Positions 1 through 51,733 of a stretch of 51,733 nt of DNA are shown in pieces (position 1 is the first letter of the stretch; the number at the start of each line of letters is the position of its first letter). Both the position numbers and the translations under genes were made by a program. The DNA comes from an uncultured Eubacteriales bacterium (GTDB lineage Bacteria; Bacillota; Clostridia; Peptostreptococcales; Anaerovoracaceae): the NCBI GenBank assembly GCA_902786815.1, contig CADADV010000013.1:1-51733 (forward strand), in the 5' to 3' direction. The notes under the pieces are model-generated. The model did not search any database and had not been told where the DNA came from. It saw only the letters and a program-made list of their open reading frames with translations.

Positions 1-1
1 G

Positions 2-94
2 GATGAGGCCGTAAAGGAACGCAAGGCCGCTCTGGCGGAGCTCGACGCACTGAAAGCCGCCGGCGAAAAGCCGAAGGAGGACGCGCATGAATAA
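2..94 (+). CDS. C-terminal tail of an unknown protein (5' end outside window)
   Basis: An open frame enters from the left edge and stops with TAA at 92-94, giving about 30 residues rich in Ala, Lys and Glu (it ends GEKPKEDAHE). It overlaps the start of ssb by 8 bp, so the two genes are translationally linked. In phage early operons the gene before ssb is often a RecT/Erf-type annealing protein or a nuclease. The fragment is too short to show which, so that is only a guess from position. Confidence 0.6.
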   Translation, partial: DEAVKERKAALAELDALKAAGEKPKEDAHE

Positions 95-554
95 GCTCAC
101 GATTATCGGGAACCTGACCCGTGATCCGGAGCTGCGAAGCGTAAACGGCCGGGACGGCGCGGTGAGTGTCTGTGACTTCACCGTCGCCGTCAACCGGCGC
201 CAGAGCGCACAGCAGCGGCAGAACGGCCAGCAGCAGGAAGCGGACTTCTTCCGGGTCACCGCGTGGCGCGGACTCGGAGAGAACGCATCCAAGTATCTGG
301 CCAAAGGCCGGAAGGTTGCCGTTGTCGGATCGGTCAGCGTCAGCACATACACCGGGAACGACGGCGTGACACGGGCCAACCTGGAAGTACAGGCGGAGGA
401 TATTGAATTCCTGACGCCGCGTAACGAAACGAACACTGCTTCCGGAGGATATGCAGCTCCTGCGGCTCCCGCACCTGCCCCGGCTCCTGTCCCGGCTCCG
501 GCGCCCCATCAGATGGGCTTCACCGAAGTTGAGACGGATGAACTCCCATTCTGA
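87..554 (+). CDS. ssb: Single-stranded DNA-binding protein (SSB)
   Basis: A 155-residue OB-fold SSB that coats single-stranded DNA during phage replication and recombination. The N-terminus MNKLTIIGNLTRDPELR is the family signature, followed by VCDFTVAVNR and the FFRVTAWRGLGENASKYLAKG stretch of the OB barrel (about residues 1-110). A Pro/Ala-rich flexible linker follows (about 120-140). The acidic tip DELPF is the standard protein-docking tail that recruits helicase, polymerase and recombination partners. The start codon overlaps the upstream gene; the stop is followed by GAGGAGGTGAGGTG, the ribosome site of the next gene. Length is normal for a phage-encoded bacterial-type SSB. Confidence 0.95.
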   Translation: MNKLTIIGNLTRDPELRSVNGRDGAVSVCDFTVAVNRRQSAQQRQNGQQQEADFFRVTAWRGLGENASKYLAKGRKVAVVGSVSVSTYTGNDGVTRANLEVQAEDIEFLTPRNETNTASGGYAAPAAPAPAPAPVPAPAPHQMGFTEVETDELPF

Positions 555-567
555 GGAGGTGAGGTGA

Positions 568-1284
568 ATGCACGTGGATATCAAATGGATCAAGCTGTCA
601 GTCAGCTGGTACAAGTCAGATGATGTCCAGCTGATCCGAAAGCTTCCTGACGGTGACACGATTGCGCTGATGTTTGTCATGCTGCTTGCCATGGCCGGAG
701 ACCGGAACGAAGGCGGTTATATCCCTTATTCCGAGGAAGACATGTCCGCGCTTCTGGATCTTCCGCTTCCTACCGTACGGATGGCCATACGGGCCATGGA
801 AAGCCGTGGCATGGTGGACTTCGACGACGGTATGTTCCATGTGACGAACTGGGATAAATACCAGAGCGTGGAAGGCATGGAAAAGATCAAGGAACAGAAC
901 AGGATCCGGAAAGCGAGGCAGAGAGAACGGCAGAAGGCGCTGTCCGATGCATCTGCCCCTGCTCTGCCGGAGCCGGAAAAGAAAAGCGCGATGGAGCGCC
1001 GGTTTGAGCGTTTCTGGAAAGCGTATCCGAAGAAGGTCGGAAAAGGCGGCGCTGAAAAAAGCTTTGCGAAGTATAAGCCGGATGATCAGCTGACGGAGAC
1101 CATGATCCGGGCAATCGAAGCCCAGAAGAAGAGCCGGCAGTGGAAGGAGGGATACATCCCGAATCCGCAGACCTGGCTGAACCAGAAGCGCTGGCTGGAT
1201 GAAATGGATGAGGAACCGCTTCCCTTCACCGATCCTCCGGAGCTGGGATACATCCGGGACGAAAGCATTGAGGACTGGAACTGA
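568..1284 (+). CDS. Phage replisome organiser / DnaD-like replication initiation protein
   Basis: A 238-residue protein. The N-terminal ~115 residues resemble the phage replisome-organiser winged-helix domain: WIKLSVSWYKSDDVQLIRKLP, then a VMLLAMAGDRNEGGYIP segment and a LPLPTVRMAIRAMESRGMV recognition helix. A charged linker (RKARQRERQKALSD) leads to a C-terminal domain with FWKAYPKKVGKGGAEKSF and IPNPQTWLNQKRWLDE, seen in DnaD/DnaT-like loaders. The likely job is to bind the phage origin and load the helicase encoded next. Its stop codon overlaps the ATG of the helicase by 1 bp (TGATG). The family call is from motifs; no origin repeats were seen inside the gene. Confidence 0.8.
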   Translation: MHVDIKWIKLSVSWYKSDDVQLIRKLPDGDTIALMFVMLLAMAGDRNEGGYIPYSEEDMSALLDLPLPTVRMAIRAMESRGMVDFDDGMFHVTNWDKYQSVEGMEKIKEQNRIRKARQRERQKALSDASAPALPEPEKKSAMERRFERFWKAYPKKVGKGGAEKSFAKYKPDDQLTETMIRAIEAQKKSRQWKEGYIPNPQTWLNQKRWLDEMDEEPLPFTDPPELGYIRDESIEDWN

Positions 1285-2660
1285 TGGAAAGCGTTTACTT
1301 CAACCAGGAAGCGGAGGAACAGATTCTGGGTCTGGCCATGCAGAACGCTGAGTGTCTCAAGGCCGTGAAAGATCTGAATCAGGCGGAACTGTACTTTTCG
1401 GAAAACCAGGTGATCCTCAGGGCGATATCAGCTCTGGCAGCGGAAAACAATGCGGTGGACATGATCATGGTGAACAACTGGCTGATGAAGCGCAGCCTGC
1501 TGGATGCCGCCGGAGGAGCCCCGAACATCATCAAGATCTACGGAGGCGCGTTTCTTCCGAGCCTGATGAAGAACTATCTGCAGATCATCCACGAATGCTT
1601 CAGCCGGAGACAGCAACGGCAGGCAGCCAAGGAATACGCCGAAAAGCTGGACGCCGGGGATGACACCGAGGAAACCCGGGAGTGGATGGTTCGCCAGATG
1701 AAGGACGTGAAGGAAATCCGGGACAACGGCCTGATCTCCATGCAGGACGCGGCCATGAAAACCTATGAGCAGCTGGACAGCGACCAGAAGCGGGAGGATC
1801 AGCCGACGAACCGGATCCTGAGTGGAATCAGCACGATGGACAACAAACTGGGCGGCCTTCGTGGAAGCGAGTACGTGGCCATCGGCGCCCGGCCGTCAGT
1901 TGGTAAATCCATCTTCGCCCTGACCTACTGCGTGAACGCTGCGAAACAGGGAAAGCGGGTGCTGCTGGTCAGCCTGGAAATGGATGAAGTCAGCATCACC
2001 GAGCGCGTGATTGCCAGCCAGGGCGGAGGGACGCTGAACGAGATCACCAGCGGGAATATCTCCGATGAAGGCTGGGTCAGCATCGCACAGGTAATCGGGC
2101 CGATCTCAACGCTTCCCCTGTGGTACAGCGTGACGGCCAACACGGTGGAGAAGATCAGGCGGTGCGCATACGAACTGTTTGAAAACGGCGGGATTGACCT
2201 GATCGCAGTGGACTACATCCAGCTGATGGAAGCACCTGGAAACGGACGGATGAACCGACAGGAGGAAATCAGCCAGATCAGCCGGGGCCTCCGGCTGCTG
2301 GCATCGGAACTGAAGATCCCGATCCTGGTGCTGACGCAGCTGAACCGGCTGAGCACCAAAGGCCAGATGATCAAGGGAAAGCGGGTCCGGCAGGAGCCGA
2401 CAATGAGCGAGGCCCGGGAATCTGGAGCCATTGAGCAGGACGCGAACATCTTCATGCTGCTGCATGATCCGGATGAAAGCGAAATGCGGAACGAAGAAGA
2501 AAAGGAAGTCTTCCGGAACCTGAAGGACAAGGGACTGCAGATGATGCGGATCATCATCGACAAGAACAGGCAGGGCAAACGGGGCCGGGTGACACTGGCC
2601 TTTGACGGAGACCACATGAGATTCCTGCCGATCGTCCGGGATACGGAAGCGCCCTACTGA
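1284..2660 (+). CDS. dnaB: Replicative DNA helicase, DnaB family
   Basis: A 458-residue hexameric helicase that unwinds the phage replication fork. An N-terminal helical domain (about 1-110; QEAEEQILGLAMQNAECLKAV) is followed by a RecA-like core. Walker A reads GARPSVGKS (about 200-210), the Walker B region reads IDLIAVDYIQLM, and the SEARESGAIEQDANI plus RQGKRGRVTLAF segments are typical of DnaB C-terminal motifs. Length matches the family (about 440-460 residues). The start is the ATG overlapping the loader stop, indicating coupled expression. Identification is secure; whether it needs the upstream organiser as a loader is inferred from order. Confidence 0.95.
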   Translation: MESVYFNQEAEEQILGLAMQNAECLKAVKDLNQAELYFSENQVILRAISALAAENNAVDMIMVNNWLMKRSLLDAAGGAPNIIKIYGGAFLPSLMKNYLQIIHECFSRRQQRQAAKEYAEKLDAGDDTEETREWMVRQMKDVKEIRDNGLISMQDAAMKTYEQLDSDQKREDQPTNRILSGISTMDNKLGGLRGSEYVAIGARPSVGKSIFALTYCVNAAKQGKRVLLVSLEMDEVSITERVIASQGGGTLNEITSGNISDEGWVSIAQVIGPISTLPLWYSVTANTVEKIRRCAYELFENGGIDLIAVDYIQLMEAPGNGRMNRQEEISQISRGLRLLASELKIPILVLTQLNRLSTKGQMIKGKRVRQEPTMSEARESGAIEQDANIFMLLHDPDESEMRNEEEKEVFRNLKDKGLQMMRIIIDKNRQGKRGRVTLAFDGDHMRFLPIVRDTEAPY

Positions 2661-2685
2661 GAGGTGGAAAGGAGTGGAACAGTGG

Positions 2686-2919
2686 ATGGCCAACTGCAGA
2701 GGCTGCGGAAAGCTGATCGTCTGGACGAAGATGCAGAGCGGAAAGTCGATGCCATGTGATCCGGAAGTGATTCGGTTCGTTCCGGGTGAAGGATCTGAAA
2801 TGTTTGTGACGCCTGACGGATTGTTGCTTCAGGGAAAACGCGATCCGCAGAGCAATATCATCGGGTATATTTCTCACTTTGCTACCTGCCCGAAAGCGAA
2901 CGGATTCAGGAAAGGATGA
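2686..2919 (+). CDS. Small cysteine-containing hypothetical protein
   Basis: A 77-residue protein beginning MANCRGCGKLIVW, with one CxxC, a further Cys at MPCDPEV and a last Cys near the end (ATCPKANGF), spaced like a small zinc-binding fold. A GTG at 2674 would add four residues, but that codon overlaps the AAAGGAG ribosome site (2668-2674). The ATG at 2686, 11 bases downstream of that site, is preferred. Proteins of this look follow the helicase in many Firmicutes phages. Function is unknown. Confidence 0.7.
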   Translation: MANCRGCGKLIVWTKMQSGKSMPCDPEVIRFVPGEGSEMFVTPDGLLLQGKRDPQSNIIGYISHFATCPKANGFRKG

Positions 2920-2923
2920 TCCT

Positions 2924-3811
2924 GTGAGAACCGAAGCCCAGAAACTGGCCTTTGCGCTGAACTGCCGGGAGATCGAAAAGGAAGGCGGCGACGTGCTCTG
3001 CTTCATTCAGGTGAACTGGCCAAGCTATACACCACGGGCCACCTGGTACAACCTGCAGAGACAGTACCTTCACCGGCAGACGCATCAGCTGACCGAGGGA
3101 AGGCCGAAGGAGGATAAGAACATGAACGATCGCAGAGAAATCGCCTACGCGCTGCGGGACAACTACGTGGAAAACGGTGATGAGATCCGCGCATTCCTGG
3201 AGGACTGCGGATATTCGGATCCGTCCAACGGCCTTTCCAGCGTGAAGGACTGGGCGAAGAAAAACGATCCTGAGTGCTACAAGGCCATCAAGGACCTGAC
3301 GGTCAGAGGATCACAGAAACGGAAGCCTCCGGCAAAGGCACAGAATGGCGCTCAGACGGGCCTGCAGGTTTCGCCTACGGACGATAACCCGAAGGAGGCA
3401 GAGGCACCCTGCCGGCTAACACAGGAAGAACCGGAAGGCACTGAGGACGGCGGTACATATTTCATAACCCCGGACGGAGACATCGTGAGGCATGCCGGCA
3501 GAGAAAAGCACAATGTGACCACCTGCTGCGCACCGGCAAGGCCCAGCGGGGTGACGGTACCGGACGAACTGCCGGATCAGTCAAGTAGCAGTCAAGTAAA
3601 ACCGCCGGATGGAGTCAAGAAGAAACCCAGGGTGGTCGAGGTCGAAACGGATCTGGGCAGCTTCCGGAATGAAGACGGCAAGATCGCCTTCCGGAGAGTG
3701 GATGACGGAAAGGATTACAAGAACCAGCTGAAGATGGCCCGTGAACAGTGGCTGCAGCTGGCGGCCGAAATGGACGAAGTACTGGAAATGCTGGAAGAAA
3801 TTGAATTTTAA
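2924..3811 (+). CDS. Hypothetical early protein with N-terminal helical and C-terminal acidic coiled regions
   Basis: I do not recognise this 295-residue protein. The start is placed at GTG 2924 because AGGAAAGGATGA lies just upstream; an ATG at 2879 would overlap the previous gene by 41 bp without a ribosome site. Residues 1-110 look helical and contain paired stretches resembling regulatory-protein repeats (REIAYALRDNYVENGDEI, LSSVKDWAKKNDPECYKAI). The middle (about 110-215) is Pro/Glu/Ser-rich and probably disordered. The C-terminus (LKMAREQWLQLAAEMDEVLE) looks like an amphipathic helix. It lies between the replication genes and a ParB-like gene, so a DNA-linked role is possible but unproved. 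Confidence 0.75.
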   Translation: MRTEAQKLAFALNCREIEKEGGDVLCFIQVNWPSYTPRATWYNLQRQYLHRQTHQLTEGRPKEDKNMNDRREIAYALRDNYVENGDEIRAFLEDCGYSDPSNGLSSVKDWAKKNDPECYKAIKDLTVRGSQKRKPPAKAQNGAQTGLQVSPTDDNPKEAEAPCRLTQEEPEGTEDGGTYFITPDGDIVRHAGREKHNVTTCCAPARPSGVTVPDELPDQSSSSQVKPPDGVKKKPRVVEVETDLGSFRNEDGKIAFRRVDDGKDYKNQLKMAREQWLQLAAEMDEVLEMLEEIEF

Positions 3812-3825
3812 GGAGGACTAAGCAC

Positions 3826-4137
3826 ATGGAAACCAAGGAAACGAAAATCACCATCGGAGATCTGACTTTCTGGACGCGGCCCTGGGGCGAAGGCAAGGCC
3901 GTGCTGACCGCGAACGAAACCAGCCTTAACCACTGGCTGTACAACGTTCACAAGGAACATCCGGATGTCTTCGAGATCCTGCAGGACGATGAGGATTTCT
4001 GCGAAGAGGATCTGGAAGGGACCTTCAGCCTGATCGTGGATCCTGGGAAGGTTAGCCTGCTGATCGGCCTGGGAGAAGTCGGGATCGGCTTCCGGGTATC
4101 CGAAGATGATGAGGAGGAGAAAATCAGTGCCGAATGA
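3826..4137 (+). CDS. Hypothetical acidic protein
   Basis: A 103-residue protein starting METKETKITIGDLTFWTR after an AAGGAGGACTAAGCAC ribosome site. It is acidic (ends DDEEEKISAE), alpha/beta in appearance, and has no motif I recognise. The end overlaps the start of the ParB-like gene, whose ribosome site GAGGAGG lies inside its last codons, so the two are co-expressed. Confidence 0.75.
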   Translation: METKETKITIGDLTFWTRPWGEGKAVLTANETSLNHWLYNVHKEHPDVFEILQDDEDFCEEDLEGTFSLIVDPGKVSLLIGLGEVGIGFRVSEDDEEEKISAE

Positions 4138-5575
4138 GATTGTAATGATTCCGGTTGATCGGCTGATGCATCATCCGGAGAACCCCAGAAAGGATCTGGG
4201 AGACCTGCAGGAGCTGAGCGATTCCATTAAGGTCAGAGGGATTCTGCAGAACCTGACCATTGTGTCTGCAGACGGTGTGCCCGGAAAGTACTACGTTGTG
4301 ATCGGCAACCGCCGGATGGAAGCGGCGATCCTGGCCGGACTGACAGAGGTTCCCTGTTCCATCAGCGATATGGATCAGAAAACCCAGATCGCGACCATGC
4401 TGGCAGAGAACATGCAGCGGAAGGATCTGACGGTCTACGAACAGGCCGAAGGCTTCCAGATGATGATGGATCTGGGCTTCAAGCCGAAGGAGATCGGAGA
4501 AAAGACCGGATTCAGCGAGAAGACCGTGAAGGACAGGCTGAAGCTGACGAAGCTGAACAAGAAGAACTTTTCCGAAGCTGTGAACCAGGGCGCCACGCTG
4601 CTGGAAATGATCGAGGTCACGAAGCTGGAAAGCAAGGCGGCCCAGAACGAGGTTCTGAAGGCTGCAGGCACGGACAATTTCCGCCAGAAGCTGAAGGAAG
4701 CCCTGGAAGAACAGGAACTGAAGCAGAATCAGGAACGTTTCAAACCGATCCTTAAGGAAGCCGGAATCGATCCCATGGTCGAAACCGAGCGTTATGGCAG
4801 CGGCAGCGGATGGTCGGAGATCTACGGCACAGGCATCGAGTTAAAAGACGCTGACGATGTGTTGCGGAAGAAACTGAAGAAGCTTCAGAAAGAGAACGAT
4901 GGTTCGCTCCGCTATTACTTTACCCGGTGGGGCCGCATTGAGTTCTACAAGAAGAAGGCCAAGGAAGCCAAAGCGCCGATGACCGCGGAGCAGAAGACCG
5001 AGCGCCAGAAGAGCATCGCCAAAGGAAAGCACCTGCGGCATGTGAAGGAATTCTGGAAGCAGGCCTACGAGCTCCGGAAGGATTTCGTGAAGACCTACAC
5101 CGTGGCCAACGGGCAGGGGTCATCGACGCTCGGGAAGATCCTGATCCGCTACGCGCTGAACGGCAAACCGGAATGGAACGGCAAGATCCAGGAAAGCCAC
5201 AAATGGGACGATGCGTACCTCCGCGAAGTCCTGGGCCTGCCGGATGAACCTGTGGAGGCTCCGGATCAGGATCCGAACGCGCCGTCCTACGCAAGGAAGT
5301 ATCTGAACATCTGGCAGCAGGTGGACGGAAAGAGCGACATCCCGATCGTCCGCGTGATGCTGGCCTGGGCAGTAGCCGGAGGCGTGTTCTGGCCCGATCA
5401 TCCGGAGCGCGGGTCCTACCGTTACGATGACGGAACGTATCAGAAGGGCAGCAACATGGAAAGCGATGTTGTCCGGCTGTACGAATTCCTGGTTGAGATC
5501 GGGTACGACCTGAGCGATATGGAGAAGCAGCTGCTGGACGGTACCCATGAGTGCTACCAGATGGAGGATCTGTAA
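4127..5575 (+). CDS. ParB-like DNA-binding/nuclease-domain protein
   Basis: A 482-residue protein. The N-terminal ~95 residues are a ParB/sulfiredoxin-type domain: VDRLMHHPENPRKDLGDLQEL, then IVSADGVPGKYYVVIGNRRMEAAILAG, which corresponds to the GERR-type nucleotide-binding box. A following helix-turn-helix region reads KPKEIGEKTGFSEKTVKDRL. The remaining ~300 residues are phage-specific with no assigned fold. GTG 4127 is chosen as start because GAGGAGGA lies 7 bases upstream; ATG 4106 would sit before that site. In phages such proteins may act in partition-like DNA binding, nicking or transcription. Which applies here is not visible. The stop codon overlaps the next ATG. Confidence 0.85.
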   Translation: MPNEIVMIPVDRLMHHPENPRKDLGDLQELSDSIKVRGILQNLTIVSADGVPGKYYVVIGNRRMEAAILAGLTEVPCSISDMDQKTQIATMLAENMQRKDLTVYEQAEGFQMMMDLGFKPKEIGEKTGFSEKTVKDRLKLTKLNKKNFSEAVNQGATLLEMIEVTKLESKAAQNEVLKAAGTDNFRQKLKEALEEQELKQNQERFKPILKEAGIDPMVETERYGSGSGWSEIYGTGIELKDADDVLRKKLKKLQKENDGSLRYYFTRWGRIEFYKKKAKEAKAPMTAEQKTERQKSIAKGKHLRHVKEFWKQAYELRKDFVKTYTVANGQGSSTLGKILIRYALNGKPEWNGKIQESHKWDDAYLREVLGLPDEPVEAPDQDPNAPSYARKYLNIWQQVDGKSDIPIVRVMLAWAVAGGVFWPDHPERGSYRYDDGTYQKGSNMESDVVRLYEFLVEIGYDLSDMEKQLLDGTHECYQMEDL

Positions 5576-6078
5576 TGAGAATCATGGCGATTGATCCGGG
5601 AAACACCGAAAGCGGATACGTCATCATGGAAGGCTATAAGCCGGTAGAGTTCGGGAAGATCAGCAACGGCAATCTGATCCAGAAGATCTCCATGATGGAC
5701 ACGGACCAGAAACGGTGCCCGGAAGCGATGGCGATTGAAATGGTTGCCAGCTACGGCCTGCCGGTCGGGAAAGACGTATTCGACACCTGTGTGTGGGTCG
5801 GCCGGTTCTGGCAGGAATGCTGGAACACCGTGGGCGTGATGCCGGAGCTGATCTACCGGATGGAAGAAAAGATGACCCTCTGCCACGATTCCAGGGCGAA
5901 GGACACCAACATCCGGCAGGCGCTGATCAACCGCTTTGCCCACCATGATTTCAAGAACGGCAAAGGAACGAAGCAGGATCCAGACTGGTTCTACGGATTC
6001 AGCAAGGATGTCTGGATGGCCTACGCCGTGGGCGTGGTCTTCCTGGACAAACAGCAGGAAAAGATTCTGCAGAGATGA
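5575..6078 (+). CDS. RuvC-like Holliday junction resolvase
   Basis: A 167-residue RNase H-fold protein. MRIMAIDPGNTESGYV is the first acidic strand of the RuvC/YqgF group, AIEMVASYG supplies the middle acidic residue, and a C-terminal helix with conserved Asp (FSKDVWMAYAVGVVFLD) completes the expected D/E/D set. It probably resolves branched recombination or replication intermediates before packaging. The ATG overlaps the TAA of the ParB-like gene (TAATG). An internal ATG at 5584 is an alternative start. Confidence 0.8.
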   Translation: MRIMAIDPGNTESGYVIMEGYKPVEFGKISNGNLIQKISMMDTDQKRCPEAMAIEMVASYGLPVGKDVFDTCVWVGRFWQECWNTVGVMPELIYRMEEKMTLCHDSRAKDTNIRQALINRFAHHDFKNGKGTKQDPDWFYGFSKDVWMAYAVGVVFLDKQQEKILQR

Positions 6079-6124
6079 CATGACAGGGACGGCGGTACCC
6101 TCTGAGGCCGATGGAGAACCACCC

Positions 6125-6301
6125 ATGTTAAAAGCGGTTCTTAAGGAACTTCCCGCTTTTGTACACCTCGCTCCATGGTGCCGCGCTCGGGAATCCGGGA
6201 GGCTACGCGGAAAGGTTTTGGACATTTACCTGCCGCGGCCGGAGGACCGCAAAAGCGCAGCTGCCGCCCGTCCCGTTTACGGTGAACAGCATGTTACGTG
6301 A
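6125..6301 (+). CDS. Small hypothetical protein
   Basis: A possible 58-residue protein (MLKAVLKELPAFVHLAPWC...). GGAG lies about 9 bases before the ATG. It is basic, has no recognisable motif, and overlaps the next frame by 11 bp. It is kept because it fills an otherwise empty gap in a tightly packed operon, but it could be a chance frame. An in-frame ATG at 6080 has no ribosome site. Confidence 0.4.
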   Translation: MLKAVLKELPAFVHLAPWCRARESGRLRGKVLDIYLPRPEDRKSAAAARPVYGEQHVT

Positions 6302-6623
6302 TGTATATGACTTTGACGATAACCGATGGGCTGTATGGGATTCTCTGGAAGGATACCTGACCGGATGGATGACCAAAGCCCAGTACGAGAAGCACTGGAA
6401 AGTCCACTACGGCGTTGTCGGCAGAACATTGCCAAACAGGGACACTGTTTACCGGACAACCGCTGACGAATGGGAGAAACAAAGAAATGAACGACGGACA
6501 GAAAAGATTCGACCAGAGGGACATCCCGAGCTTCCTGCCGACATGGGAACTCCTGGCGATGCTGGCCGAAGAATGCTGCGAGCTTGGGCAAGCCGCATTA
6601 AAGGTGAGAAGGTGTCTGGATGA
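6291..6623 (+). CDS. Hypothetical protein overlapping the MazG-like gene
   Basis: A 110-residue frame. Its first ~65 residues (MLRDVYDFDDNRWAVWDSL, then YLTGWMTKAQYEKHWKV) look like real protein with ordinary composition. From about 6487 it runs across the MazG-like gene in another frame and becomes Pro/Arg/Gly-rich, as shadow sequence does. Either the gene truly overlaps by 137 bp, or an original stop near 6490 was lost by a small indel. Function unknown. Confidence 0.5.
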   Translation: MLRDVYDFDDNRWAVWDSLEGYLTGWMTKAQYEKHWKVHYGVVGRTLPNRDTVYRTTADEWEKQRNERRTEKIRPEGHPELPADMGTPGDAGRRMLRAWASRIKGEKVSG

Positions 6624-6825
6624 TCTGAATCCGACACGGATGACGTTTAATGAGGCCCTGGCCAAACTGAACGAGGAATGGGCGGACGTGCTGCTGGTGA
6701 TCCGGCAGCTGAACATTATTGACCAGCCTCTTGTGTACGAGATCATGAACCAGAAACACGAACGGTGGCTGAATCACCTGAGAGAGCATGAGAAGGGAGA
6801 AACGGACCATGGACAAGAGAACTAA
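6487..6825 (+). CDS. MazG-like nucleotide pyrophosphohydrolase-type protein
   Basis: A 112-residue all-helical protein. It has the metal-binding EExxE pattern in LLAMLAEECCELGQAALK (about residues 22-39) and a second acidic helix, NEEWADVLLVI (about 60-70), the layout of single-domain MazG-like NTP pyrophosphohydrolases. The family cleaves NTPs or dNTPs to NMP and pyrophosphate and in phages may tune nucleotide pools or (p)ppGpp. Start ATG 6487 is used because the protein logic begins there (MNDGQKRFDQRDIPSF). The end overlaps the next gene by 17 bp. Confidence 0.8.
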   Translation: MNDGQKRFDQRDIPSFLPTWELLAMLAEECCELGQAALKVRRCLDDLNPTRMTFNEALAKLNEEWADVLLVIRQLNIIDQPLVYEIMNQKHERWLNHLREHEKGETDHGQEN

Positions 6826-7315
6826 GGCGATGATCATAGTTGTCGGAGCGTTCCTGATCGCGCTGATCCTTCTGATTGCCTGGGGATTCGCCGATGAACA
6901 CGGTGTAGACGCCTGGATAATCTGTCACCCTACCAGCTATGTGAACGCCCGGATGAAGCCTTCAGGCAAGTCTGAGAGCGTAGGTTATTTCTCAGCCGGA
7001 GACAGGGTGGTGCTCGACGGGACTGTGAAAAACGGATTCGCCCATTCTGATTCGCTGCCGGTGGAGTACGGCGAAGGGTGGATCGCGGCCGGATACCTGG
7101 TATTCGATGAACCGCAATGGAAAAACGGCGCCTGGTACTACGTGTGCAGCAACGGACGGGTGGCCGCCCGGAAATGCATTGACGGAGAAAGGCTGTGCTG
7201 GCTGAAACCGATGACCGAACTGCAGGTTTTCTGGTGGACAAAGGAATGGTGCGTTACCACCAGAGGAATGATCAGGACAGAGTTCCTGGAGGAGGATCCA
7301 TGCCACGAATCATGA
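6809..7315 (+). CDS. Membrane-anchored SH3-like domain protein
   Basis: A 168-residue protein with a single strong membrane segment at residues ~7-27 (AMIIVVGAFLIALILLIAWGF), positively charged before it, so the rest is probably outside the cell. Residues ~40-100 resemble a bacterial SH3 fold: TSYVNARMKPSGKSESVGYF, GDRVVLDG, then EGWIAAGYLVF. Two Cys pairs follow. GAAGGGAG lies 9 bases before ATG 6809. An exported SH3 protein among early genes is odd. It could bind cell wall or alter the host surface after infection, but that is inference. Confidence 0.7.
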   Translation: MDKRTKAMIIVVGAFLIALILLIAWGFADEHGVDAWIICHPTSYVNARMKPSGKSESVGYFSAGDRVVLDGTVKNGFAHSDSLPVEYGEGWIAAGYLVFDEPQWKNGAWYYVCSNGRVAARKCIDGERLCWLKPMTELQVFWWTKEWCVTTRGMIRTEFLEEDPCHES

Positions 7316-7509
7316 TTTGCTGGGTGGTCAGGCTGAACCGCCTGTATTTGCTGGAATGGAACGTCGGAGGCGTCAAGATGGACCGTGATCTGCAGAGGGC
7401 CTTCCGGTACCAGAGCGAACGGGACGCCGCCTTCGTGGCCAAAAAGATCTGCGGCGAGGTTGTGAAGTGTCAGGTCAACGACAAGGGACTGGAGGTTATC
7501 AGAGAATGA
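7300..7509 (+). CDS. Small hypothetical protein
   Basis: A 69-residue protein (MPRIMICWVVRLNRLYLLEW...) with GGAGGAGG just upstream. It overlaps the preceding stop by 16 bp. Its hydrophobic first third and RAFRYQSERDAAFVAKKICG helix suggest a small alpha/beta fold. Nothing indicates function. Confidence 0.65.
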   Translation: MPRIMICWVVRLNRLYLLEWNVGGVKMDRDLQRAFRYQSERDAAFVAKKICGEVVKCQVNDKGLEVIRE

Positions 7510-7685
7510 ATTACACCGATTTATCCCTGGAAGAGCTGGAAGACCTGAGGAAGCAGAGAGAAGACGCCGCGAAGATTGCCCTGAACGATCTGGAATTCCA
7601 GGTTGCCAACGTGCTGAATGAGGAAGCCAGAAAGATTCAGGAAGAAATCAACTGGAGGAAGAAGAATGGCCAGAAAACCGTATGA
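7506..7685 (+). CDS. Small coiled-coil hypothetical protein
   Basis: A 59-residue, highly charged helical protein (MNYTDLSLEELEDLRKQRED...) that looks like one long amphipathic coil. It starts 4 bp inside the previous gene (ATGA overlap) and runs 20 bp into the next. Short helical proteins of this type are common in phage early operons; no function can be assigned. Confidence 0.6.
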   Translation: MNYTDLSLEELEDLRKQREDAAKIALNDLEFQVANVLNEEARKIQEEINWRKKNGQKTV

Positions 7686-8163
7686 GCTTCCGGACGATCA
7701 GTGTGAACGGCTGACGCGGACGGAAATGCATTCCGTACAGTGGCTACTGAATGCGGTCAGTACTCTGCGGTATGCCGAAAAGGATCTGGCTGACAGGCTG
7801 GAATGTGTGCCATACGGGAACCGGCGGCTGAAGATGGCCATTGGCCAGGTCGGAAGCCTGCTGCAGGATGTACTCGGTACGGTGAGCGACAAACAGCGCC
7901 GGCAGCTGCGGAACACGGCAAATGATATGGAAGTACGGCTCGTTCCGAAAATGACCAGCCAGACGGTAAGCGTCGTTCTGGACGAGAAGACGGCCAAAGA
8001 GCTGGTGGAGGCAGCACAGGCGAAATGCCACTGGGAGTGCGTGCCGGATCTGGATGAAAGCCGGAACTGTGAACTCTGCAGGCTTCTGGAAACGGTGGTT
8101 CCGCTTGAAAGCTACGAATCGGTGAGCTGCCCGTACTGGCGTGCGGAATGGGAGGAAAAATAA
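7666..8163 (+). CDS. Hypothetical helical protein with C-terminal cysteines
   Basis: A 165-residue protein beginning MARKPYELPDDQCERLTR after a GGAGGAAGAAG ribosome site. The first two thirds are helical. The last 40 residues hold four cysteines (CHWECVPDLD, CELCRLLE, SCPYW), suggesting a metal site or disulfides. It is not recognised. The next gene starts 3 bp after the stop. Confidence 0.75.
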   Translation: MARKPYELPDDQCERLTRTEMHSVQWLLNAVSTLRYAEKDLADRLECVPYGNRRLKMAIGQVGSLLQDVLGTVSDKQRRQLRNTANDMEVRLVPKMTSQTVSVVLDEKTAKELVEAAQAKCHWECVPDLDESRNCELCRLLETVVPLESYESVSCPYWRAEWEEK

Positions 8164-8166
8164 CGT

Positions 8167-8346
8167 ATGGTCCGGATCAACAGCTTTAAGTGTCCGCATT
8201 GCGGAAAAATGGTTGTCGGTCAGATTGTGGACAGCAGACCTATTCCATACGGAAGAATCAGGAGAAGGATCTGCGAGGAATGTTCCCGCAGGTTTACAAC
8301 AATCGAAAAACCAGAGGAGGTAAAAGGAAATGGCAAGCGCAGCTGA
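8167..8346 (+). CDS. NrdR-like stand-alone zinc-ribbon protein
   Basis: A 59-residue protein that matches only the zinc-ribbon part of the ribonucleotide-reductase repressor NrdR: FKCPHCGKMVVGQIVDSRP, then RIRRRICEECSRRFTTIEKP. In NrdR this ribbon binds DNA and is followed by an ATP-cone that senses nucleotides. Here the ATP-cone is absent and the protein ends about 10 residues later. It may bind NrdR boxes without nucleotide control, or simply be a diverged zinc ribbon. The stop overlaps the next gene by 17 bp. Its presence 0.6 kb before thyX fits a role in nucleotide supply. Confidence 0.7.
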   Translation: MVRINSFKCPHCGKMVVGQIVDSRPIPYGRIRRRICEECSRRFTTIEKPEEVKGNGKRS

Positions 8347-8587
8347 CAACAGAAGGTATGAAACCCAGAAGCATCAGAGGAATGCGGCGAAGGCCGGGAC
8401 GGCCCATCCGCGTGGTCTGGCCCGTAGCGTGGCCAAAGCCTATAACCGGGCACACGGTCACAAGGAAAGCGAGATTGGCAAGATCTGGCGCGGCCTGGCG
8501 GCCAAACTGCCGCGTAAGGGCCGGAAGTACTTGCGGACCGAAGCCGAGCGTATGGCCAAACGCGGCCGGGTGCTGAAGGGAGTATGA
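8330..8587 (+). CDS. Small basic hypothetical protein
   Basis: An 85-residue, strongly basic protein (RGLARSVAKAYNRAHGHKES, GRKYLRTEAERMAKRG) with AGAGGAGG upstream. The charge suggests nucleic-acid contact, possibly as a small DNA- or RNA-binding factor. No named family is evident. It ends in an ATGA overlap with the next gene. Confidence 0.65.
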   Translation: MASAADNRRYETQKHQRNAAKAGTAHPRGLARSVAKAYNRAHGHKESEIGKIWRGLAAKLPRKGRKYLRTEAERMAKRGRVLKGV

Positions 8588-8916
8588 CAATGGAAGAAAC
8601 GATTTCCAGAGAAGCGGCGGTGGCCGCTGCCACATGGTGGCTCAATTCCATGATTGAGCCCGTTGATGAATCGTCCAGAAACTTTTTCATCGATGTGCTT
8701 GCGAGCAGGATCACAGAAAATGAATGGCTGCCGGAGCTGAAATGCGACGGCCAGCCGAGCGGCGTCCTGCAGGACAGCGCCATGGAATCCGGGATCGCCA
8801 TCGAGAATTACCGGGATCATACGGAAATGGTGCTCGGTGAGGACGGAAAGATCCTTGCCCGTCCGGGAGAACAGATGGACTGGGTTCAGGTCTGGCCGGC
8901 AGAGGCCGAAGAATAA
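8584..8916 (+). CDS. Hypothetical acidic protein
   Basis: A 110-residue acidic protein (MTMEETISREAAVAAATWWLNSM...) with an N-terminal helix and a WVQVWPAEAEE tail. Start is the ATG overlapping the previous TGA; an ATG at 8590 is an alternative. Similar small acidic proteins occur beside replication genes in Clostridia phages; function is not known. Confidence 0.65.
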   Translation: MTMEETISREAAVAAATWWLNSMIEPVDESSRNFFIDVLASRITENEWLPELKCDGQPSGVLQDSAMESGIAIENYRDHTEMVLGEDGKILARPGEQMDWVQVWPAEAEE

Positions 8917-8988
8917 GTGACAGTTTCCTCCGGATTAAGGCGTACCGTGAGCCGCCATCCGGAGACAAATGAAAGGAGAAAGAAAACC

Positions 8989-9639
8989 ATGAAAATTATC
9001 AATGCGAGTTATGAAATCATCCGGCCCAACATGGACGGGCCGGAAGCCAGAAACGCCATTTATCAGCTGATCGAACAGGCTGGGAGGACCTGCTACAAGA
9101 GTGAAGACAGGATTACTCCGGAAAGCGCAGCAAAGTTCGTTTCCGACACCGTAAAGCGCGGACATGAGGCCATGCTGGAGCATGCGTCTATGACGGTCAA
9201 GTTTATTGTCGATCGGGGCGTATCTCATGAGCTGGTGCGTCATCGTCTTTTCAGCTTCGCCCAGGAAAGCACCCGTTACTGCAACTATAGTAAGGACAAG
9301 TTTGGAAAAGAGATCACGGTTATCAGGCCGCTGTGGCTGCAGGACGATCTGGCGAGGGATCTATGGGAAACTGCATGCGACTCTGCAGAAAAGGCATATT
9401 TCCGTCTCCTGGATGAAGGGTGGTCTCCGCAACAGGCAAGAGCTGTGCTGCCGAACAGTCTGAAAACAGAAGTGGTAATTACAGGGAACATGAGGGAATG
9501 GCGTCACTTCTTCCGGCTGAGGGCAGCCGGCACAACAGGCACACCTCATCCTCAGATGGCAGAAGTGGCAATTCCGCTTTTCCTGAAAGTACGGGAATAC
9601 ATGCCGGAGTTGTTCGGAGACATTAAGCTTCCGGAGTAA
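8989..9639 (+). CDS. thyX: FAD-dependent thymidylate synthase ThyX
   Basis: A 216-residue flavin-dependent thymidylate synthase that methylates dUMP to dTMP using methylene-tetrahydrofolate, FAD and NADPH. The ThyX signature RHRLFSFAQESTRY is present (RHRxxSxxxxSxR type, about residues 82-95), with HEAMLEHASMTVKFIV before it and EWRHFFRLR later, all family landmarks. ATG 8989 follows GAAAGGAGAAAG. It gives the phage its own dTMP supply, useful with the MazG- and NrdR-like genes nearby. Confidence 0.95.
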   Translation: MKIINASYEIIRPNMDGPEARNAIYQLIEQAGRTCYKSEDRITPESAAKFVSDTVKRGHEAMLEHASMTVKFIVDRGVSHELVRHRLFSFAQESTRYCNYSKDKFGKEITVIRPLWLQDDLARDLWETACDSAEKAYFRLLDEGWSPQQARAVLPNSLKTEVVITGNMREWRHFFRLRAAGTTGTPHPQMAEVAIPLFLKVREYMPELFGDIKLPE

Positions 9640-9648
9640 TGGCGAAAT

Positions 9649-9836
9649 AATGCGGTGGCGGAAAAGGTAGACGCTGATAGCTGGGTAAGGACAAGGCAGA
9701 CTAAGACGGCGTGAAGATCACCAATCTTAAATCGGCAAAGACACGCCTGCCGGTACGCACTAAAGCCCACGAGCCGTAAAACCGGTGATTGTTGTGTGTA
9801 TCAGTCCATGCGAGGTGCAAATCCTCACCCGCATTC
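9649..9836 (+). ncRNA. tRNA-like RNA with a ~119-nt insert in the anticodon arm
   Basis: The two ends fold as a tRNA. Acceptor stem AATGCGG (9649-9655) pairs perfectly with CCGCATT (9829-9835). T8-G9 follow, then a D-arm GCG/CGC (9658-9660 with 9672-9674) with GG in its loop. The anticodon stem TGATA (9675-9679) pairs with TATCA (9799-9803). A short variable loop leads to a T-arm around TGCAAAT (9816-9822) with GAGG/CCTC paired. Numbering fits a tRNA exactly up to position 31, then 119 nt (9680-9798) interrupt the anticodon loop. The insert itself folds (GGCGTG with CACGCC; AAGAT with ATCTT; CCGGT with ACCGG). No CCA is encoded. It may be an intron-bearing tRNA or a novel tRNA mimic. Confidence 0.55.
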
Positions 9837-9855
9837 ATGGAAACAGGAGGAGAAA

Positions 9856-10377
9856 ATGTCAGAAGGATATATTGAAAAGCGGAGACTGCTGCAGGAGCTG
9901 CCGTTCATCAGCTGCCTGACATGGGAAGCCCGGCAGATGCTCCGGAAAAAGATTGAGGAAATGCCTGAGGTAAACCTGCTTACCCGGGACGAAGGCGTGG
10001 AGCCGATCCTGGAGGAAGGTTGCTCGACGGTGCATGAGTGCCGGGCAGACGGAACCAGCGGATTTGTGACCAGGCCGTATCTGGACTGGAAATGCCCGGT
10101 GTGCGGATGGTTCGTCGGAGAACTGTACTGCGGACACGGAAGATGGCACATTCAGCAGGAACGGTCATACTGTTCACGGTGCGGCCAAAAGATCGACTGG
10201 ACAAAGCCTCTTGATGAGGAAAAGACCAGGTACGAAACCCGGAAGGCTGAAGAGCGGAAAGAGTTCAAGAAGGCGAACGGGATCCGGCTGGACAACATGC
10301 ACGAAAGCCTGAGACGGAAGTACGGAATGCTGAATGAGGAGGATCCTGATAATGGAACCGAAAGTGCTGACAGCTGA
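9856..10377 (+). CDS. Zinc-ribbon hypothetical protein
   Basis: A 173-residue protein with two clear cysteine pairs, WKCPVCGWFVGELYCGHG and YCSRCGQKIDW (about residues 78-115), typical of a zinc ribbon. Basic helices follow. AGGAGG precedes ATG 9856. It opens the run of small Cys-rich genes that extends to 12.5 kb. Function unknown; nucleic-acid or protein binding is possible. Confidence 0.75.
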   Translation: MSEGYIEKRRLLQELPFISCLTWEARQMLRKKIEEMPEVNLLTRDEGVEPILEEGCSTVHECRADGTSGFVTRPYLDWKCPVCGWFVGELYCGHGRWHIQQERSYCSRCGQKIDWTKPLDEEKTRYETRKAEERKEFKKANGIRLDNMHESLRRKYGMLNEEDPDNGTESADS

Positions 10378-10627
10378 TGAACTCCGGGAACTTCCGAGAC
10401 TGACAATCGTGTTCATCGAATGCTTTGACGGTGAATACCAGGCGCCGATGCCGACAATCATGGCCGGAATGAAATGCTATGACGGCACAATCGTGGATGA
10501 AGATGGCAGTACGTTCAGCGACTTCGAGGACGATATGAAGCCCGGAAGGATGTTTGACGGAAGCTATTTTCGCTTCTGGAACATGATGCCGACAGAGGAA
10601 CAGCGAAAGGCGGTGCCGTGGAAATGA
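10352..10627 (+). CDS. Hypothetical protein
   Basis: A 91-residue protein starting MEPKVLTADELRELPRLTIV. Predicted beta-rich core with an acidic middle (DFEDDMKPG). ATG 10352 follows GAGGAGGATCCTG and overlaps the previous gene by 26 bp. No motif is recognised. Confidence 0.7.
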   Translation: MEPKVLTADELRELPRLTIVFIECFDGEYQAPMPTIMAGMKCYDGTIVDEDGSTFSDFEDDMKPGRMFDGSYFRFWNMMPTEEQRKAVPWK

Positions 10628-10764
10628 AAGGTAAAAAGTTCTTTCGGAAATGCGGGTGCTGCGGAGAACGATTCGCACAGCCTGAACTGATCAAGGATAA
10701 AAGAAGTAAAAGCGGATGGTTCTGCAGACATTGCTACAAATACATCACGGAGGAAGCTGGATGA
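10624..10764 (+). CDS. Tiny zinc-ribbon protein
   Basis: A 46-residue protein with CGCCGERF near the start and WFCRHCYKY near the end, i.e. two CxxC knuckles about 27 residues apart, the minimum for a zinc ribbon. Its ATG overlaps the previous TGA and its TGA overlaps the next ATG, so it sits in a translationally coupled string. Confidence 0.65.
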   Translation: MKGKKFFRKCGCCGERFAQPELIKDKRSKSGWFCRHCYKYITEEAG

Positions 10765-11327
10765 AAAAGAATCATGATTTCAAAGTCGGAGACCTGATTA
10801 TCTACCAGAACGGAGACCGGTTCGAAATCGGAAAGATCAAGCGGATGGTGGATGACGGGGCATTTGTCTGGTACAGCACCGGAGAAACAGCGGCAAAGAC
10901 GCCGTTTGACGTCATGCACAAGCTGTCAAACAGCTACGTTATTACGGAAACGGAACTGGGCGGCAGGGACGCAAAGAAGGCCATTACGGAAGAGGTTCAG
11001 ATCCATGGCGCGATGGTCTACGGCTGCAAGGACTGTATGTCCAGATGGATCATGTATCTGGAAAAAGGCCTGGAAGAGCCGGGATGCGATGATCGGAAGC
11101 CGGTACCGTTCGGGATCAGGTGCCCGTTCTGCGGAGGTTTCCACGCTTACGACATATCCGGATACCTCAGGATCCCTGGCAACGGATACCAGGCGCTTCC
11201 GAAGAACGCATCGTATTTTGCGAACCTGCCGGATCGGGACTGCGGTGTTTCAAGAATCTCCGGGATGATGGACAGTCTGGATGAGCATGAAATACCGTCT
11301 GCCAGGATCGTGAGAGAAACAAGGTGA
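10761..11327 (+). CDS. Hypothetical protein with N-terminal SH3-like/KOW-like and zinc-ribbon parts
   Basis: A 188-residue protein. The first ~55 residues (HDFKVGDLIIYQNGDRFEIG, DDGAFVWYSTGETA) look like a small beta barrel of the kind seen in YorP/KOW-type phage proteins. The middle has a split Cys set, YGCKDCMSRW and IRCPFCGGFHA, forming a probable zinc ribbon. Function is unknown. Start is the ATG overlapping the preceding stop. Confidence 0.7.
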   Translation: MKKNHDFKVGDLIIYQNGDRFEIGKIKRMVDDGAFVWYSTGETAAKTPFDVMHKLSNSYVITETELGGRDAKKAITEEVQIHGAMVYGCKDCMSRWIMYLEKGLEEPGCDDRKPVPFGIRCPFCGGFHAYDISGYLRIPGNGYQALPKNASYFANLPDRDCGVSRISGMMDSLDEHEIPSARIVRETR

Positions 11328-11330
11328 TGG

Positions 11331-11567
11331 ATGATGAATGTGAACGTTCCTGACTGCTATGAGTATCCGGACGATCTGTACTGCATCAAGTGTGACGATT
11401 ATGTGGCCCCGGCGATCGAGGACCGCGTGGAGGAAATGGAGCAGAACGGAAAGCCGGTGAAGATCCCGTGGAAAGCAGCTGTCTGCCCGACCTGCGGCAG
11501 CCTGCTGTGTGACCGGGATCTGGACTACGGCATTCTCAGACAGGCCAGAAAGGATGGAATTGTATGA
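11331..11567 (+). CDS. Zinc-ribbon hypothetical protein
   Basis: A 78-residue protein with YCIKCDDYV near the N-terminus and AVCPTCGSLLCDRD later, a zinc-ribbon spacing. Two successive ATGs (11331 and 11334) could start it. Its end overlaps the next small gene by 4 bp. Confidence 0.7.
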   Translation: MMNVNVPDCYEYPDDLYCIKCDDYVAPAIEDRVEEMEQNGKPVKIPWKAAVCPTCGSLLCDRDLDYGILRQARKDGIV

Positions 11568-11728
11568 AACACTGCATCATGTGGAAGAAGACCAGGCTGC
11601 AGAACGGTGATGTCAAAACCAGATGCGGGTATGACGGATCGATCCGGAACCAGTGCAAGGGAGAACGGTGTCCGCATTTCCAGCCGACGCTTCTTCACAG
11701 GATCATGAACCGGAAGAAAGGACGGTGA
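11564..11728 (+). CDS. Small cysteine-rich hypothetical protein
   Basis: A 54-residue protein (MKHCIMWKKTRLQNGD...) with Cys at positions 4, 23, 34 and 39 and a basic C-terminus (HRIMNRKKGR). It is coupled by ATGA overlap to the gene before it. The spacing is looser than a standard ribbon; metal binding is plausible only. Confidence 0.55.
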   Translation: MKHCIMWKKTRLQNGDVKTRCGYDGSIRNQCKGERCPHFQPTLLHRIMNRKKGR

Positions 11729-11732
11729 TCCC

Positions 11733-12032
11733 ATGGAAGAAGACAGATGCGTCTGCTGCGGAGAAGTCATTCCGGAAGGATCTCTGGTCTGTCCGAACTG
11801 CAACGCCAAAGCATACACGAAACTTCCGGATAAATGGCTGCTGCGGGACGTCCCGATGAGGCCGAAGGTGTACAAGATGAGGCTCGGGTACGGATACAAC
11901 TGCAGGCAGTGCGGTCACGGCGTGAGCCGGGCAGCGCACAAGTATTGCCCGAACTGCGGACAGTTCCAGGACTGGCAGGCCGTCTGGCTGCATGAAAAAG
12001 AGATCCTGAGAGGCAGAGAAAAGGAGGATTAA
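11733..12032 (+). CDS. Double zinc-ribbon hypothetical protein
   Basis: A 99-residue protein with two ribbons: CVCCGEVIPEGSLVCPNCNA (residues ~6-25) and CRQCGHGVSRAAHKYCPNCG (~57-76). Tandem ribbons of this type usually bind nucleic acid or bridge proteins. It has no other domain. It is preceded by the stop of a 54-residue Cys-rich gene only 4 bp away. Confidence 0.75.
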   Translation: MEEDRCVCCGEVIPEGSLVCPNCNAKAYTKLPDKWLLRDVPMRPKVYKMRLGYGYNCRQCGHGVSRAAHKYCPNCGQFQDWQAVWLHEKEILRGREKED

Positions 12033-12035
12033 CCA

Positions 12036-12308
12036 TTGGAAGAATATGTTACCCATGATCTGAAACTGAGCGTCTTCTTCTGTGACGCGGTGTACAACGG
12101 ACGGAAAAGTTTCGAAGTCCGGAGAAACGACCGCGGATTCCAGACCGGCGATCACATCAAGTTCATCCCGATCAAGCCGGGAGCCACCAAACAAGAGGAC
12201 ATGTATCCGGATCACCCGATCAAGACTCAGGAATATGTGATCACCTACATGCTGAACGGCTGGGGCATCGAAAACGGGTATGTAGTACTGGGAATTAAGA
12301 AGCTGTGA
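12036..12308 (+). CDS. ASCH/PUA-like DUF3850-type protein
   Basis: A 90-residue protein with the DUF3850 pattern: THDLKLSVFFCDAVYNGRKS, FEVRRNDRGFQTGDHI, then YVVLGIKKL at the end. This is a short ASCH/PUA-like beta barrel found often in phages and thought to bind RNA or modified nucleotides. TTG at 12036 is the start, 7 bases after AAGGAGGAT; no ATG is available in frame nearby. Confidence 0.75.
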   Translation: MEEYVTHDLKLSVFFCDAVYNGRKSFEVRRNDRGFQTGDHIKFIPIKPGATKQEDMYPDHPIKTQEYVITYMLNGWGIENGYVVLGIKKL

Positions 12309-12318
12309 GGTGGCCACG

Positions 12319-12513
12319 ATGGAAGAAAAGAAGGAACTGACGGACCAGTGGAAGAGCGAAGGGCTCTGCTACAAGTGCCGGCGGAAGAGATACTGCAAAA
12401 CGACCTGCAGGGCCAGCCGGGAGGCAGCTGCCGCCAGAGTCCGGGCGGCGATCATGAAAGCAACGGGCATGGACAAGGCCATGGCCGTCATTAACGAACT
12501 GAAGGGAGAATAA
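12319..12513 (+). CDS. Small cysteine-rich hypothetical protein
   Basis: A 64-residue protein: a Cys motif GLCYKCRRKRYCKTTCRASR (about 14-33) followed by a helix (AAARVRAAIMKATGMDKAM). ATG 12319 fits the GAGGTGG ribosome site better than GTG 12310. It closes the zinc-ribbon gene run. Confidence 0.65.
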   Translation: MEEKKELTDQWKSEGLCYKCRRKRYCKTTCRASREAAAARVRAAIMKATGMDKAMAVINELKGE

Positions 12514-12518
12514 GCACA

Positions 12519-12878
12519 ATGGCAGCAGAAAAGAAGAAGGTAAAACCGATCGACTTTGAAAGCAACACTTTCAAGCAGATGAAGGATGACATGATGTCGG
12601 AGCTGAATGTGCTCCTGCGGGAAATGGAGCGCCACGGATCCGAGGACGGCGTGATGACGGTGAAGATCGTCGTTCACACCGAAGAGAAGCAGCTGGATGA
12701 CGGCAAGCCCCATGTGGTTCCCAGCTTCAAACACAAGATCAAGACCGGGTTCAACGTCCAGCACGAGAAGGAAGGCGAACTGGCCGGCGATTACGTGCTG
12801 AAGCGGAACGACAAGAACCTTTATCAGCTGGAACTGCTGACGGAGCAGCTGGACATGATGGAGGAGGAAGTTGAGTGA
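12519..12878 (+). CDS. Hypothetical protein
   Basis: A 119-residue protein starting MAAEKKKVKPIDFESNTFKQ. It has a helical N-terminus, a beta-rich centre (GVMTVKIVVHTEEKQLDDGK) and an acidic C-terminal helix ending MMEEEVE. Not recognised, but it resembles proteins that precede the late regulator in Clostridia phages. It overlaps the next gene by 4 bp. Confidence 0.7.
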   Translation: MAAEKKKVKPIDFESNTFKQMKDDMMSELNVLLREMERHGSEDGVMTVKIVVHTEEKQLDDGKPHVVPSFKHKIKTGFNVQHEKEGELAGDYVLKRNDKNLYQLELLTEQLDMMEEEVE

Positions 12879-13174
12879 TTTCCGTGCTGAGTGCTATAAT
12901 TTACGCAGTATTAGCGGTTTTGACAGCCTGCGCGGTAACAGCCTATCTGTACGAGCGGAAGCTGTACAGAGAAGCCTACAGGGCCAATGAGGATCTATCA
13001 GACCAGGTGGAAGCATACAGGCGTGAATGCTCGGAGCTCAGAACGGAACTCGCAAGGATCGACGGGGTTGCCCAGGGCCGGGAGTGCGACGCGATGCAGC
13101 GCAGGTTTCTGGAATCCATACAGGAGAACGGACAGGGCACGGTAAGAATCGGCCGCAGACAGCAGAATGGATAA
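12875..13174 (+). CDS. Small membrane protein with coiled coil
   Basis: A 99-residue protein with one N-terminal membrane helix (residues ~3-24, SVLSAIIYAVLAVLTACAV) and a cytoplasmic or external coiled coil (ANEDLSDQVEAYRRECSELR). The layout recalls Rz-like spanins or phage inner-membrane accessory proteins, but its place among early genes argues against a lysis role. Start is GTG 12875, overlapping the previous TGA. Confidence 0.6.
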   Translation: MISVLSAIIYAVLAVLTACAVTAYLYERKLYREAYRANEDLSDQVEAYRRECSELRTELARIDGVAQGRECDAMQRRFLESIQENGQGTVRIGRRQQNG

Positions 13175-13192
13175 AAGGACGGTGAGGACGGG

Positions 13193-13633
13193 TTGACCAT
13201 CGGAGAGCTGAATCAGCTGGCCTATCTGCAGAAGGCCATCGAGATGGAAAGCGAACGGCTCCGGGCATTGCGGGAATCCGTGGATGTGAAGTCACCCGTC
13301 ATCACCGACATGCCGAAGGCGCCGGGTGCCAAGGACAAACTCGGCGAGACCGTTCCCAAAATCGTGGATCAGGAAGCGGAAATTCTGGCATCCCTTCAGA
13401 AATTCACAGCGCTGAAAGAGAGAGCGGAGCAGTTTATCAACCGGACACCGAATCCGAGGATGAAGATGATCCTGGTCATGCGGTTCATGGATCAGAAGCA
13501 ATGGCAGGAGATCGCCGACATCATCGGAGGAAAAGAAACGGAGTACAGCGTGAAGCAGGCCTGCTACCGGTACGTAGAAGGAAGGGACAGCAGCCCCATT
13601 CCCGGGCAGCTCTCCATGTTCGAGGCCGAATGA
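13193..13633 (+). CDS. ArpU/sigma-70-like late transcription regulator
   Basis: A 146-residue protein. A helical N-terminus (LNQLAYLQKAIEMESERLRA) is followed by FINRTPNPRMKMILVMRFMD and the helix-turn-helix QKQWQEIADIIGGKETEYSV, matching DUF1492/ArpU-type sigma-region-4-like regulators that turn on late genes in Gram-positive phages. It is the last gene before the late block, the usual place for such a factor. The start is TTG 13193. The probable target region with tandem TGTCACGAA repeats begins 8 bases after its stop. Confidence 0.75.
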   Translation: MTIGELNQLAYLQKAIEMESERLRALRESVDVKSPVITDMPKAPGAKDKLGETVPKIVDQEAEILASLQKFTALKERAEQFINRTPNPRMKMILVMRFMDQKQWQEIADIIGGKETEYSVKQACYRYVEGRDSSPIPGQLSMFEAE

Positions 13634-13639
13634 AAAAAG

Positions 13640-13690
13640 TTTTGTCACGAATGTCACGAATGTCACACATGTTTCACGGCCGTATGGTAG
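13640..13690 (+). promoter_or_regulatory. Candidate late promoter/operator with tandem TGTCACGAA repeats
   Basis: Directly after the ArpU-like gene the sequence holds TGTCACGAA twice in tandem (13643-13660), then TGTCACACA and a fourth related copy TGTTTCAC. A TGTCAC hexamer at 13661-13666 lies 16 bases before TATGGT (13683-13688), a passable -35/-10 pair. The tandem copies look like activator sites for the sigma-like protein just upstream. The 230-bp leader to the next gene contains no convincing gene. Confidence 0.45.
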
Positions 13691-13866
13691 AGTGCAGGCT
13701 GGAAAACGATCAAAATCACCAACGGGCGGTTCCGGAAACGGGATCGCCTATTTTGATGCCGGAAAGGGGGATCGAAAGAAAAGGCGCGGCGTTTGCTCCT
13801 GGCGCTGCGAAGTGGCATGCGGCTTCATGACCCGCCAGTCATGGGCCGGACGATAAGGAGGAAAAC

Positions 13867-14868
13867 ATGATTCAATCAATCAAACAGAAATTCAAGGCAA
13901 ATCCGATGCTCTACTACGCTTTGAGCATCTGTGCAACCTGGGCCGGAATCGGCAGCCTGATGAACGGCGTGACGATGACGCAGACCTACGGCGTGATTCC
14001 TTCCCTGATCTGGGTGCTGGGCAACGTGCTGGCCTGCATTGTGTTCGGATTCTGCGCGATGAAGATCCCGAAGGTCCGGGAAGTCTTCGGCAGCAAGATC
14101 ATGAAATGGGTCTGCGGCGTGATGTGCATCTTCCAGGCATGGCTTTCCATGAACGGGACACAGACAGTGTTCGCTGACACGCCTCTGGGTGCGGATTACG
14201 GCATGGCCATCGCCTACATTATGGCCGTGGTATTCCTGATCATCCTGCTGAAATACGGCATGATCCGGAACGTACTGACAGACGGTTTCGGATGGATCGT
14301 CGTTTATCTGCTGGCGCTGGGTGTGACGATTACCGCGGCCATCCACAGCAGAGGGAACTTCAACCAGATCCCGATGATCGCCGATGACCAGGCAATGGGT
14401 CAGGGTATATGGAAGGCAATCCTTCTGCTGCCCGGACCGTTCACATATCCGTATTTCTTCGAAATTCTCAATTACAATGAGAAAAACCCGGACGGGACGA
14501 ACAAAATCAACGTCAGACGGGCGTTTACCCTGGGCGGGATCTTCTTCGGGATATACATGGCCATCATCTTCCTTCTGGCGTGGACACAGTTCACACCGGC
14601 GCTGAACGTACTGAAAGCTTTCCTGATTACCATTATCGGAGCCTCGACGCTTTCCAGCTCGATGTACAGCATATATATCGCATTCGGAAAGAAGGTCGGG
14701 CTGTGCGTAAACGCTGGCTTAATCGCGCTGTGGGCGGTTCTGATTCCGCTTGGCGTCATGGGTATGTGGACTTTGATGGCTTCGATACGGATCTATCTTG
14801 TGGGTGGTGCTATCCTCTTTGCCGTCTGCTGGAGGCTCTGGGAAAAGCGGAAGCAGGTGAGCACATGA
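13867..14868 (+). CDS. Polytopic membrane protein, possible APC-superfamily-like transporter
   Basis: A 333-residue integral membrane protein with about nine to ten hydrophobic segments, e.g. GVIPSLIWVLGNVLACIVFG, AIAYIMAVVFLIILLKYG, IFFGIYMAIIFLLAW and VGLCVNAGLIALWAVLIPLG. The first segment (CATWAGIGSLMNGVTMTQ) has a glycine break like LeuT/APC-fold transporters, but the family is not certain. AAGGAGG precedes ATG 13867. It overlaps the ParB-like gene by 4 bp and is followed by the PAPS-reductase-like gene, so it may be part of that cassette, perhaps importing its substrate. A transporter-like gene is rare in a phage of this size. Confidence 0.7.
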   Translation: MIQSIKQKFKANPMLYYALSICATWAGIGSLMNGVTMTQTYGVIPSLIWVLGNVLACIVFGFCAMKIPKVREVFGSKIMKWVCGVMCIFQAWLSMNGTQTVFADTPLGADYGMAIAYIMAVVFLIILLKYGMIRNVLTDGFGWIVVYLLALGVTITAAIHSRGNFNQIPMIADDQAMGQGIWKAILLLPGPFTYPYFFEILNYNEKNPDGTNKINVRRAFTLGGIFFGIYMAIIFLLAWTQFTPALNVLKAFLITIIGASTLSSSMYSIYIAFGKKVGLCVNAGLIALWAVLIPLGVMGMWTLMASIRIYLVGGAILFAVCWRLWEKRKQVST

Positions 14869-15497
14869 AGATTGTGCAGAAAAAGCTTTCCGCCCTGCAG
14901 AAGATCGAGAAGAACATTCGCCGGCACAGTCCGAAGCAGCTGAACGAGTATGTCCGGTCCGTGAGGATGTTCGGGCAGATCCGGCCGCTGGTGATCGATG
15001 AGAAAGGCGTGATCCTCTGCGGCAACGGCCTGTATGACGCGATGGTGGCACTCGGATATGACAAAGCCGACTGCTACGTGGTGGCAGACCTGACCGAAAC
15101 CCAGAAGAAAAAACTGATGTTAGCCGACAATCGGGTGTACGAACTCGGCATGACCGACACAGACGCCTTCGAGGAAATCATCCGGAGTCTGGACGGCGAC
15201 GTGGACGTGCCCGGATGGGACGCCGATCTGCTGGAAACCCTGAACGCTTCCGTCCGGGAAGTGAACGCCATGGTGGACAGTTACGGCACCTACGACGAAA
15301 ATGACGTGCAGCGGTACGCAGGACGGCGGGAACCCGTCCACGGCAGCACAGGTGAAGCCACCGTGCCGGTGCAGGACTCCGGACAGGTTAATACCGCTTC
15401 CGGAGAACAGGCGCCTGCAGGGACCGCTGAGGGGCAAACAGAGGCATTCGTCATCTGTCCGCACTGCGGAGCCCGGATTCCGATCGGGGGTGCCTGA
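14865..15497 (+). CDS. ParB-like (IbrB-type) protein with C-terminal zinc knuckle
   Basis: A 210-residue protein. A ParB/sulfiredoxin-like domain covers residues ~1-110: SPKQLNEYVRSVRMFGQIRP, VIDEKGVILCGNGLYDAMVA (the equivalent of the GERR box), KKLMLADNRVYELG. A Ser/Gly-rich linker follows, then FVICPHCGARIPIGG, a single CxxC. It resembles the DNA-methylase-linked ParB proteins that recognise adjacent substrates. It overlaps the membrane-protein stop and is one base from the PAPS-reductase-like gene. ParB-like plus PAPS-reductase-like is the pairing known as IbrB/IbrA in E. coli. Confidence 0.8.
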   Translation: MKIVQKKLSALQKIEKNIRRHSPKQLNEYVRSVRMFGQIRPLVIDEKGVILCGNGLYDAMVALGYDKADCYVVADLTETQKKKLMLADNRVYELGMTDTDAFEEIIRSLDGDVDVPGWDADLLETLNASVREVNAMVDSYGTYDENDVQRYAGRREPVHGSTGEATVPVQDSGQVNTASGEQAPAGTAEGQTEAFVICPHCGARIPIGGA

Positions 15498-15498
15498 C

Positions 15499-16632
15499 AT
15501 GCCCGTGAAGAAGATGCAGAGCACCATGAACGTGCTGGAAGCGGCCAAAGGTCGGATCAAGCGTCTGTTTGACACCGGCATGAAGGTGTACCTGTCCTTC
15601 TCATCCGGAAAGGATTCCCTGTGCCTGGCTTCGCTCACCTACGACCTGATCCGGACCGGCGAGATCGACGGAAAGCAGCTGAAGGTGATCTTCATCGATG
15701 AGGAAGGGCTTTACCCGTCCATGGTGGAAGCTTCCGAACGCTGGAAGAAGAACTTCGAATCCGTCGGAGTGCCTTTCCTGTGGTACTGCCTTCCTTTCAA
15801 GCAGGTCTGCGTGATCGATCACCTGTCCAGTTCCGAGAGCTGGATCACCTGGGAGCCGGCGGCCAAAGATCGCTGGATGAGGGATCCGCCTCCATACGCG
15901 ATCATGAGCCATCCGGCGTTGAAGTATCCAGGCCAGATGAACTACCAGACCTTCTGCGGGAAGGTGTTCAACGACGGAATCAGCATGATCGGCCTGAGGA
16001 GCACGGAAAGCCTGACCCGGTATCAGTGCATTGCCAGAGCATCCTTCGATAAGGCGACCGGAAAGTTCTATCCGATCTACGACTGGTCGGATAACGACGT
16101 CTGGCTGTACATTAAGGAACGCGGCCTTGAGTTTCCTGAGATATACATGCGCCTGTACGAAGCAGGCGTGAGCAAGCGCCAGCTGCGGCTGTGCGCTTTT
16201 TTCGGTGACTGCACCACGCAGGGCCTGCGCTGGATCGCGGAGACGGACAACAATCTCTGGCAGCGCATCGAGCGGCGGGAACCGAACGCCTACCTGGTAC
16301 TCCTGTACTGGGACAGCGAAATGTTCCGGAGATCTTCCCGAAAACGGAAAGAGCTGGAAGAGGAACAGGAGGAAAAGGATTACAAGGCGCTGTGCAAGGA
16401 CCTGCTTTTCCTGAACACGGAAAAGTATACCATCGCGAAAGACACAAAGGCCAAACTCGACAGCTGGCGGAGCCTGTTCATCAAATCCTACGGTATCGCT
16501 ACGCAGAAGCACTACAAAACTATGTACGAGGGCATTCTGTACGGCGACCCCAAAATGCGCGTCCTCCGGATCCTCTGGCAGGAGATCTACCAGAATTACA
16601 ACGAGGGCATCAAGCGGGGTGATACCGCATGA
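15499..16632 (+). CDS. PAPS reductase-like (IbrA-type, DUF3440) protein
   Basis: A 377-residue adenine-nucleotide alpha-hydrolase. The PP-loop reads VYLSFSSGKDSLCLASLTYD (about residues 30-49). IDEEGLYPSM and the CGKVFNDGISMIGLRSTESLTR region follow, as in PAPS-reductase/IbrA/DndC relatives. The C-terminal ~120 residues (charged helix around KRKELEEEQEEKDY) fit the DUF3440 extension. Family members activate a substrate with ATP; DndC puts sulfur into DNA, while IbrA acts with IbrB in gene regulation. Here it lies between two ParB-like genes. The substrate is unknown. It overlaps the next gene by 4 bp. Confidence 0.85.
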   Translation: MPVKKMQSTMNVLEAAKGRIKRLFDTGMKVYLSFSSGKDSLCLASLTYDLIRTGEIDGKQLKVIFIDEEGLYPSMVEASERWKKNFESVGVPFLWYCLPFKQVCVIDHLSSSESWITWEPAAKDRWMRDPPPYAIMSHPALKYPGQMNYQTFCGKVFNDGISMIGLRSTESLTRYQCIARASFDKATGKFYPIYDWSDNDVWLYIKERGLEFPEIYMRLYEAGVSKRQLRLCAFFGDCTTQGLRWIAETDNNLWQRIERREPNAYLVLLYWDSEMFRRSSRKRKELEEEQEEKDYKALCKDLLFLNTEKYTIAKDTKAKLDSWRSLFIKSYGIATQKHYKTMYEGILYGDPKMRVLRILWQEIYQNYNEGIKRGDTA

Positions 16633-17157
16633 GCGAGATGAATCTGTTCGCTCCGTTGGGTTCCCTGCAGTGGGTTCCCCGGGATCAGCTGCACGCCAAC
16701 GACTACAACCCGAACAAGGTCAGCGAGGACAACCTGAAGCTGCTGACGCAGTCGATCCTGACCAACGGCTGGACGCTTCCCATCGTGGTCCGTCCGGATT
16801 ACACGATCATCGATGGATTCCACCGGTGGACCGTAGCCGGCCGGGAACCGCTGAAGACGATGCTCGGCGGAAAAGGTGCCCGTGGTGATTGTCGATCACC
16901 AGGGAGACGAAAGCGCCGACGTTTACGGCACGATCACCCACAACCGGGCCAGAGGCACCCACCTGCTGGAACCGATGAAGGCCATCGTGAAGAAGCTGAT
17001 GGACGAAGGCAAAACGGTGAAGGAGATCGGTAAGCAGCTGGGCATGAAACCGGAGGAAGTCTTCCGGCTGTCCGGATTCACCCGTGACGAATTCCTGAAC
17101 CTGATGACCAAAGACACCAACGGCTACAGCAAAGCCGTCGTTTACACCCATGTGTGA
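16629..17157 (+). pseudogene. ParB-like protein with broken (+1) reading frame
   Basis: The first 83 codons from ATG 16629 give a ParB-like domain (LQWVPRDQLHANDYNPNKVS, IVVRPDYTIIDGFHRWTVAG). At about 16869-16876 (GGAAAAGGTG) the frame turns into Arg-rich nonsense, while the +1 frame from 16876 continues the family exactly (PVVIVDHQGDESADVYGTI, then KEIGKQLGMKPEEVFRLSGF to 17157). Skipping one G restores a 175-residue protein. Either a one-base indel disabled the gene, the read has an error, or a +1 frameshift is used. No ribosome site lies before GTG 16876, so two separate genes are unlikely. Confidence 0.75.
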
Positions 17158-17170
17158 AGGAGGGATCACC

Positions 17171-17191
17171 ATGAAGAAAGTGATCGGTTAA
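17171..17191 (+). other. Possible six-codon leader peptide (MKKVIG)
   Basis: A strong AAGGAGGGATCACC ribosome site precedes ATG 17171, but the frame stops after six codons. The following 78 bases to the tRNA have no gene. They contain an 8-bp hairpin (17242-17263, CTCCGGCT with AGCCGGAG). The unit may be the remnant of a gene, a leader peptide, or a spacer. Nothing beyond the sequence supports expression. Confidence 0.3.
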
Positions 17192-17269
17192 AAATGCAAT
17201 CAGGTGAGTGCGGCTTCATTTCTGGACGCACGGGACTATTCCTCCGGCTGGCGGGAGCCGGAGAAACAT

Positions 17270-17342
17270 ACAGGCGTAGCTTACAGAAAGCCCCGGTCTC
17301 CAAAACCGGCAGTCGCTGGCTCGTACCCAGCAGCCTGTGCCA
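17270..17342 (+). tRNA. tRNA-Trp (anticodon CCA)
   Basis: A full cloverleaf of 73 nt. Acceptor ACAGGCG (17270-17276) pairs with AGCCTGT (17332-17338) except the last pair; a G discriminator and encoded CCA end at 17342. The D-arm is GCTT/AAGC with a short 5-nt loop. The anticodon arm is CCGGT/ACCGG with loop CTCCAAA, giving anticodon CCA at 17300-17302. The T-arm is GCTGG/CCAGC with loop CTCGTAC. Oddities: the D-loop lacks the GG pair and the T-loop is not TTCRA, so this is a slimmed phage-type tRNA. It lies just before the small terminase gene. Confidence 0.8.
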
Positions 17343-17372
17343 CTAAACTAAGCGCAAAGGAGGAGATGCGTC

Positions 17373-17879
17373 ATTGGTGCGAGAGGTAAGTATCAGGAGT
17401 GGCTGACAGAAGACGGACTGATCCGCGTGGAAGGCTACGCGAGAGAAGGCCTTTCCGATGTGCAGATCGCAGAAAAGATGCGTATCTCACTCACAACCTA
17501 TTACGATTGGCAGAATAAGTATCCGGAATTATCTGAGGCGATAAAAAAAGGAAAAGCTCCTGTCGATGATATGGTTGAGAACGCGCTGTTCAAACGCGCT
17601 GTCGGATATTCGTATGTCGAAACCACCACGGACTTCGAACTGATCGACACCGGAAGGGTGGACGAAGACGGAAAGCCTGTGATGGAAAAGAAGATCAAGA
17701 GCGTCCGGTCAGTAAAGAAGGAAATGGCTCCGGATGTCGGAGCAGCCGCCTTCTGGCTGAAGAACCGACGTCCCGACAGATGGAAGGAAAAGCGTGAAGA
17801 ACAGATCAAGGTTACCAGCGCTGATTACAGTCTTCTGGATGAAGTGGCCGAGGCGGTGAAGAACGATGCAAAGCAATAG
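17373..17879 (+). CDS. terS: Terminase small subunit
   Basis: A DNA-recognition subunit of the packaging motor. In frame the homologous part begins GARGKYQEWLTEDGLIRVEG, then REGLSDVQIAEKMRISLTTY forms the helix-turn-helix, followed by LSEAIKKGKAPVDDMVENAL and a C-terminal oligomer/motor-binding part. An AAGGAGGAG site lies 8 bases before codon 17373, which is ATT; no ATG, GTG or TTG is available there in this frame. The first conventional codon is GTG 17427, which would remove the N-terminal 18 residues. The ATG at 17366 is out of frame and stops after seven codons. It overlaps terL by 14 bp. Confidence 0.85.
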   Translation: MGARGKYQEWLTEDGLIRVEGYAREGLSDVQIAEKMRISLTTYYDWQNKYPELSEAIKKGKAPVDDMVENALFKRAVGYSYVETTTDFELIDTGRVDEDGKPVMEKKIKSVRSVKKEMAPDVGAAAFWLKNRRPDRWKEKREEQIKVTSADYSLLDEVAEAVKNDAKQ

Positions 17880-19140
17880 GCTGCTGACGCCTCAGCAGAA
17901 AACCGCCATGTGGCTGATCGAACACCCAGCGGAATTTGGGCGGCGCGTTGGATTTACAAAGCTCCGGGACGATCTGCACGGTATGTGGATCAACGATATG
18001 CTGTGGCGCACGGACGACCAGACAAAGCAATCCCACCGCGGCAGCTATAAAACCACCTGCCTTGAAGTGGATATGGCGCTGGCCTGCATGGTGCTGCGTG
18101 ACAAGAACACCATCTTTTTGCGAAAGACGGATAACGACGTGGCCGAGGTTATGCAGGCGGTACAGTCAATCCTGCTTCACCCCCTCACGCAGGCCATGTG
18201 CCAGGTGCTGACCGGCAAGCCGCTGGAATTGTACAAGGCCACCAATAAGCAGATCACCACCAGCCTGTACGCTCACGCGGGCGGCGCTCCGCAGATCCTC
18301 GGGATCGGCGTTGGTGGATCCCTGACCGGTAAGCACGGGGACATCATCATTACTGATGACATCGTGAACCGGCTGGATCGCCAGAGCCGCGCCGAACGTG
18401 AGCGGACAAAGCTTATTTACCAGGAGCTGCAGAACCTGCGGAACCCGGGAGGAAGGTTTATCAATACCGGCACGCCGTGGCACAAGGAAGACGCCTTCTC
18501 ACTGATGCCAACGCCGGAGAAATGGGACTGCTATCAGACTGGTCTGCTGAGCAAACAGAAGATCGAAGAACTGAGAATGCAGATGGCCCCTTCCCTGTTC
18601 GCGGCCAACTATGAGCTCAGGCATATCGCATCCGACGGTGCGCTGTTCGACACCAGCAGGCCCATCGTTCCCGAAGAAAATGAAGAAGGCGTACACCTGC
18701 TCCGGAACGGCATCGCCCATATCGACGCGGCCTACGGAGGAGAGGACTACACAGCCTTCACCTGCTGCCAGATGGCCGGCGGGAAGATCTACCTCTACGG
18801 AAAGCTCTGGCATTCCCACGTGGACACGGTGCTGAACACGGCGCTGGCGGAAGCCAACCGGCTGATGTGCGGCCCTGTCTACTGCGAGCTGAACGGCGAC
18901 AAGGGATACCTGAGCAAGGAAATCCGGAACCGGGGCGGTTATGCCTTCGGCTACACGGAGAGCCAGAACAAGTACATCAAGATTTCGACTTACCTGAAAA
19001 AGTGGTGGTCAAAGGTCGTGTTCGTCGAGGGAACGGACCCGGCATACATCGAGCAGATCATGGACTTCACGGATTCCGCGGAGCATGATGACGCGCCGGA
19101 CAGCGCAGCAACCTGCTGCCGCATCATGGATGGAAGGTGA
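17866..19140 (+). CDS. terL: Terminase large subunit
   Basis: A 424-residue packaging ATPase/nuclease. The ATP-binding region has a deviant Walker A, SHRGSYKTTCLEVDMAL (about residues 50-66), and Walker B, GDIIITDDIVN. The RNase H-like nuclease begins with IAHIDAAYGGEDYTAFTCC (about 282-300), its first catalytic Asp, and later acidic residues (CELNGDKGYLS, EHDDAPDSAA). It moves DNA into the prohead at the portal vertex and cuts the concatemer. The size and motif order fit phage terminases of the Terminase_6 type. Confidence 0.93.
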   Translation: MQSNRLLTPQQKTAMWLIEHPAEFGRRVGFTKLRDDLHGMWINDMLWRTDDQTKQSHRGSYKTTCLEVDMALACMVLRDKNTIFLRKTDNDVAEVMQAVQSILLHPLTQAMCQVLTGKPLELYKATNKQITTSLYAHAGGAPQILGIGVGGSLTGKHGDIIITDDIVNRLDRQSRAERERTKLIYQELQNLRNPGGRFINTGTPWHKEDAFSLMPTPEKWDCYQTGLLSKQKIEELRMQMAPSLFAANYELRHIASDGALFDTSRPIVPEENEEGVHLLRNGIAHIDAAYGGEDYTAFTCCQMAGGKIYLYGKLWHSHVDTVLNTALAEANRLMCGPVYCELNGDKGYLSKEIRNRGGYAFGYTESQNKYIKISTYLKKWWSKVVFVEGTDPAYIEQIMDFTDSAEHDDAPDSAATCCRIMDGR

Positions 19141-19145
19141 TACGA

Positions 19146-20660
19146 TTGAGCGAACTGACTGAATTCTTTACGCCTCTGGAGGCCTGGGACGAACTGACGG
19201 CCGTGCGCGGCGAGTATGTCCGGAAACACTGGGCGGCATACAGCGGCCTGCATAAGGAGCTGGCTGCCACAGCGATTAACGGATCCTTCTGGAAACGCCG
19301 GAGCAAGGCGAAGGTTCACGTGCCACTGGCCGCCGATATCGCTTCCGTATCTGCGAACATGCTTTTCGGAAACGCTCCTCGCTGCCGGATCTACGATGAC
19401 GCGCAGAAGGACGACCAGAAGTGCAGAAAAAGCTCCCAGCAGGAACGGCTGGACAAGATTCTCCGGGAGAACATCTTCGAATCGCTGATCCAGGAAGCCG
19501 CTGAAGCAGCTGCTGCCTGCGGGGATGTCTACCTCAAGAGCAACTGGGATACGGACAAGCTCGATTATCCGTCCATCCTCTATGTGGACGGCCGGGACGC
19601 CGTTCCGGAATACCGCTTCGGAAGACTGGTCTGCGTGCACTTCTTCACGGAGATCAAGACGGACCGGAAATCCGGAAAGAAATGGCGTCTGTATGAGCGG
19701 TACGAGCCCGGCACGATCCTGAGCGCCGTGTTCGTCGGCGATGCCAGCACGCTCGGCACGGAAAGCCAGGACGCAATGACAGCCTACGGCATCGAGCCGG
19801 AAGTGAAGGTGCCCGGCGGCGGCATGATGGCCGTGCACATTCCCAACGTGAAGCCCAGCCGGATCCGGAAGCGCGAGTACGGCCGGAGCGAGTTTGAGGG
19901 CATGCGGGATCTGCTGGACGAGCTGGACGAAACCTTCTCTTCCTGGTTCCGGGACATCCGGCTGGCGAAGAGCCGCCTGATCGTTCCGGCGGAATATCTG
20001 CGGAAGCGGGAGAATCAGGGCAATATGTTCTCCGACAACCGGTATATCTGGGAATTCGATGAGGACGTGGAAACGCTGGTCGCCCTGGACATCGCCAACG
20101 ACAAGGATATGAAGATCACGCCTTCCCAGTTCGAGATCCGCGCGGAGCAGCACGCCAGAACGGCGGATTCGCTGATCCGGAACATCATCTCCATGTGCGG
20201 ATATTCCCCGCAGTCTTTTGGACTGGATATCGAAGGCCAGGCGGCCAGCGGCACCGCGCTGCTGATCCGGGAGAAGAAGAGCTTCTCCACCCGTTCCAAA
20301 AAGCTGAACTACTGGTCCATGCCGCTGGAGCGGTTCCTGACCGGCGTGCTGCAGCTGGACGCGGAACTATATCATCAGGGGAACATCCACAACACGGACC
20401 GCGTGATCGTGGAATTCCCGGACTGCATGTCCACGGATATTTCCACCATGGCCAGCGCCGTCAAGATGATGCACGACGCACAGTCTGTCTCCACCTACAT
20501 CAAGGTGAAGATGATGCATCCCGACTGGGAGGAAGGCGAAGTGCAGGAAGAGGTCAGCCGGATCATGCAGGAATTCGGAACGGCTGATCCTGCTGCCATT
20601 GCTGCAGCCGGAGATCTGCATACGCCGCCTGACAAGGAGGACAAGGAAGGTGACGCCTGA
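19146..20660 (+). CDS. Portal protein (SPP1 gp6-like)
   Basis: A 504-residue portal protein forming the dodecameric ring through which DNA enters. Landmarks are the N-terminal RGEYVRKHWAAYSGLHKELA, PLAADIASVSANMLFGNAP, and QSFGLDIEGQAASGTALLIRE, typical of the SPP1 gp6 family, followed by a helical clip region and an acidic tail. TTG 19146 is taken as start (GGAAGGTG 7 bases upstream). GTG 19137 has no ribosome site. The stop overlaps the next ATG by one base. Confidence 0.9.
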   Translation: MSELTEFFTPLEAWDELTAVRGEYVRKHWAAYSGLHKELAATAINGSFWKRRSKAKVHVPLAADIASVSANMLFGNAPRCRIYDDAQKDDQKCRKSSQQERLDKILRENIFESLIQEAAEAAAACGDVYLKSNWDTDKLDYPSILYVDGRDAVPEYRFGRLVCVHFFTEIKTDRKSGKKWRLYERYEPGTILSAVFVGDASTLGTESQDAMTAYGIEPEVKVPGGGMMAVHIPNVKPSRIRKREYGRSEFEGMRDLLDELDETFSSWFRDIRLAKSRLIVPAEYLRKRENQGNMFSDNRYIWEFDEDVETLVALDIANDKDMKITPSQFEIRAEQHARTADSLIRNIISMCGYSPQSFGLDIEGQAASGTALLIREKKSFSTRSKKLNYWSMPLERFLTGVLQLDAELYHQGNIHNTDRVIVEFPDCMSTDISTMASAVKMMHDAQSVSTYIKVKMMHPDWEEGEVQEEVSRIMQEFGTADPAAIAAAGDLHTPPDKEDKEGDA

Positions 20661-22192
20661 TGGCCGGATACGGATTCAATACCGGCATGGATGGCCACCG
20701 GGTCAGGCCGCTTACGGAGGCTGACAAGGAGGAAATCGCAGAAGGCCTGAAGATCATCTACGGAAAAGCCAGGGAACGGATGCTGGAAAACGTATCCGGA
20801 CGGCTTTCCAGAGGGATCACTCAGCGCGGATGGGCCGAACGGAAGGCCAACGAGGTTCTGGCGGCACACGCTCAGCTGGAACGGGATCTAGATCGCGCTC
20901 ACGATCAGCGGGAAAAGCTGCTATCCGGCGTGATGGACAGGGCCTATGTCACCGGCAGCCAGAAGTTCTACTCGGATATGCGTTCTGTGCTGGGTGAGAC
21001 GGCCCACATCAGCCCCAACAGCATGAAAGCGGGGTACATACTTGCCGACCTTAATAACAGCTTAAACGCCTCTGAGAGGCGAATCCTGAGGCAGTTCGAT
21101 GACAAGTACGCTGATATCATCGGCGCCGTATCCTCAGAGATGGCCACCGGCACCATGACAACCAGGCAGGCCGTAGGCGAAGCGCTGATCGCTTTCGCCG
21201 ATGATGGCATTGACGGATTCATCGACCGGGGCGGCCATCACTGGACGCTGGAAAACTATTCGGAAATGGCCGTGCTGACAGCCATCGAGCGCAGCACGAT
21301 CTCCGGATACGTCGATACCATGCAGGAGTACGGCTACGATCTGGCCATCATCGACGGCCATGCCGGCAGCTGCCCGATCTGCGCGGCCTGGGAAGGCGTG
21401 ATCGTCTCCGTCAGCGGGAACGATTCGGATTATCCTTCCCTGGATGACGCGGAGAACGACGGATGCTTCCATCCCCGGTGTATGCACGGGATCACGACTT
21501 ACTATCCGGAGATCTCCCATGCTCCGATCGGAGGCTTCCGGACGGAGCCCAGGGAAATCGAACCGGCTGAACCGTCCTACACGGCCCGGTCGAAGCAGCG
21601 GTACATGGAACGCATGATTCGGAAGTACAAGGACCGCGCTATCGTGGCCCAGACACCGCAGCAGAAGATGCAGGCCCAGAACAAGGTTCGCCAGTGGGAG
21701 AATGCTCTGGACGATCTGATCGAAAGCCAGCCGGAGGACAATTACCTTTACAGGCACAGCAACAGAGAAAAGCCACAACCACAGGCAATTCCTCTCGGGA
21801 CAGAATTCCTGCACCATGCTTCCGATCTTGCTGTATATGCGCAGAAAATCAAGCCGATCGATGGTTATCAGGACTTTGTCCTGCACGGTGGCAAGTATGG
21901 CTTCGAGAACCAGAATGCAGACGGAAAGATGCTGAATACTTTTTCGGTTGCTGAATTCTGCAGAACCGTACAAGAAAAAGGCCTCTGGAACGGTGGCCCG
22001 ATCAGGCTTATAGCATGTGAGACTGGCGCTGAGGATGCGCTTACCGCTCAGGCTGTGGCAGATATTCTCGGTGTACCTGTTATGGCGCCAACAGACCTTG
22101 TCTGGGTTCGTCCTGACGGATACATGACAATTGGCCCTGACAAGTTGACAAACACCGGTTCGTGGCGTATAGTAGAGCCGAAAGAGAGGTGA
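20660..22192 (+). CDS. MuF-type minor head protein fused to a C-terminal toxin-like (caspase-like) domain
   Basis: A 510-residue protein. Residues 1-300 are a MuF/SPP1 gp7-like head protein injected or packaged with DNA; the core SCPICAAWEG and CFHPRCMHGITTYYPE motifs near 240-290 are diagnostic. A charged helical linker (about 300-370) leads to an extra domain (about 375-510): FVLHGGKYGFEN with His409, PIRLIACETGAEDALTAQAV with Cys453, VADILGVPVMAPTDLVWVRP. This is the pattern of polymorphic-toxin domains with a clan-CD (caspase-like) His/Cys pair. Base composition falls in this end, suggesting domain exchange. A small gene follows at once, as immunity genes do. Confidence 0.8.
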   Translation: MAGYGFNTGMDGHRVRPLTEADKEEIAEGLKIIYGKARERMLENVSGRLSRGITQRGWAERKANEVLAAHAQLERDLDRAHDQREKLLSGVMDRAYVTGSQKFYSDMRSVLGETAHISPNSMKAGYILADLNNSLNASERRILRQFDDKYADIIGAVSSEMATGTMTTRQAVGEALIAFADDGIDGFIDRGGHHWTLENYSEMAVLTAIERSTISGYVDTMQEYGYDLAIIDGHAGSCPICAAWEGVIVSVSGNDSDYPSLDDAENDGCFHPRCMHGITTYYPEISHAPIGGFRTEPREIEPAEPSYTARSKQRYMERMIRKYKDRAIVAQTPQQKMQAQNKVRQWENALDDLIESQPEDNYLYRHSNREKPQPQAIPLGTEFLHHASDLAVYAQKIKPIDGYQDFVLHGGKYGFENQNADGKMLNTFSVAEFCRTVQEKGLWNGGPIRLIACETGAEDALTAQAVADILGVPVMAPTDLVWVRPDGYMTIGPDKLTNTGSWRIVEPKER

Positions 22193-22197
22193 GCGCC

Positions 22198-22467
22198 ATG
22201 ATGGCAGTCAGGCCGGTTGCGATGCAGCCAGACACCAAAGTCATTCCTGACAAGGCCGCAATTGTTCGGTACATGAAAACCAGGCAGAAGACCGCGATTG
22301 CACCCAAGTATTTCCATGATCCTGTGACCGACGAGCCAGTTGCCGAGCTTGATTGGCGTGAGGATAAGGAGTATGGATGGTCTGCTGAGACGACGTATTT
22401 GTTCGAAACTCACAACTATCCTCTCCCGGATGAATTTCTGGCCCATGTCAGAAAGATGATGCAGTGA
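22198..22467 (+). CDS. Candidate immunity protein for the MuF toxin domain
   Basis: An 89-residue protein (MMAVRPVAMQPDTKVIPDK...) starting 5 bases after the MuF-toxin stop with GAGGTGAGC as ribosome site. It contains a VRYMKTRQKTAIAPKYFHDP stretch and an acidic second half, has no head-protein motif, and is followed directly by a terminator. Position, small size and acidic nature match immunity partners of C-terminal toxin domains. The role is inferred from context only. Confidence 0.55.
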   Translation: MMAVRPVAMQPDTKVIPDKAAIVRYMKTRQKTAIAPKYFHDPVTDEPVAELDWREDKEYGWSAETTYLFETHNYPLPDEFLAHVRKMMQ

Positions 22468-22497
22468 ACCGCCCCGCATAAGCGTGAGGCGGTTTTC
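22467..22497 (+). terminator. Rho-independent terminator
   Basis: AACCGCC (22467-22473) pairs with GGCGGTT (22488-22494), with an inner CGC/GCG pair, and is followed by a TTTTCTTA tail. It closes the MuF-toxin/immunity pair, isolating it from the scaffold genes downstream. Read-through is likely since essential head genes follow. Confidence 0.65.
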
Positions 22498-22527
22498 TTA
22501 TGCCCATTTTGAAAGGAGTTGATCACG

Positions 22528-22749
22528 ATGGCAAAGACGAAAGCGGCAGCTGAGGTGCCGACCGAAGTCACGATCCCCCGGAGCGTGCTGAAACAGCTGA
22601 TCTCCATTCCGGAGGAACTGGAGCATGCGGACTATGCCTACAAGAATTGTCAGGCGTCCGTGTTCCGGAGTTTCGCCCAGGGACTGTACAAGGCTGGAAA
22701 TACCAGAAACGCTGTTGCAGCCGCCAAGGAAGCTCTGGGAGAAGAGTAA
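22528..22749 (+). CDS. Small hypothetical protein
   Basis: A 73-residue mostly helical protein (MAKTKAAAEVPTEVTIPRSV...) with GAAAGGAG before ATG 22528. The context (between the minor head protein and scaffold) suggests a virion-associated or accessory role; there is no recognisable motif. Confidence 0.6.
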   Translation: MAKTKAAAEVPTEVTIPRSVLKQLISIPEELEHADYAYKNCQASVFRSFAQGLYKAGNTRNAVAAAKEALGEE

Positions 22750-22750
22750 C

Positions 22751-22857
22751 GCTCTTTCGCACAAAAACGGCCCTTCCGGGGCGTTCCACCTTCGGACAGG
22801 TATAAACCTGTCGAACGGCGCGGAACGCGAGCCCGGCGGCACGGCGTAAGAAAGAGC
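22751..22857 (+). ncRNA. Candidate structured RNA between head genes
   Basis: The 107-nt stretch folds into one long nested structure. Outer helix GCTCTTTC (22751-22758) pairs with GAAAGAGC (22850-22857). Inside, CGGG (22777-22780) pairs with CCCG (22832-22835), GCGTTCC (22781-22787) with GGAACGC (22822-22828), and TTCG plus ACAGGT with ACCTGT plus CGAA around an ATAA loop (22802-22805). There is no gene here. It is more elaborate than a terminator and has no T-run. I do not recognise a named RNA class. Confidence 0.4.
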
Positions 22858-22875
22858 ATGGTTTCCTGTCAAATT

Positions 22876-22907
22876 AGCAGACTGAGCCCACACCAGCCTG
22901 CTTTTTT
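22876..22907 (+). terminator. Terminator-like hairpin with T-run
   Basis: AGCAG (22876-22880) pairs with CTGCT (22898-22902), with a weak inner CTG/CAG pair, followed by a run of six T. It comes right after the structured RNA and before the scaffold gene. Its modest stem suggests partial termination or RNA 3'-end formation. Confidence 0.5.
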
Positions 22908-22987
22908 GTTTGCCTGTCCGGGAGGCTTTACCCGGGACTTCAGAGCAGGAAGGGACCTGCATAAAAAACCGAAGGAGGAAAGAACAA

Positions 22988-23602
22988 ATGGATGTATCAA
23001 CGCTCAAGGCTCACCTCGGTGACGATCTGTTTGGCCAGGTGGAAGCGGCTCTCAAGGATGTGGACGGTCTGACGATCATCCCCACCAATGATGGGAGCTG
23101 GGTTCCCAAAACCAGGATCGATGAGGAAATGGGCAAACAGAAAACGCTCAAGGCGACTATCACCACCCTGAATCAGCAGCTGGCCGAAGCAAAGCAGAAG
23201 GGCGAAAGCGCGGACGCTCTGCAGGCGACCATTGACTCGCTGAAACAGCAGGTGGCTGATAAGGACGCCACGATCACTGGCATGAAGCGCTCCGGCAAGA
23301 TCAGGGAAGCCCTGACGAAAGCCAAAGTGCGGGATGCCGCTGTGGTTGAGAAGCTGCTGGACGCTGCCAAAATCGGAGAAGATGACAAGGGCAACCTGAC
23401 CGGCCTGGATGATCAGATCAAGGCCCTGAAGGAGAGCTCCGCTTATCTTTTCACGGAAGATGGCGGCAGTGGCCATCGAGGCGGCTGGGGCGGTGGAAAG
23501 GATCCGCAGGGTGGTTCCGGCGGATCTGGCGGTTCTGGCAGTAACGGCAACAGCGAGATCAATTCGATCATCCGGGCCGCTGCCGGACGCAGTGTTGAAT
23601 GA
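22988..23602 (+). CDS. Capsid scaffold protein (Gp20-like)
   Basis: A 204-residue scaffold. Residues ~45-105 are a strong coiled coil (KATITTLNQQLAEAKQKG, ATIDSLKQQVADKDATI). A conserved tail (REALTKAKVRDAAVVEKLLD, KESSAYLFTED) precedes a Gly/Ser-rich end, typical of minor structural GP20/scaffold proteins of SPP1-like phages. It guides assembly of the capsid protein encoded next and is normally released. ATG 22988 follows AAGGAGGAAAG. Confidence 0.85.
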   Translation: MDVSTLKAHLGDDLFGQVEAALKDVDGLTIIPTNDGSWVPKTRIDEEMGKQKTLKATITTLNQQLAEAKQKGESADALQATIDSLKQQVADKDATITGMKRSGKIREALTKAKVRDAAVVEKLLDAAKIGEDDKGNLTGLDDQIKALKESSAYLFTEDGGSGHRGGWGGGKDPQGGSGGSGGSGSNGNSEINSIIRAAAGRSVE

Positions 23603-23640
23603 TTACTTAACGACCAAAACAGAAAGGAAAGTGAATTACC

Positions 23641-24924
23641 ATGGCAATTATCGATCGCAGTGGTGCTGAAGTCCTGATCCCGGAAGAGAAATCCCGGGAG
23701 ATCCTGCAGTCCGTTCCGGAGCAGTCCATCGTCATGCGGCTGATGCGCCGCCTGCCGGACATGAGCTCCAAAACCCGTTCCATTCCGGTTCTGGGCTCCC
23801 TGCCCATGGCCTATTTCGTGGACGGCGATACCGGCATGAAGCAGACCACCAGCATGGCGTGGGAAAACGTCAAGCTGTACGCTGAGGAAATCGCCTGCAT
23901 CGTTCCCATCCCTGAGAACGTGCTGGATGACAGCGACTATGATATCTGGGGCAACGTATCTCCCCGGATGCGGGAAGCCATCGGCGCGGCTTTCGACAAG
24001 GCGGTGCTTCTGGGCACCAACAAGCCCTCCAACTTCCCGGCCGGCATCATTCCCGCGGCTGTGGACGCCGGCAACTACCTGACCCACCTGAACGGCGGGA
24101 ACCTGTATCAGGAACTGATGGGCGAAAACGGCCTGCTGGCCCTGATCGAAGCGGACGGCTATGTTCCTTCCGCCTACGTCGGCGCGATCAAGATGCGGTC
24201 CATCCTGCGCGGCGCCGTAGACAACAACGGCCTGCCGATCTTCGGCCGCGCCGTGTACCGTGACGGCGCCCAGGGCAAGAGCGTCTACGAGCTCGACGGA
24301 GCTGAGGCGCTGTTCCCGAAGAGCGAAGTCATGGATCCGGATCAGGTGCTGCTGCTCGGCGGCGACTGGAGCCAGGCTGTCTGGGCCATGCGCACCGACA
24401 TCACCACCAAGCTGCTGACCGAAGCGGTCATCCAGGATCCGAGCACCCACGAGATCGTCTACAACCTCGCGCAGCAGGATATGGTTGCCCTGCGTGTCGT
24501 GTTCCGCGCCGGCTGGGCGATGCCCAACCCGATCAACCGCGTGAACCCCACCAAGGCCACCCGGTATCCTTTCGCCGTGCTGAAGCCCAGCGCTCTGACG
24601 GTGATCGAATCCGCCACCTACAACGTGACCCAGCCCGCGAAGAACGGCACGCCTCAGTCCTCCCATGATTCCGGCACCGGCTACACCGCTGCCATCACGT
24701 GGACTCCTGATGACGATACCTTCGGCGCGAACAAGGTCTACACCGCGAAGGTGGTCCTCACCGCGGCTGACGGCTATGCCTTCTCCAACGACTTCGGCAA
24801 GGCCGATATCACCGGTCTGCCTGCCACTTCCGGCGGCGGCGCGACCGCGTCCAAGGTCACTGTCACCCGTGACAGCGCCTCCAAGGTCACCATCGAAGTC
24901 AAGTACGTGGCGACTGCCTCTTAA
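23641..24924 (+). CDS. Major capsid protein (HK97 fold) with C-terminal Ig-like domain
   Basis: A 427-residue capsid subunit. Residues ~1-315 are an HK97-type core with the N-arm (VLIPEEKSREILQSVPEQS), MAYFVDGDTGMKQTTSMAWE and LRVVFRAGWAMPNPINRVNP. An additional ~100-residue beta-sandwich domain follows: VIESATYNVTQPAKNGTPQS, YTAAITWTPDDDTFGANKVY, LTAADGYAFSNDFGKAD. Such domains are usual in Firmicutes cell-surface proteins rather than capsids, and would sit on the outside of the head. The start has a weak ribosome site (AAAGGAAAG). Confidence 0.9.
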   Translation: MAIIDRSGAEVLIPEEKSREILQSVPEQSIVMRLMRRLPDMSSKTRSIPVLGSLPMAYFVDGDTGMKQTTSMAWENVKLYAEEIACIVPIPENVLDDSDYDIWGNVSPRMREAIGAAFDKAVLLGTNKPSNFPAGIIPAAVDAGNYLTHLNGGNLYQELMGENGLLALIEADGYVPSAYVGAIKMRSILRGAVDNNGLPIFGRAVYRDGAQGKSVYELDGAEALFPKSEVMDPDQVLLLGGDWSQAVWAMRTDITTKLLTEAVIQDPSTHEIVYNLAQQDMVALRVVFRAGWAMPNPINRVNPTKATRYPFAVLKPSALTVIESATYNVTQPAKNGTPQSSHDSGTGYTAAITWTPDDDTFGANKVYTAKVVLTAADGYAFSNDFGKADITGLPATSGGGATASKVTVTRDSASKVTIEVKYVATAS

Positions 24925-24944
24925 TCCGTTGAGGAGGCGCGGAA

Positions 24945-25157
24945 ATGAAGATTCGGCTGATAAAGCCTCTGCCGCAGCCTGAATACGGCAGGGTTATTCC
25001 GGCAGGCGTCGTTATTGACGCGCCTCCTGCGCTTTCCGGGCGTCTTCTCCGTCAGGGTATAGGGAAACCTCTCCACGACGAAGAAGCGCCCGGGAAAGCC
25101 GCTGAGGCCCCGGAAATGAGGTCTCCGACGCGGAAGAAGGTGAAACGCAATGCCTGA
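24945..25157 (+). CDS. Small head-associated hypothetical protein
   Basis: A 70-residue basic protein (MKIRLIKPLPQPEYGRVIPA...) preceded by GAGGAGGCGCGG. A short beta hairpin followed by a basic, likely disordered tail (RSPTRKKVKRNA) is visible. Genes like it lie between the capsid and connector genes of many siphophages. Overlaps the next gene by 8 bp. Confidence 0.65.
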   Translation: MKIRLIKPLPQPEYGRVIPAGVVIDAPPALSGRLLRQGIGKPLHDEEAPGKAAEAPEMRSPTRKKVKRNA

Positions 25158-25500
25158 CGTGCATACGTGGACTGGAACGGCGACGGAAGAGGAAACCGCC
25201 ATGATGGTGGATCGGATGAAGCTGTTCATTTTCCCGAACGAAGCCAGGGCTGAAGATGAAATCGAAGCCTTCAACAAGGCTGTCGAGTATCAGATAGCCC
25301 ACGAACACAGCCTTCAGGAACAGTACGGCGAAATCCCGGACGGCGTTGAAGCCTTCAAGATCGGCGATTTCTCCATGAACTTCGAGGAAGGCGTGAACGG
25401 AATCGGCCTGACGCGGAAGACGATCTGCGAAGCCGCGTACTCCGTCCTCCTCCGGGCGGGACTCCTGTACCGGGGACTTCCGAGGGCGGTGAGCGAATGA
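25150..25500 (+). CDS. Head-tail connector protein (adaptor type, putative)
   Basis: A 116-residue protein (EETAMMVDRMKLFIFPNEAR...). Mixed helix with a conserved-looking ICEAAYSVLLRAGLLYRG end. Its place, directly after the capsid and before three further connectors, is where the gp15/gp6-like adaptor that binds the portal is found. The assignment rests on order rather than motif. Overlaps neighbours by 8 and 4 bp. Confidence 0.55.
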   Translation: MPDVHTWTGTATEEETAMMVDRMKLFIFPNEARAEDEIEAFNKAVEYQIAHEHSLQEQYGEIPDGVEAFKIGDFSMNFEEGVNGIGLTRKTICEAAYSVLLRAGLLYRGLPRAVSE

Positions 25501-25811
25501 GCAGGATCAAATTTCTGCTGCGGCAGACCGCGACCATCCGGCCGTGGATCCGATCCGCCAACGGAGAGGATATATACGGCGCAGAGGAAACGCGGAAATG
25601 CCGGCTGCAGCGCAGGCGCGATCTGGAACACACATACAAAAACCCTGCCGGCGCGATGGATCAGGTAGTAGCCAGAGCAAAGATGTTCTGCGAAGGTGAG
25701 AAGATCCCTGAGCGTTCCATCGTCACCGTGGACGATGCGGAGTACATCGTGATCGAGTGCTACCGCGCTTTCGGTTTTTCTGAAGACCACCTGGAGGTGG
25801 TTCTGCAGTGA
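25497..25811 (+). CDS. Head completion/stopper protein (putative)
   Basis: A 104-residue beta-rich protein (MSRIKFLLRQTATIRPWIRS..., IPERSIVTVDDAEYIVIECY). The pattern of an N-terminal RQTATI strand and a VEY-type late strand is usual for SPP1 gp16-like stoppers or head-tail joining proteins that plug the DNA channel. Assigned by order and general look. Confidence 0.6.
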   Translation: MSRIKFLLRQTATIRPWIRSANGEDIYGAEETRKCRLQRRRDLEHTYKNPAGAMDQVVARAKMFCEGEKIPERSIVTVDDAEYIVIECYRAFGFSEDHLEVVLQ

Positions 25812-26170
25812 GCAGAGGGTTCAGGGTGGATGTTCGCCTGGACAAGGCGAAGATCAAGAACGTCACAAAACAGTGTACTAAAAAGGGTACCTGGTCTGCG
25901 CTGGATCATCTTGCTGCAGTCAGCAAGGAACAGGTTCCGCTTGACCAGGGCCCTTTGAAGAACTCCTGCTATGTGGATGTTGCCGACGATGGCAGCAGTG
26001 GAACGGTATCGTATGATACTCCCTACGCCATTATTCAGCACGAGAACATGCAGTTTCAGCACCAGAGAGGCCGGAAGGCCAAATATCTGGAAGACCCGGC
26101 AAACGATTCTTCCGTCCAGCGGGAAATGCGTGAGCTCATCAAACGAGCCTATGAAGAACAGATGGGGTGA
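25808..26170 (+). CDS. Minor capsid / tail-completion protein (Minor_capsid_2-like)
   Basis: A 120-residue protein with the motif VSYDTPYAIIQHENMQFQHQ followed by RGRKAKYLEDP, seen in phage minor capsid/HK97 gp10-like neck proteins. It probably joins head and tail. Start is GTG 25808, overlapping the previous TGA. Confidence 0.75.
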   Translation: MSRGFRVDVRLDKAKIKNVTKQCTKKGTWSALDHLAAVSKEQVPLDQGPLKNSCYVDVADDGSSGTVSYDTPYAIIQHENMQFQHQRGRKAKYLEDPANDSSVQREMRELIKRAYEEQMG

Positions 26171-26172
26171 TC

Positions 26173-26559
26173 ATGATGAATCTTTTGGAAGAACTGGCAC
26201 GTCATCTGGAATTCTGCGGTTTCGGGACTGTTGCTGACGCCTCTGCGGACGGTGATATTCACTGGGCACGGATGCCTGATTCTCCGGATGACTGCATCTG
26301 TGTTTTCTCTACTGACAGCGGTGTAGGCGGCCCTGACTCCACAGCAAGGTTCCAGATCATGAACAGGGCGAAAAGCACACGGACCGCTTATGAGGTTTCC
26401 TACGCCATCGCTCAGGAGCTGGATGACTATTCCGGGTTCCTGAACGGGGATGGCCACGATGTCAGCATTGAGGTTATCAACGCTGCCACAGGCCTCGGCC
26501 CGGACACCAAAAAGCGCGAAGTGTATGTGACCAACATTGCAGTCAAATACTGCAACTGA
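26173..26559 (+). CDS. Tail terminator / minor capsid protein (putative)
   Basis: A 128-residue protein (MMNLLEELARHLEFCGFG...). Its layout, an N-terminal helix then an alternating strand pattern ending VYVTNIAVKYCN, is that of tail-terminator proteins, which cap the tail tube; the position just before the tube protein supports this. Either ATG 26173 or 26176 could start it, with GGGGTG upstream. Confidence 0.65.
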   Translation: MMNLLEELARHLEFCGFGTVADASADGDIHWARMPDSPDDCICVFSTDSGVGGPDSTARFQIMNRAKSTRTAYEVSYAIAQELDDYSGFLNGDGHDVSIEVINAATGLGPDTKKREVYVTNIAVKYCN

Positions 26560-26578
26560 AAGAAAGGACTGATTATCT

Positions 26579-27319
26579 ATGGCGAAAGGACGCAAGAATT
26601 CCTGCCCGACTAATATTCGGAACTGGGGTATCTTCATCCAGGACAAGAGCGCGGTTTCTGAGACCTGGGTCCGTATCAAGGGCCTGGAAGAGCTGACTCG
26701 CAGCACGGACAGCGACACCGAAGACGGTTCCGCTGCTACCGATCTGTGGGAAGAGCCCTATGTCTCCAAGCGCAGCGGCTCCCTGACCCTGAGCGGCAAG
26801 CCGAAGGTGGATGCCGCTACCGGCGCTGTGGATCCCGGCCAGCAGATGCTGGATGACTATGCCACCAGCGGTGTCTGTGACGATGACGCTACACTGAAGA
26901 TCGTCGATCCCTACGGCACGGCGATCGTCGGCGACTTCATTGTCACCGGCAGCGAAGTCTCCTCCGATGAGGATGAAGACACCAAGAACTGGGATCTGGA
27001 ACAGGTCGGCGATGTGGATACTCTGCCTTATGTGCAGATGTCCAGTATCTCTCTGAAGGATGGCAACAGCGACGTGACCACCCTGTCCATTGCGGTCGGG
27101 GCCACTGCGAAGATCATCACCATCGTTTTCAATCCCACCAACGCCAGCAACCAGCGGTTCCGGATCAGCTCCAGCAACAAGCGGGTTGCCTCTGTTGGCA
27201 ATATCACCGACGATTCCTTCACAGTGAATCCGGTGAGCGCCGGCACTTCGAAGATCACCGTGACCACGGTCAACGGCGCGAAGACTGCCACCCTGACTGT
27301 GACTGTTACCGATTCGTAA
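26579..27319 (+). CDS. Major tail tube protein with C-terminal bacterial Ig-like domain
   Basis: A 246-residue tube subunit. The N-terminal ~155 residues form the tube domain (GRKNSCPTNIRNWGIFIQD, WVRIKGLEELTR, GKPKVDAATGAVDPGQQM). The C-terminal ~85 residues (ISLKDGNSDVTTLSIAVGAT to TATLTVTVTDS) look like a Big_2-type Ig domain decorating the tail surface. A close paralogue lies 11.5 kb downstream (38144-38953). Starts after GAAAGGACTGATTATCT. Confidence 0.85.
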   Translation: MAKGRKNSCPTNIRNWGIFIQDKSAVSETWVRIKGLEELTRSTDSDTEDGSAATDLWEEPYVSKRSGSLTLSGKPKVDAATGAVDPGQQMLDDYATSGVCDDDATLKIVDPYGTAIVGDFIVTGSEVSSDEDEDTKNWDLEQVGDVDTLPYVQMSSISLKDGNSDVTTLSIAVGATAKIITIVFNPTNASNQRFRISSSNKRVASVGNITDDSFTVNPVSAGTSKITVTTVNGAKTATLTVTVTDS

Positions 27320-27331
27320 TTCCACAACCAC

Positions 27332-27360
27332 GCGCCGGGTAGGATTGTCCTATCCGGCGC
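27332..27360 (+). terminator. Strong intergenic hairpin after the tail-tube gene
   Basis: GCGCCGG plus GTAGGA pairs with TCCTAT plus CCGGCGC (13 pairs including one G-T) around a TTG loop. There is no T-run, so it may slow or partly stop transcription or protect the mRNA 3' end. This fits the need for much more tube protein than downstream tail proteins. Confidence 0.6.
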
Positions 27361-27385
27361 ATATGATTTTAAGGAGGAAAAAATC

Positions 27386-27763
27386 ATGGCAAGCCGTACT
27401 CTGAATTTCGACAATTTCATGACCGAGAAGAAACAGGATCCCATTATGGTGACCGTGTTCGGGAAGGAATACCCGGTGAAGCCGGAGATCCCCGCAATTG
27501 TGATGGTCACTCTGGCCAGAACGAATGACGCGAACATTTCTGAGTTTGAAGCAACGAAGATGCTGCTGAATGCCGGGGATGTTCTCTTTGGAAAGGAAGC
27601 TATCAGCGAGTTCTGCGCGAAAGGCATGCAGAGCGATCAGCTGATCAATCTGATAAAGATGGTGTTTGAAACCATCAACGGCAAGGATGTTGACGGCGAC
27701 GATGTGGAGGAACTCAGCGATGAGGACGGCATGGTCGCCACCAGCTCAAAGGCAAAAAAGTAA
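27386..27763 (+). CDS. Tail assembly chaperone, short form (gpG-like)
   Basis: A 125-residue protein (MASRTLNFDNFMTEKKQDPI...). It is mostly helical after a beta start and ends in an acidic tail plus KAKK. By position (tube protein, then this, then the tape measure) it is the gpG-type chaperone that holds the tape measure during tail assembly. AAGGAGG precedes the ATG. The slippery heptamer AAAAAAG occupies its last codons. Confidence 0.85.
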   Translation: MASRTLNFDNFMTEKKQDPIMVTVFGKEYPVKPEIPAIVMVTLARTNDANISEFEATKMLLNAGDVLFGKEAISEFCAKGMQSDQLINLIKMVFETINGKDVDGDDVEELSDEDGMVATSSKAKK

Positions 27764-27834
27764 ACCTGCTCTACGTGTGGGACGCGGTTGAAGCCGATTT
27801 CCTGCGGGATTACGGCATCGACCTGGTAGAGCAG
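27754..27834 (+). promoter_or_regulatory. Programmed -1 ribosomal frameshift signal (slippery site and stem)
   Basis: The heptamer A AAA AAG at 27754-27760 is in the right phase for -1 slippage and is followed at once by the zero-frame TAA (27761-27763). Five bases after the heptamer, CTGCTCTAC (27766-27774) can pair perfectly with GTAGAGCAG (27826-27834), a 9-bp stem that could stall the ribosome. Both parts match the logic of gpG/gpGT frameshifting in tailed phages. Confidence 0.8.
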
Positions 27835-28020
27835 ATCGACGTCATGTCGTGGAGGCGGTTTTCCATTCTGTTCCGGAACCTCTCCCCGTATGGCGCTACA
27901 GCGGCCCGTATTGAAGAAATGAAGCGCAAACCAAAGGAAGATATGACCGTCGAGGAAGGCCGCTCACAGGCAGCGGCTTTCTTTGCGTCTGTACTGTCTA
28001 CAAACGGATCGCGCAGTTAA
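27760..28020 (+). CDS. gpT-like extension, made only as gpGT by -1 frameshift
   Basis: After slippage the frame reads GTA AAC CTG... and continues for 86 residues (LYVWDAVEADFLRDYGIDLV, then WRRFSILFRNLSPYGATAAR). Fusion to the 125 zero-frame residues gives a ~211-residue gpGT. The T part normally binds the tape measure and recruits tube subunits. A GTG at 27775 exists but no ribosome site precedes it, so independent translation is unlikely. Stop is 12 bases before the tape-measure start. Confidence 0.8.
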   Translation, partial: VNLLYVWDAVEADFLRDYGIDLVEQIDVMSWRRFSILFRNLSPYGATAARIEEMKRKPKEDMTVEEGRSQAAAFFASVLSTNGSRS

Positions 28021-28033
28021 GGTGGTGAGATGA

Positions 28034-31000
28034 GTGGCGCTGAAAGTTGGCGAATTGTTCGCGAGTTTTAACCTGGATACCAGTGGCATTGACGGTGCTG
28101 TAAAGAGCGCTGAGAGCAAGATGTCCAACATGGGCAAGAATCTCGCCATCGGTGGCGCTGCCATGACAGCGGCCGTTACGGTACCGCTGAAGAAGGCTGC
28201 ATCTGCGATCTATGAAGCAGGAAGCGGATTCGATGCCCAGATGTCCAAAGTGTTTGCTATTGCAGGAAGCGAAGTTACCGGAAGCGCGGAAGCAATGGAA
28301 GCACTTCGGAAAAAGGCCCTTGAGATGGGTTCTACGACGCAGTTTACCGCCTCTGAAGCCGGTGAAGCTATGGAGTATATGGCCATGGCAGGCTGGAAAA
28401 CAGAGCAAATGCTGGCTGCTATCGGGCCTCTGATGAATCTGGCTGCAGCTGCCGGCGCGGATCTGGGCACCACTTCCGATATCGTGACTGACGCCATGAC
28501 CGCTTTCGGATATTCCGCTACGGATACCGTCAAGGTGGTCAAAGACGGCGTAGAGATGGAAGTCAATGCCGTTGAGCATTTCGCAGATGTTCTGGCAGCG
28601 GCTTCCTCCAATTCCAATACCAACGTCACAATGCTGGGTGAAAGCTTCAAGTTTGCCGCGCCTCTGGCCGGTGCCCTGGGCTACAGCGTGGATGACGTGG
28701 CAATTGCTCTGGGCCTTATGGCCAACAACGGCATTAAGAGCAGCATGGCCGGTACTTCTCTGAGCCGTATTATCCAGAACATGGCAAAGCCAAGCGACCA
28801 GACGGCCGCTGCCATGGAAGCCCTTGGTGTATCGCTGTACAACAGCAAAGGCGAAGCGAAATCCCTGCGGGAAATCATGGGAGACTTCCGCGGCCAGGCG
28901 AAGAAGAACGGCGTGGATGTTGCGAAGCTGGCTGCAGATGTCGCAGAACTGGACGATCAGTACGCCAGCGGCAAGCTGACAGAGGAACAGTATACGGCAA
29001 AGCTGGAAGAACTGACCGCCGGCAGCGGAGACTTCCTGAAGAATCTGACTCAGCTGGCAGGCGCCCGTGGCCTTCCCGGCCTTCTGGCCATTATGAATGC
29101 CACGGATGAGGACTTCGAAAAGCTATGTGGCGCGATCGACAATGCAACCGGCTCCGCTTCGGAAATGAAGCGGGTCATGCTGGATAACGCCAAAGGCGAT
29201 ATCACCCTGTTCAAGAGCGCTCTGGAAGGCCTGGAGATCACGCTGTGGGGGCTGGCTGAAAACGGCTTCCGGAAGGTCGTACAGGAAGCTACGAAGTACG
29301 TGGATGCTTTTCGGAATGCAGATAAGTCCACCCAGCTCGGCGCGCTGAAAATGGGCGCACTCGCGGCCGCGATTGGTCCTGCTATGGCTGGCATGGGCGG
29401 TCTTGTGGCGATACTTCCGACACTGGCCAGAACCTTCACGCTCGTTTCCGGTCCGACGGCACTGCTGGCGATCGGCCTACTTGCCCTGGGTGCTGCCGCA
29501 ATCGACAGCAACAATGATATCGGAAAAACCTTCGTCAAAGGTATGACCAAGGCCGGAATCAAAATCAGGAAGTTCGGTGCTGACGTTGAAAAGCAGCTGC
29601 CCGCGCTGACCCAGAACATGAACAATTCCCTGAGAAGCCTGTCTACCGGAATCAAAACCGGTTTGCCCGGCATGATCGACGGCCTGACCAGCATCATTAC
29701 CACCGGTGTTCAGGCCATATCGGCCAATATGCCGCAGATCGCGAATGTTTCCCAGACAATTGTCACAACTCTGGCCAACAGCATCAAAAAGAACGCGCCG
29801 AAAATCGTCCCGGCCATTCTGGATCTGCTGACGAATATGGCCACTGCGCTGATCAGCAACATTCCTGTCGTGCTGGAAGGCATGGGTACGGTCATCACGT
29901 CCATTATTTCCGCTGTGAGCAGTGCTGACTGGGGCGAAATCGGCACAAAGCTGAAGACTGCCCTTGAGGAAGCCGTAAAGCAGGCATTTACCGTCTTCAA
30001 GAAAGGCGCCATGGGTGACAAGTACACCGAAGACGCCACATGGGTTCAGGTCGGTACCGCCATGATCGAAAACATCAGGGACGGCATCACCAAAGCGGCG
30101 AAGAACAGCAAGGACCTGCTCGGAAGCCTCGTACTCGGAGAAGATTATGTTCCGGATGACAGCTGGGGCACCGTCGCCGGGAAAATCTGGAATAAGATTA
30201 CCGCTTCAATGGGCACCCTGCTGAAAAGTGCCGGCGATCTGCTGAAAGGAATGGTCCTTGGGGACGATTACACTGCAGACGCCAGCTGGGGCACGGTGGC
30301 CACGAAGATCTGGGAAAAGATTAAGGCAAAAATCACGGAACTGAAATCCAACGTAAAGGACCTGATCGGAACCATTGCACTGGGCGACGATTATACAGCT
30401 GATACCAGCTGGGAAAAAGTCGGACAGGCGATCTGGGACAAGGTCAAGGAAAAGATTACCTCACTCACCGTAAACGCGAAGGATCTGGCATCCGCCTTCG
30501 GCACCATTGCCGGAGACATTGTCACCGGTATCGCGAAAGCTATTCCTAAAGCGCTGAATGCCGCAGGACAGGTCTTTGATGCTGGGCTGATGCTTGCCGG
30601 TGCTCTCGTAGACACCATTGTTGCTGCATTTGACAGCTTTAAACCTGAACTAAATGTAGGAAACATCGTCCAGAGCCTTGTGAACAATATCACAAGGGCT
30701 ATCGGTGGCGTGTTCGATTTCGGCGGTAAAGTTGTTACCGCAGGAGCGCATATTGCCAGCAGCCTGCTTGACAGCCTGGCATCTTCTCTGGATACCACCA
30801 TCAATACGACAGGCGTCAGCGAAATGACGGGCAAGCTCAGGACGTTCCTGCAGACGCTGATTAACAAAATCGTGGAGCTGGTACCGAAACTCTTCCAGAC
30901 CGGCGGTAAAGTGATCAGCGCAGGCATGAAGCTGGCTTCCGAACTGGTGAAAAGCCTCGCGGAAGGTTTCCAGAGCGGCGGCGGCCTCGATGTCGATCTT

Positions 31001-32932
31001 GCCGGCGCGGCCAAAGGCATCGTGGACGGGATCGTTGAAGCCATCAAAAACCTTCCTGATCTGATCGGCGATGTGCTTTCTGCAGGTGCGCAGATTGCCA
31101 ATTCCATAATGGAATCCATTTCCGATGCTTTGACGGACATGGAGGCCAGCGGAGTCGGAAACACGTTCGGTACAGCGCTTGCCGATCTTGTCAAAGGACT
31201 CCTGGGAAAGATCTCTGATTTCTCCTCTGACGAGAATGTTATCAACTTTGTCAAGAATCTCGGACAAGGGATCATCAGTGCATTGGGTACCATCGGTCAG
31301 ACCCTTGGAAGCTTCATCGGAGAACTGCTGAAGCACCTGTTCAGCAAAGAAGGACTGACTCAGCTGTTTAACGCCGGCGTTTCCCTGATGAATCTTCTTT
31401 GGGAAGGCATGAAATCCGCTGTTGGCGGTATCTTCAGCTTCTTTACGAACCTTGTTGACAGCATTCTTGTCAGCTGGGGAATTATCGATGTGGATTCGAA
31501 AACAGCCTATGAACAGGCGAAGGAAACCGCGGCCAGATCAATCGAAATTGCGAAAGAGGCCTTTGATGACGCCCTGGCAAGCTATGATGTTGACGCAGGG
31601 ACATCTGATACTGATTTCCAGAACATGGCCCTTCTCGCTCTGTTCGGAGCCCGTGAAGGAAACATGGGCGAGGTTGTTGATGCTGCCGACGCCTATTCTG
31701 AAGAATTCATAAGTATTGCGGAAGACGCAATAAACGCCTCCATGGAAGGCGGCCCAAGAATTTCCTTTGAACAATGGGCCGGCAACATGTGGGATGACCT
31801 GGAATACGCTGTTGAGATGACGCTCGAAGGAAACACTATTTCCGCTGATACCGTAAAGAGTATCATGCAGAAATACCTTGAGCCGCTTGGAATCGGTACA
31901 GAAGCGCTGTCTGATGAGATTTATGAATCAATCGCTCAGAACGTTGCGCTCGGCGGATTGGAACGCGGCAATGAATTGTGGAGCTTGATCCTGTCATCGA
32001 TTCTCGGCGCTGACTATGATTCTTCCACTGTAGAAGAAGCGAAAGACGCTTGCGAACAGGCTGTGGAAGAGGTTTATGAAGATATCGGCGCTACCGCGAC
32101 AGAAGCAGCGGAGAAAACATCTCAAGATATTGCGAAAACGGTTGATGAAACCGCAAATGGCTTTGGATTGAACGGCGTGGTAACTGGCATGAACGAAAAC
32201 AAAGAGTCAGCCAGCACAGCTGCGCTTGAGGTTTCTGATGCGGTTGTCCAGCAGTTCCTGCTCACAATGAGCGAGGAAAACGGAAACGCCATCGGAACAC
32301 AGTTTGTCTCCGGCATCATTGCCGTTCTGGAAGACGGAACGCTGATCACCGTCACCGAAACGCTCGGCACGGATGCGTATAACTCAATCAGCGGCATCCT
32401 GTCCGGCGCCACAGGTGTCAGGATCGGACAAAACTTCGGACTCGGCCTTGGAAACGGAATCGCTTCCATGACCAGCTATGTTACTTCAGCTGCTTACAAC
32501 CTTGGCCGTGCAGCGGCAAACGCGCTCTCCAACGCCATACAGGAAGGATCCCCGTCGAAGCTGACCGCAGAGACAGGCCGGAACTTCGGGCTCGGGTTTA
32601 TCAACTCGATCCTGGCCAGCGTGGATGAAGCCGGAAACGCCGCCGCTATGGTTGGTATGTCTGCAGCTGCATCCCTGGAACAAACGATCTCTGAAATCAG
32701 CGGAGACGCAGCAGATCAAATGAGTATCACCGGCAATGGCCGGAGAAACGAAGCTGAGGCGCTGGCCGCAGAGAACGAAAAGACCGCTATGACCTATGCT
32801 TCTGCTATCGCGAACGCGCTGAACGGGGCGAGAGTGGTCATGAACGGAGAACTGGTAGGTGAACTGGTAACCGACACGGTGAGCGAAGGCATCGCCAACA
32901 GATATGCAGGAATGAGGTATGGTACGGTATGA
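28034..32932 (+). CDS. Tail tape measure protein
   Basis: At 1632 residues it is the longest gene and sets tail length. The N-terminal ~350 residues carry the TP901-type core (AGSGFDAQMSKVFAIAGSEV, MGSTTQFTASEAGEAMEYMA, NGIKSSMAGTSLSRIIQNMA). Hydrophobic segments follow near 440-490. A tandem set of four ~41-residue repeats with D-Y-x3-D/A-x-S/T-W-x2-V lies at about 660-810 (30010-30470). Helical repeats fill the rest. GTG 28034 is the start with GGTGGTGAG upstream. Mean tape-measure scaling suggests a tail of roughly 240 nm. Confidence 0.92.
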   Translation: MALKVGELFASFNLDTSGIDGAVKSAESKMSNMGKNLAIGGAAMTAAVTVPLKKAASAIYEAGSGFDAQMSKVFAIAGSEVTGSAEAMEALRKKALEMGSTTQFTASEAGEAMEYMAMAGWKTEQMLAAIGPLMNLAAAAGADLGTTSDIVTDAMTAFGYSATDTVKVVKDGVEMEVNAVEHFADVLAAASSNSNTNVTMLGESFKFAAPLAGALGYSVDDVAIALGLMANNGIKSSMAGTSLSRIIQNMAKPSDQTAAAMEALGVSLYNSKGEAKSLREIMGDFRGQAKKNGVDVAKLAADVAELDDQYASGKLTEEQYTAKLEELTAGSGDFLKNLTQLAGARGLPGLLAIMNATDEDFEKLCGAIDNATGSASEMKRVMLDNAKGDITLFKSALEGLEITLWGLAENGFRKVVQEATKYVDAFRNADKSTQLGALKMGALAAAIGPAMAGMGGLVAILPTLARTFTLVSGPTALLAIGLLALGAAAIDSNNDIGKTFVKGMTKAGIKIRKFGADVEKQLPALTQNMNNSLRSLSTGIKTGLPGMIDGLTSIITTGVQAISANMPQIANVSQTIVTTLANSIKKNAPKIVPAILDLLTNMATALISNIPVVLEGMGTVITSIISAVSSADWGEIGTKLKTALEEAVKQAFTVFKKGAMGDKYTEDATWVQVGTAMIENIRDGITKAAKNSKDLLGSLVLGEDYVPDDSWGTVAGKIWNKITASMGTLLKSAGDLLKGMVLGDDYTADASWGTVATKIWEKIKAKITELKSNVKDLIGTIALGDDYTADTSWEKVGQAIWDKVKEKITSLTVNAKDLASAFGTIAGDIVTGIAKAIPKALNAAGQVFDAGLMLAGALVDTIVAAFDSFKPELNVGNIVQSLVNNITRAIGGVFDFGGKVVTAGAHIASSLLDSLASSLDTTINTTGVSEMTGKLRTFLQTLINKIVELVPKLFQTGGKVISAGMKLASELVKSLAEGFQSGGGLDVDLAGAAKGIVDGIVEAIKNLPDLIGDVLSAGAQIANSIMESISDALTDMEASGVGNTFGTALADLVKGLLGKISDFSSDENVINFVKNLGQGIISALGTIGQTLGSFIGELLKHLFSKEGLTQLFNAGVSLMNLLWEGMKSAVGGIFSFFTNLVDSILVSWGIIDVDSKTAYEQAKETAARSIEIAKEAFDDALASYDVDAGTSDTDFQNMALLALFGAREGNMGEVVDAADAYSEEFISIAEDAINASMEGGPRISFEQWAGNMWDDLEYAVEMTLEGNTISADTVKSIMQKYLEPLGIGTEALSDEIYESIAQNVALGGLERGNELWSLILSSILGADYDSSTVEEAKDACEQAVEEVYEDIGATATEAAEKTSQDIAKTVDETANGFGLNGVVTGMNENKESASTAALEVSDAVVQQFLLTMSEENGNAIGTQFVSGIIAVLEDGTLITVTETLGTDAYNSISGILSGATGVRIGQNFGLGLGNGIASMTSYVTSAAYNLGRAAANALSNAIQEGSPSKLTAETGRNFGLGFINSILASVDEAGNAAAMVGMSAAASLEQTISEISGDAADQMSITGNGRRNEAEALAAENEKTAMTYASAIANALNGARVVMNGELVGELVTDTVSEGIANRYAGMRYGTV

Positions 32933-33696
32933 GAACTGATATTACATGTGCTCTGAACGGCCCCGGTCTTGCAGATCTGGACAGCCGCATCTACGTGGAG
33001 GATATCTCCGAAGATGTCAACATTGACCAGGAAACCATACAGCGTGCTCCCTATGGGCTGTTTCCGCTGAACAATCCCGGCCGCGGATCCATCAAGATCA
33101 AGGTCAAGTTCATGATCAAGGAACGGAACCGGACCGAACGGATGACCGTTATCCAGAAGGTTCGCGGCTGGGCAACCCATGGATGGTTCACCATGAACAC
33201 CCGGCCCGGTCAGCAGCTGTATGTCTTCTGCACCAAACCGCCTGCCTTTGAAACCTTCGACCTGACGGCCAGAATGGAAATCGAATTCACGGCCTACGGT
33301 GAAGCGTTCTGGCAGGATATCACACCTGTACAGGTGAAGGTCACGTCAGCTGTCAGCTCTGCTACCGTAAGCATTACTCCGAACGGGACACAGGAATGCT
33401 TCCTGGAGGCCGAAATCGCGCCCTCCAGCGGCACGCTGACCTCTGTGACTATTACAGTAGGGACGCAGACACTCGCGCTATCAGGGCTGTCTGTGACCAA
33501 AACAACGCCACTCAAGATCTATTATGACGAACTGCATCTGCTTCATATCGTAAGCGGAAGCACTTCGCTCCTCAACAAACGTTCTGCTGCAAGTTCGGAT
33601 GACATCCTTCTGGTACCCAACCAGAGTAATTCTGTCGGCCTGACCTTCAGCAGAGCGTGTACTTACACCATCAAAGCGAGGGGGCTTTGGAAATGA
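32929..33696 (+). CDS. Distal tail protein (Dit-like)
   Basis: A 255-residue beta-rich protein (DITCALNGPGLADLDSRIYV, PGRGSIKIKVKFMIKERNRT, FETFDLTARMEIEFTAYGEA). The layout matches phage Dit proteins, which form the hexameric ring joining the tail tube to the tip. It starts in an ATGA overlap with the tape measure and overlaps the tail-tip gene by 4 bp. Confidence 0.75.
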   Translation: MRTDITCALNGPGLADLDSRIYVEDISEDVNIDQETIQRAPYGLFPLNNPGRGSIKIKVKFMIKERNRTERMTVIQKVRGWATHGWFTMNTRPGQQLYVFCTKPPAFETFDLTARMEIEFTAYGEAFWQDITPVQVKVTSAVSSATVSITPNGTQECFLEAEIAPSSGTLTSVTITVGTQTLALSGLSVTKTTPLKIYYDELHLLHIVSGSTSLLNKRSAASSDDILLVPNQSNSVGLTFSRACTYTIKARGLWK

Positions 33697-36536
33697 ATAA
33701 TGTTCGTGTCCGGCTCCCGCGCAAGCTCGCGAAAAGCGTCAGCAACGGGGTGCTGGCAGAAGAGGGCCGCCTGAATCCTGTCGGGGCCCTCGGTATTACA
33801 CTGAACATGCTGCCTGTTCACAGGGTTGCCATGACGCTTGCGGAAAACGATCTTCCTCTTGCCATGCACGACCTGGTGGAAGTTTACAACCACAAGGGTA
33901 GCGTCGGTATCTACCGTGTTACAAAGATTCCGCATACCATCGGGAAAAACAGGAAGTATGAGCTTTCCCACGGGCTGGACGTGCTTTCCGATGCCACATT
34001 CGATATGATCGAGGAATACAAAGGCACCGTAGCAGGGATGCTGGCCAAAATCATTGACGCGCAGACCCAGAAGATCGGTGGAGTGAAATACTGGCAGCTG
34101 GGCACCTGCGCGGATCCGAATCCATGGAACAAGGACATCAAGTACGACAACCTGATGGAGTGCCTCACGGAAATCGCCCGGAAGGAAGAGGACTACATGT
34201 TCACTTTCGACCAGAGCACTTTCCCGTGGACGCTGAACTTCGTTGCCAGGGACAACGATGTGCTTTCCGAATTCCGGCTGAACCGGAACACAGAAAACTG
34301 TGTGATCACGGAAGATGATGCGGACCTGTGTACCCGGCTGTACCTGTCCGTGACTTCCGAAACGAACGATGACGAAGGCCACGGCACCTACATCAACGAA
34401 GGCTATTTCACCTACAACGACACTGACGCGCAAAACGCTGGCTTCGGTGTGGTCTGTAAGACGGCTGGTGTAAATCAGGAAGATTTCACTTCTCAGGCCG
34501 CGCTTGAAGCATGGGTAGCCGCCTATTTCGGAAGGCACAACAGGCCCGGTGTCCAGATCACCATTGACGGCGTGGAGCTTAACAAGATCACCGGCGAATC
34601 TATTGATGAAGTGCATCTGGCCAGGATCTGCAGGGTTGCGCTTCCGGAATACAGCTGCACATTCAATGAGCGGATCGTCAGCGTGAATTATCCGGATGCG
34701 CTGCGGAGACCGACCTATGTGCGGAACAGCCTGGCCAACAAAAGGCAGACTGCTGAGGACGCCTTTTCCGAGATCAAAAAGACGGCGAATTCGGCATCCA
34801 AATCCGCAGGCGGTGCCGGAAGGTCCGCACATAACGACGCGACCTATTTCCGGAGGACGATCGGCGACACTGCCAACGGTCTGTATTCCCGGATCGAGCA
34901 GACGGCCTATTACATCCGCGCTGAAGTTGTGGACGTGGCCAACGGCCTGTACTCAAGGATAGAAGAAACAGCCAGCTACATCCGGGCCGAAGTCGCGGAC
35001 ACTGCCAACGGACTGAACAGCAAAATCGAACAGACTGCTTCCTATATTCGCTCTGAAGTATCCGATACCGCAAACGGGCTCAACAGTAAGATCGACCAAA
35101 CAGCATCTTACATTCGCTCAGAGGTATCTGATACAGCCAACGGTCTGTACTCAAGGATAGAACAGACCGCCAGCAGCTGGGCAGCAAAAGTATCCGGCGT
35201 TGTGGATTCGAATGGAAATGTGACTGCTGCGAGTATTGCCCTGGCGATCAACAACGGCGGCAGTACGGCAACGATCAATGCCAGCCAGATCTATTTGCTG
35301 GGAGATACGATTGCCAATCAGATCACGGCGGACTATATCAGCACGAAGATCGCGACACTGAGCAGCCTGACAGTGGCCAGCATGAACTGCACCGGGACGA
35401 TCGGCGCCAGCACGGTGGAAGTCGGGACGCTGAAGTTCCGATCGAGCAGCGGCAGCGGGTACAGCTACAGCGACCTGAAGGACCTGTTTGTGACCAGTGT
35501 GGCGGTTGAAGGGCCTGTGAACAATGTTTATACATTGAAGTATTACACGGCAAACGGCACTGGCACAAGTGGCGGAACTTTTAGTCGAGCCGTTTCAAGC
35601 TTTTCGGGCACTTGGAGCGGCAATCATTATTCTGTGACGGTAAGCCCGCAGAACCAGACCGGCGGCGACACATACCTGTTCACCGAAGCAGATGAATGGA
35701 CGGAAGACTACAAGAAGACCGTCCATGTTTATTATTTCAGCGGCAGCACGCACGTAGACGTGCTGACGGCGGTGGTCAATGCCAGTAGCATTTTTGACCT
35801 TGGCGTGGCGGAAGGCGAAGGACACTTCACCCGGCAGACGATCACACTGCAGGGGACGCCGACCAGCAGCCTGACGCTGCAGGGAGCTGCAGCAAGTACA
35901 TCAACGGCAACGCTTAGAGGTTCTGCAGCGACTACAACTACTGTGACGCTGCAGGGCAGCGCGACAAGCAGTTTGACCTTGCAAGGTTCGAGCCAGACTG
36001 TGTACGAAGAGGTTAGCAGCGGCGGGACAGTTTACTACACCGCCGGAACTGCTACAACGTATTACAAGGGAAATGGAAGCTCTGTTACCGGTCGTGGTTC
36101 GTCACAATCGGTTAGCGTGTGCGGAAACGCAGTCCATTTCAAACGACACACTTCAGGAACTCCGAGCGGCACATGGTACACGATCGTCAGCTCCGGATAC
36201 GATCTGACATACTATCTTTCGAAATCAGAAACATGGTATCCGGGCAATGGATCTTCTGTAACCGGCAGAGGCGATAGCGTGAGCGTGACGCCGATCGGCA
36301 GCACGTCAAAACGGCTTTCCTCGTGTACTCGGTACAAGGCTGGAACAAATGTTGGCGTTTTGTATAACGCCGGGAGCATCGCGACTTATTATCCGGCAAC
36401 CGAAACTCTCTACAAAAGCGGAAGCACCTTGACCTATTACCCTGCGACGGAAACATTGTACAAAGGCGGTACCAACGTCGGAATATTGTACAATGCCGGG
36501 ACAATCAGCAATTCGTATTACAAGAAAAACAGTTAA
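33693..36536 (+). CDS. Tail-tip / tail-associated protein with coiled repeats (Tal-like)
   Basis: A 947-residue protein. Residues ~1-370 resemble the Tal/gp27-like baseplate hub (HDLVEVYNHKGSVGIYRVTK, ISHGLDVLSDATFDMIEEY-type region). Five 22-residue repeats follow (about 392-500; pattern DTANGLxSxIEQTASYIRxEV), a trimeric coiled-coil stalk. The remaining part is beta and Ser/Thr/Gly-rich with short TLQGSATSSLTLQGS-type and YYPATETLYKxG repeats, likely an elongated fibre. No peptidase or lysozyme motif is seen. Start ATG 33693 overlaps dit. Confidence 0.8.
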   Translation: MNNVRVRLPRKLAKSVSNGVLAEEGRLNPVGALGITLNMLPVHRVAMTLAENDLPLAMHDLVEVYNHKGSVGIYRVTKIPHTIGKNRKYELSHGLDVLSDATFDMIEEYKGTVAGMLAKIIDAQTQKIGGVKYWQLGTCADPNPWNKDIKYDNLMECLTEIARKEEDYMFTFDQSTFPWTLNFVARDNDVLSEFRLNRNTENCVITEDDADLCTRLYLSVTSETNDDEGHGTYINEGYFTYNDTDAQNAGFGVVCKTAGVNQEDFTSQAALEAWVAAYFGRHNRPGVQITIDGVELNKITGESIDEVHLARICRVALPEYSCTFNERIVSVNYPDALRRPTYVRNSLANKRQTAEDAFSEIKKTANSASKSAGGAGRSAHNDATYFRRTIGDTANGLYSRIEQTAYYIRAEVVDVANGLYSRIEETASYIRAEVADTANGLNSKIEQTASYIRSEVSDTANGLNSKIDQTASYIRSEVSDTANGLYSRIEQTASSWAAKVSGVVDSNGNVTAASIALAINNGGSTATINASQIYLLGDTIANQITADYISTKIATLSSLTVASMNCTGTIGASTVEVGTLKFRSSSGSGYSYSDLKDLFVTSVAVEGPVNNVYTLKYYTANGTGTSGGTFSRAVSSFSGTWSGNHYSVTVSPQNQTGGDTYLFTEADEWTEDYKKTVHVYYFSGSTHVDVLTAVVNASSIFDLGVAEGEGHFTRQTITLQGTPTSSLTLQGAAASTSTATLRGSAATTTTVTLQGSATSSLTLQGSSQTVYEEVSSGGTVYYTAGTATTYYKGNGSSVTGRGSSQSVSVCGNAVHFKRHTSGTPSGTWYTIVSSGYDLTYYLSKSETWYPGNGSSVTGRGDSVSVTPIGSTSKRLSSCTRYKAGTNVGVLYNAGSIATYYPATETLYKSGSTLTYYPATETLYKGGTNVGILYNAGTISNSYYKKNS
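34866..35195 (+). repeat. Five 66-bp tandem repeats inside the tail-tip gene
   Basis: Units begin at 34866, 34932, 34998, 35064 and 35130, each encoding a 22-residue heptad-like motif with D-x-A-N-G-L and T-A-S-Y-I-R. The nucleotide copies differ at many silent sites, so they are old and selected at protein level. Copy-number change would alter stalk length by a fixed step. Confidence 0.85.
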
Positions 36537-36556
36537 TCGAAAGGAAAGAAAGAAAA

Positions 36557-36868
36557 ATGGAAAACCAGATGACAAAGGAACAGGTGATCGAGACGACAAT
36601 CAGCGTGCTGAGCAATATCAGCGTGCCGGTGGCAAAGAAACGGGAAATCGCCGATCCGATCGAAGGGTGTATTCATAACCTGGCCATCGTGCTGCAGATG
36701 ATCGAAGCTGAACGGGCAGCAAATGAGGAAGCAGCTGCCGCGCGAGAACAGGAAGGCAATGAGAATGCCGAGCCAGAAGCTGAAGAGCCTGAACCTGGCA
36801 TGGAACCGATTAAACTTCCTGTGAAAAAGGAGGAAACCGAGGATGGACGGGACGCTGACGCTGAATGA
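36557..36868 (+). CDS. Hypothetical acidic helical protein
   Basis: A 103-residue protein. The first half is helical (VIETTISVLSNISVPVAKKR, IEGCIHNLAIVLQMIEAERA) and the rest is very acidic and Pro-rich (EPEAEEPEPGMEPIKL). GAAAGGAAAG precedes the ATG. It follows the tail-tip gene and overlaps the next by 26 bp. It may be an assembly factor for the tip; no motif proves this. Confidence 0.65.
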   Translation: MENQMTKEQVIETTISVLSNISVPVAKKREIADPIEGCIHNLAIVLQMIEAERAANEEAAAAREQEGNENAEPEAEEPEPGMEPIKLPVKKEETEDGRDADAE

Positions 36869-37100
36869 CGGCACAGTAATGACCGGCAGTACGCTCCTTG
36901 AAAGCAGCGGACAGCTGTTCATTTATGTGATGAACGGCAGCGGGATCCGGGATGTGTTTAACCTCCTTATCGAGCCGACAAAGACCTGCCGGATCACAGC
37001 GCTTGCCAGTGGAGTGACAACCGTGAAGGAAGGTTTCACGAGGCTGATTGCCGTCCGGGATGAAGGAAACGGCCTGATTACGGCTGTTCTCGGCAAGTGA
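36843..37100 (+). CDS. Small hypothetical tail-region protein
   Basis: An 85-residue beta-rich protein (MDGTLTLNDGTVMTGSTLLE..., GFTRLIAVRDEGNGLITAVL). The AAAAGGAGG site is within the previous gene. The fold looks like a small structural domain, possibly a tail-tip decoration. Not recognised. Confidence 0.65.
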   Translation: MDGTLTLNDGTVMTGSTLLESSGQLFIYVMNGSGIRDVFNLLIEPTKTCRITALASGVTTVKEGFTRLIAVRDEGNGLITAVLGK

Positions 37101-37114
37101 CAGGAGGAAGTTCA

Positions 37115-38104
37115 ATGACTTTGGACATCATCGTTCCTCACTACAAAGAACCGTGGAGTGAAGGGAAAAAGCTGTTTGACATGCTGGCCCTTCAGCGGGA
37201 CGTGGATTTCTCCGAATTCCGGGTGATCCTGGTCAACGACGGCGAGGATCTGGATGTATATCCGGAGATCGTGAAGCAGAAGTATCCGTACCAGGTCGAT
37301 GAAGTCATCATCCCGCACAGCGGCGTTTCTGCTGCCAGAAACCGCGGAATGAAGCACAGCGATGCTGAATGGATCATGTTCTGTGACTTCGATGACACGT
37401 TCACCAGCATCTATTCCCTGCGTGTATTCTTTGACGCGATGGAATCCGAAAAACACGATATGCTCTGGACTCCGTTCTATGTGGAGCTGAACGAACAGCA
37501 TAAGCGGCAAATCCGGAGAAAGTTCAACTGGATCTTCATACACGGAAAGGTCTTCCGGAGAAATTTCCTGCGCAGCCATGACATTTCTTTTGAGGAATCA
37601 CTGTACTACAGCGAGGACACGGCATTCTGCCGGGTTGTCGAGATGGAAATCGAAGAAAACCGTATCGGAAAGATCATGAGTGAGATCACGCCGTATGTGT
37701 GGGCATACCGGCCGGGAAGCATCACAACCGATCCTCAGAACGTGTTTTCCAACGCTGTAGGCCTGTTCCGGAGGCAGAAATACGTGGCTGATCAACATAG
37801 GATCCGCGGACAGACTGAGCTTGCCGACGCCGTCTCGATCCGGGCTATGTACGATGCTTACGTGACACTGAACAGGACCGATCTGGACTGTGACAGAAGC
37901 GCGTTCAAGCAGGAAGTACTGGCCTTCTATCGGGATAAGCATGATACCATGACTGTCAGTGTGGGCGTTATGGAGACTGCTTATAAATCTTCCCTGAAGG
38001 AAGCCGGCCTCAGTGCGTCAGATTTGCCGCAGGACATGCCTTTCGGCCGGTGGTTGGGGCAGATAGCCGAAGAGATCCAGACAGACCAGAAAGGGCTAAA
38101 TTGA
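37115..38104 (+). CDS. Family 2-type glycosyltransferase (GT-A fold)
   Basis: A 329-residue glycosyltransferase. The nucleotide-sugar domain shows LDIIVPHYKE, FRVILVNDGED, SGVSAARNRGMKHSDAEWIM and the metal-binding FCDFDDT (DxD type, about residue 93). A YYSEDTAFCRVVEME stretch serves as the acceptor-side acidic motif. It transfers a sugar from a nucleotide donor; no membrane segment is seen. AGGAGG lies 8 bases before ATG 37115. Its place between tail genes and the DGR suggests that it glycosylates a tail protein or alters host surface glycans; which is unknown. Confidence 0.85.
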   Translation: MTLDIIVPHYKEPWSEGKKLFDMLALQRDVDFSEFRVILVNDGEDLDVYPEIVKQKYPYQVDEVIIPHSGVSAARNRGMKHSDAEWIMFCDFDDTFTSIYSLRVFFDAMESEKHDMLWTPFYVELNEQHKRQIRRKFNWIFIHGKVFRRNFLRSHDISFEESLYYSEDTAFCRVVEMEIEENRIGKIMSEITPYVWAYRPGSITTDPQNVFSNAVGLFRRQKYVADQHRIRGQTELADAVSIRAMYDAYVTLNRTDLDCDRSAFKQEVLAFYRDKHDTMTVSVGVMETAYKSSLKEAGLSASDLPQDMPFGRWLGQIAEEIQTDQKGLN

Positions 38105-38143
38105 CGCAAAAACAAGCAATCATCGCGGAAGGAAGTGAACTAT

Positions 38144-38953
38144 ATGAGAGGACGGAAGAACAACTGTCCGACCAGCATCAAAGACTGGCAGGTCAGCATC
38201 TGGAACCCGTTTGATCTGGCCTGGGTACGGATTCGCGGACTGAACAGTCTGAATTATTCCCAGGACAGCAGCACGGAAGATGGCAGCACAGCCGAAGATG
38301 ACTGGGAAGAACCGTATATCACGAAACGGAAGGCGAAGCTTTCTCTGGAAGGCAAGCCCGTTGTGGATGCTGCGACTGGCAATGTCGATCCCGGGCAGGA
38401 TCTGCTCAACGAGTTCGGCAAGCTGACCAGGTGCGCAGCTGACGCTCTGATCCGGTTCGTAGATCCGTACGGACATGCGCTGGAAGCGTATTACCAGATT
38501 ACAGCGCATGAGGTTTCCTCCGGCAAGGACGGTGACAAGATCAGCTGGGATTTGGACATGGTGGGCGAATCCGAATCCCTGCCGTATGTGCAGGTCAGCG
38601 GGATCTCCATTGTTTCCTTGGGAGAAGAACCGGAAACCATCGAGATGGACATCAACGATGCCCCGCGGCTGCTGCAGGTAGTCTTCACTCCCGAAAACGC
38701 CTCCAACAAGCGGTATTCGATCAAAACCGGCGGTCATGTTGTTCGTGTGGGCGATATCACGGACGGCTCGTTTACAATCGCTCCGCTGAAGGTTGGCGAA
38801 GGCACGGTGAAGGTAACCAGCATCAATAATGCGGAAACGGCTTCCGTGACCGTAAATGTGACCAACGAATCCCAGCCCTATATGAGCGGCGTGCTGGGTG
38901 TCGGCGTGCTCGGCTCGATGGTGCTGGGACGGTCCGCCATGAGTGCCGCTTAA
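38144..38953 (+). CDS. Second tail-tube-like protein (paralogue of 26579-27319)
   Basis: A 269-residue paralogue of the major tail protein. It shares GRKNxCPTxI near the start, WVRIxGL, STEDGS, WEEPYxxKR, GKPxVDAATGxVDPGQ and VDPYG in the same order, plus a C-terminal Ig-like domain (ENASNKRYSIKTGGHVVRVG). It then has a short extra Gly/hydrophobic tail (SGVLGVGVLGSMVLGRSAM) the first copy lacks. It may form an alternate ring or attach the DGR product to the tail. Start ATG 38144 with GGAAGGAAGTG upstream. Confidence 0.85.
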   Translation: MRGRKNNCPTSIKDWQVSIWNPFDLAWVRIRGLNSLNYSQDSSTEDGSTAEDDWEEPYITKRKAKLSLEGKPVVDAATGNVDPGQDLLNEFGKLTRCAADALIRFVDPYGHALEAYYQITAHEVSSGKDGDKISWDLDMVGESESLPYVQVSGISIVSLGEEPETIEMDINDAPRLLQVVFTPENASNKRYSIKTGGHVVRVGDITDGSFTIAPLKVGEGTVKVTSINNAETASVTVNVTNESQPYMSGVLGVGVLGSMVLGRSAMSAA

Positions 38954-38969
38954 GAAAGGATGATGAAGC

Positions 38970-39356
38970 ATGGCTTATGCATTGCATAATTTTCAGGATG
39001 GCCAGGTCCTGACGGGACAGGCAATGGATGACATCGATCAGGCGCTGCTCGAACATGACGAGGCGCTTACTCTGCTGAATCAGCAGATGCAGAAGCTCCG
39101 CGTGGTGGAAACAGGAACAGTTACCCTGACGAACAGTCAGGAATTCCCGTTCAACAACAGCCGGAAAACGGTTGCACTGGTAACAGCTCAGGCGAATTCG
39201 GATTACCTGGTGGACGTGGAAGTGGACGAAGCCAACGGAAACGTCGGCGAGGTCATCGTGTCTTCCAGGATGACGAACGGCTTTGCTATTGAGCACACCG
39301 GATCCGCTACGTCCGTCTCTGTCAATTACTTTGTGATTGGAGGGTTCACGGAATGA
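38970..39356 (+). CDS. Hypothetical protein upstream of the DGR target
   Basis: A 128-residue protein. An N-terminal helix (FQDGQVLTGQAMDDIDQALL) is followed by a beta domain (TVTLTNSQEFPFNNSRKTVA, GFAIEHTGSATSVSVNYFVI). The helix-plus-beta layout is common in trimeric receptor-binding or adaptor proteins. GAAAGGATGATG precedes the ATG. Coupled by ATGA to the next gene. Confidence 0.7.
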   Translation: MAYALHNFQDGQVLTGQAMDDIDQALLEHDEALTLLNQQMQKLRVVETGTVTLTNSQEFPFNNSRKTVALVTAQANSDYLVDVEVDEANGNVGEVIVSSRMTNGFAIEHTGSATSVSVNYFVIGGFTE

Positions 39357-39664
39357 TTATTGTCGATAAGAATGAAGGTCGGAAGATCGGCTACACGGAA
39401 GAAGAAACCGTGATCACCTTCGGGAACAGCGAACTGACGCTCAATCTGGCCGAGCTTCAGGAAGAAGAACCGGTGCATGTCACCATCTGCTACACGAAGC
39501 GGCATACGCTGACCACTGGGCGCGGCGGCATCACCTACGTGGCGGAGATCGATATCCCGGCTATTGAGTACACCGAATCCCAGGGAGAGGAAGGCGGTAT
39601 GGAGCCTCTGCCTCTGGATATGGAAAAGGTCACGCTTACGCTGTGGGCCATCGAGGAGGGATAA
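39353..39664 (+). CDS. Hypothetical protein just before the DGR target
   Basis: A 103-residue beta-rich, acidic protein (MIIVDKNEGRKIGYTEEETV..., EEPVHVTICYTKRHTLTTGR). It shares an operon with the variable protein, whose ATG is one base after its stop. It may be a chaperone or adaptor for that protein; no motif supports a firmer call. Confidence 0.7.
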   Translation: MIIVDKNEGRKIGYTEEETVITFGNSELTLNLAELQEEEPVHVTICYTKRHTLTTGRGGITYVAEIDIPAIEYTESQGEEGGMEPLPLDMEKVTLTLWAIEEG

Positions 39665-39665
39665 T

Positions 39666-40760
39666 ATGACTTCGAATACTGCGAACTTTGATCTTGCGGC
39701 TCTGGCACTGAAGGCGGCGTGTCCGAACAACGAGATTCTTTTTGATGACAAAGGCATGCCTTCTGTCATGGTGAAGATCCCGAAAATGACATACGCGCAG
39801 CTGGGGCTCGGCGACAGCACCGATGTGTTCCCGGCCTTCATCGTGAACGGACAGGAAGTCAACGAGATCTACATCTCGAAATTCATGAACATCGTGCAGA
39901 ACAGCAGGGCGTATTCGCTGCCCGGACGAGATTACGCAAACAGCATCAACTTTGAAAACGCCATCGCCAGGTGCACCTCCAAGGGCCGTGGCTGGCATCT
40001 GATGACAGCAATGGAATGGGGCCTGCTGATTCTCTGGTGTGAGCACAACGGGTTCATCCCGCTGGGCAACCTCGCCTATGGCAAGTATCACACCGAAACG
40101 AATTACAAGGCCATTCCCATGACGAAGGACGGAAACGGACAGATCCTGCATACTGCCGGCGGCACCGGGCCTCTGACCTGGTTCCATGACGGAACGCCGG
40201 GCGGTATCGCCGATCTGGCCGGAAACGGATGGGAGTGGACCGGCGGCGTCCGGACCGTGTACGGCGAACTGCAGGTGCTGGCCAACAACGACGCGGCGGA
40301 TTCCGGAAACGCGCAGACCGAGTCCGCTGCAACGTGGAAGGCCATTGATGCAGCAAGCGGAACACTGATCACACCCAACGGCGAAGGCACTACCCCCGGC
40401 AGCGTGAAGATGGATTATGTCAGCGGCGCCATCAAGTATGACACAACCATTTCCAGCCAGAGCGATTCCGGCCGTTACTGCAATTTCAACACAATCACCT
40501 ACAATTCCGAGACGATCAGCTCGGCAGCCGTAAGGTTCCTGCAGGCAATTGGGTTCCTGCCGATCACCGGGACGCTGTGCACCACCTATGGACGGTGCTA
40601 CTTTAACAACGGCGCTGCAGAACGGTGCTTCTACCGGGGCGGCAACTACAGCTCGTCGAACGAGTACTCGTTCCCGTCGTTCTACGGCCGCAACGCTCGC
40701 TCGTACACGGCCGCGGGCATCGGTTTCCGCTCCGCTTTTGTACAGCTGCCAGCTGCTTAA
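39666..40760 (+). CDS. DGR variable protein, formylglycine-generating-enzyme/C-type-lectin-like fold
   Basis: A 364-residue target protein. The core shows ISKFMNIVQNS, GWHLMTAMEWGLLILW and GGIADLAGNGWEWTGG, landmarks of the FGE-sulfatase/C-type-lectin fold used by many DGR targets. The last ~45 residues come from the variable repeat: CFYRGGNYSSSNEYSFPSFY and ending GFRSAF. Residues 329, 331, 340, 342, 347, 349, 350 and 351 differ from the template-encoded ones (Asn or Thr in the template). ATG 39666 is 2 bases after the prior stop, with GGAGGG upstream. By analogy with BPP-1 Mtd, it is probably the receptor-binding tip. Confidence 0.92.
   Translation: MTSNTANFDLAALALKAACPNNEILFDDKGMPSVMVKIPKMTYAQLGLGDSTDVFPAFIVNGQEVNEIYISKFMNIVQNSRAYSLPGRDYANSINFENAIARCTSKGRGWHLMTAMEWGLLILWCEHNGFIPLGNLAYGKYHTETNYKAIPMTKDGNGQILHTAGGTGPLTWFHDGTPGGIADLAGNGWEWTGGVRTVYGELQVLANNDAADSGNAQTESAATWKAIDAASGTLITPNGEGTTPGSVKMDYVSGAIKYDTTISSQSDSGRYCNFNTITYNSETISSAAVRFLQAIGFLPITGTLCTTYGRCYFNNGAAERCFYRGGNYSSSNEYSFPSFYGRNARSYTAAGIGFRSAFVQLPAA
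40622..40737 (+). repeat. DGR variable repeat (VR)
   Basis: A 116-bp copy of the template repeat. It matches the template at 105 positions and differs at 11 (40651, 40656, 40683, 40689, 40690, 40704, 40710, 40711, 40713, 40716, 40717). Every difference falls on a template A, replaced by G (6), T (3) or C (2). The last 20 bases, containing TCGGTTTCCGCTCCGCTT, are unchanged and act as the likely initiation (IMH-like) end. It lies at the 3' end of the gene, as in known DGRs. Confidence 0.97.
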
Positions 40761-40772
40761 CTGGGAACTGTT

Positions 40773-40792
40773 GTCACCGCGACAGCGGTGAC
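40773..40792 (+). promoter_or_regulatory. DGR target hairpin downstream of the variable repeat
   Basis: GTCACCGC (40773-40780) pairs perfectly with GCGGTGAC (40785-40792) around a GACA loop. An 8-bp stem with a GRNA tetraloop shortly after the VR is the cruciform element shown to aid target recognition in Bordetella phage BPP-1. Here it starts 35 bp after the VR. Confidence 0.75.
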
Positions 40793-40794
40793 CC

Positions 40795-40820
40795 TTTCCG
40801 CGCGAAGCGCGGAAATTTTA
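40795..40820 (+). terminator. Rho-independent terminator after the variable gene
   Basis: TTTCCGCGC (40795-40803) pairs with GCGCGGAAA (40807-40815) around GAA, followed by TTTTAT. It is only 2 bases from the target hairpin. It separates the tail/variable operon from the avd-template-RT operon. Confidence 0.75.
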
Positions 40821-40844
40821 TAAGCCCAAAAACGACCTTTTGCG

Positions 40845-40917
40845 ATCGGGCAAATTGACCGGATTCTAAGGCCAATCTGCCCGATTCGCACTCCTAAGTA
40901 TCTTTATCTGCTATAAT
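40845..40917 (+). promoter_or_regulatory. Promoter and dyad operator for the avd-TR-RT operon
   Basis: A TATAAT -10 lies at 40912-40917, 34 bases before the avd ATG, with no good -35 at standard spacing. Upstream, ATCGGGCAAATTG (40845-40857) and CAATCTGCCCGAT (40873-40885) form a 13-bp dyad with one mismatch and a 15-nt gap, suitable for an activator or repressor. This implies that retroelement expression is controlled separately from the late operon. Confidence 0.55.
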
Positions 40918-40951
40918 CCGACAGATTACACCAGAGGAGGACGGGTTCAGC

Positions 40952-41305
40952 ATGGCCACCGAAGACTTTAAGCTGCTGCAGAAGGTGCAGGATATGCTGG
41001 TCTACGGTTATCCTTTGCTGAACCAGTTCCCGAAGGCGGAAAAGTTTTCCCTGGCTCAGGATATCCGGCTGTGCATGAATGAAATGCTTCGCCTCACCAT
41101 CGCGGAAGAGAAGAAGAAATCGAAGGGAACAACGCTGGAAAAGCTGGACGTGGAAAACACTACGCTGAAGATCTTCCTGCGCGTAAGCATGGAGCTGAAG
41201 TATCTATCGAAGCACCATTACGGCGTATGGGAAGGGAAACTGGTGGAAATCGGCAAGATGATCGGCGGTTTGATCAAATCCGTCAGTGACAAACCGAAGA
41301 CATAG
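40952..41305 (+). CDS. avd: DGR accessory variability determinant (Avd-like)
   Basis: A 117-residue helical protein. It matches the Avd pattern: a LLQKVQDMLVYGYPLLNQFP helix, KAEKFSLAQDIRLCMNEML, then a second pair of helices with FLRVSMELKYLSKHHYGVWE. Avd is a four-helix-bundle pentamer that binds the RT and the template RNA and is required for mutagenic homing. AGAGGAGG is 11 bases before the ATG. The template repeat begins 17 bases after its stop. Confidence 0.88.
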   Translation: MATEDFKLLQKVQDMLVYGYPLLNQFPKAEKFSLAQDIRLCMNEMLRLTIAEEKKKSKGTTLEKLDVENTTLKIFLRVSMELKYLSKHHYGVWEGKLVEIGKMIGGLIKSVSDKPKT

Positions 41306-41322
41306 GGTTCAGACCATGTTTG

Positions 41323-41438
41323 ACGGTGCTTCTACCGGGGCGGCAACTACAACTCGACGAACGAGTACTCGTTCCCGTCGTTCAACGGCAACAACGCTCG
41401 CTCGAACACGAACACGAACATCGGTTTCCGCTCCGCTT
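41323..41438 (+). repeat. DGR template repeat (TR)
   Basis: The non-coding master copy, 701 bp downstream of and in the same orientation as the VR. It has 27 adenines; 11 are changed in the VR. In the VR reading frame it holds nine AAC and three ACG codons, six and two of which are altered. No single substitution of an A in this frame can make a stop codon, a known design of DGR templates. Confidence 0.97.
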
Positions 41439-41621
41439 CATCATTGGCCAGGCGTAAGCCTGACCATTGTCAGATGTTTCAGGCTCACGGGCCTGATTCC
41501 AGTACGGGTGATGATAAAGGGGTCTGACTCCTCGGTCGTAAAGACGGCAGAAAAAGGTTCGGCTGTGAAATCCGCTACCGGTATCCCGGGCTGATAAGCA
41601 CAGCAAAAGGATTGGGACGAA
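41439..41621 (+). ncRNA. Structured spacer of the DGR template RNA
   Basis: The 183 nt between TR and RT are non-coding. They contain a stem TGG-C-CAGGC/GCCTG-A-CCA with a GTAA loop (41445-41466) and a second, TCAGGC/GCCTGA (41479-41496). In BPP-1 the equivalent RNA downstream of TR binds the RT-Avd complex and primes cDNA synthesis, so this stretch is the probable functional counterpart. Confidence 0.6.
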
Positions 41622-42707
41622 ATGGAAAAGCACAGCGGAGTCTTTGAGGCGTTCTACGATTTCGAGAATCTGTATGGCGGATACCTGCTTGCCCGTCGCA
41701 ACAAACGGTTCAAGCCGGAAGTGCTGTCCTATTCGGCCCACCTGGAAGACAATCTGATCGATGCCCAGAACCATCTGGTGTGGCAGGATCTGATTGTGAA
41801 CGGCCTGCATCAGTTTTATGAGTATTTTCCAAAGGTTCGGCTGATCCATGCGTTACCGTTCAGGTTCCGTGTGATCAACTGCGCGGCCTACCGTGTTCTC
41901 TGGCCGATCTACAGCCGGAGCATGTACGAACACAGCTACGGCAGCATCCCCGGCATGGGACAGGTGAAAGCCGTTGATCAGCTGCAGAAGTGGCTGAGGC
42001 TGGCCAGGAATAAGCCTGACAAATGGTACATCGGGAAAATGGATGTGAAGAAGTTCTTCTTCCGTGTACCGGTGGACGTGCAGCTGCGTGAGCTCGGGAA
42101 ACCGCTGGATGACATAAAAATGATGTGGTTTCTGGAAACCATGATCCGGTGTGACGGCAGGGCCTTCGGGCTCCCGCTGGAAGTATCAGATCCTTTTGAT
42201 GTGGATATGGTACCCGGCATCGGAATGCAGGTCGGCAGCCTGATCAGCCAGATGACGGCCAACGTGGTGCTGACGCCGGTGGATCATTACATCAAACGGG
42301 TCCTTCAGGCGCCGTACTACATCCGGTACATGGACGATATGCTTGTCCTGGCACCGAGCAAACAGCAGGTCTGGGACATTATCGGAGATACTGACGATTA
42401 TCTGCAGGAGAGCTTCCAGCTGCAGCTGAACAACAAGACGGCTGTGAGGCCGGCTGAACAAGGCAGTGAGTTCATCGGAAAGGTGGTCACGGCCGACAAA
42501 ATCCATCTGCGAAAGGAATCATCCCTGCGGATGAAACGCCATCTGGATTATGTGAGAGAGGCCTACCGGGTCGGAGACGTACCGCTGGAATACGCAATGT
42601 CGGTTATCCAGAGTTACCTGGGACTTCTGAAACATACCTCAGATGACGCACTAAGAAACAAAATATGTGAGGATTACGTCCTCATCAGGGAATCGGCACC
42701 GGATTGA
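41622..42707 (+). CDS. DGR reverse transcriptase
   Basis: A 361-residue RT that copies the template RNA into adenine-mutagenised cDNA. Catalytic residues are Asp141 (IGKMDVKKFFFR) and the YMDD box Y236-M237-D238-D239 (YIRYMDDMLVLAP). Motif 4 reads GMQVGSLISQMTAN (about 203-214), of the form typical for DGR RTs rather than retrons or group II RTs. No maturase, RNase H or endonuclease domain is present. AAAGGA lies 10 bases before the ATG, and the stop codon is inside the loop of the following terminator. Confidence 0.95.
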   Translation: MEKHSGVFEAFYDFENLYGGYLLARRNKRFKPEVLSYSAHLEDNLIDAQNHLVWQDLIVNGLHQFYEYFPKVRLIHALPFRFRVINCAAYRVLWPIYSRSMYEHSYGSIPGMGQVKAVDQLQKWLRLARNKPDKWYIGKMDVKKFFFRVPVDVQLRELGKPLDDIKMMWFLETMIRCDGRAFGLPLEVSDPFDVDMVPGIGMQVGSLISQMTANVVLTPVDHYIKRVLQAPYYIRYMDDMLVLAPSKQQVWDIIGDTDDYLQESFQLQLNNKTAVRPAEQGSEFIGKVVTADKIHLRKESSLRMKRHLDYVREAYRVGDVPLEYAMSVIQSYLGLLKHTSDDALRNKICEDYVLIRESAPD

Positions 42708-42720
42708 CCCGGTGCTTTTT
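42696..42720 (+). terminator. Terminator of the DGR operon
   Basis: GCACCGG (42696-42702) pairs with CCGGTGC (42709-42715), followed by five T. The RT stop codon (42705-42707) is in the loop. Confidence 0.85.
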
Positions 42721-42757
42721 CATATCTGCAGAAAAGTGAAGAAAGTGGTGACGAGCC

Positions 42758-43228
42758 ATGAATGAGAAAGCGCTTGAGCCAGTCTGGCAATTCCTCGGCA
42801 ATAACTGGGGCTGGGTACTGGCCGCGTTCAGCGTTCTATTTGAAATTACCCCGATCAAGATCCATCCGATCACATCGTTGCTCAGATGGATCGGAAAAAA
42901 GCTGACCGGCGATATCCGGCAGGACATAGCAGATCTCCGGGAAGATGTGGACATGCAGCGCCTGTCATCGATCCGATCCTTAGTGCTGGATTTCAGTAAT
43001 TCCTGTCTGAACGGCCGAAAGCACACGAAGGAAGAGTTCGATCATATCCTGGAGGAAAACAAGAACTACGAAAAACTGGTTGCAAAGTACAACGGCAAAA
43101 TCGAAAACGACGTTTACAAGGAAGCCATTGCTTATATCAAACGGATCTATCGAAAACGAATGGATAAGCGCGACTTCCTGACAACCCCGACAATCGAAAT
43201 GGATGTAGACGATACTGAAGAACAGTGA
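42758..43228 (+). CDS. Membrane-associated hypothetical protein of the lysis region
   Basis: A 156-residue protein with one N-terminal hydrophobic segment (NNWGWVLAAFSVLFEITPIK, about 14-33) and a charged helical remainder including SCLNGRKHTKEEFDHILEEN and KEAIAYIKRIYRK. The form recalls phage minor structural or holin-associated proteins. It lies before a two-helix membrane protein and the endolysin, so a role in lysis is likely but unproved. Confidence 0.6.
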   Translation: MNEKALEPVWQFLGNNWGWVLAAFSVLFEITPIKIHPITSLLRWIGKKLTGDIRQDIADLREDVDMQRLSSIRSLVLDFSNSCLNGRKHTKEEFDHILEENKNYEKLVAKYNGKIENDVYKEAIAYIKRIYRKRMDKRDFLTTPTIEMDVDDTEEQ

Positions 43229-43237
43229 GGTGAGAGC

Positions 43238-43561
43238 ATGGCCATGAAGAAACCGGATCCCAAAGACCAGTTCAGTAAGAAGCTGGCCAAATGGTCGGCC
43301 TGGTTCTGGTTCATCTATATGGTGCTGATACTGGCCGTGCTTGCTTTCCAGCCGCTGACCGCAGAGGCCATTATCTGGCTTGCCGGCATCACATCCTTTG
43401 TAATGATCGTGAACATCTGGGCCTACACTGACAACAGTATCTATGACAAGGCCATAGCAGCCGGCGTAAAGATCGTCGGAAGGTTCCGCTTTAACAAGAA
43501 GAACAATGACTCATCCGATGACGAAGAGGATGAAGATGAAGGAGAAGGAGGGAACGGCTGA
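43238..43561 (+). CDS. Two-helix membrane protein, holin-like
   Basis: A 107-residue protein with two adjacent membrane helices (FWFIYMVLILAVLAF and AIIWLAGITSFVMIVNIWA) and a very acidic C-terminal tail (SSDDEEDEDEGEGG). This is a class II holin or antiholin layout. It overlaps the endolysin ATG by one base, and another holin-type gene lies after the endolysin. Confidence 0.6.
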   Translation: MAMKKPDPKDQFSKKLAKWSAWFWFIYMVLILAVLAFQPLTAEAIIWLAGITSFVMIVNIWAYTDNSIYDKAIAAGVKIVGRFRFNKKNNDSSDDEEDEDEGEGGNG

Positions 43562-44532
43562 TGCTCAGCGTATCGAAGCTGTCTGCTTCTGCGAATGAAT
43601 GCATGGGCTGGCCCTACGTCAGCCCGGGAACGAACGATAGGAACGGTATTGACTGTTCCGGCCTTTTCGTGAAGATGTACCGCGACCAGGGCGCGGAGAT
43701 CTATCACGGCAGCAACACCATTTTTCGTGAATACTGTTCGGAAACCGGGAAGCTGACCAGCGTGAACCAGCTGCAGCCCGGCATGGTGGTTTTCAAACGG
43801 AAAGATTGGAAAGATTCCGACAAAGGAAACAGATGGTACGGAAAGAGCCCCGGAAACCTCAGCCATATTGGATACGTTGACAGCGTGAATCCCCTCCGGA
43901 TCATCCATGCGTCCACGGGTCCGATGTGTGTTACGACCGACACGAAGATCGACAAGTGGGATTACTGGGGGAAACTGAAGGACGTGGACTACGGAGGTTC
44001 TCCGTCTCCTGATCCTTCGCCTGATCCTTCACCTGATCCGGATCCGGAACCGATTACCGTCAGCAAGATGGTTTACGCGGAGAACGGAAAGCCTGTCAAC
44101 CTGCGGTACGGGCCTTCTCTGGACAAGAAAATCATGGATGAAATCCCGGTTGGAGAAATCGTCACGCTGTCCCAGATCAAAGGCGGCTGGTCGAAAGTCA
44201 CCTGGAAGAAGAAAACAGGATGGATGATGAACGCATTTTTGGTAGATCCGGACACGCCCGTTCCTGAACCCGAGCCGGAACCGGAGCCGGAACCTGACCC
44301 GCCCATCCTGATCGAGGATGCCACGGTCTGGTCTGACAACGGGAAACCGGTAAAAATGAGGGCGAGTCCTTCACAGGACTGCAAGCTTTATGACGATGTA
44401 CCGGTTGGAACGGTTGTGGCTGTGGATGTGTACAATGCCGCCACGGATGCCAAAGGGAACCAGTGGTCAAAGGTATCGTACAGAAACCTCAAAGGCTGGT
44501 ACATCATGACAAAATTCCTGAGCGTAGGATAA
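43561..44532 (+). CDS. Endolysin: NlpC/P60 peptidase with two SH3 domains
   Basis: A 323-residue cell-wall hydrolase. Residues ~1-140 are an NlpC/P60 cysteine peptidase with catalytic Cys in GIDCSGLFVKMYRD and His in GNLSHIGYVDS, cutting stem peptides of peptidoglycan. Two bacterial SH3 domains for wall binding follow (about 170-225 and 262-322), joined by PDPSPDPSPDP and PEPEPEPEPEPD linkers. No signal peptide, so it depends on a holin. Starts one base inside the preceding gene. Confidence 0.92.
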   Translation: MLSVSKLSASANECMGWPYVSPGTNDRNGIDCSGLFVKMYRDQGAEIYHGSNTIFREYCSETGKLTSVNQLQPGMVVFKRKDWKDSDKGNRWYGKSPGNLSHIGYVDSVNPLRIIHASTGPMCVTTDTKIDKWDYWGKLKDVDYGGSPSPDPSPDPSPDPDPEPITVSKMVYAENGKPVNLRYGPSLDKKIMDEIPVGEIVTLSQIKGGWSKVTWKKKTGWMMNAFLVDPDTPVPEPEPEPEPEPDPPILIEDATVWSDNGKPVKMRASPSQDCKLYDDVPVGTVVAVDVYNAATDAKGNQWSKVSYRNLKGWYIMTKFLSVG

Positions 44533-44552
44533 TTGGAAAGGAGAAAGAATCT

Positions 44553-44876
44553 ATGCAAATCGACCTTACCCAAATCATCCTGGCCGTGATCACCCTGATC
44601 TTCGGCCTGCTGATGAGGTACGTGATCCCCAGTGCGAAGAAGAATCTGGACAAAAACCAGATGGAACTTCTGCAGGTGGCGGTGAAATCCGCTGTCTATG
44701 CTGCTGAAATGCTGTACAAGAGCGACCAGGGACAGGAGAAGAAAGCCTATGTGGTTGAATTATTGCGACAGCAGGGATACATCGTGGATCCGGAAAAGAT
44801 TGAAGATTCCGTAAACGCGATGATCGAAGCCTTTGTGAAAGAGCTGAAAATCGAACAGGCGAAAATTGCGGTCTGA
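44553..44876 (+). CDS. Holin (LLH family)
   Basis: A 107-residue protein. One N-terminal membrane helix (QIILAVITLIFGLLMRYVIP) is followed by LLQVAVKSAVYAAEMLYKSD, GQEKKAYVVELLRQQGYIVD and a C-terminal helix, the pattern of phage LLH-type holins. GAAAGGAG lies upstream. It forms the membrane lesion that releases the endolysin. Confidence 0.8.
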   Translation: MQIDLTQIILAVITLIFGLLMRYVIPSAKKNLDKNQMELLQVAVKSAVYAAEMLYKSDQGQEKKAYVVELLRQQGYIVDPEKIEDSVNAMIEAFVKELKIEQAKIAV

Positions 44877-44885
44877 CAGACAACG

Positions 44886-44919
44886 AAGAACCCTCCCGAA
44901 AGCGGGAGGGTTCTTTTTT
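44886..44919 (+). terminator. Strong terminator of the late operon
   Basis: A 13-bp perfect stem, AAGAACCCTCCCG (44886-44898) with CGGGAGGGTTCTT (44903-44915), AAAG loop, and T-run. It ends the plus-strand late transcript. The 136 bases that follow, up to the first minus-strand gene, show nothing beyond a weak GCCT/AGGC hairpin with a T-run near 45010-45035. Confidence 0.92.
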
Positions 44920-45055
44920 CGTTTTGGGGCGTAAATGCTGCTGGTTCTAACAGATTTAGCGCGGATTCTGCCTCTGCCGGTCTGAAGCTGCTACGATAGG
45001 GTGAAGCCTGGAACGCGCGGGAGAGGCCTTTTTGTGCGAAATACGGCTATATGCC

Positions 45056-45277
45056 TTAATTCAGGTCGTAATACTCATCGTCATCGATCAGGGTCACATG
45101 CTGGTTCATGAGCCGCAGCGCTTCCTCATAACTGCCGGCGCTGAAGACGGCATCACGAAGATCGTTGTATTCGGTAATCCTGTGTTCTTTCTGCAGGGCG
45201 TTTCTTACAAGGCCCAGAATATACAGCGTGTTTCCGGATTCGTGCCGGGATTGGAAATGAACCTCAGGCCTTTTCAC
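45056..45277 (-). CDS. Small hypothetical protein, last gene of the reverse module
   Basis: A 73-residue protein starting with GTG (KRPEVHFQSRHESGNTLYIL...) after a GGGAGGAGG site. It is predicted helical with an acidic end (LIDDDEYYDLN), and it overlaps the cyclotransferase gene by 14 bp, so they are made together. Function unknown. Confidence 0.6.
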   Translation of the reverse strand: MKRPEVHFQSRHESGNTLYILGLVRNALQKEHRITEYNDLRDAVFSAGSYEEALRLMNQHVTLIDDDEYYDLN

Positions 45278-45752
45278 GTTGCTCCTCCTCCCATGTGTCC
45301 ACCAGGGCATTCATCAGGTAATTGATATCGATATTGAAAGCGGCGTATCCGGAGCGTACCGTGTCCAGATAGGACGAAGACGGCTGCTGGGCCGGGAAAC
45401 CGTCGTTCATGATGTACACCATGGCTTCACCGACCTTTTCCTGTACGGCCTTCTGTCCGGCCTTGTAGGCGTCCATATCCTTGTACCCGTTCAGCAGGAT
45501 CGGAAAGATTTCCTTCCGGTAGAACTTCGGATACCCTTCATAGCGGTCCAGGCTCTTTTCGTCCCGATCGGAGATCTTCCAGACCACGACCGGCACAGAG
45601 GATTCCGGCTGCGGCTCGATGGTGAGGAATCCTCTCCGGAACAGCAGGTGATAGTTCGGGATCGACGTGGCCGCCACCGGCTTTGCATCCGGACAGCGGA
45701 ATTTCATCTGCTCCACATTCAGGTTGGAACCATAGGCGAGATAGTATTTCAT
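45264..45752 (-). CDS. Gamma-glutamylcyclotransferase-like (AIG2/GGCT) protein
   Basis: A 162-residue protein with the family start KYYLAYGSNLNVEQM (substrate-binding YGSNLN loop) and DEKSLDRYEGYPKFYRK, whose Glu is the catalytic base of this fold. Members release 5-oxoproline from gamma-glutamyl amines or peptides. ATG 45752 follows GGAGGATG. An amidoligase is encoded in the same module (48731-49654); the two families are known partners in peptide-modification operons. Confidence 0.8.
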   Translation of the reverse strand: MKYYLAYGSNLNVEQMKFRCPDAKPVAATSIPNYHLLFRRGFLTIEPQPESSVPVVVWKISDRDEKSLDRYEGYPKFYRKEIFPILLNGYKDMDAYKAGQKAVQEKVGEAMVYIMNDGFPAQQPSSSYLDTVRSGYAAFNIDINYLMNALVDTWEEEQREKA

Positions 45753-45756
45753 CGGA

Positions 45757-47406
45757 TCATCCTCCAATCTTCAGCTGGTTGCTGTCTGTTACCGGGGCCA
45801 GGAAGTAATGGGCGTACTGCACAACCTTGTCATACCTGTCTGCAGATCCCATGAAGCTCTTGGCCACCTTCTGTTCTTCCGGATCCATGTCCTTGTATTT
45901 CTTTTTCCCGAAGGACGGCGGGAGCCAGTTCTTTCCTTTGGCCGCAAAGATATTGAACCGTGCCAGAATGTTCATATCCTTGAATTCCAGATGGCAGGTG
46001 CCCTTTTTGTAGAATGTGAAGAAGAAGTATTTCGTCTCGATCTTCGCTGTCTGTCCTTCCTTTTCAGCCTTCTGCAGCGTTTCCCGGATGCCTTCATCCC
46101 ACTGAGTGCGGCCGCCGTCCAGGTAGTTGAACACCTTCTCCACGTCGGCAATCTCATCCCAGACCTTGTACACCCGGAACTCCGGCGTGTATTTGCTGCC
46201 CCAGTTTTCGAAGGCGTTCAGGCGAACCACCACGCGCTTATTGACAGCAAAGGCGTCGTTGGTCTTCCAGCCGTCGAAGTAATGCCGGTTCTGGGAGTTT
46301 TCGTCCCAGTGCCATTTCCGTGTCCACTTATCGAACAGGTCCATGATCGTCTTTTCTACGCCGTCGTTCACCTGGACGTTCATCTGCATCATGATCTCCC
46401 GGATGTTGAAAAGGCTGAATTCATAATCCGCCAGTTCCTCCACTCTCTGGTTCAGCAGATCGCGGAGATTGGACGTCAGCTGAGACATGAACTGCGGGGC
46501 GGTAAACAGCGCGGACCAGTATTTCTTCCGGATCCGGCGAACTGCGTCATTGACCGAGGCCCGGGTGTTGTGCCCCATGCTCAGTTCGAACGGGGACGAT
46601 GAGTATGACGTATCCTTGCTGATCACCGGCTGGTTCAGCACCCGCTGGCAGGCTTCCGTTTCCTGTATCAGGTGGACAGCGGTTTCGACCTCGTAATTAT
46701 ACCGGTCCAGGATTGATTCCACAAAGTCTGCTTTCGTCAGGGCCTGCTGTTCTTCTTCCGGAAGATCCACGTATTTGTGTCCGGGCTTCAGATGATCCAG
46801 GATCAGGTGGGACAGTTCTGATTCCGGATTCTTGAAACGGATCAGGGCGATTTCCACGTCCGTCTTCCGTTCGGCCCGGGTGAAGGCTTCCTGCAGGTAT
46901 TCAATCTCAGCATTGCCATCTGCCAGAGTCCGGCGAAGCAGATCCCGTTCGTTGGTGCAGGGATTGCGCAGCGTCTCCGCATTGCACAGGGCGATCAGCT
47001 GGCCGCCATCGGTGAGCAGCTGCAGGGCCTTCAGAATGTGCTTTACCCCGGACTCAAACGGCGGATTCATGACGATCAGGGAATACTTCTTGCAGGTGGT
47101 GTATGACAGGAAATCGTCATGGACCACGCGGAAACCCTTGTCCTTCAGGATGGCCCGGAGATTCGGATCAACCTCGATGCAGTCAATGTCCGCGCCTTTG
47201 TCTTCCGACCGGTACCGGGTTCCGTGATGGATCTTCCAGCGACGGTTCACCGCGTCGGCCAGGTTACCTTTCCCGGCGCTGGGCTCCAGGATGGTGGAAA
47301 TGTAATCCCAGCGGATGCCATCCAGCATCTTCATGGCCAGGCTGTCCGGTGTCGGATAAAATCCGGAGGAGTTATGCTCCTCCGGAAGTGTAGCAATCTT
47401 GTTCAT
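45757..47406 (-). CDS. Class I DNA adenine methyltransferase-like protein with DUF4942-type C-terminus
   Basis: A 549-residue protein. The N-terminal third is a SAM methyltransferase: SGFYPTPDSLAMKML, ILEPSAGKGNLADAV (motif I), DCIEVDPNLRAIL, and LIVMNPPFESG (the NPPF motif of N6-adenine or amino-methyltransferases). The rest (about 250-549) matches the DUF4942-type region (FNIREIMMQMNVQVNDGVEK, KNWLPPSFGKKKY). It probably methylates phage DNA to avoid host restriction. ATG 47406 follows AGGAGG. No restriction partner is visible. Confidence 0.85.
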   Translation of the reverse strand: MNKIATLPEEHNSSGFYPTPDSLAMKMLDGIRWDYISTILEPSAGKGNLADAVNRRWKIHHGTRYRSEDKGADIDCIEVDPNLRAILKDKGFRVVHDDFLSYTTCKKYSLIVMNPPFESGVKHILKALQLLTDGGQLIALCNAETLRNPCTNERDLLRRTLADGNAEIEYLQEAFTRAERKTDVEIALIRFKNPESELSHLILDHLKPGHKYVDLPEEEQQALTKADFVESILDRYNYEVETAVHLIQETEACQRVLNQPVISKDTSYSSSPFELSMGHNTRASVNDAVRRIRKKYWSALFTAPQFMSQLTSNLRDLLNQRVEELADYEFSLFNIREIMMQMNVQVNDGVEKTIMDLFDKWTRKWHWDENSQNRHYFDGWKTNDAFAVNKRVVVRLNAFENWGSKYTPEFRVYKVWDEIADVEKVFNYLDGGRTQWDEGIRETLQKAEKEGQTAKIETKYFFFTFYKKGTCHLEFKDMNILARFNIFAAKGKNWLPPSFGKKKYKDMDPEEQKVAKSFMGSADRYDKVVQYAHYFLAPVTDSNQLKIGG

Positions 47407-47407
47407 G

Positions 47408-47920
47408 TCAGGCCTCCTGTGTCAGCCGTCCGGCGTATTCGCAGATTTCCCAGTCCGGATCATCGTCCGCTTCCTCGTTCAGAAACCGCTCAACGGCTTC
47501 GTAATCGCTTATGAAGTGGACCTCTCCGCGAAGGACCGCGCAGTACATCCTTTCGTCCAGGATCTTCTGGATGGAGTCCGGCGTCCACATCGTGATATCG
47601 GAGCAGATCCAGATCACCATGGCCAGATCGTGCGTCGAGAAATCGTGATCCAGCATTTCAAACAGGTCTGAGTACTGCTGGTTGCTGCCGTGGGTGAACC
47701 ACTGGTACTTGTTGCACAGCTGGTACAGGCGGTTTCGGGTCAGATCTGGATTTTTCTGATGCCGCTTCACTTCGGACAGCAGCTCCTCAGCGGTCTTCCG
47801 ATAACCTTCGGCCAGGATCTGCCAGCCCTTGTCGGAGCCAGTCTGCTTCAGTTCTTCCTCAGCCTTCCGGCCGAAATCCATGCCCTTATCGATATCTTTC
47901 ATCTTGTTGGCGCTAATCAT
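47408..47920 (-). CDS. Hypothetical helical protein
   Basis: A 170-residue helical protein (MDFGRKAEEELKQTGSDKGW..., LAMVIWICSDITMWTPDSIQ). AAAGGA precedes ATG 47920. It lies one base from the methyltransferase, suggesting joint function. Not recognised. Confidence 0.7.
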   Translation of the reverse strand: MISANKMKDIDKGMDFGRKAEEELKQTGSDKGWQILAEGYRKTAEELLSEVKRHQKNPDLTRNRLYQLCNKYQWFTHGSNQQYSDLFEMLDHDFSTHDLAMVIWICSDITMWTPDSIQKILDERMYCAVLRGEVHFISDYEAVERFLNEEADDDPDWEICEYAGRLTQEA

Positions 47921-47969
47921 CGTTCTGTCCTTTCTGCCGGCCTTTGGCCCGACCGGCGGGGCGTCGTTT

Positions 47970-48578
47970 TCAGTGGACGAAGAAGCTCAGCTCTCCGTTG
48001 ATCATCTCGTAGGTCATCATCCCGCAGTCGAAGCGGATGTAGTTCCAGTCAGTGGCGTCGTACATTGGCTTCCGATCGTACTCGCCGCACCGCCGGCAGG
48101 CGCCGTGGCGGTTCTTCTCGATCTTGTTCACGGTCCGGATAATCTTGATCCTGTTCGGCTGGAATCCCCACCAGTCAGCCAGCATCTCGATGGCCTCACT
48201 GTCTGTCAGCTCCCGAGCCCCGGAGTTGGCCAGCTTCTCGTAATCGGCCTGCTTGGCGTTCTCCTTGTACTCGTAAGGTTCCCATTCCTGCTCCTTCTCG
48301 AGTTCCTTCTTCAGCTTCTCCACGGCGCTGATCATGTCCCGGCTGTAGGTCTCGTAGTTTTTCTTCAGATCAGCAAGCTCCAGCTCCGCACCGCGGTGGT
48401 CTTCCTTCTCGACCTTCAGCAGCTTCCGGAGAACGGCCACCATTCCGTTGTCCTTGACGAACTTCTTGCAGAATGCCTGCTTGTCGCCGTCGAAGTCGTA
48501 GTACATCTGCTCGATCTCAGCGTACTCTTCCATGGAGACCTCGATCCCTGTCAGCTTTTCGAACTCCTGAATCATCAT
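47970..48578 (-). CDS. Hypothetical protein with coiled coil and zinc knuckle
   Basis: A 202-residue protein, first gene behind the promoter at 48.65 kb. A long charged coiled coil (SRDMISAVEKLKKELEKEQE) is followed by LADWWGFQPNRIKIIRTVNK and a CRRCGEYD knuckle. AAGGAGG precedes two ATGs (48578 and 48575). Function unknown. Confidence 0.7.
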   Translation of the reverse strand: MMIQEFEKLTGIEVSMEEYAEIEQMYYDFDGDKQAFCKKFVKDNGMVAVLRKLLKVEKEDHRGAELELADLKKNYETYSRDMISAVEKLKKELEKEQEWEPYEYKENAKQADYEKLANSGARELTDSEAIEMLADWWGFQPNRIKIIRTVNKIEKNRHGACRRCGEYDRKPMYDATDWNYIRFDCGMMTYEMINGELSFFVH

Positions 48579-48634
48579 CTTGGTGTTCCTCCTTGTGCTT
48601 AGTTCTTTCGGCCCATTCCCGTGGGCTCGGTAAT

Positions 48635-48663
48635 ATAGTACACTATAATTCTTTACTTGTCAA
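48635..48663 (-). promoter_or_regulatory. Promoter P1 of the reverse accessory module
   Basis: On the minus strand TTGACA (48663-48658) and TACTAT (48640-48635) are 17 bases apart, a consensus sigma-A promoter. The -10 lies in TAGTGTACTATA, a partial dyad also found in the other two promoters at 50.4 kb. AT-rich flanks add UP-element character. It drives 48578-45056. Confidence 0.85.
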
Positions 48664-48730
48664 CACTTTATTTATACTAAATCAATAAATGATATTTTCA
48701 AGTAAATCAAAAAGAATGACCGCGACGCCA

Positions 48731-49654
48731 TCACGCCGCGGCCCTATTCTCAAACACATTCATCAGGTGAAGCCTTGCGGTCTTGAACTCTTTGCCCCGC
48801 ATCTTCAGCCGACGGGTCAGCAGATCTTCAAAGGCCTTCGCCTTATCCCTGCCGTCCAGCTTCTGGAAGCTGTAGGAATCCTTCGCGTTGATCGCCCAGG
48901 CACTCATGGCCAGGCAGAACTGAATGTAGGCCTTGATTTTCCCGGCGTGAGTGGTTCCGTTGAACAGTCGGAACTCGACGGTACCCTTCGTGAAGAAGGC
49001 GTGGAGGTTGACGCCGTGATAACGGGTGCTGTTGTAGTGCTGGTGGTCGATTCCACCGTGGTAATCATCGTTGACCTTGCTGTACCATATCCGCTCGATG
49101 GACGCCTTGGAACGGTCCTTGTCGTGCCGCATGGCCATGAGCAGATCCCGGTTGATCTTCTTGCACCAGCGGTTGGCCCGGTCGCCGATCTCCAGCGCTT
49201 CGTAAATGATGTCCTGCCGGCCGACAGTCAGGTTCATCAGACGGACCAGGGAATCCGGAGTGTGATTGGCTCCGTCAACGTGGACGTGGATTCCGCAGGA
49301 ATCGTTGGCCATGGCCCCAGCTGCTCTCAGCTTCCGGATGATTTCCTGCACATCCTCAATGTCGGAGTACTGGCAGATCGGGCTGACCACCTCACAGCGG
49401 AGATCGGTTGCGGTCCGGCCTTCATATCTCTGCTGGATCCTGCCGTTGGACTTGATCTCAGGACGGATGGAAACGTCTCTGCTGCACTTCCACCAGCGGC
49501 CCTTGCTGTCCATAGCCTTGGTGGTGTCATACCCGTCGGAGACGTGCTCAGTGCGTCCTGTGCCGAAATGCTGGGCGATGATCTGCGCGGCGTGAGGGCG
49601 AGTGATTCCCGTCAGCTCGATCTCGATGCCGAAGTTCTGATCCTGAATGTTCAT
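48731..49654 (-). CDS. Amidoligase (COOH-NH2 ligase family)
   Basis: A 307-residue glutamine-synthetase-fold ligase. It has the start motif NFGIEIELTGITR, RCEVVSPICQYSD, the metal site SCGIHVHVDGANHTP and GTVEFRLFNGTTHAGK, which together define PF12224-type amidoligases. Family members use ATP to make amide or isopeptide bonds on peptides or proteins. ATG 49654 is chosen because GAAAGGAG lies 8 bases before it; the upstream ATG overlaps that site. The target in this phage is unknown. Confidence 0.88.
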   Translation of the reverse strand: MNIQDQNFGIEIELTGITRPHAAQIIAQHFGTGRTEHVSDGYDTTKAMDSKGRWWKCSRDVSIRPEIKSNGRIQQRYEGRTATDLRCEVVSPICQYSDIEDVQEIIRKLRAAGAMANDSCGIHVHVDGANHTPDSLVRLMNLTVGRQDIIYEALEIGDRANRWCKKINRDLLMAMRHDKDRSKASIERIWYSKVNDDYHGGIDHQHYNSTRYHGVNLHAFFTKGTVEFRLFNGTTHAGKIKAYIQFCLAMSAWAINAKDSYSFQKLDGRDKAKAFEDLLTRRLKMRGKEFKTARLHLMNVFENRAAA

Positions 49655-49687
49655 GTGCTTAGCTCCTTTCAATTTCTCGGCCTGTTC

Positions 49688-50311
49688 TCAGTGAAGGACG
49701 GCCTTGTTCTTGCCAATGGTGGTCACGGTGTATTCGAAGTGGTTGTCCTTCCAGCAGCGGACGATGCTGGCGATCCGGTCGGCCTTCAGCTTCGGCTTCC
49801 CGAGATGGCGGCGAACGGCAGGGAGAAGGATCTGCTTGGTGGCTTCATCCTTGAATTCCTTCCGGGCCTTCCAGCTGTCCTGGATCTTCTCCATGCTCCA
49901 CCGGACGGAAGAACGTTCGCGATTCTTTGCCAGGGCTTCCTCAGCTTCTTCGGCTTCAAGGTACCAGTCCGAGTCATACCGGCGGCCCATCCGGTAGAAG
50001 ATCCGCTTCTCGATGACTTCCAGCCGCTCGTTCCAGATGATGGCATCCCGGCCAAATCCCTGAGTGTTGATGACCCGTTCGTCTGTGCACCGGCCCACGG
50101 TGAGAACGATCGCGTCTGCGGTGCGGAAGTTCTCGCCCCAGATCGTCTCGCTGTTGAGCAGGACCCGGATAACTTCGTTGCCCTTCCGGAAGTCGATCTT
50201 GGCGATTTCGCCCTGGCTCCCGTTCATGGAGTTCGTGTTGATGGTGTATCCGGCGGCGAGGAATTCGGCTGCCTTGGCGGCGTAGATGGCGTTGATTTCG
50301 GTGGACTTCAT
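49688..50311 (-). CDS. Hypothetical protein paired with the amidoligase
   Basis: A 207-residue protein (MKSTEINAIYAAKAAEFLAA..., VLTVGRCTDERVINTQGFGR). Mixed fold, no named domain. It is the first gene after promoter P2 and is followed 33 bp later by the amidoligase, so it could be its substrate or partner. ATG 50311 has GAAAGGAG upstream. Confidence 0.7.
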   Translation of the reverse strand: MKSTEINAIYAAKAAEFLAAGYTINTNSMNGSQGEIAKIDFRKGNEVIRVLLNSETIWGENFRTADAIVLTVGRCTDERVINTQGFGRDAIIWNERLEVIEKRIFYRMGRRYDSDWYLEAEEAEEALAKNRERSSVRWSMEKIQDSWKARKEFKDEATKQILLPAVRRHLGKPKLKADRIASIVRCWKDNHFEYTVTTIGKNKAVLH

Positions 50312-50359
50312 GGCGGTTTCTCCTTTCACCCTGTCGTATTTGGTATCGCTTACAACCAT

Positions 50360-50388
50360 ATAGTACACTAACATTGTTTACTTGTCAA
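50360..50388 (-). promoter_or_regulatory. Promoter P2 of the reverse accessory module
   Basis: TTGACA (50388-50383) and TACTAT (50365-50360) on the minus strand with 17 bases between. The stretch TTGACAAGTAAA and the -10 region TTAGTGTACTATAT repeat P1 almost exactly, so both respond to the same regulator. Confidence 0.85.
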
Positions 50389-50419
50389 TAGGCAAATGAA
50401 AGAAAATCAATATTTTTTG

Positions 50420-50448
50420 TTGACTTCTTCTCTTTTCTGGTGTACTCT
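50420..50448 (+). promoter_or_regulatory. Divergent promoter P3 with the same -10 box element
   Basis: TTGACT (50420-50425), 17 bases, TACTCT (50443-50448), reading GTGTACTCT at the -10. It drives the small HTH-like gene at 50464. The GTGTACT core overlaps the -10 exactly as in P1 and P2, forming a probable shared operator. Confidence 0.7.
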
Positions 50449-50463
50449 TAGCGAGGAGGTGAT

Positions 50464-50715
50464 ATGGATATGTCCATCAGCAACGCAGTAAGGTCCGTCC
50501 TCAGTATGAAGGGACGGAAACAGAACGATCTTCTTGGGGTTCTGGATGTGAAGAGTAAGCAGGCGCTTAGTAACAAGATGGTCAATGAGCGCTGGTCGGG
50601 AAGTGACCTGGCGTCCATCGCCGAGTTTACTGGCGGAAAGCTGGCTTTTGTCTTTCCGGATGGCCAGATGGTCTATATAGAAGAAGAAAAGGCCCCAGAT
50701 GCTGCTAACATCTGA
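50464..50715 (+). CDS. Small HTH-like (Cro-type) regulator
   Basis: An 83-residue protein. SNAVRSVLSMKGRKQNDLLG, then VKSKQALSNKMVNERWSGSD, fits a compact XRE/Cro-like helix-turn-helix, followed by a two-strand end (KLAFVFPDGQMVYIEE). GCGAGGAGGTGAT precedes ATG 50464; ATG 50470 is an alternative. Its position divergent to the accessory module and convergent with another regulator suggests a switch. Confidence 0.65.
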   Translation: MDMSISNAVRSVLSMKGRKQNDLLGVLDVKSKQALSNKMVNERWSGSDLASIAEFTGGKLAFVFPDGQMVYIEEEKAPDAANI

Positions 50716-50719
50716 GGCC
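50691..50719 (-). terminator. Terminator for the minus-strand repressor-like gene
   Basis: GGCC-C-CAGATG (50691-50701) pairs with CATCTG-A-GGCC (50709-50719). On the minus strand it is followed by TTTTC. It lies over the end of the plus-strand HTH gene, so the convergent genes share it. Confidence 0.7.
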
Positions 50720-50728
50720 AGGAGTTGG

Positions 50729-50980
50729 TCACTTTCCTCTTCGCTTCTTCGGCTGTGCCTTACGTGTCTTCGGCCGTTTGTTCGGTTCGTATTCAAGGAT
50801 GTCGCAGACTGGACAATCAAGGGATTCGCAGATCCTGTCCAGATAATCAAGGTCGATCGTGTCCTTCATGTCGTTGAACCACTCGCCGATAGTAGCACGC
50901 CGGATATTCGTTGCGGAGGACAGTTCCGTCTGGGTGATCCGGAGCTCGCCAAGCTTCCGGGAGAGAACGATCTTAATCAT
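50729..50980 (-). CDS. XRE-family transcriptional regulator (candidate repressor)
   Basis: An 83-residue helix-turn-helix protein: MIKIVLSRKLGELRITQTEL, SSATNIRRATIGEWFNDM, DLDYLDRICESLDCPVCDIL, the YozG/HTH_26 pattern, plus a basic tail. ATG 50980 has GAAGGAG upstream; a further ATG at 51004 precedes that site. A TACAAT -10 (minus strand, 51009-51004) could drive it. CGTGCT (51019) and AGCACG (51046) form a loose dyad upstream, a possible operator. It is the best candidate for the lysogeny repressor, though short. Confidence 0.8.
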   Translation of the reverse strand: MIKIVLSRKLGELRITQTELSSATNIRRATIGEWFNDMKDTIDLDYLDRICESLDCPVCDILEYEPNKRPKTRKAQPKKRRGK

Positions 50981-51094
50981 CCAACACCATGCTCCTTCGT
51001 GCATATTGTATCAGGATACCGTGCTTTTGGATCATTTCGGACTATTAGCACGCTATTTCGTACAATCTGAACGTGGTGGAGCACGAACAGAAAA

Positions 51095-51138
51095 GGGCAG
51101 GAGTGTTTTCTTCACTGAAGAATTTTACACTCCTGCCC
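51095..51138 (-). terminator. Terminator of the recombinase gene
   Basis: GGGCAGGAGTGT (51095-51106) pairs perfectly with ACACTCCTGCCC (51127-51138), with a second inner stem TTCTTC/GAAGAA, and minus-strand TTTTC after it. It lies 52 bases after the recombinase stop. Confidence 0.85.
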
Positions 51139-51189
51139 TGATTTACGCCACTCTTGGTATTTCAATAACGGCGAAAGTATGGTAAACTC

Positions 51190-51733
51190 TCAGCGTAACA
51201 GGGATTGTTTCCGGGCCAGTGGGCGGGGTTTGCATAAGCTCCCTAAGAGTCCACCACACGTGTGCCAGTTAAAGATGATTTTGTAATCATCAGCTGACAC
51301 AGTAACCTTATGGACAGCCGCCTGGAGCAGAGTTTTCTGCTGATCAGGCGGCTGTTTTTTTATGCCTTCGCAGGCCGTGATCGCGGCCACGGTGGCCGGG
51401 GCGTCATAACGGGCGACCGGGCGGCGAAGGGCGGAAGATCTGTTCTGCAGGTCGTCGCGTTCTTTTTCCAGCCGGCGCAGGTCATCAGCCAGGGATAACG
51501 GGGCGTCGGAACCGTGATCGGAAATAAAAGAGACAATGCGGGCGATGCGCTTGTTGATCTCAATGACCTGCTGATCGAGGACACGGGCCTCGGCGGCGTG
51601 ATCCTCGTCTGCTGCGTCGGCGTAATTATTCGCCACAAAACAGGCCCGGCTGATCTCGTCCGTGCCTGCGGTGGCCATTTGTTCCAGAACGGTGAAAACG
51701 GCGTCCTGGAGGGCCTCCAGACGGGCAGGACGG
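51190..51733 (-). CDS. Large serine recombinase/integrase, C-terminal part (5' end outside window)
   Basis: A partial frame of 180 residues running in from the right edge. It shows the long coiled coil typical of large serine recombinases (ARVLDQQVIEINKRIARIVS, LADDLRRLEKERDDLQNR) followed by ACEGIKKQPPDQQKTLLQAA and a beta end (KVTVSADDYKIIFNWHTCGG). The coil controls integration versus excision; the catalytic Ser domain and most of the zinc domain are outside. The call is from the C-terminal pattern only. An attachment site would be expected near the missing 5' end or after 51190; none was seen. Confidence 0.7.
   Translation of the reverse strand, partial: RPARLEALQDAVFTVLEQMATAGTDEISRACFVANNYADAADEDHAAEARVLDQQVIEINKRIARIVSFISDHGSDAPLSLADDLRRLEKERDDLQNRSSALRRPVARYDAPATVAAITACEGIKKQPPDQQKTLLQAAVHKVTVSADDYKIIFNWHTCGGLLGSLCKPRPLARKQSLLR

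Follow-up and report, generated by a model that had tools for sequence, protein, structure and literature searches.

Among described diversity-generating retroelements (DGRs), that of Bordetella phage BPP-1 (NC_005357, L202) shares with the locus analysed here its order of parts, an Avd protein and a VR that differs from its template repeat (TR) at adenines only (119 bp detected). Its target is likewise an FGE-type lectin, although its Mtd protein has extra trimerising domains that our single-domain model lacks (both as given in PMC6328139). The variable protein of a Thermus aquaticus prophage DGR, TaqVP (PDB 5VF4), has the same whole-protein fold as our target and a C-terminal VR, but belongs to another host phylum and is ~30% identical. 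Faecalibacterium phage FP_Lagaffe (MG711461, L200) has the same target-avd-TR-RT (reverse transcriptase) order, a 47% identical target, a 115-bp VR with 13/13 differences at A, as in our locus, and three small ORFs ahead of the target, again as here; it differs in its P2-like baseplate genes, in an RT of 36% identity and in a spacer that our model R1 does not match. A second VR is described for this phage in PMC11792537. Bacillus phage BalMu-1 (NC_030945, L201) has an RT 38.5% and a target 34% identical to ours, but its TR-VR distance is 565 bp and 10/11 of its differences fall at A. Its annotation includes an XkdT-like structural protein, and we take it to be a Mu-like myophage.

We put at roughly 93% the probability that the window (the whole 51,733-nucleotide stretch of DNA analysed) carries a complete BPP-1-type DGR belonging to a tailed, probably temperate phage of gut Clostridia and retrohoming into a lectin target. 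The parts, the adenine bias, transfer from TR to VR among family members, the target fold, the RT placement and the conservation of the spacer are directly supported, and the enzymatic steps are modelled on BPP-1: RT and Avd would bind an RNA spanning the TR and the structured spacer, this RNA would be reverse-transcribed, with errors where the template has adenines, and the resulting cDNA would replace the target's 3'-terminal VR, steered by the end that the two repeats have in common and by the hairpin that follows. The C-type-lectin target would probably sit on the tail tip beside the products of two conserved small upstream genes, and retrohoming would yield phages with changed binding sites.

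A complete, well-preserved DGR cassette

The window cassette is a complete and well-preserved DGR, a type of device already known, with the following parts:

39666-40760, + strand: DGR target gene, 364 aa, predicted C-type-lectin fold of the FGE type, 3'-terminal VR
40622-40737, + strand: VR, 116 bp, 11 differences from the TR
40773-40792, + strand: target hairpin, 8-bp stem, GACA (GRNA) loop
40952-41305, + strand: avd, 117 aa, bAvd PF22296 (E 1e-25), NF033474 (101 bits)
41323-41438, + strand: TR, 116 bp, 27 adenines
41439-41621, + strand: TR-RT spacer, conserved core 41469-41557
41622-42707, + strand: DGR reverse transcriptase, 361 aa, YMDD, RVT_1 (E 3e-17), phrog_1423 (E 1e-86)

An earlier note on this DNA had claimed a VR and TR of 116 bp, 701 bp apart, with 11 differing sites and 27 TR adenines, and recomputation from the window sequence returned exactly these figures (the distance being start to start); the claimed full set in classical order (target, hairpin, avd, TR, spacer, RT) is likewise that of BPP-1. 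The two direct repeats are identical at 105/116 positions, with every one of the differences at a TR adenine (hypergeometric p = 1.7e-8) and all 89 of the 89 non-adenine TR positions unchanged in the VR. Read in the target frame, the differences alter 8 codons, six AAC and two ACG. By the IMH/IMH* comparison, the last adenine-free stretch is the same in VR and TR, with no clear IMH mismatch. Scanning with TR adenines left free revealed no further VR in the window or in 69 loci, and when the 2.2-Mb assembly of the window was searched with the TR as DNA query, no additional full-length copy turned up, only matches of 15-19 nt.

The avd product scores above the NF033474 equivalog cut-off (101 bits vs. 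80), identifying it as an Avd. For the RT, whose best PDB match is 8ub7, we built a quick tree of 77 chosen RTs, including three group II intron RTs and no retron RT. As the earlier note had anticipated, the RT falls among phage DGR RTs, in a 44-row DGR set (99 SH-aLRT support) that includes BalMu-1, FP_Lagaffe and Dulem virus 37, while the three group II intron RTs are placed apart from DGR RTs with support of 100. The BPP-1 RT enters a wider 53-row set at just 87 support, and one plasmid-borne RT not associated with known DGR parts (L205) forms a long branch outside all other tree rows. Profile models of group II, retron and Drt RTs match the window RT below their cut-offs only, and its YMDD and VGxxxSQ stretches are what we take to be DGR marks.

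The target protein and its neighbours

Three genes upstream of the cassette were compared among relatives:

38135-38953, + strand: tail tube protein paralogue, not a DGR part
38970-39356, + strand: probable small tail fibre gene, its modelled product made up of a helix and a lectin-like beta domain
39353-39664, + strand: upstream neighbour phrog_8734

The target ORF runs from an ATG at 39666 to a stop at 40760 and matches phrog_2889 (E 3e-102) and PDB 5vf4 (E 5e-48). Its predicted structure (pLDDT 94.1) matches TaqVP, a solved DGR variable protein, at TM 0.88, which backs the FGE/C-type-lectin look ascribed to it previously and, together with the coordinates, places the VR at the 3' end of a gene for a protein of predicted C-type-lectin fold. 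No obvious tail-attachment domain is seen in the predicted model. Tail module genes lie around the cassette, in line with the tailed phage that had been proposed, and a gut origin can be read from the record titles of relatives. The duplicated tail protein of the earlier note is a real paralogue of the tail tube protein at 26579-27319, but proved incidental to the DGR because it occurs in just one of the 46 distinct contigs that extend upstream, that of the closest relative; we dropped both this paralogue and the glycosyltransferase at 37097-38104 as DGR partners, since only that nearest relative has them. The genes at 38970-39356 and 39353-39664 are each kept in 49/53 fetched stretches (42/46 distinct contigs), and the product of the former (model pLDDT 78.7) has as its best Foldseek match the Pam1 tailspike receptor-binding domain (E 9e-4).

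By its modelled fold, the target is a probable host-binding protein, and the fold, the gene neighbours and the parallel with BPP-1 make it likely that it binds a receptor and changes tropism. A real DGR could instead tune virion sticking rather than host range, its target mainly binding mucus, plant fibre or host glycans; the predicted target is a bare lectin-fold domain, its neighbour resembles lectin-like fibre domains, and PMC5883640 and PMC11792537 describe some Faecalibacterium phage DGR targets as Hoc-like and linked to mucus binding. Those Hoc-like targets (Mushu, Brigit) are, however, another kind of protein from ours, whereas both sources compare the Lagaffe targets to BPP-1 Mtd, and one of the Lagaffe targets is a homologue of the window target. 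We regard a mainly adhesive role as unlikely, and receptor binding remains our preferred reading of the target.

Adenine-directed variation among relatives

The comparison began with 102 rows (101 loci plus the window slice), of which 19 gave no repeat pair: in 18 the stretch fetched lacked target, avd or RT, and the last was L016. Of the other 83, L056, at just 43 bp, and L086, which lacks an RT, were excluded to give 81, and 12 rows whose TR and VR duplicate another row were removed to give 69, with the window as L001. L054, in which two TR units had been compared with each other, was then dropped, so that 874/894 replaces 887/943 as the number of VR/TR differences at TR adenines across 68 distinct repeat pairs, one of them that of the window. 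Adenine mismatches are tolerated by the detector; symmetric rescoring that includes L054 gives 873/944. Run on 41 further loci, the detector found no pair in six and several pairs without adenine bias (e.g., L213, L121, L124, L186).

Nine full-length pairs from different contigs at least 97% identical differ in the VR at 58/225 TR-A sites vs. 4/831 others (Fisher's p = 5e-37), so that variation between near-identical phages is concentrated at TR adenines; the even spread that the earlier note had named as counter-evidence is not seen. This pool includes four different-contig pairs with identical VRs from among the 12 duplicate rows (L017/L018, L022/L023, L038/L039, L060/L061); the five pairs left without them give 58/122 vs. 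4/470. Pairs below 97% identity (8 of 13) were kept out; in several of them the VRs differ more often away from adenines, since the TRs are not the same either. L036 shows zero VR differences from L038 and L039 (partial 66-bp VR; both pairs outside the pool), and the L091/L096 pair differs at 3/25 TR-A sites and 2/91 others. At non-A sites, VRs mismatch their own TR at 15/3967 positions vs. 28% against TRs of other phages (44 members): TR and VR evolve in concert in these 44 members. Taken from sequence comparison, this is a strong signal for adenine-directed retrohoming in the relatives, and the window DGR is apparently working.

The nearest relative, L051, has 16 VR/TR differences, five of them off its TR adenines, and a hairpin loop (GCCA) off the GRNA rule; comparison with the window suggests that its TR itself gained VR-like changes, or an assembly mix-up. 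At ten sites its TR and VR agree with each other and differ from both window repeats, indicating that copying occurred since the split. L016 retains its target, avd, RT and spacer RNA, but its two repeats have diverged from each other, so activity is not universal in the family. Such drift, the availability of one sequence of the exact phage and the identical VRs in 6/11 near-identical contig pairs would fit a cassette in decay, its parts intact but its VR no longer updated. Against this stand the unchanged non-adenine positions, the ten L051 sites and the open RT, avd and target ORFs, and we hold decay to be very improbable compared with a working DGR. A repeat that arose by chance or by plain gene duplication next to an unrelated RT is a negligible prospect given the adenine-only differences, the same part layout in relatives and the detector's recovery of the annotated BPP-1 TR.

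These comparisons add a deep, well-preserved DGR clade of gut Firmicutes phages in which mutagenic retrohoming is readable from sequence alone. One member, L110, with a VR/TR pair and a spacer-model match, lies in the named culture-collection strain Fusobacterium naviforme ATCC 25832, making bench tests possible.

The template spacer and the target-avd intergenic region

Beyond the coding parts, the following elements were located:

40795-40815, + strand: second hairpin with T-rich tail, probably terminating target transcription
40841-40890, + strand: imperfect inverted repeat, located between the terminator and the candidate avd promoter, fold z -3.7
40912-40917, + strand: TGcTATAAT, an extended -10 element without a -35 match, promoter candidate for avd-TR-RT
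41479-41486/41489-41496, 41519-41522/41528-41531 and 41535-41538/41545-41548, + strand: spacer helices, from the alignment of relatives

The structured spacer claimed previously stands by comparison of relatives but not as a single-sequence fold: in alignment A3 (38/43 spacers; four close copies and one long spacer omitted) covariation reaches 0.545 vs. at most 0.206 in slid controls, with 0/500 shuffles attaining it, while the core alone folds no better than shuffles (z -0.9). The alignment thus identifies the spacer as a conserved, covarying RNA. It is the most useful new detail of this DGR, offering an alignment-supported structure comparable with the solved BPP-1 complex. Model R1 was built on helices 1 and 2 only, because alignment A4 misplaces helix 3. 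It matches the BalMu-1 spacer (E 1.8e-7), but on BPP-1, even with filters off, gives one match of E 7.7 on the wrong strand, which we count as none. No Rfam family reaches its gathering threshold in the window, spacer included, nor was a tRNA found there.

The 36-nt stretch around the target hairpin folds at z -3.9, and a GRNA-loop hairpin occurs in 36/44 family intergenic regions. It agrees with the DGR hairpin as defined in PMC3240598 (GC-rich, 4-nt loop, 4 to 34 bp after the VR) save that it starts 35 nt past the VR, one over that range. At least two hairpins are present in 35/44 regions; the second was considered as a second homing signal and dropped, since its T-rich tail makes a terminator likelier. 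TATAAT occurs in 22/44 regions vs. 2.3 expected and TGnTATAAT in 12/44 vs. 0.16, with expectations here and for hairpin counts from mononucleotide shuffles and regions that include close relatives. A full sigma-70 scan called no promoter at 40912-40917. The recurrence of the motif suggests that avd-TR-RT may be transcribed from a separate promoter of the extended -10 type.

Tentatively, at slightly worse than even odds, we propose that the clade has both its own class of DGR template RNA (the covarying spacer, common to Bacillus and Vibrio phage DGRs and unrecognisable in BPP-1) and an avd-TR-RT unit behind a terminator with a conserved extended -10 promoter, so that mutagenesis would be transcribed independently of virion genes and might proceed during lysogeny. 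A separate promoter, if real, would make the timing of phage hypermutation testable. A palindrome considered as an operator of the avd promoter, AATAACG-N5-CGTTATT, is not in the window and was excluded from the explanation; it occurs in 12/55 intergenic regions vs. a single site across 534 kb of the remaining sequence from the same loci.

Cassette parts and protein identity

The window cassette is a textbook diversity-generating retroelement (DGR), with the following parts:

39666-40760, + strand, target gene
40622-40737, + strand, variable repeat (VR)
40773-40792, + strand, hairpin after VR
40952-41305, + strand, avd
41323-41438, + strand, template repeat (TR)
41439-41621, + strand, TR-RT spacer
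41622-42707, + strand, reverse transcriptase (RT)

Our analysis reproduced the repeat numbers of the earlier note: VR and TR are 116 bp each, lie 701 bp apart, and differ at 11 sites. We find all 11 differences at TR adenines, with six AAC and two ACG codons altered in the target frame. The chief points of moderate interest in this DGR are its spacer RNA and a candidate separate promoter.

Avd scores above its NCBIfam equivalog cut-off (101 bits vs. 80). RVT_1 and a phage RT family both match the RT; group II, retron, and Drt models score far under their cut-offs, and PADLOC puts a general RT model at the top of its list. Among solved structures the best relative of this RT is 8ub7 (database label 'Reverse transcriptase'), which we take as the RT complex of BPP-1. 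A quick tree covered 77 RTs, among them three group II intron RTs and no retron RT; in it the window RT fell inside a 44-row set (support 99) together with BalMu-1, FP_Lagaffe, and Dulem virus 37; the BPP-1 RT entered only a wider 53-row set (support 87), and the three group II intron RTs split off with support 100. We also observed four RT matches (L183, L189, L190, L191) in G118, a genome from the same family as the window's; three of the four are each 38% identical to the window RT, with nearly identical scores.

For the target, the FGE-sulfatase match is under the Pfam cut-off, phrog_2889 matches along the length of the protein, and PDB 5vf4 matches at 5e-48. The predicted target structure (pLDDT 94.1) superposes on 5vf4, the Thermus aquaticus DGR variable protein TaqVP, with a TM of 0.88. 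A target homologue also occurs in Klebsiella phage records (H93-H102), where the match spans residues 24-329 only, i.e., without the VR end.

VR variation across the family

The 68 distinct repeat pairs compared, the window's among them, show 894 VR/TR differences, of which 874 fall at TR adenines; the nearest relative of the window (L051) supplies five of the 20 that do not. Among the 44 closer members, non-adenine sites mismatch at 15/3967 positions between a member's own TR and VR, vs. 21,751/78,174 between VRs and other members' TRs; copying thus keeps a member's VR matched to the TR beside it.

We additionally compared eleven pairs of different contigs with at least 97% identity, nine with full-length and two with partial repeats, some of which may share a sample or derive from related samples. 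In the nine full-length pairs, compared as assembled contigs, VR differs at 58/225 sites facing TR adenines vs. 4/831 others (Fisher p = 5e-37). Five of the nine carry this signal, ranging from the clearest, L085/L100 (99.84% identical across 8 kb; 13/25 TR-adenine sites, 0/87 others), to the weakest, L091/L096 (3/25 and 2/91); VRs are identical in the remaining four, as they are in both partial-repeat pairs.

Several members are unusual. Of the 16 VR/TR differences in L051, 11 face adenines of the L051 TR, and this TR (L051:5702-5817) departs from AAC/ACG at four codons where the VR appears AAC/ACG-derived, a pattern that may reflect either a TR that was itself rewritten or mutagenised, or repeats mixed up in assembly. 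Another relative (L016:4980-5860) keeps all three DGR genes and the spacer RNA, with TR and VR drifted apart, and its DGR is probably silent. Fervidicella metallireducens (L117:7020-7935 = L054:5020-5935, one sequence) has a 304-bp unit of TR plus spacer repeated three times in tandem between avd and RT. The second and third units are almost identical and the first is different, and the VR fully matches none of the three at non-adenine sites; we interpret this arrangement as a multi-template DGR.

Spacer RNA and the target-avd region

Three helices in the TR-RT spacer are paired in 93.2% of cells across 38 spacers. Covariation is 0.545 vs. 0.289 in shuffles (0/500 as high) and at most 0.206 in slid controls, over which the helices are favoured by having been predicted on the same alignment. 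One of five measures was unremarkable, with 8 two-sided-change pairs vs. 7.6 in shuffles (292/500 as high); such changes occur in helices 1 and 3, with helix 2 changing on one side only.

An RNA model built on helices 1 and 2 matched 35 of 67 searched sources (39 matches, E up to 0.017); in these counts the window is itself part of the model, and L054 and L117 stand for a single sequence. All matches listed lie on the + strand, at most about 800 nt ahead of an RT match. BalMu-1 is among the matches (E = 1.8e-7), as is Vibrio phage VP58.5 (E = 1.6e-5), where the hit falls in the 5' portion of the RT gene as annotated; BPP-1, FP_Lagaffe, and Dulem virus 37 gave no match. Run against 100 relative genomes, the model matched only the window and one other place, which adjoins avd and RT homologues. 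The BPP-1 spacer is described as folding, recruiting RT-Avd, and priming cDNA (PMC12875486). Earlier work already covers Lagaffe-type DGRs, FGE-type targets, GRNA hairpins, and BPP-1-type order (PMC5883640, PMC11792537, PMC3240598, PMC6328139, PMC8144416), and one paper mentions a prophage from the rumen whose RT may belong to a DGR (PMC11080232). Among the open-access papers searched, mostly at listing level, we found no report on this clade's spacer RNA.

Among 44 family target-avd regions, 36 have a hairpin with a GRNA loop no more than 40 nt from the target stop, 40 have any hairpin with a stem of at least 7 in that span (0.5 expected from shuffles), and 35 have at least two hairpins inside 100 nt; the second hairpin in the window is terminator-like. 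TATAAT occurs in 22 of the 44 (2.3 expected), half thus lacking it, and sits 37 to 44 nt upstream of avd in 18 of these 22; TGnTATAAT occurs in 12 (0.16 expected). The window copy lies at 40912-40917, for which a full promoter scan gave no -35 match. These motifs suggest a candidate promoter ahead of avd, separate from the target's. A palindrome, AATAACG-N5-CGTTATT, was found in 12 of 55 target-avd regions (L017, L019, L021, L026, L029, L033, L035, L037, L038, L045, L047, and L086) and at one place in 534 kb elsewhere in those loci, and is absent from the window; it may be either an operator or a terminator.

Phage setting and neighbouring genes

The window, contig 13 in an assembly of 2.2 Mb and 45 contigs (completeness 91.9%, contamination 0.29%), encodes a terminase, portal, major head, tail tube, tape measure, Dit-like protein, tail endopeptidase, and holin. 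We consider the phage probably temperate because an integrase-like ORF lies at the right end, running past the contig edge. In L051, the closest record (55.4 kb), about 7 kb separates the sequences corresponding to the two ends of the window, and both have the same orientation; this layout is consistent with a single circular gene order from which the window lacks a piece. Record titles of relatives include roe deer, red deer, sheep, and 'Lapin' (taken as rabbit), and closer relatives are by title mostly Oscillospiraceae or Clostridia MAGs.

Where the fetched stretches reach far enough upstream, the two small genes directly before the target are conserved (49 of 53 stretches, 42 of 46 distinct contigs). 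In the predicted structure of the first of the two proteins (pLDDT 78.7), a helix leads into a lectin-like beta domain whose top Foldseek match is the Pam1 tailspike receptor-binding domain (E = 9e-4). A family 2 glycosyltransferase gene within the tail module (37097-38104) is found, together with the tail tube paralogue, only in the window and L051/L081 (one contig) among the 46 distinct contigs. The window also carries a phage-borne ThyX-type thymidylate synthase and a PAPS-reductase-like gene (8917-9639 and 15301-16632).
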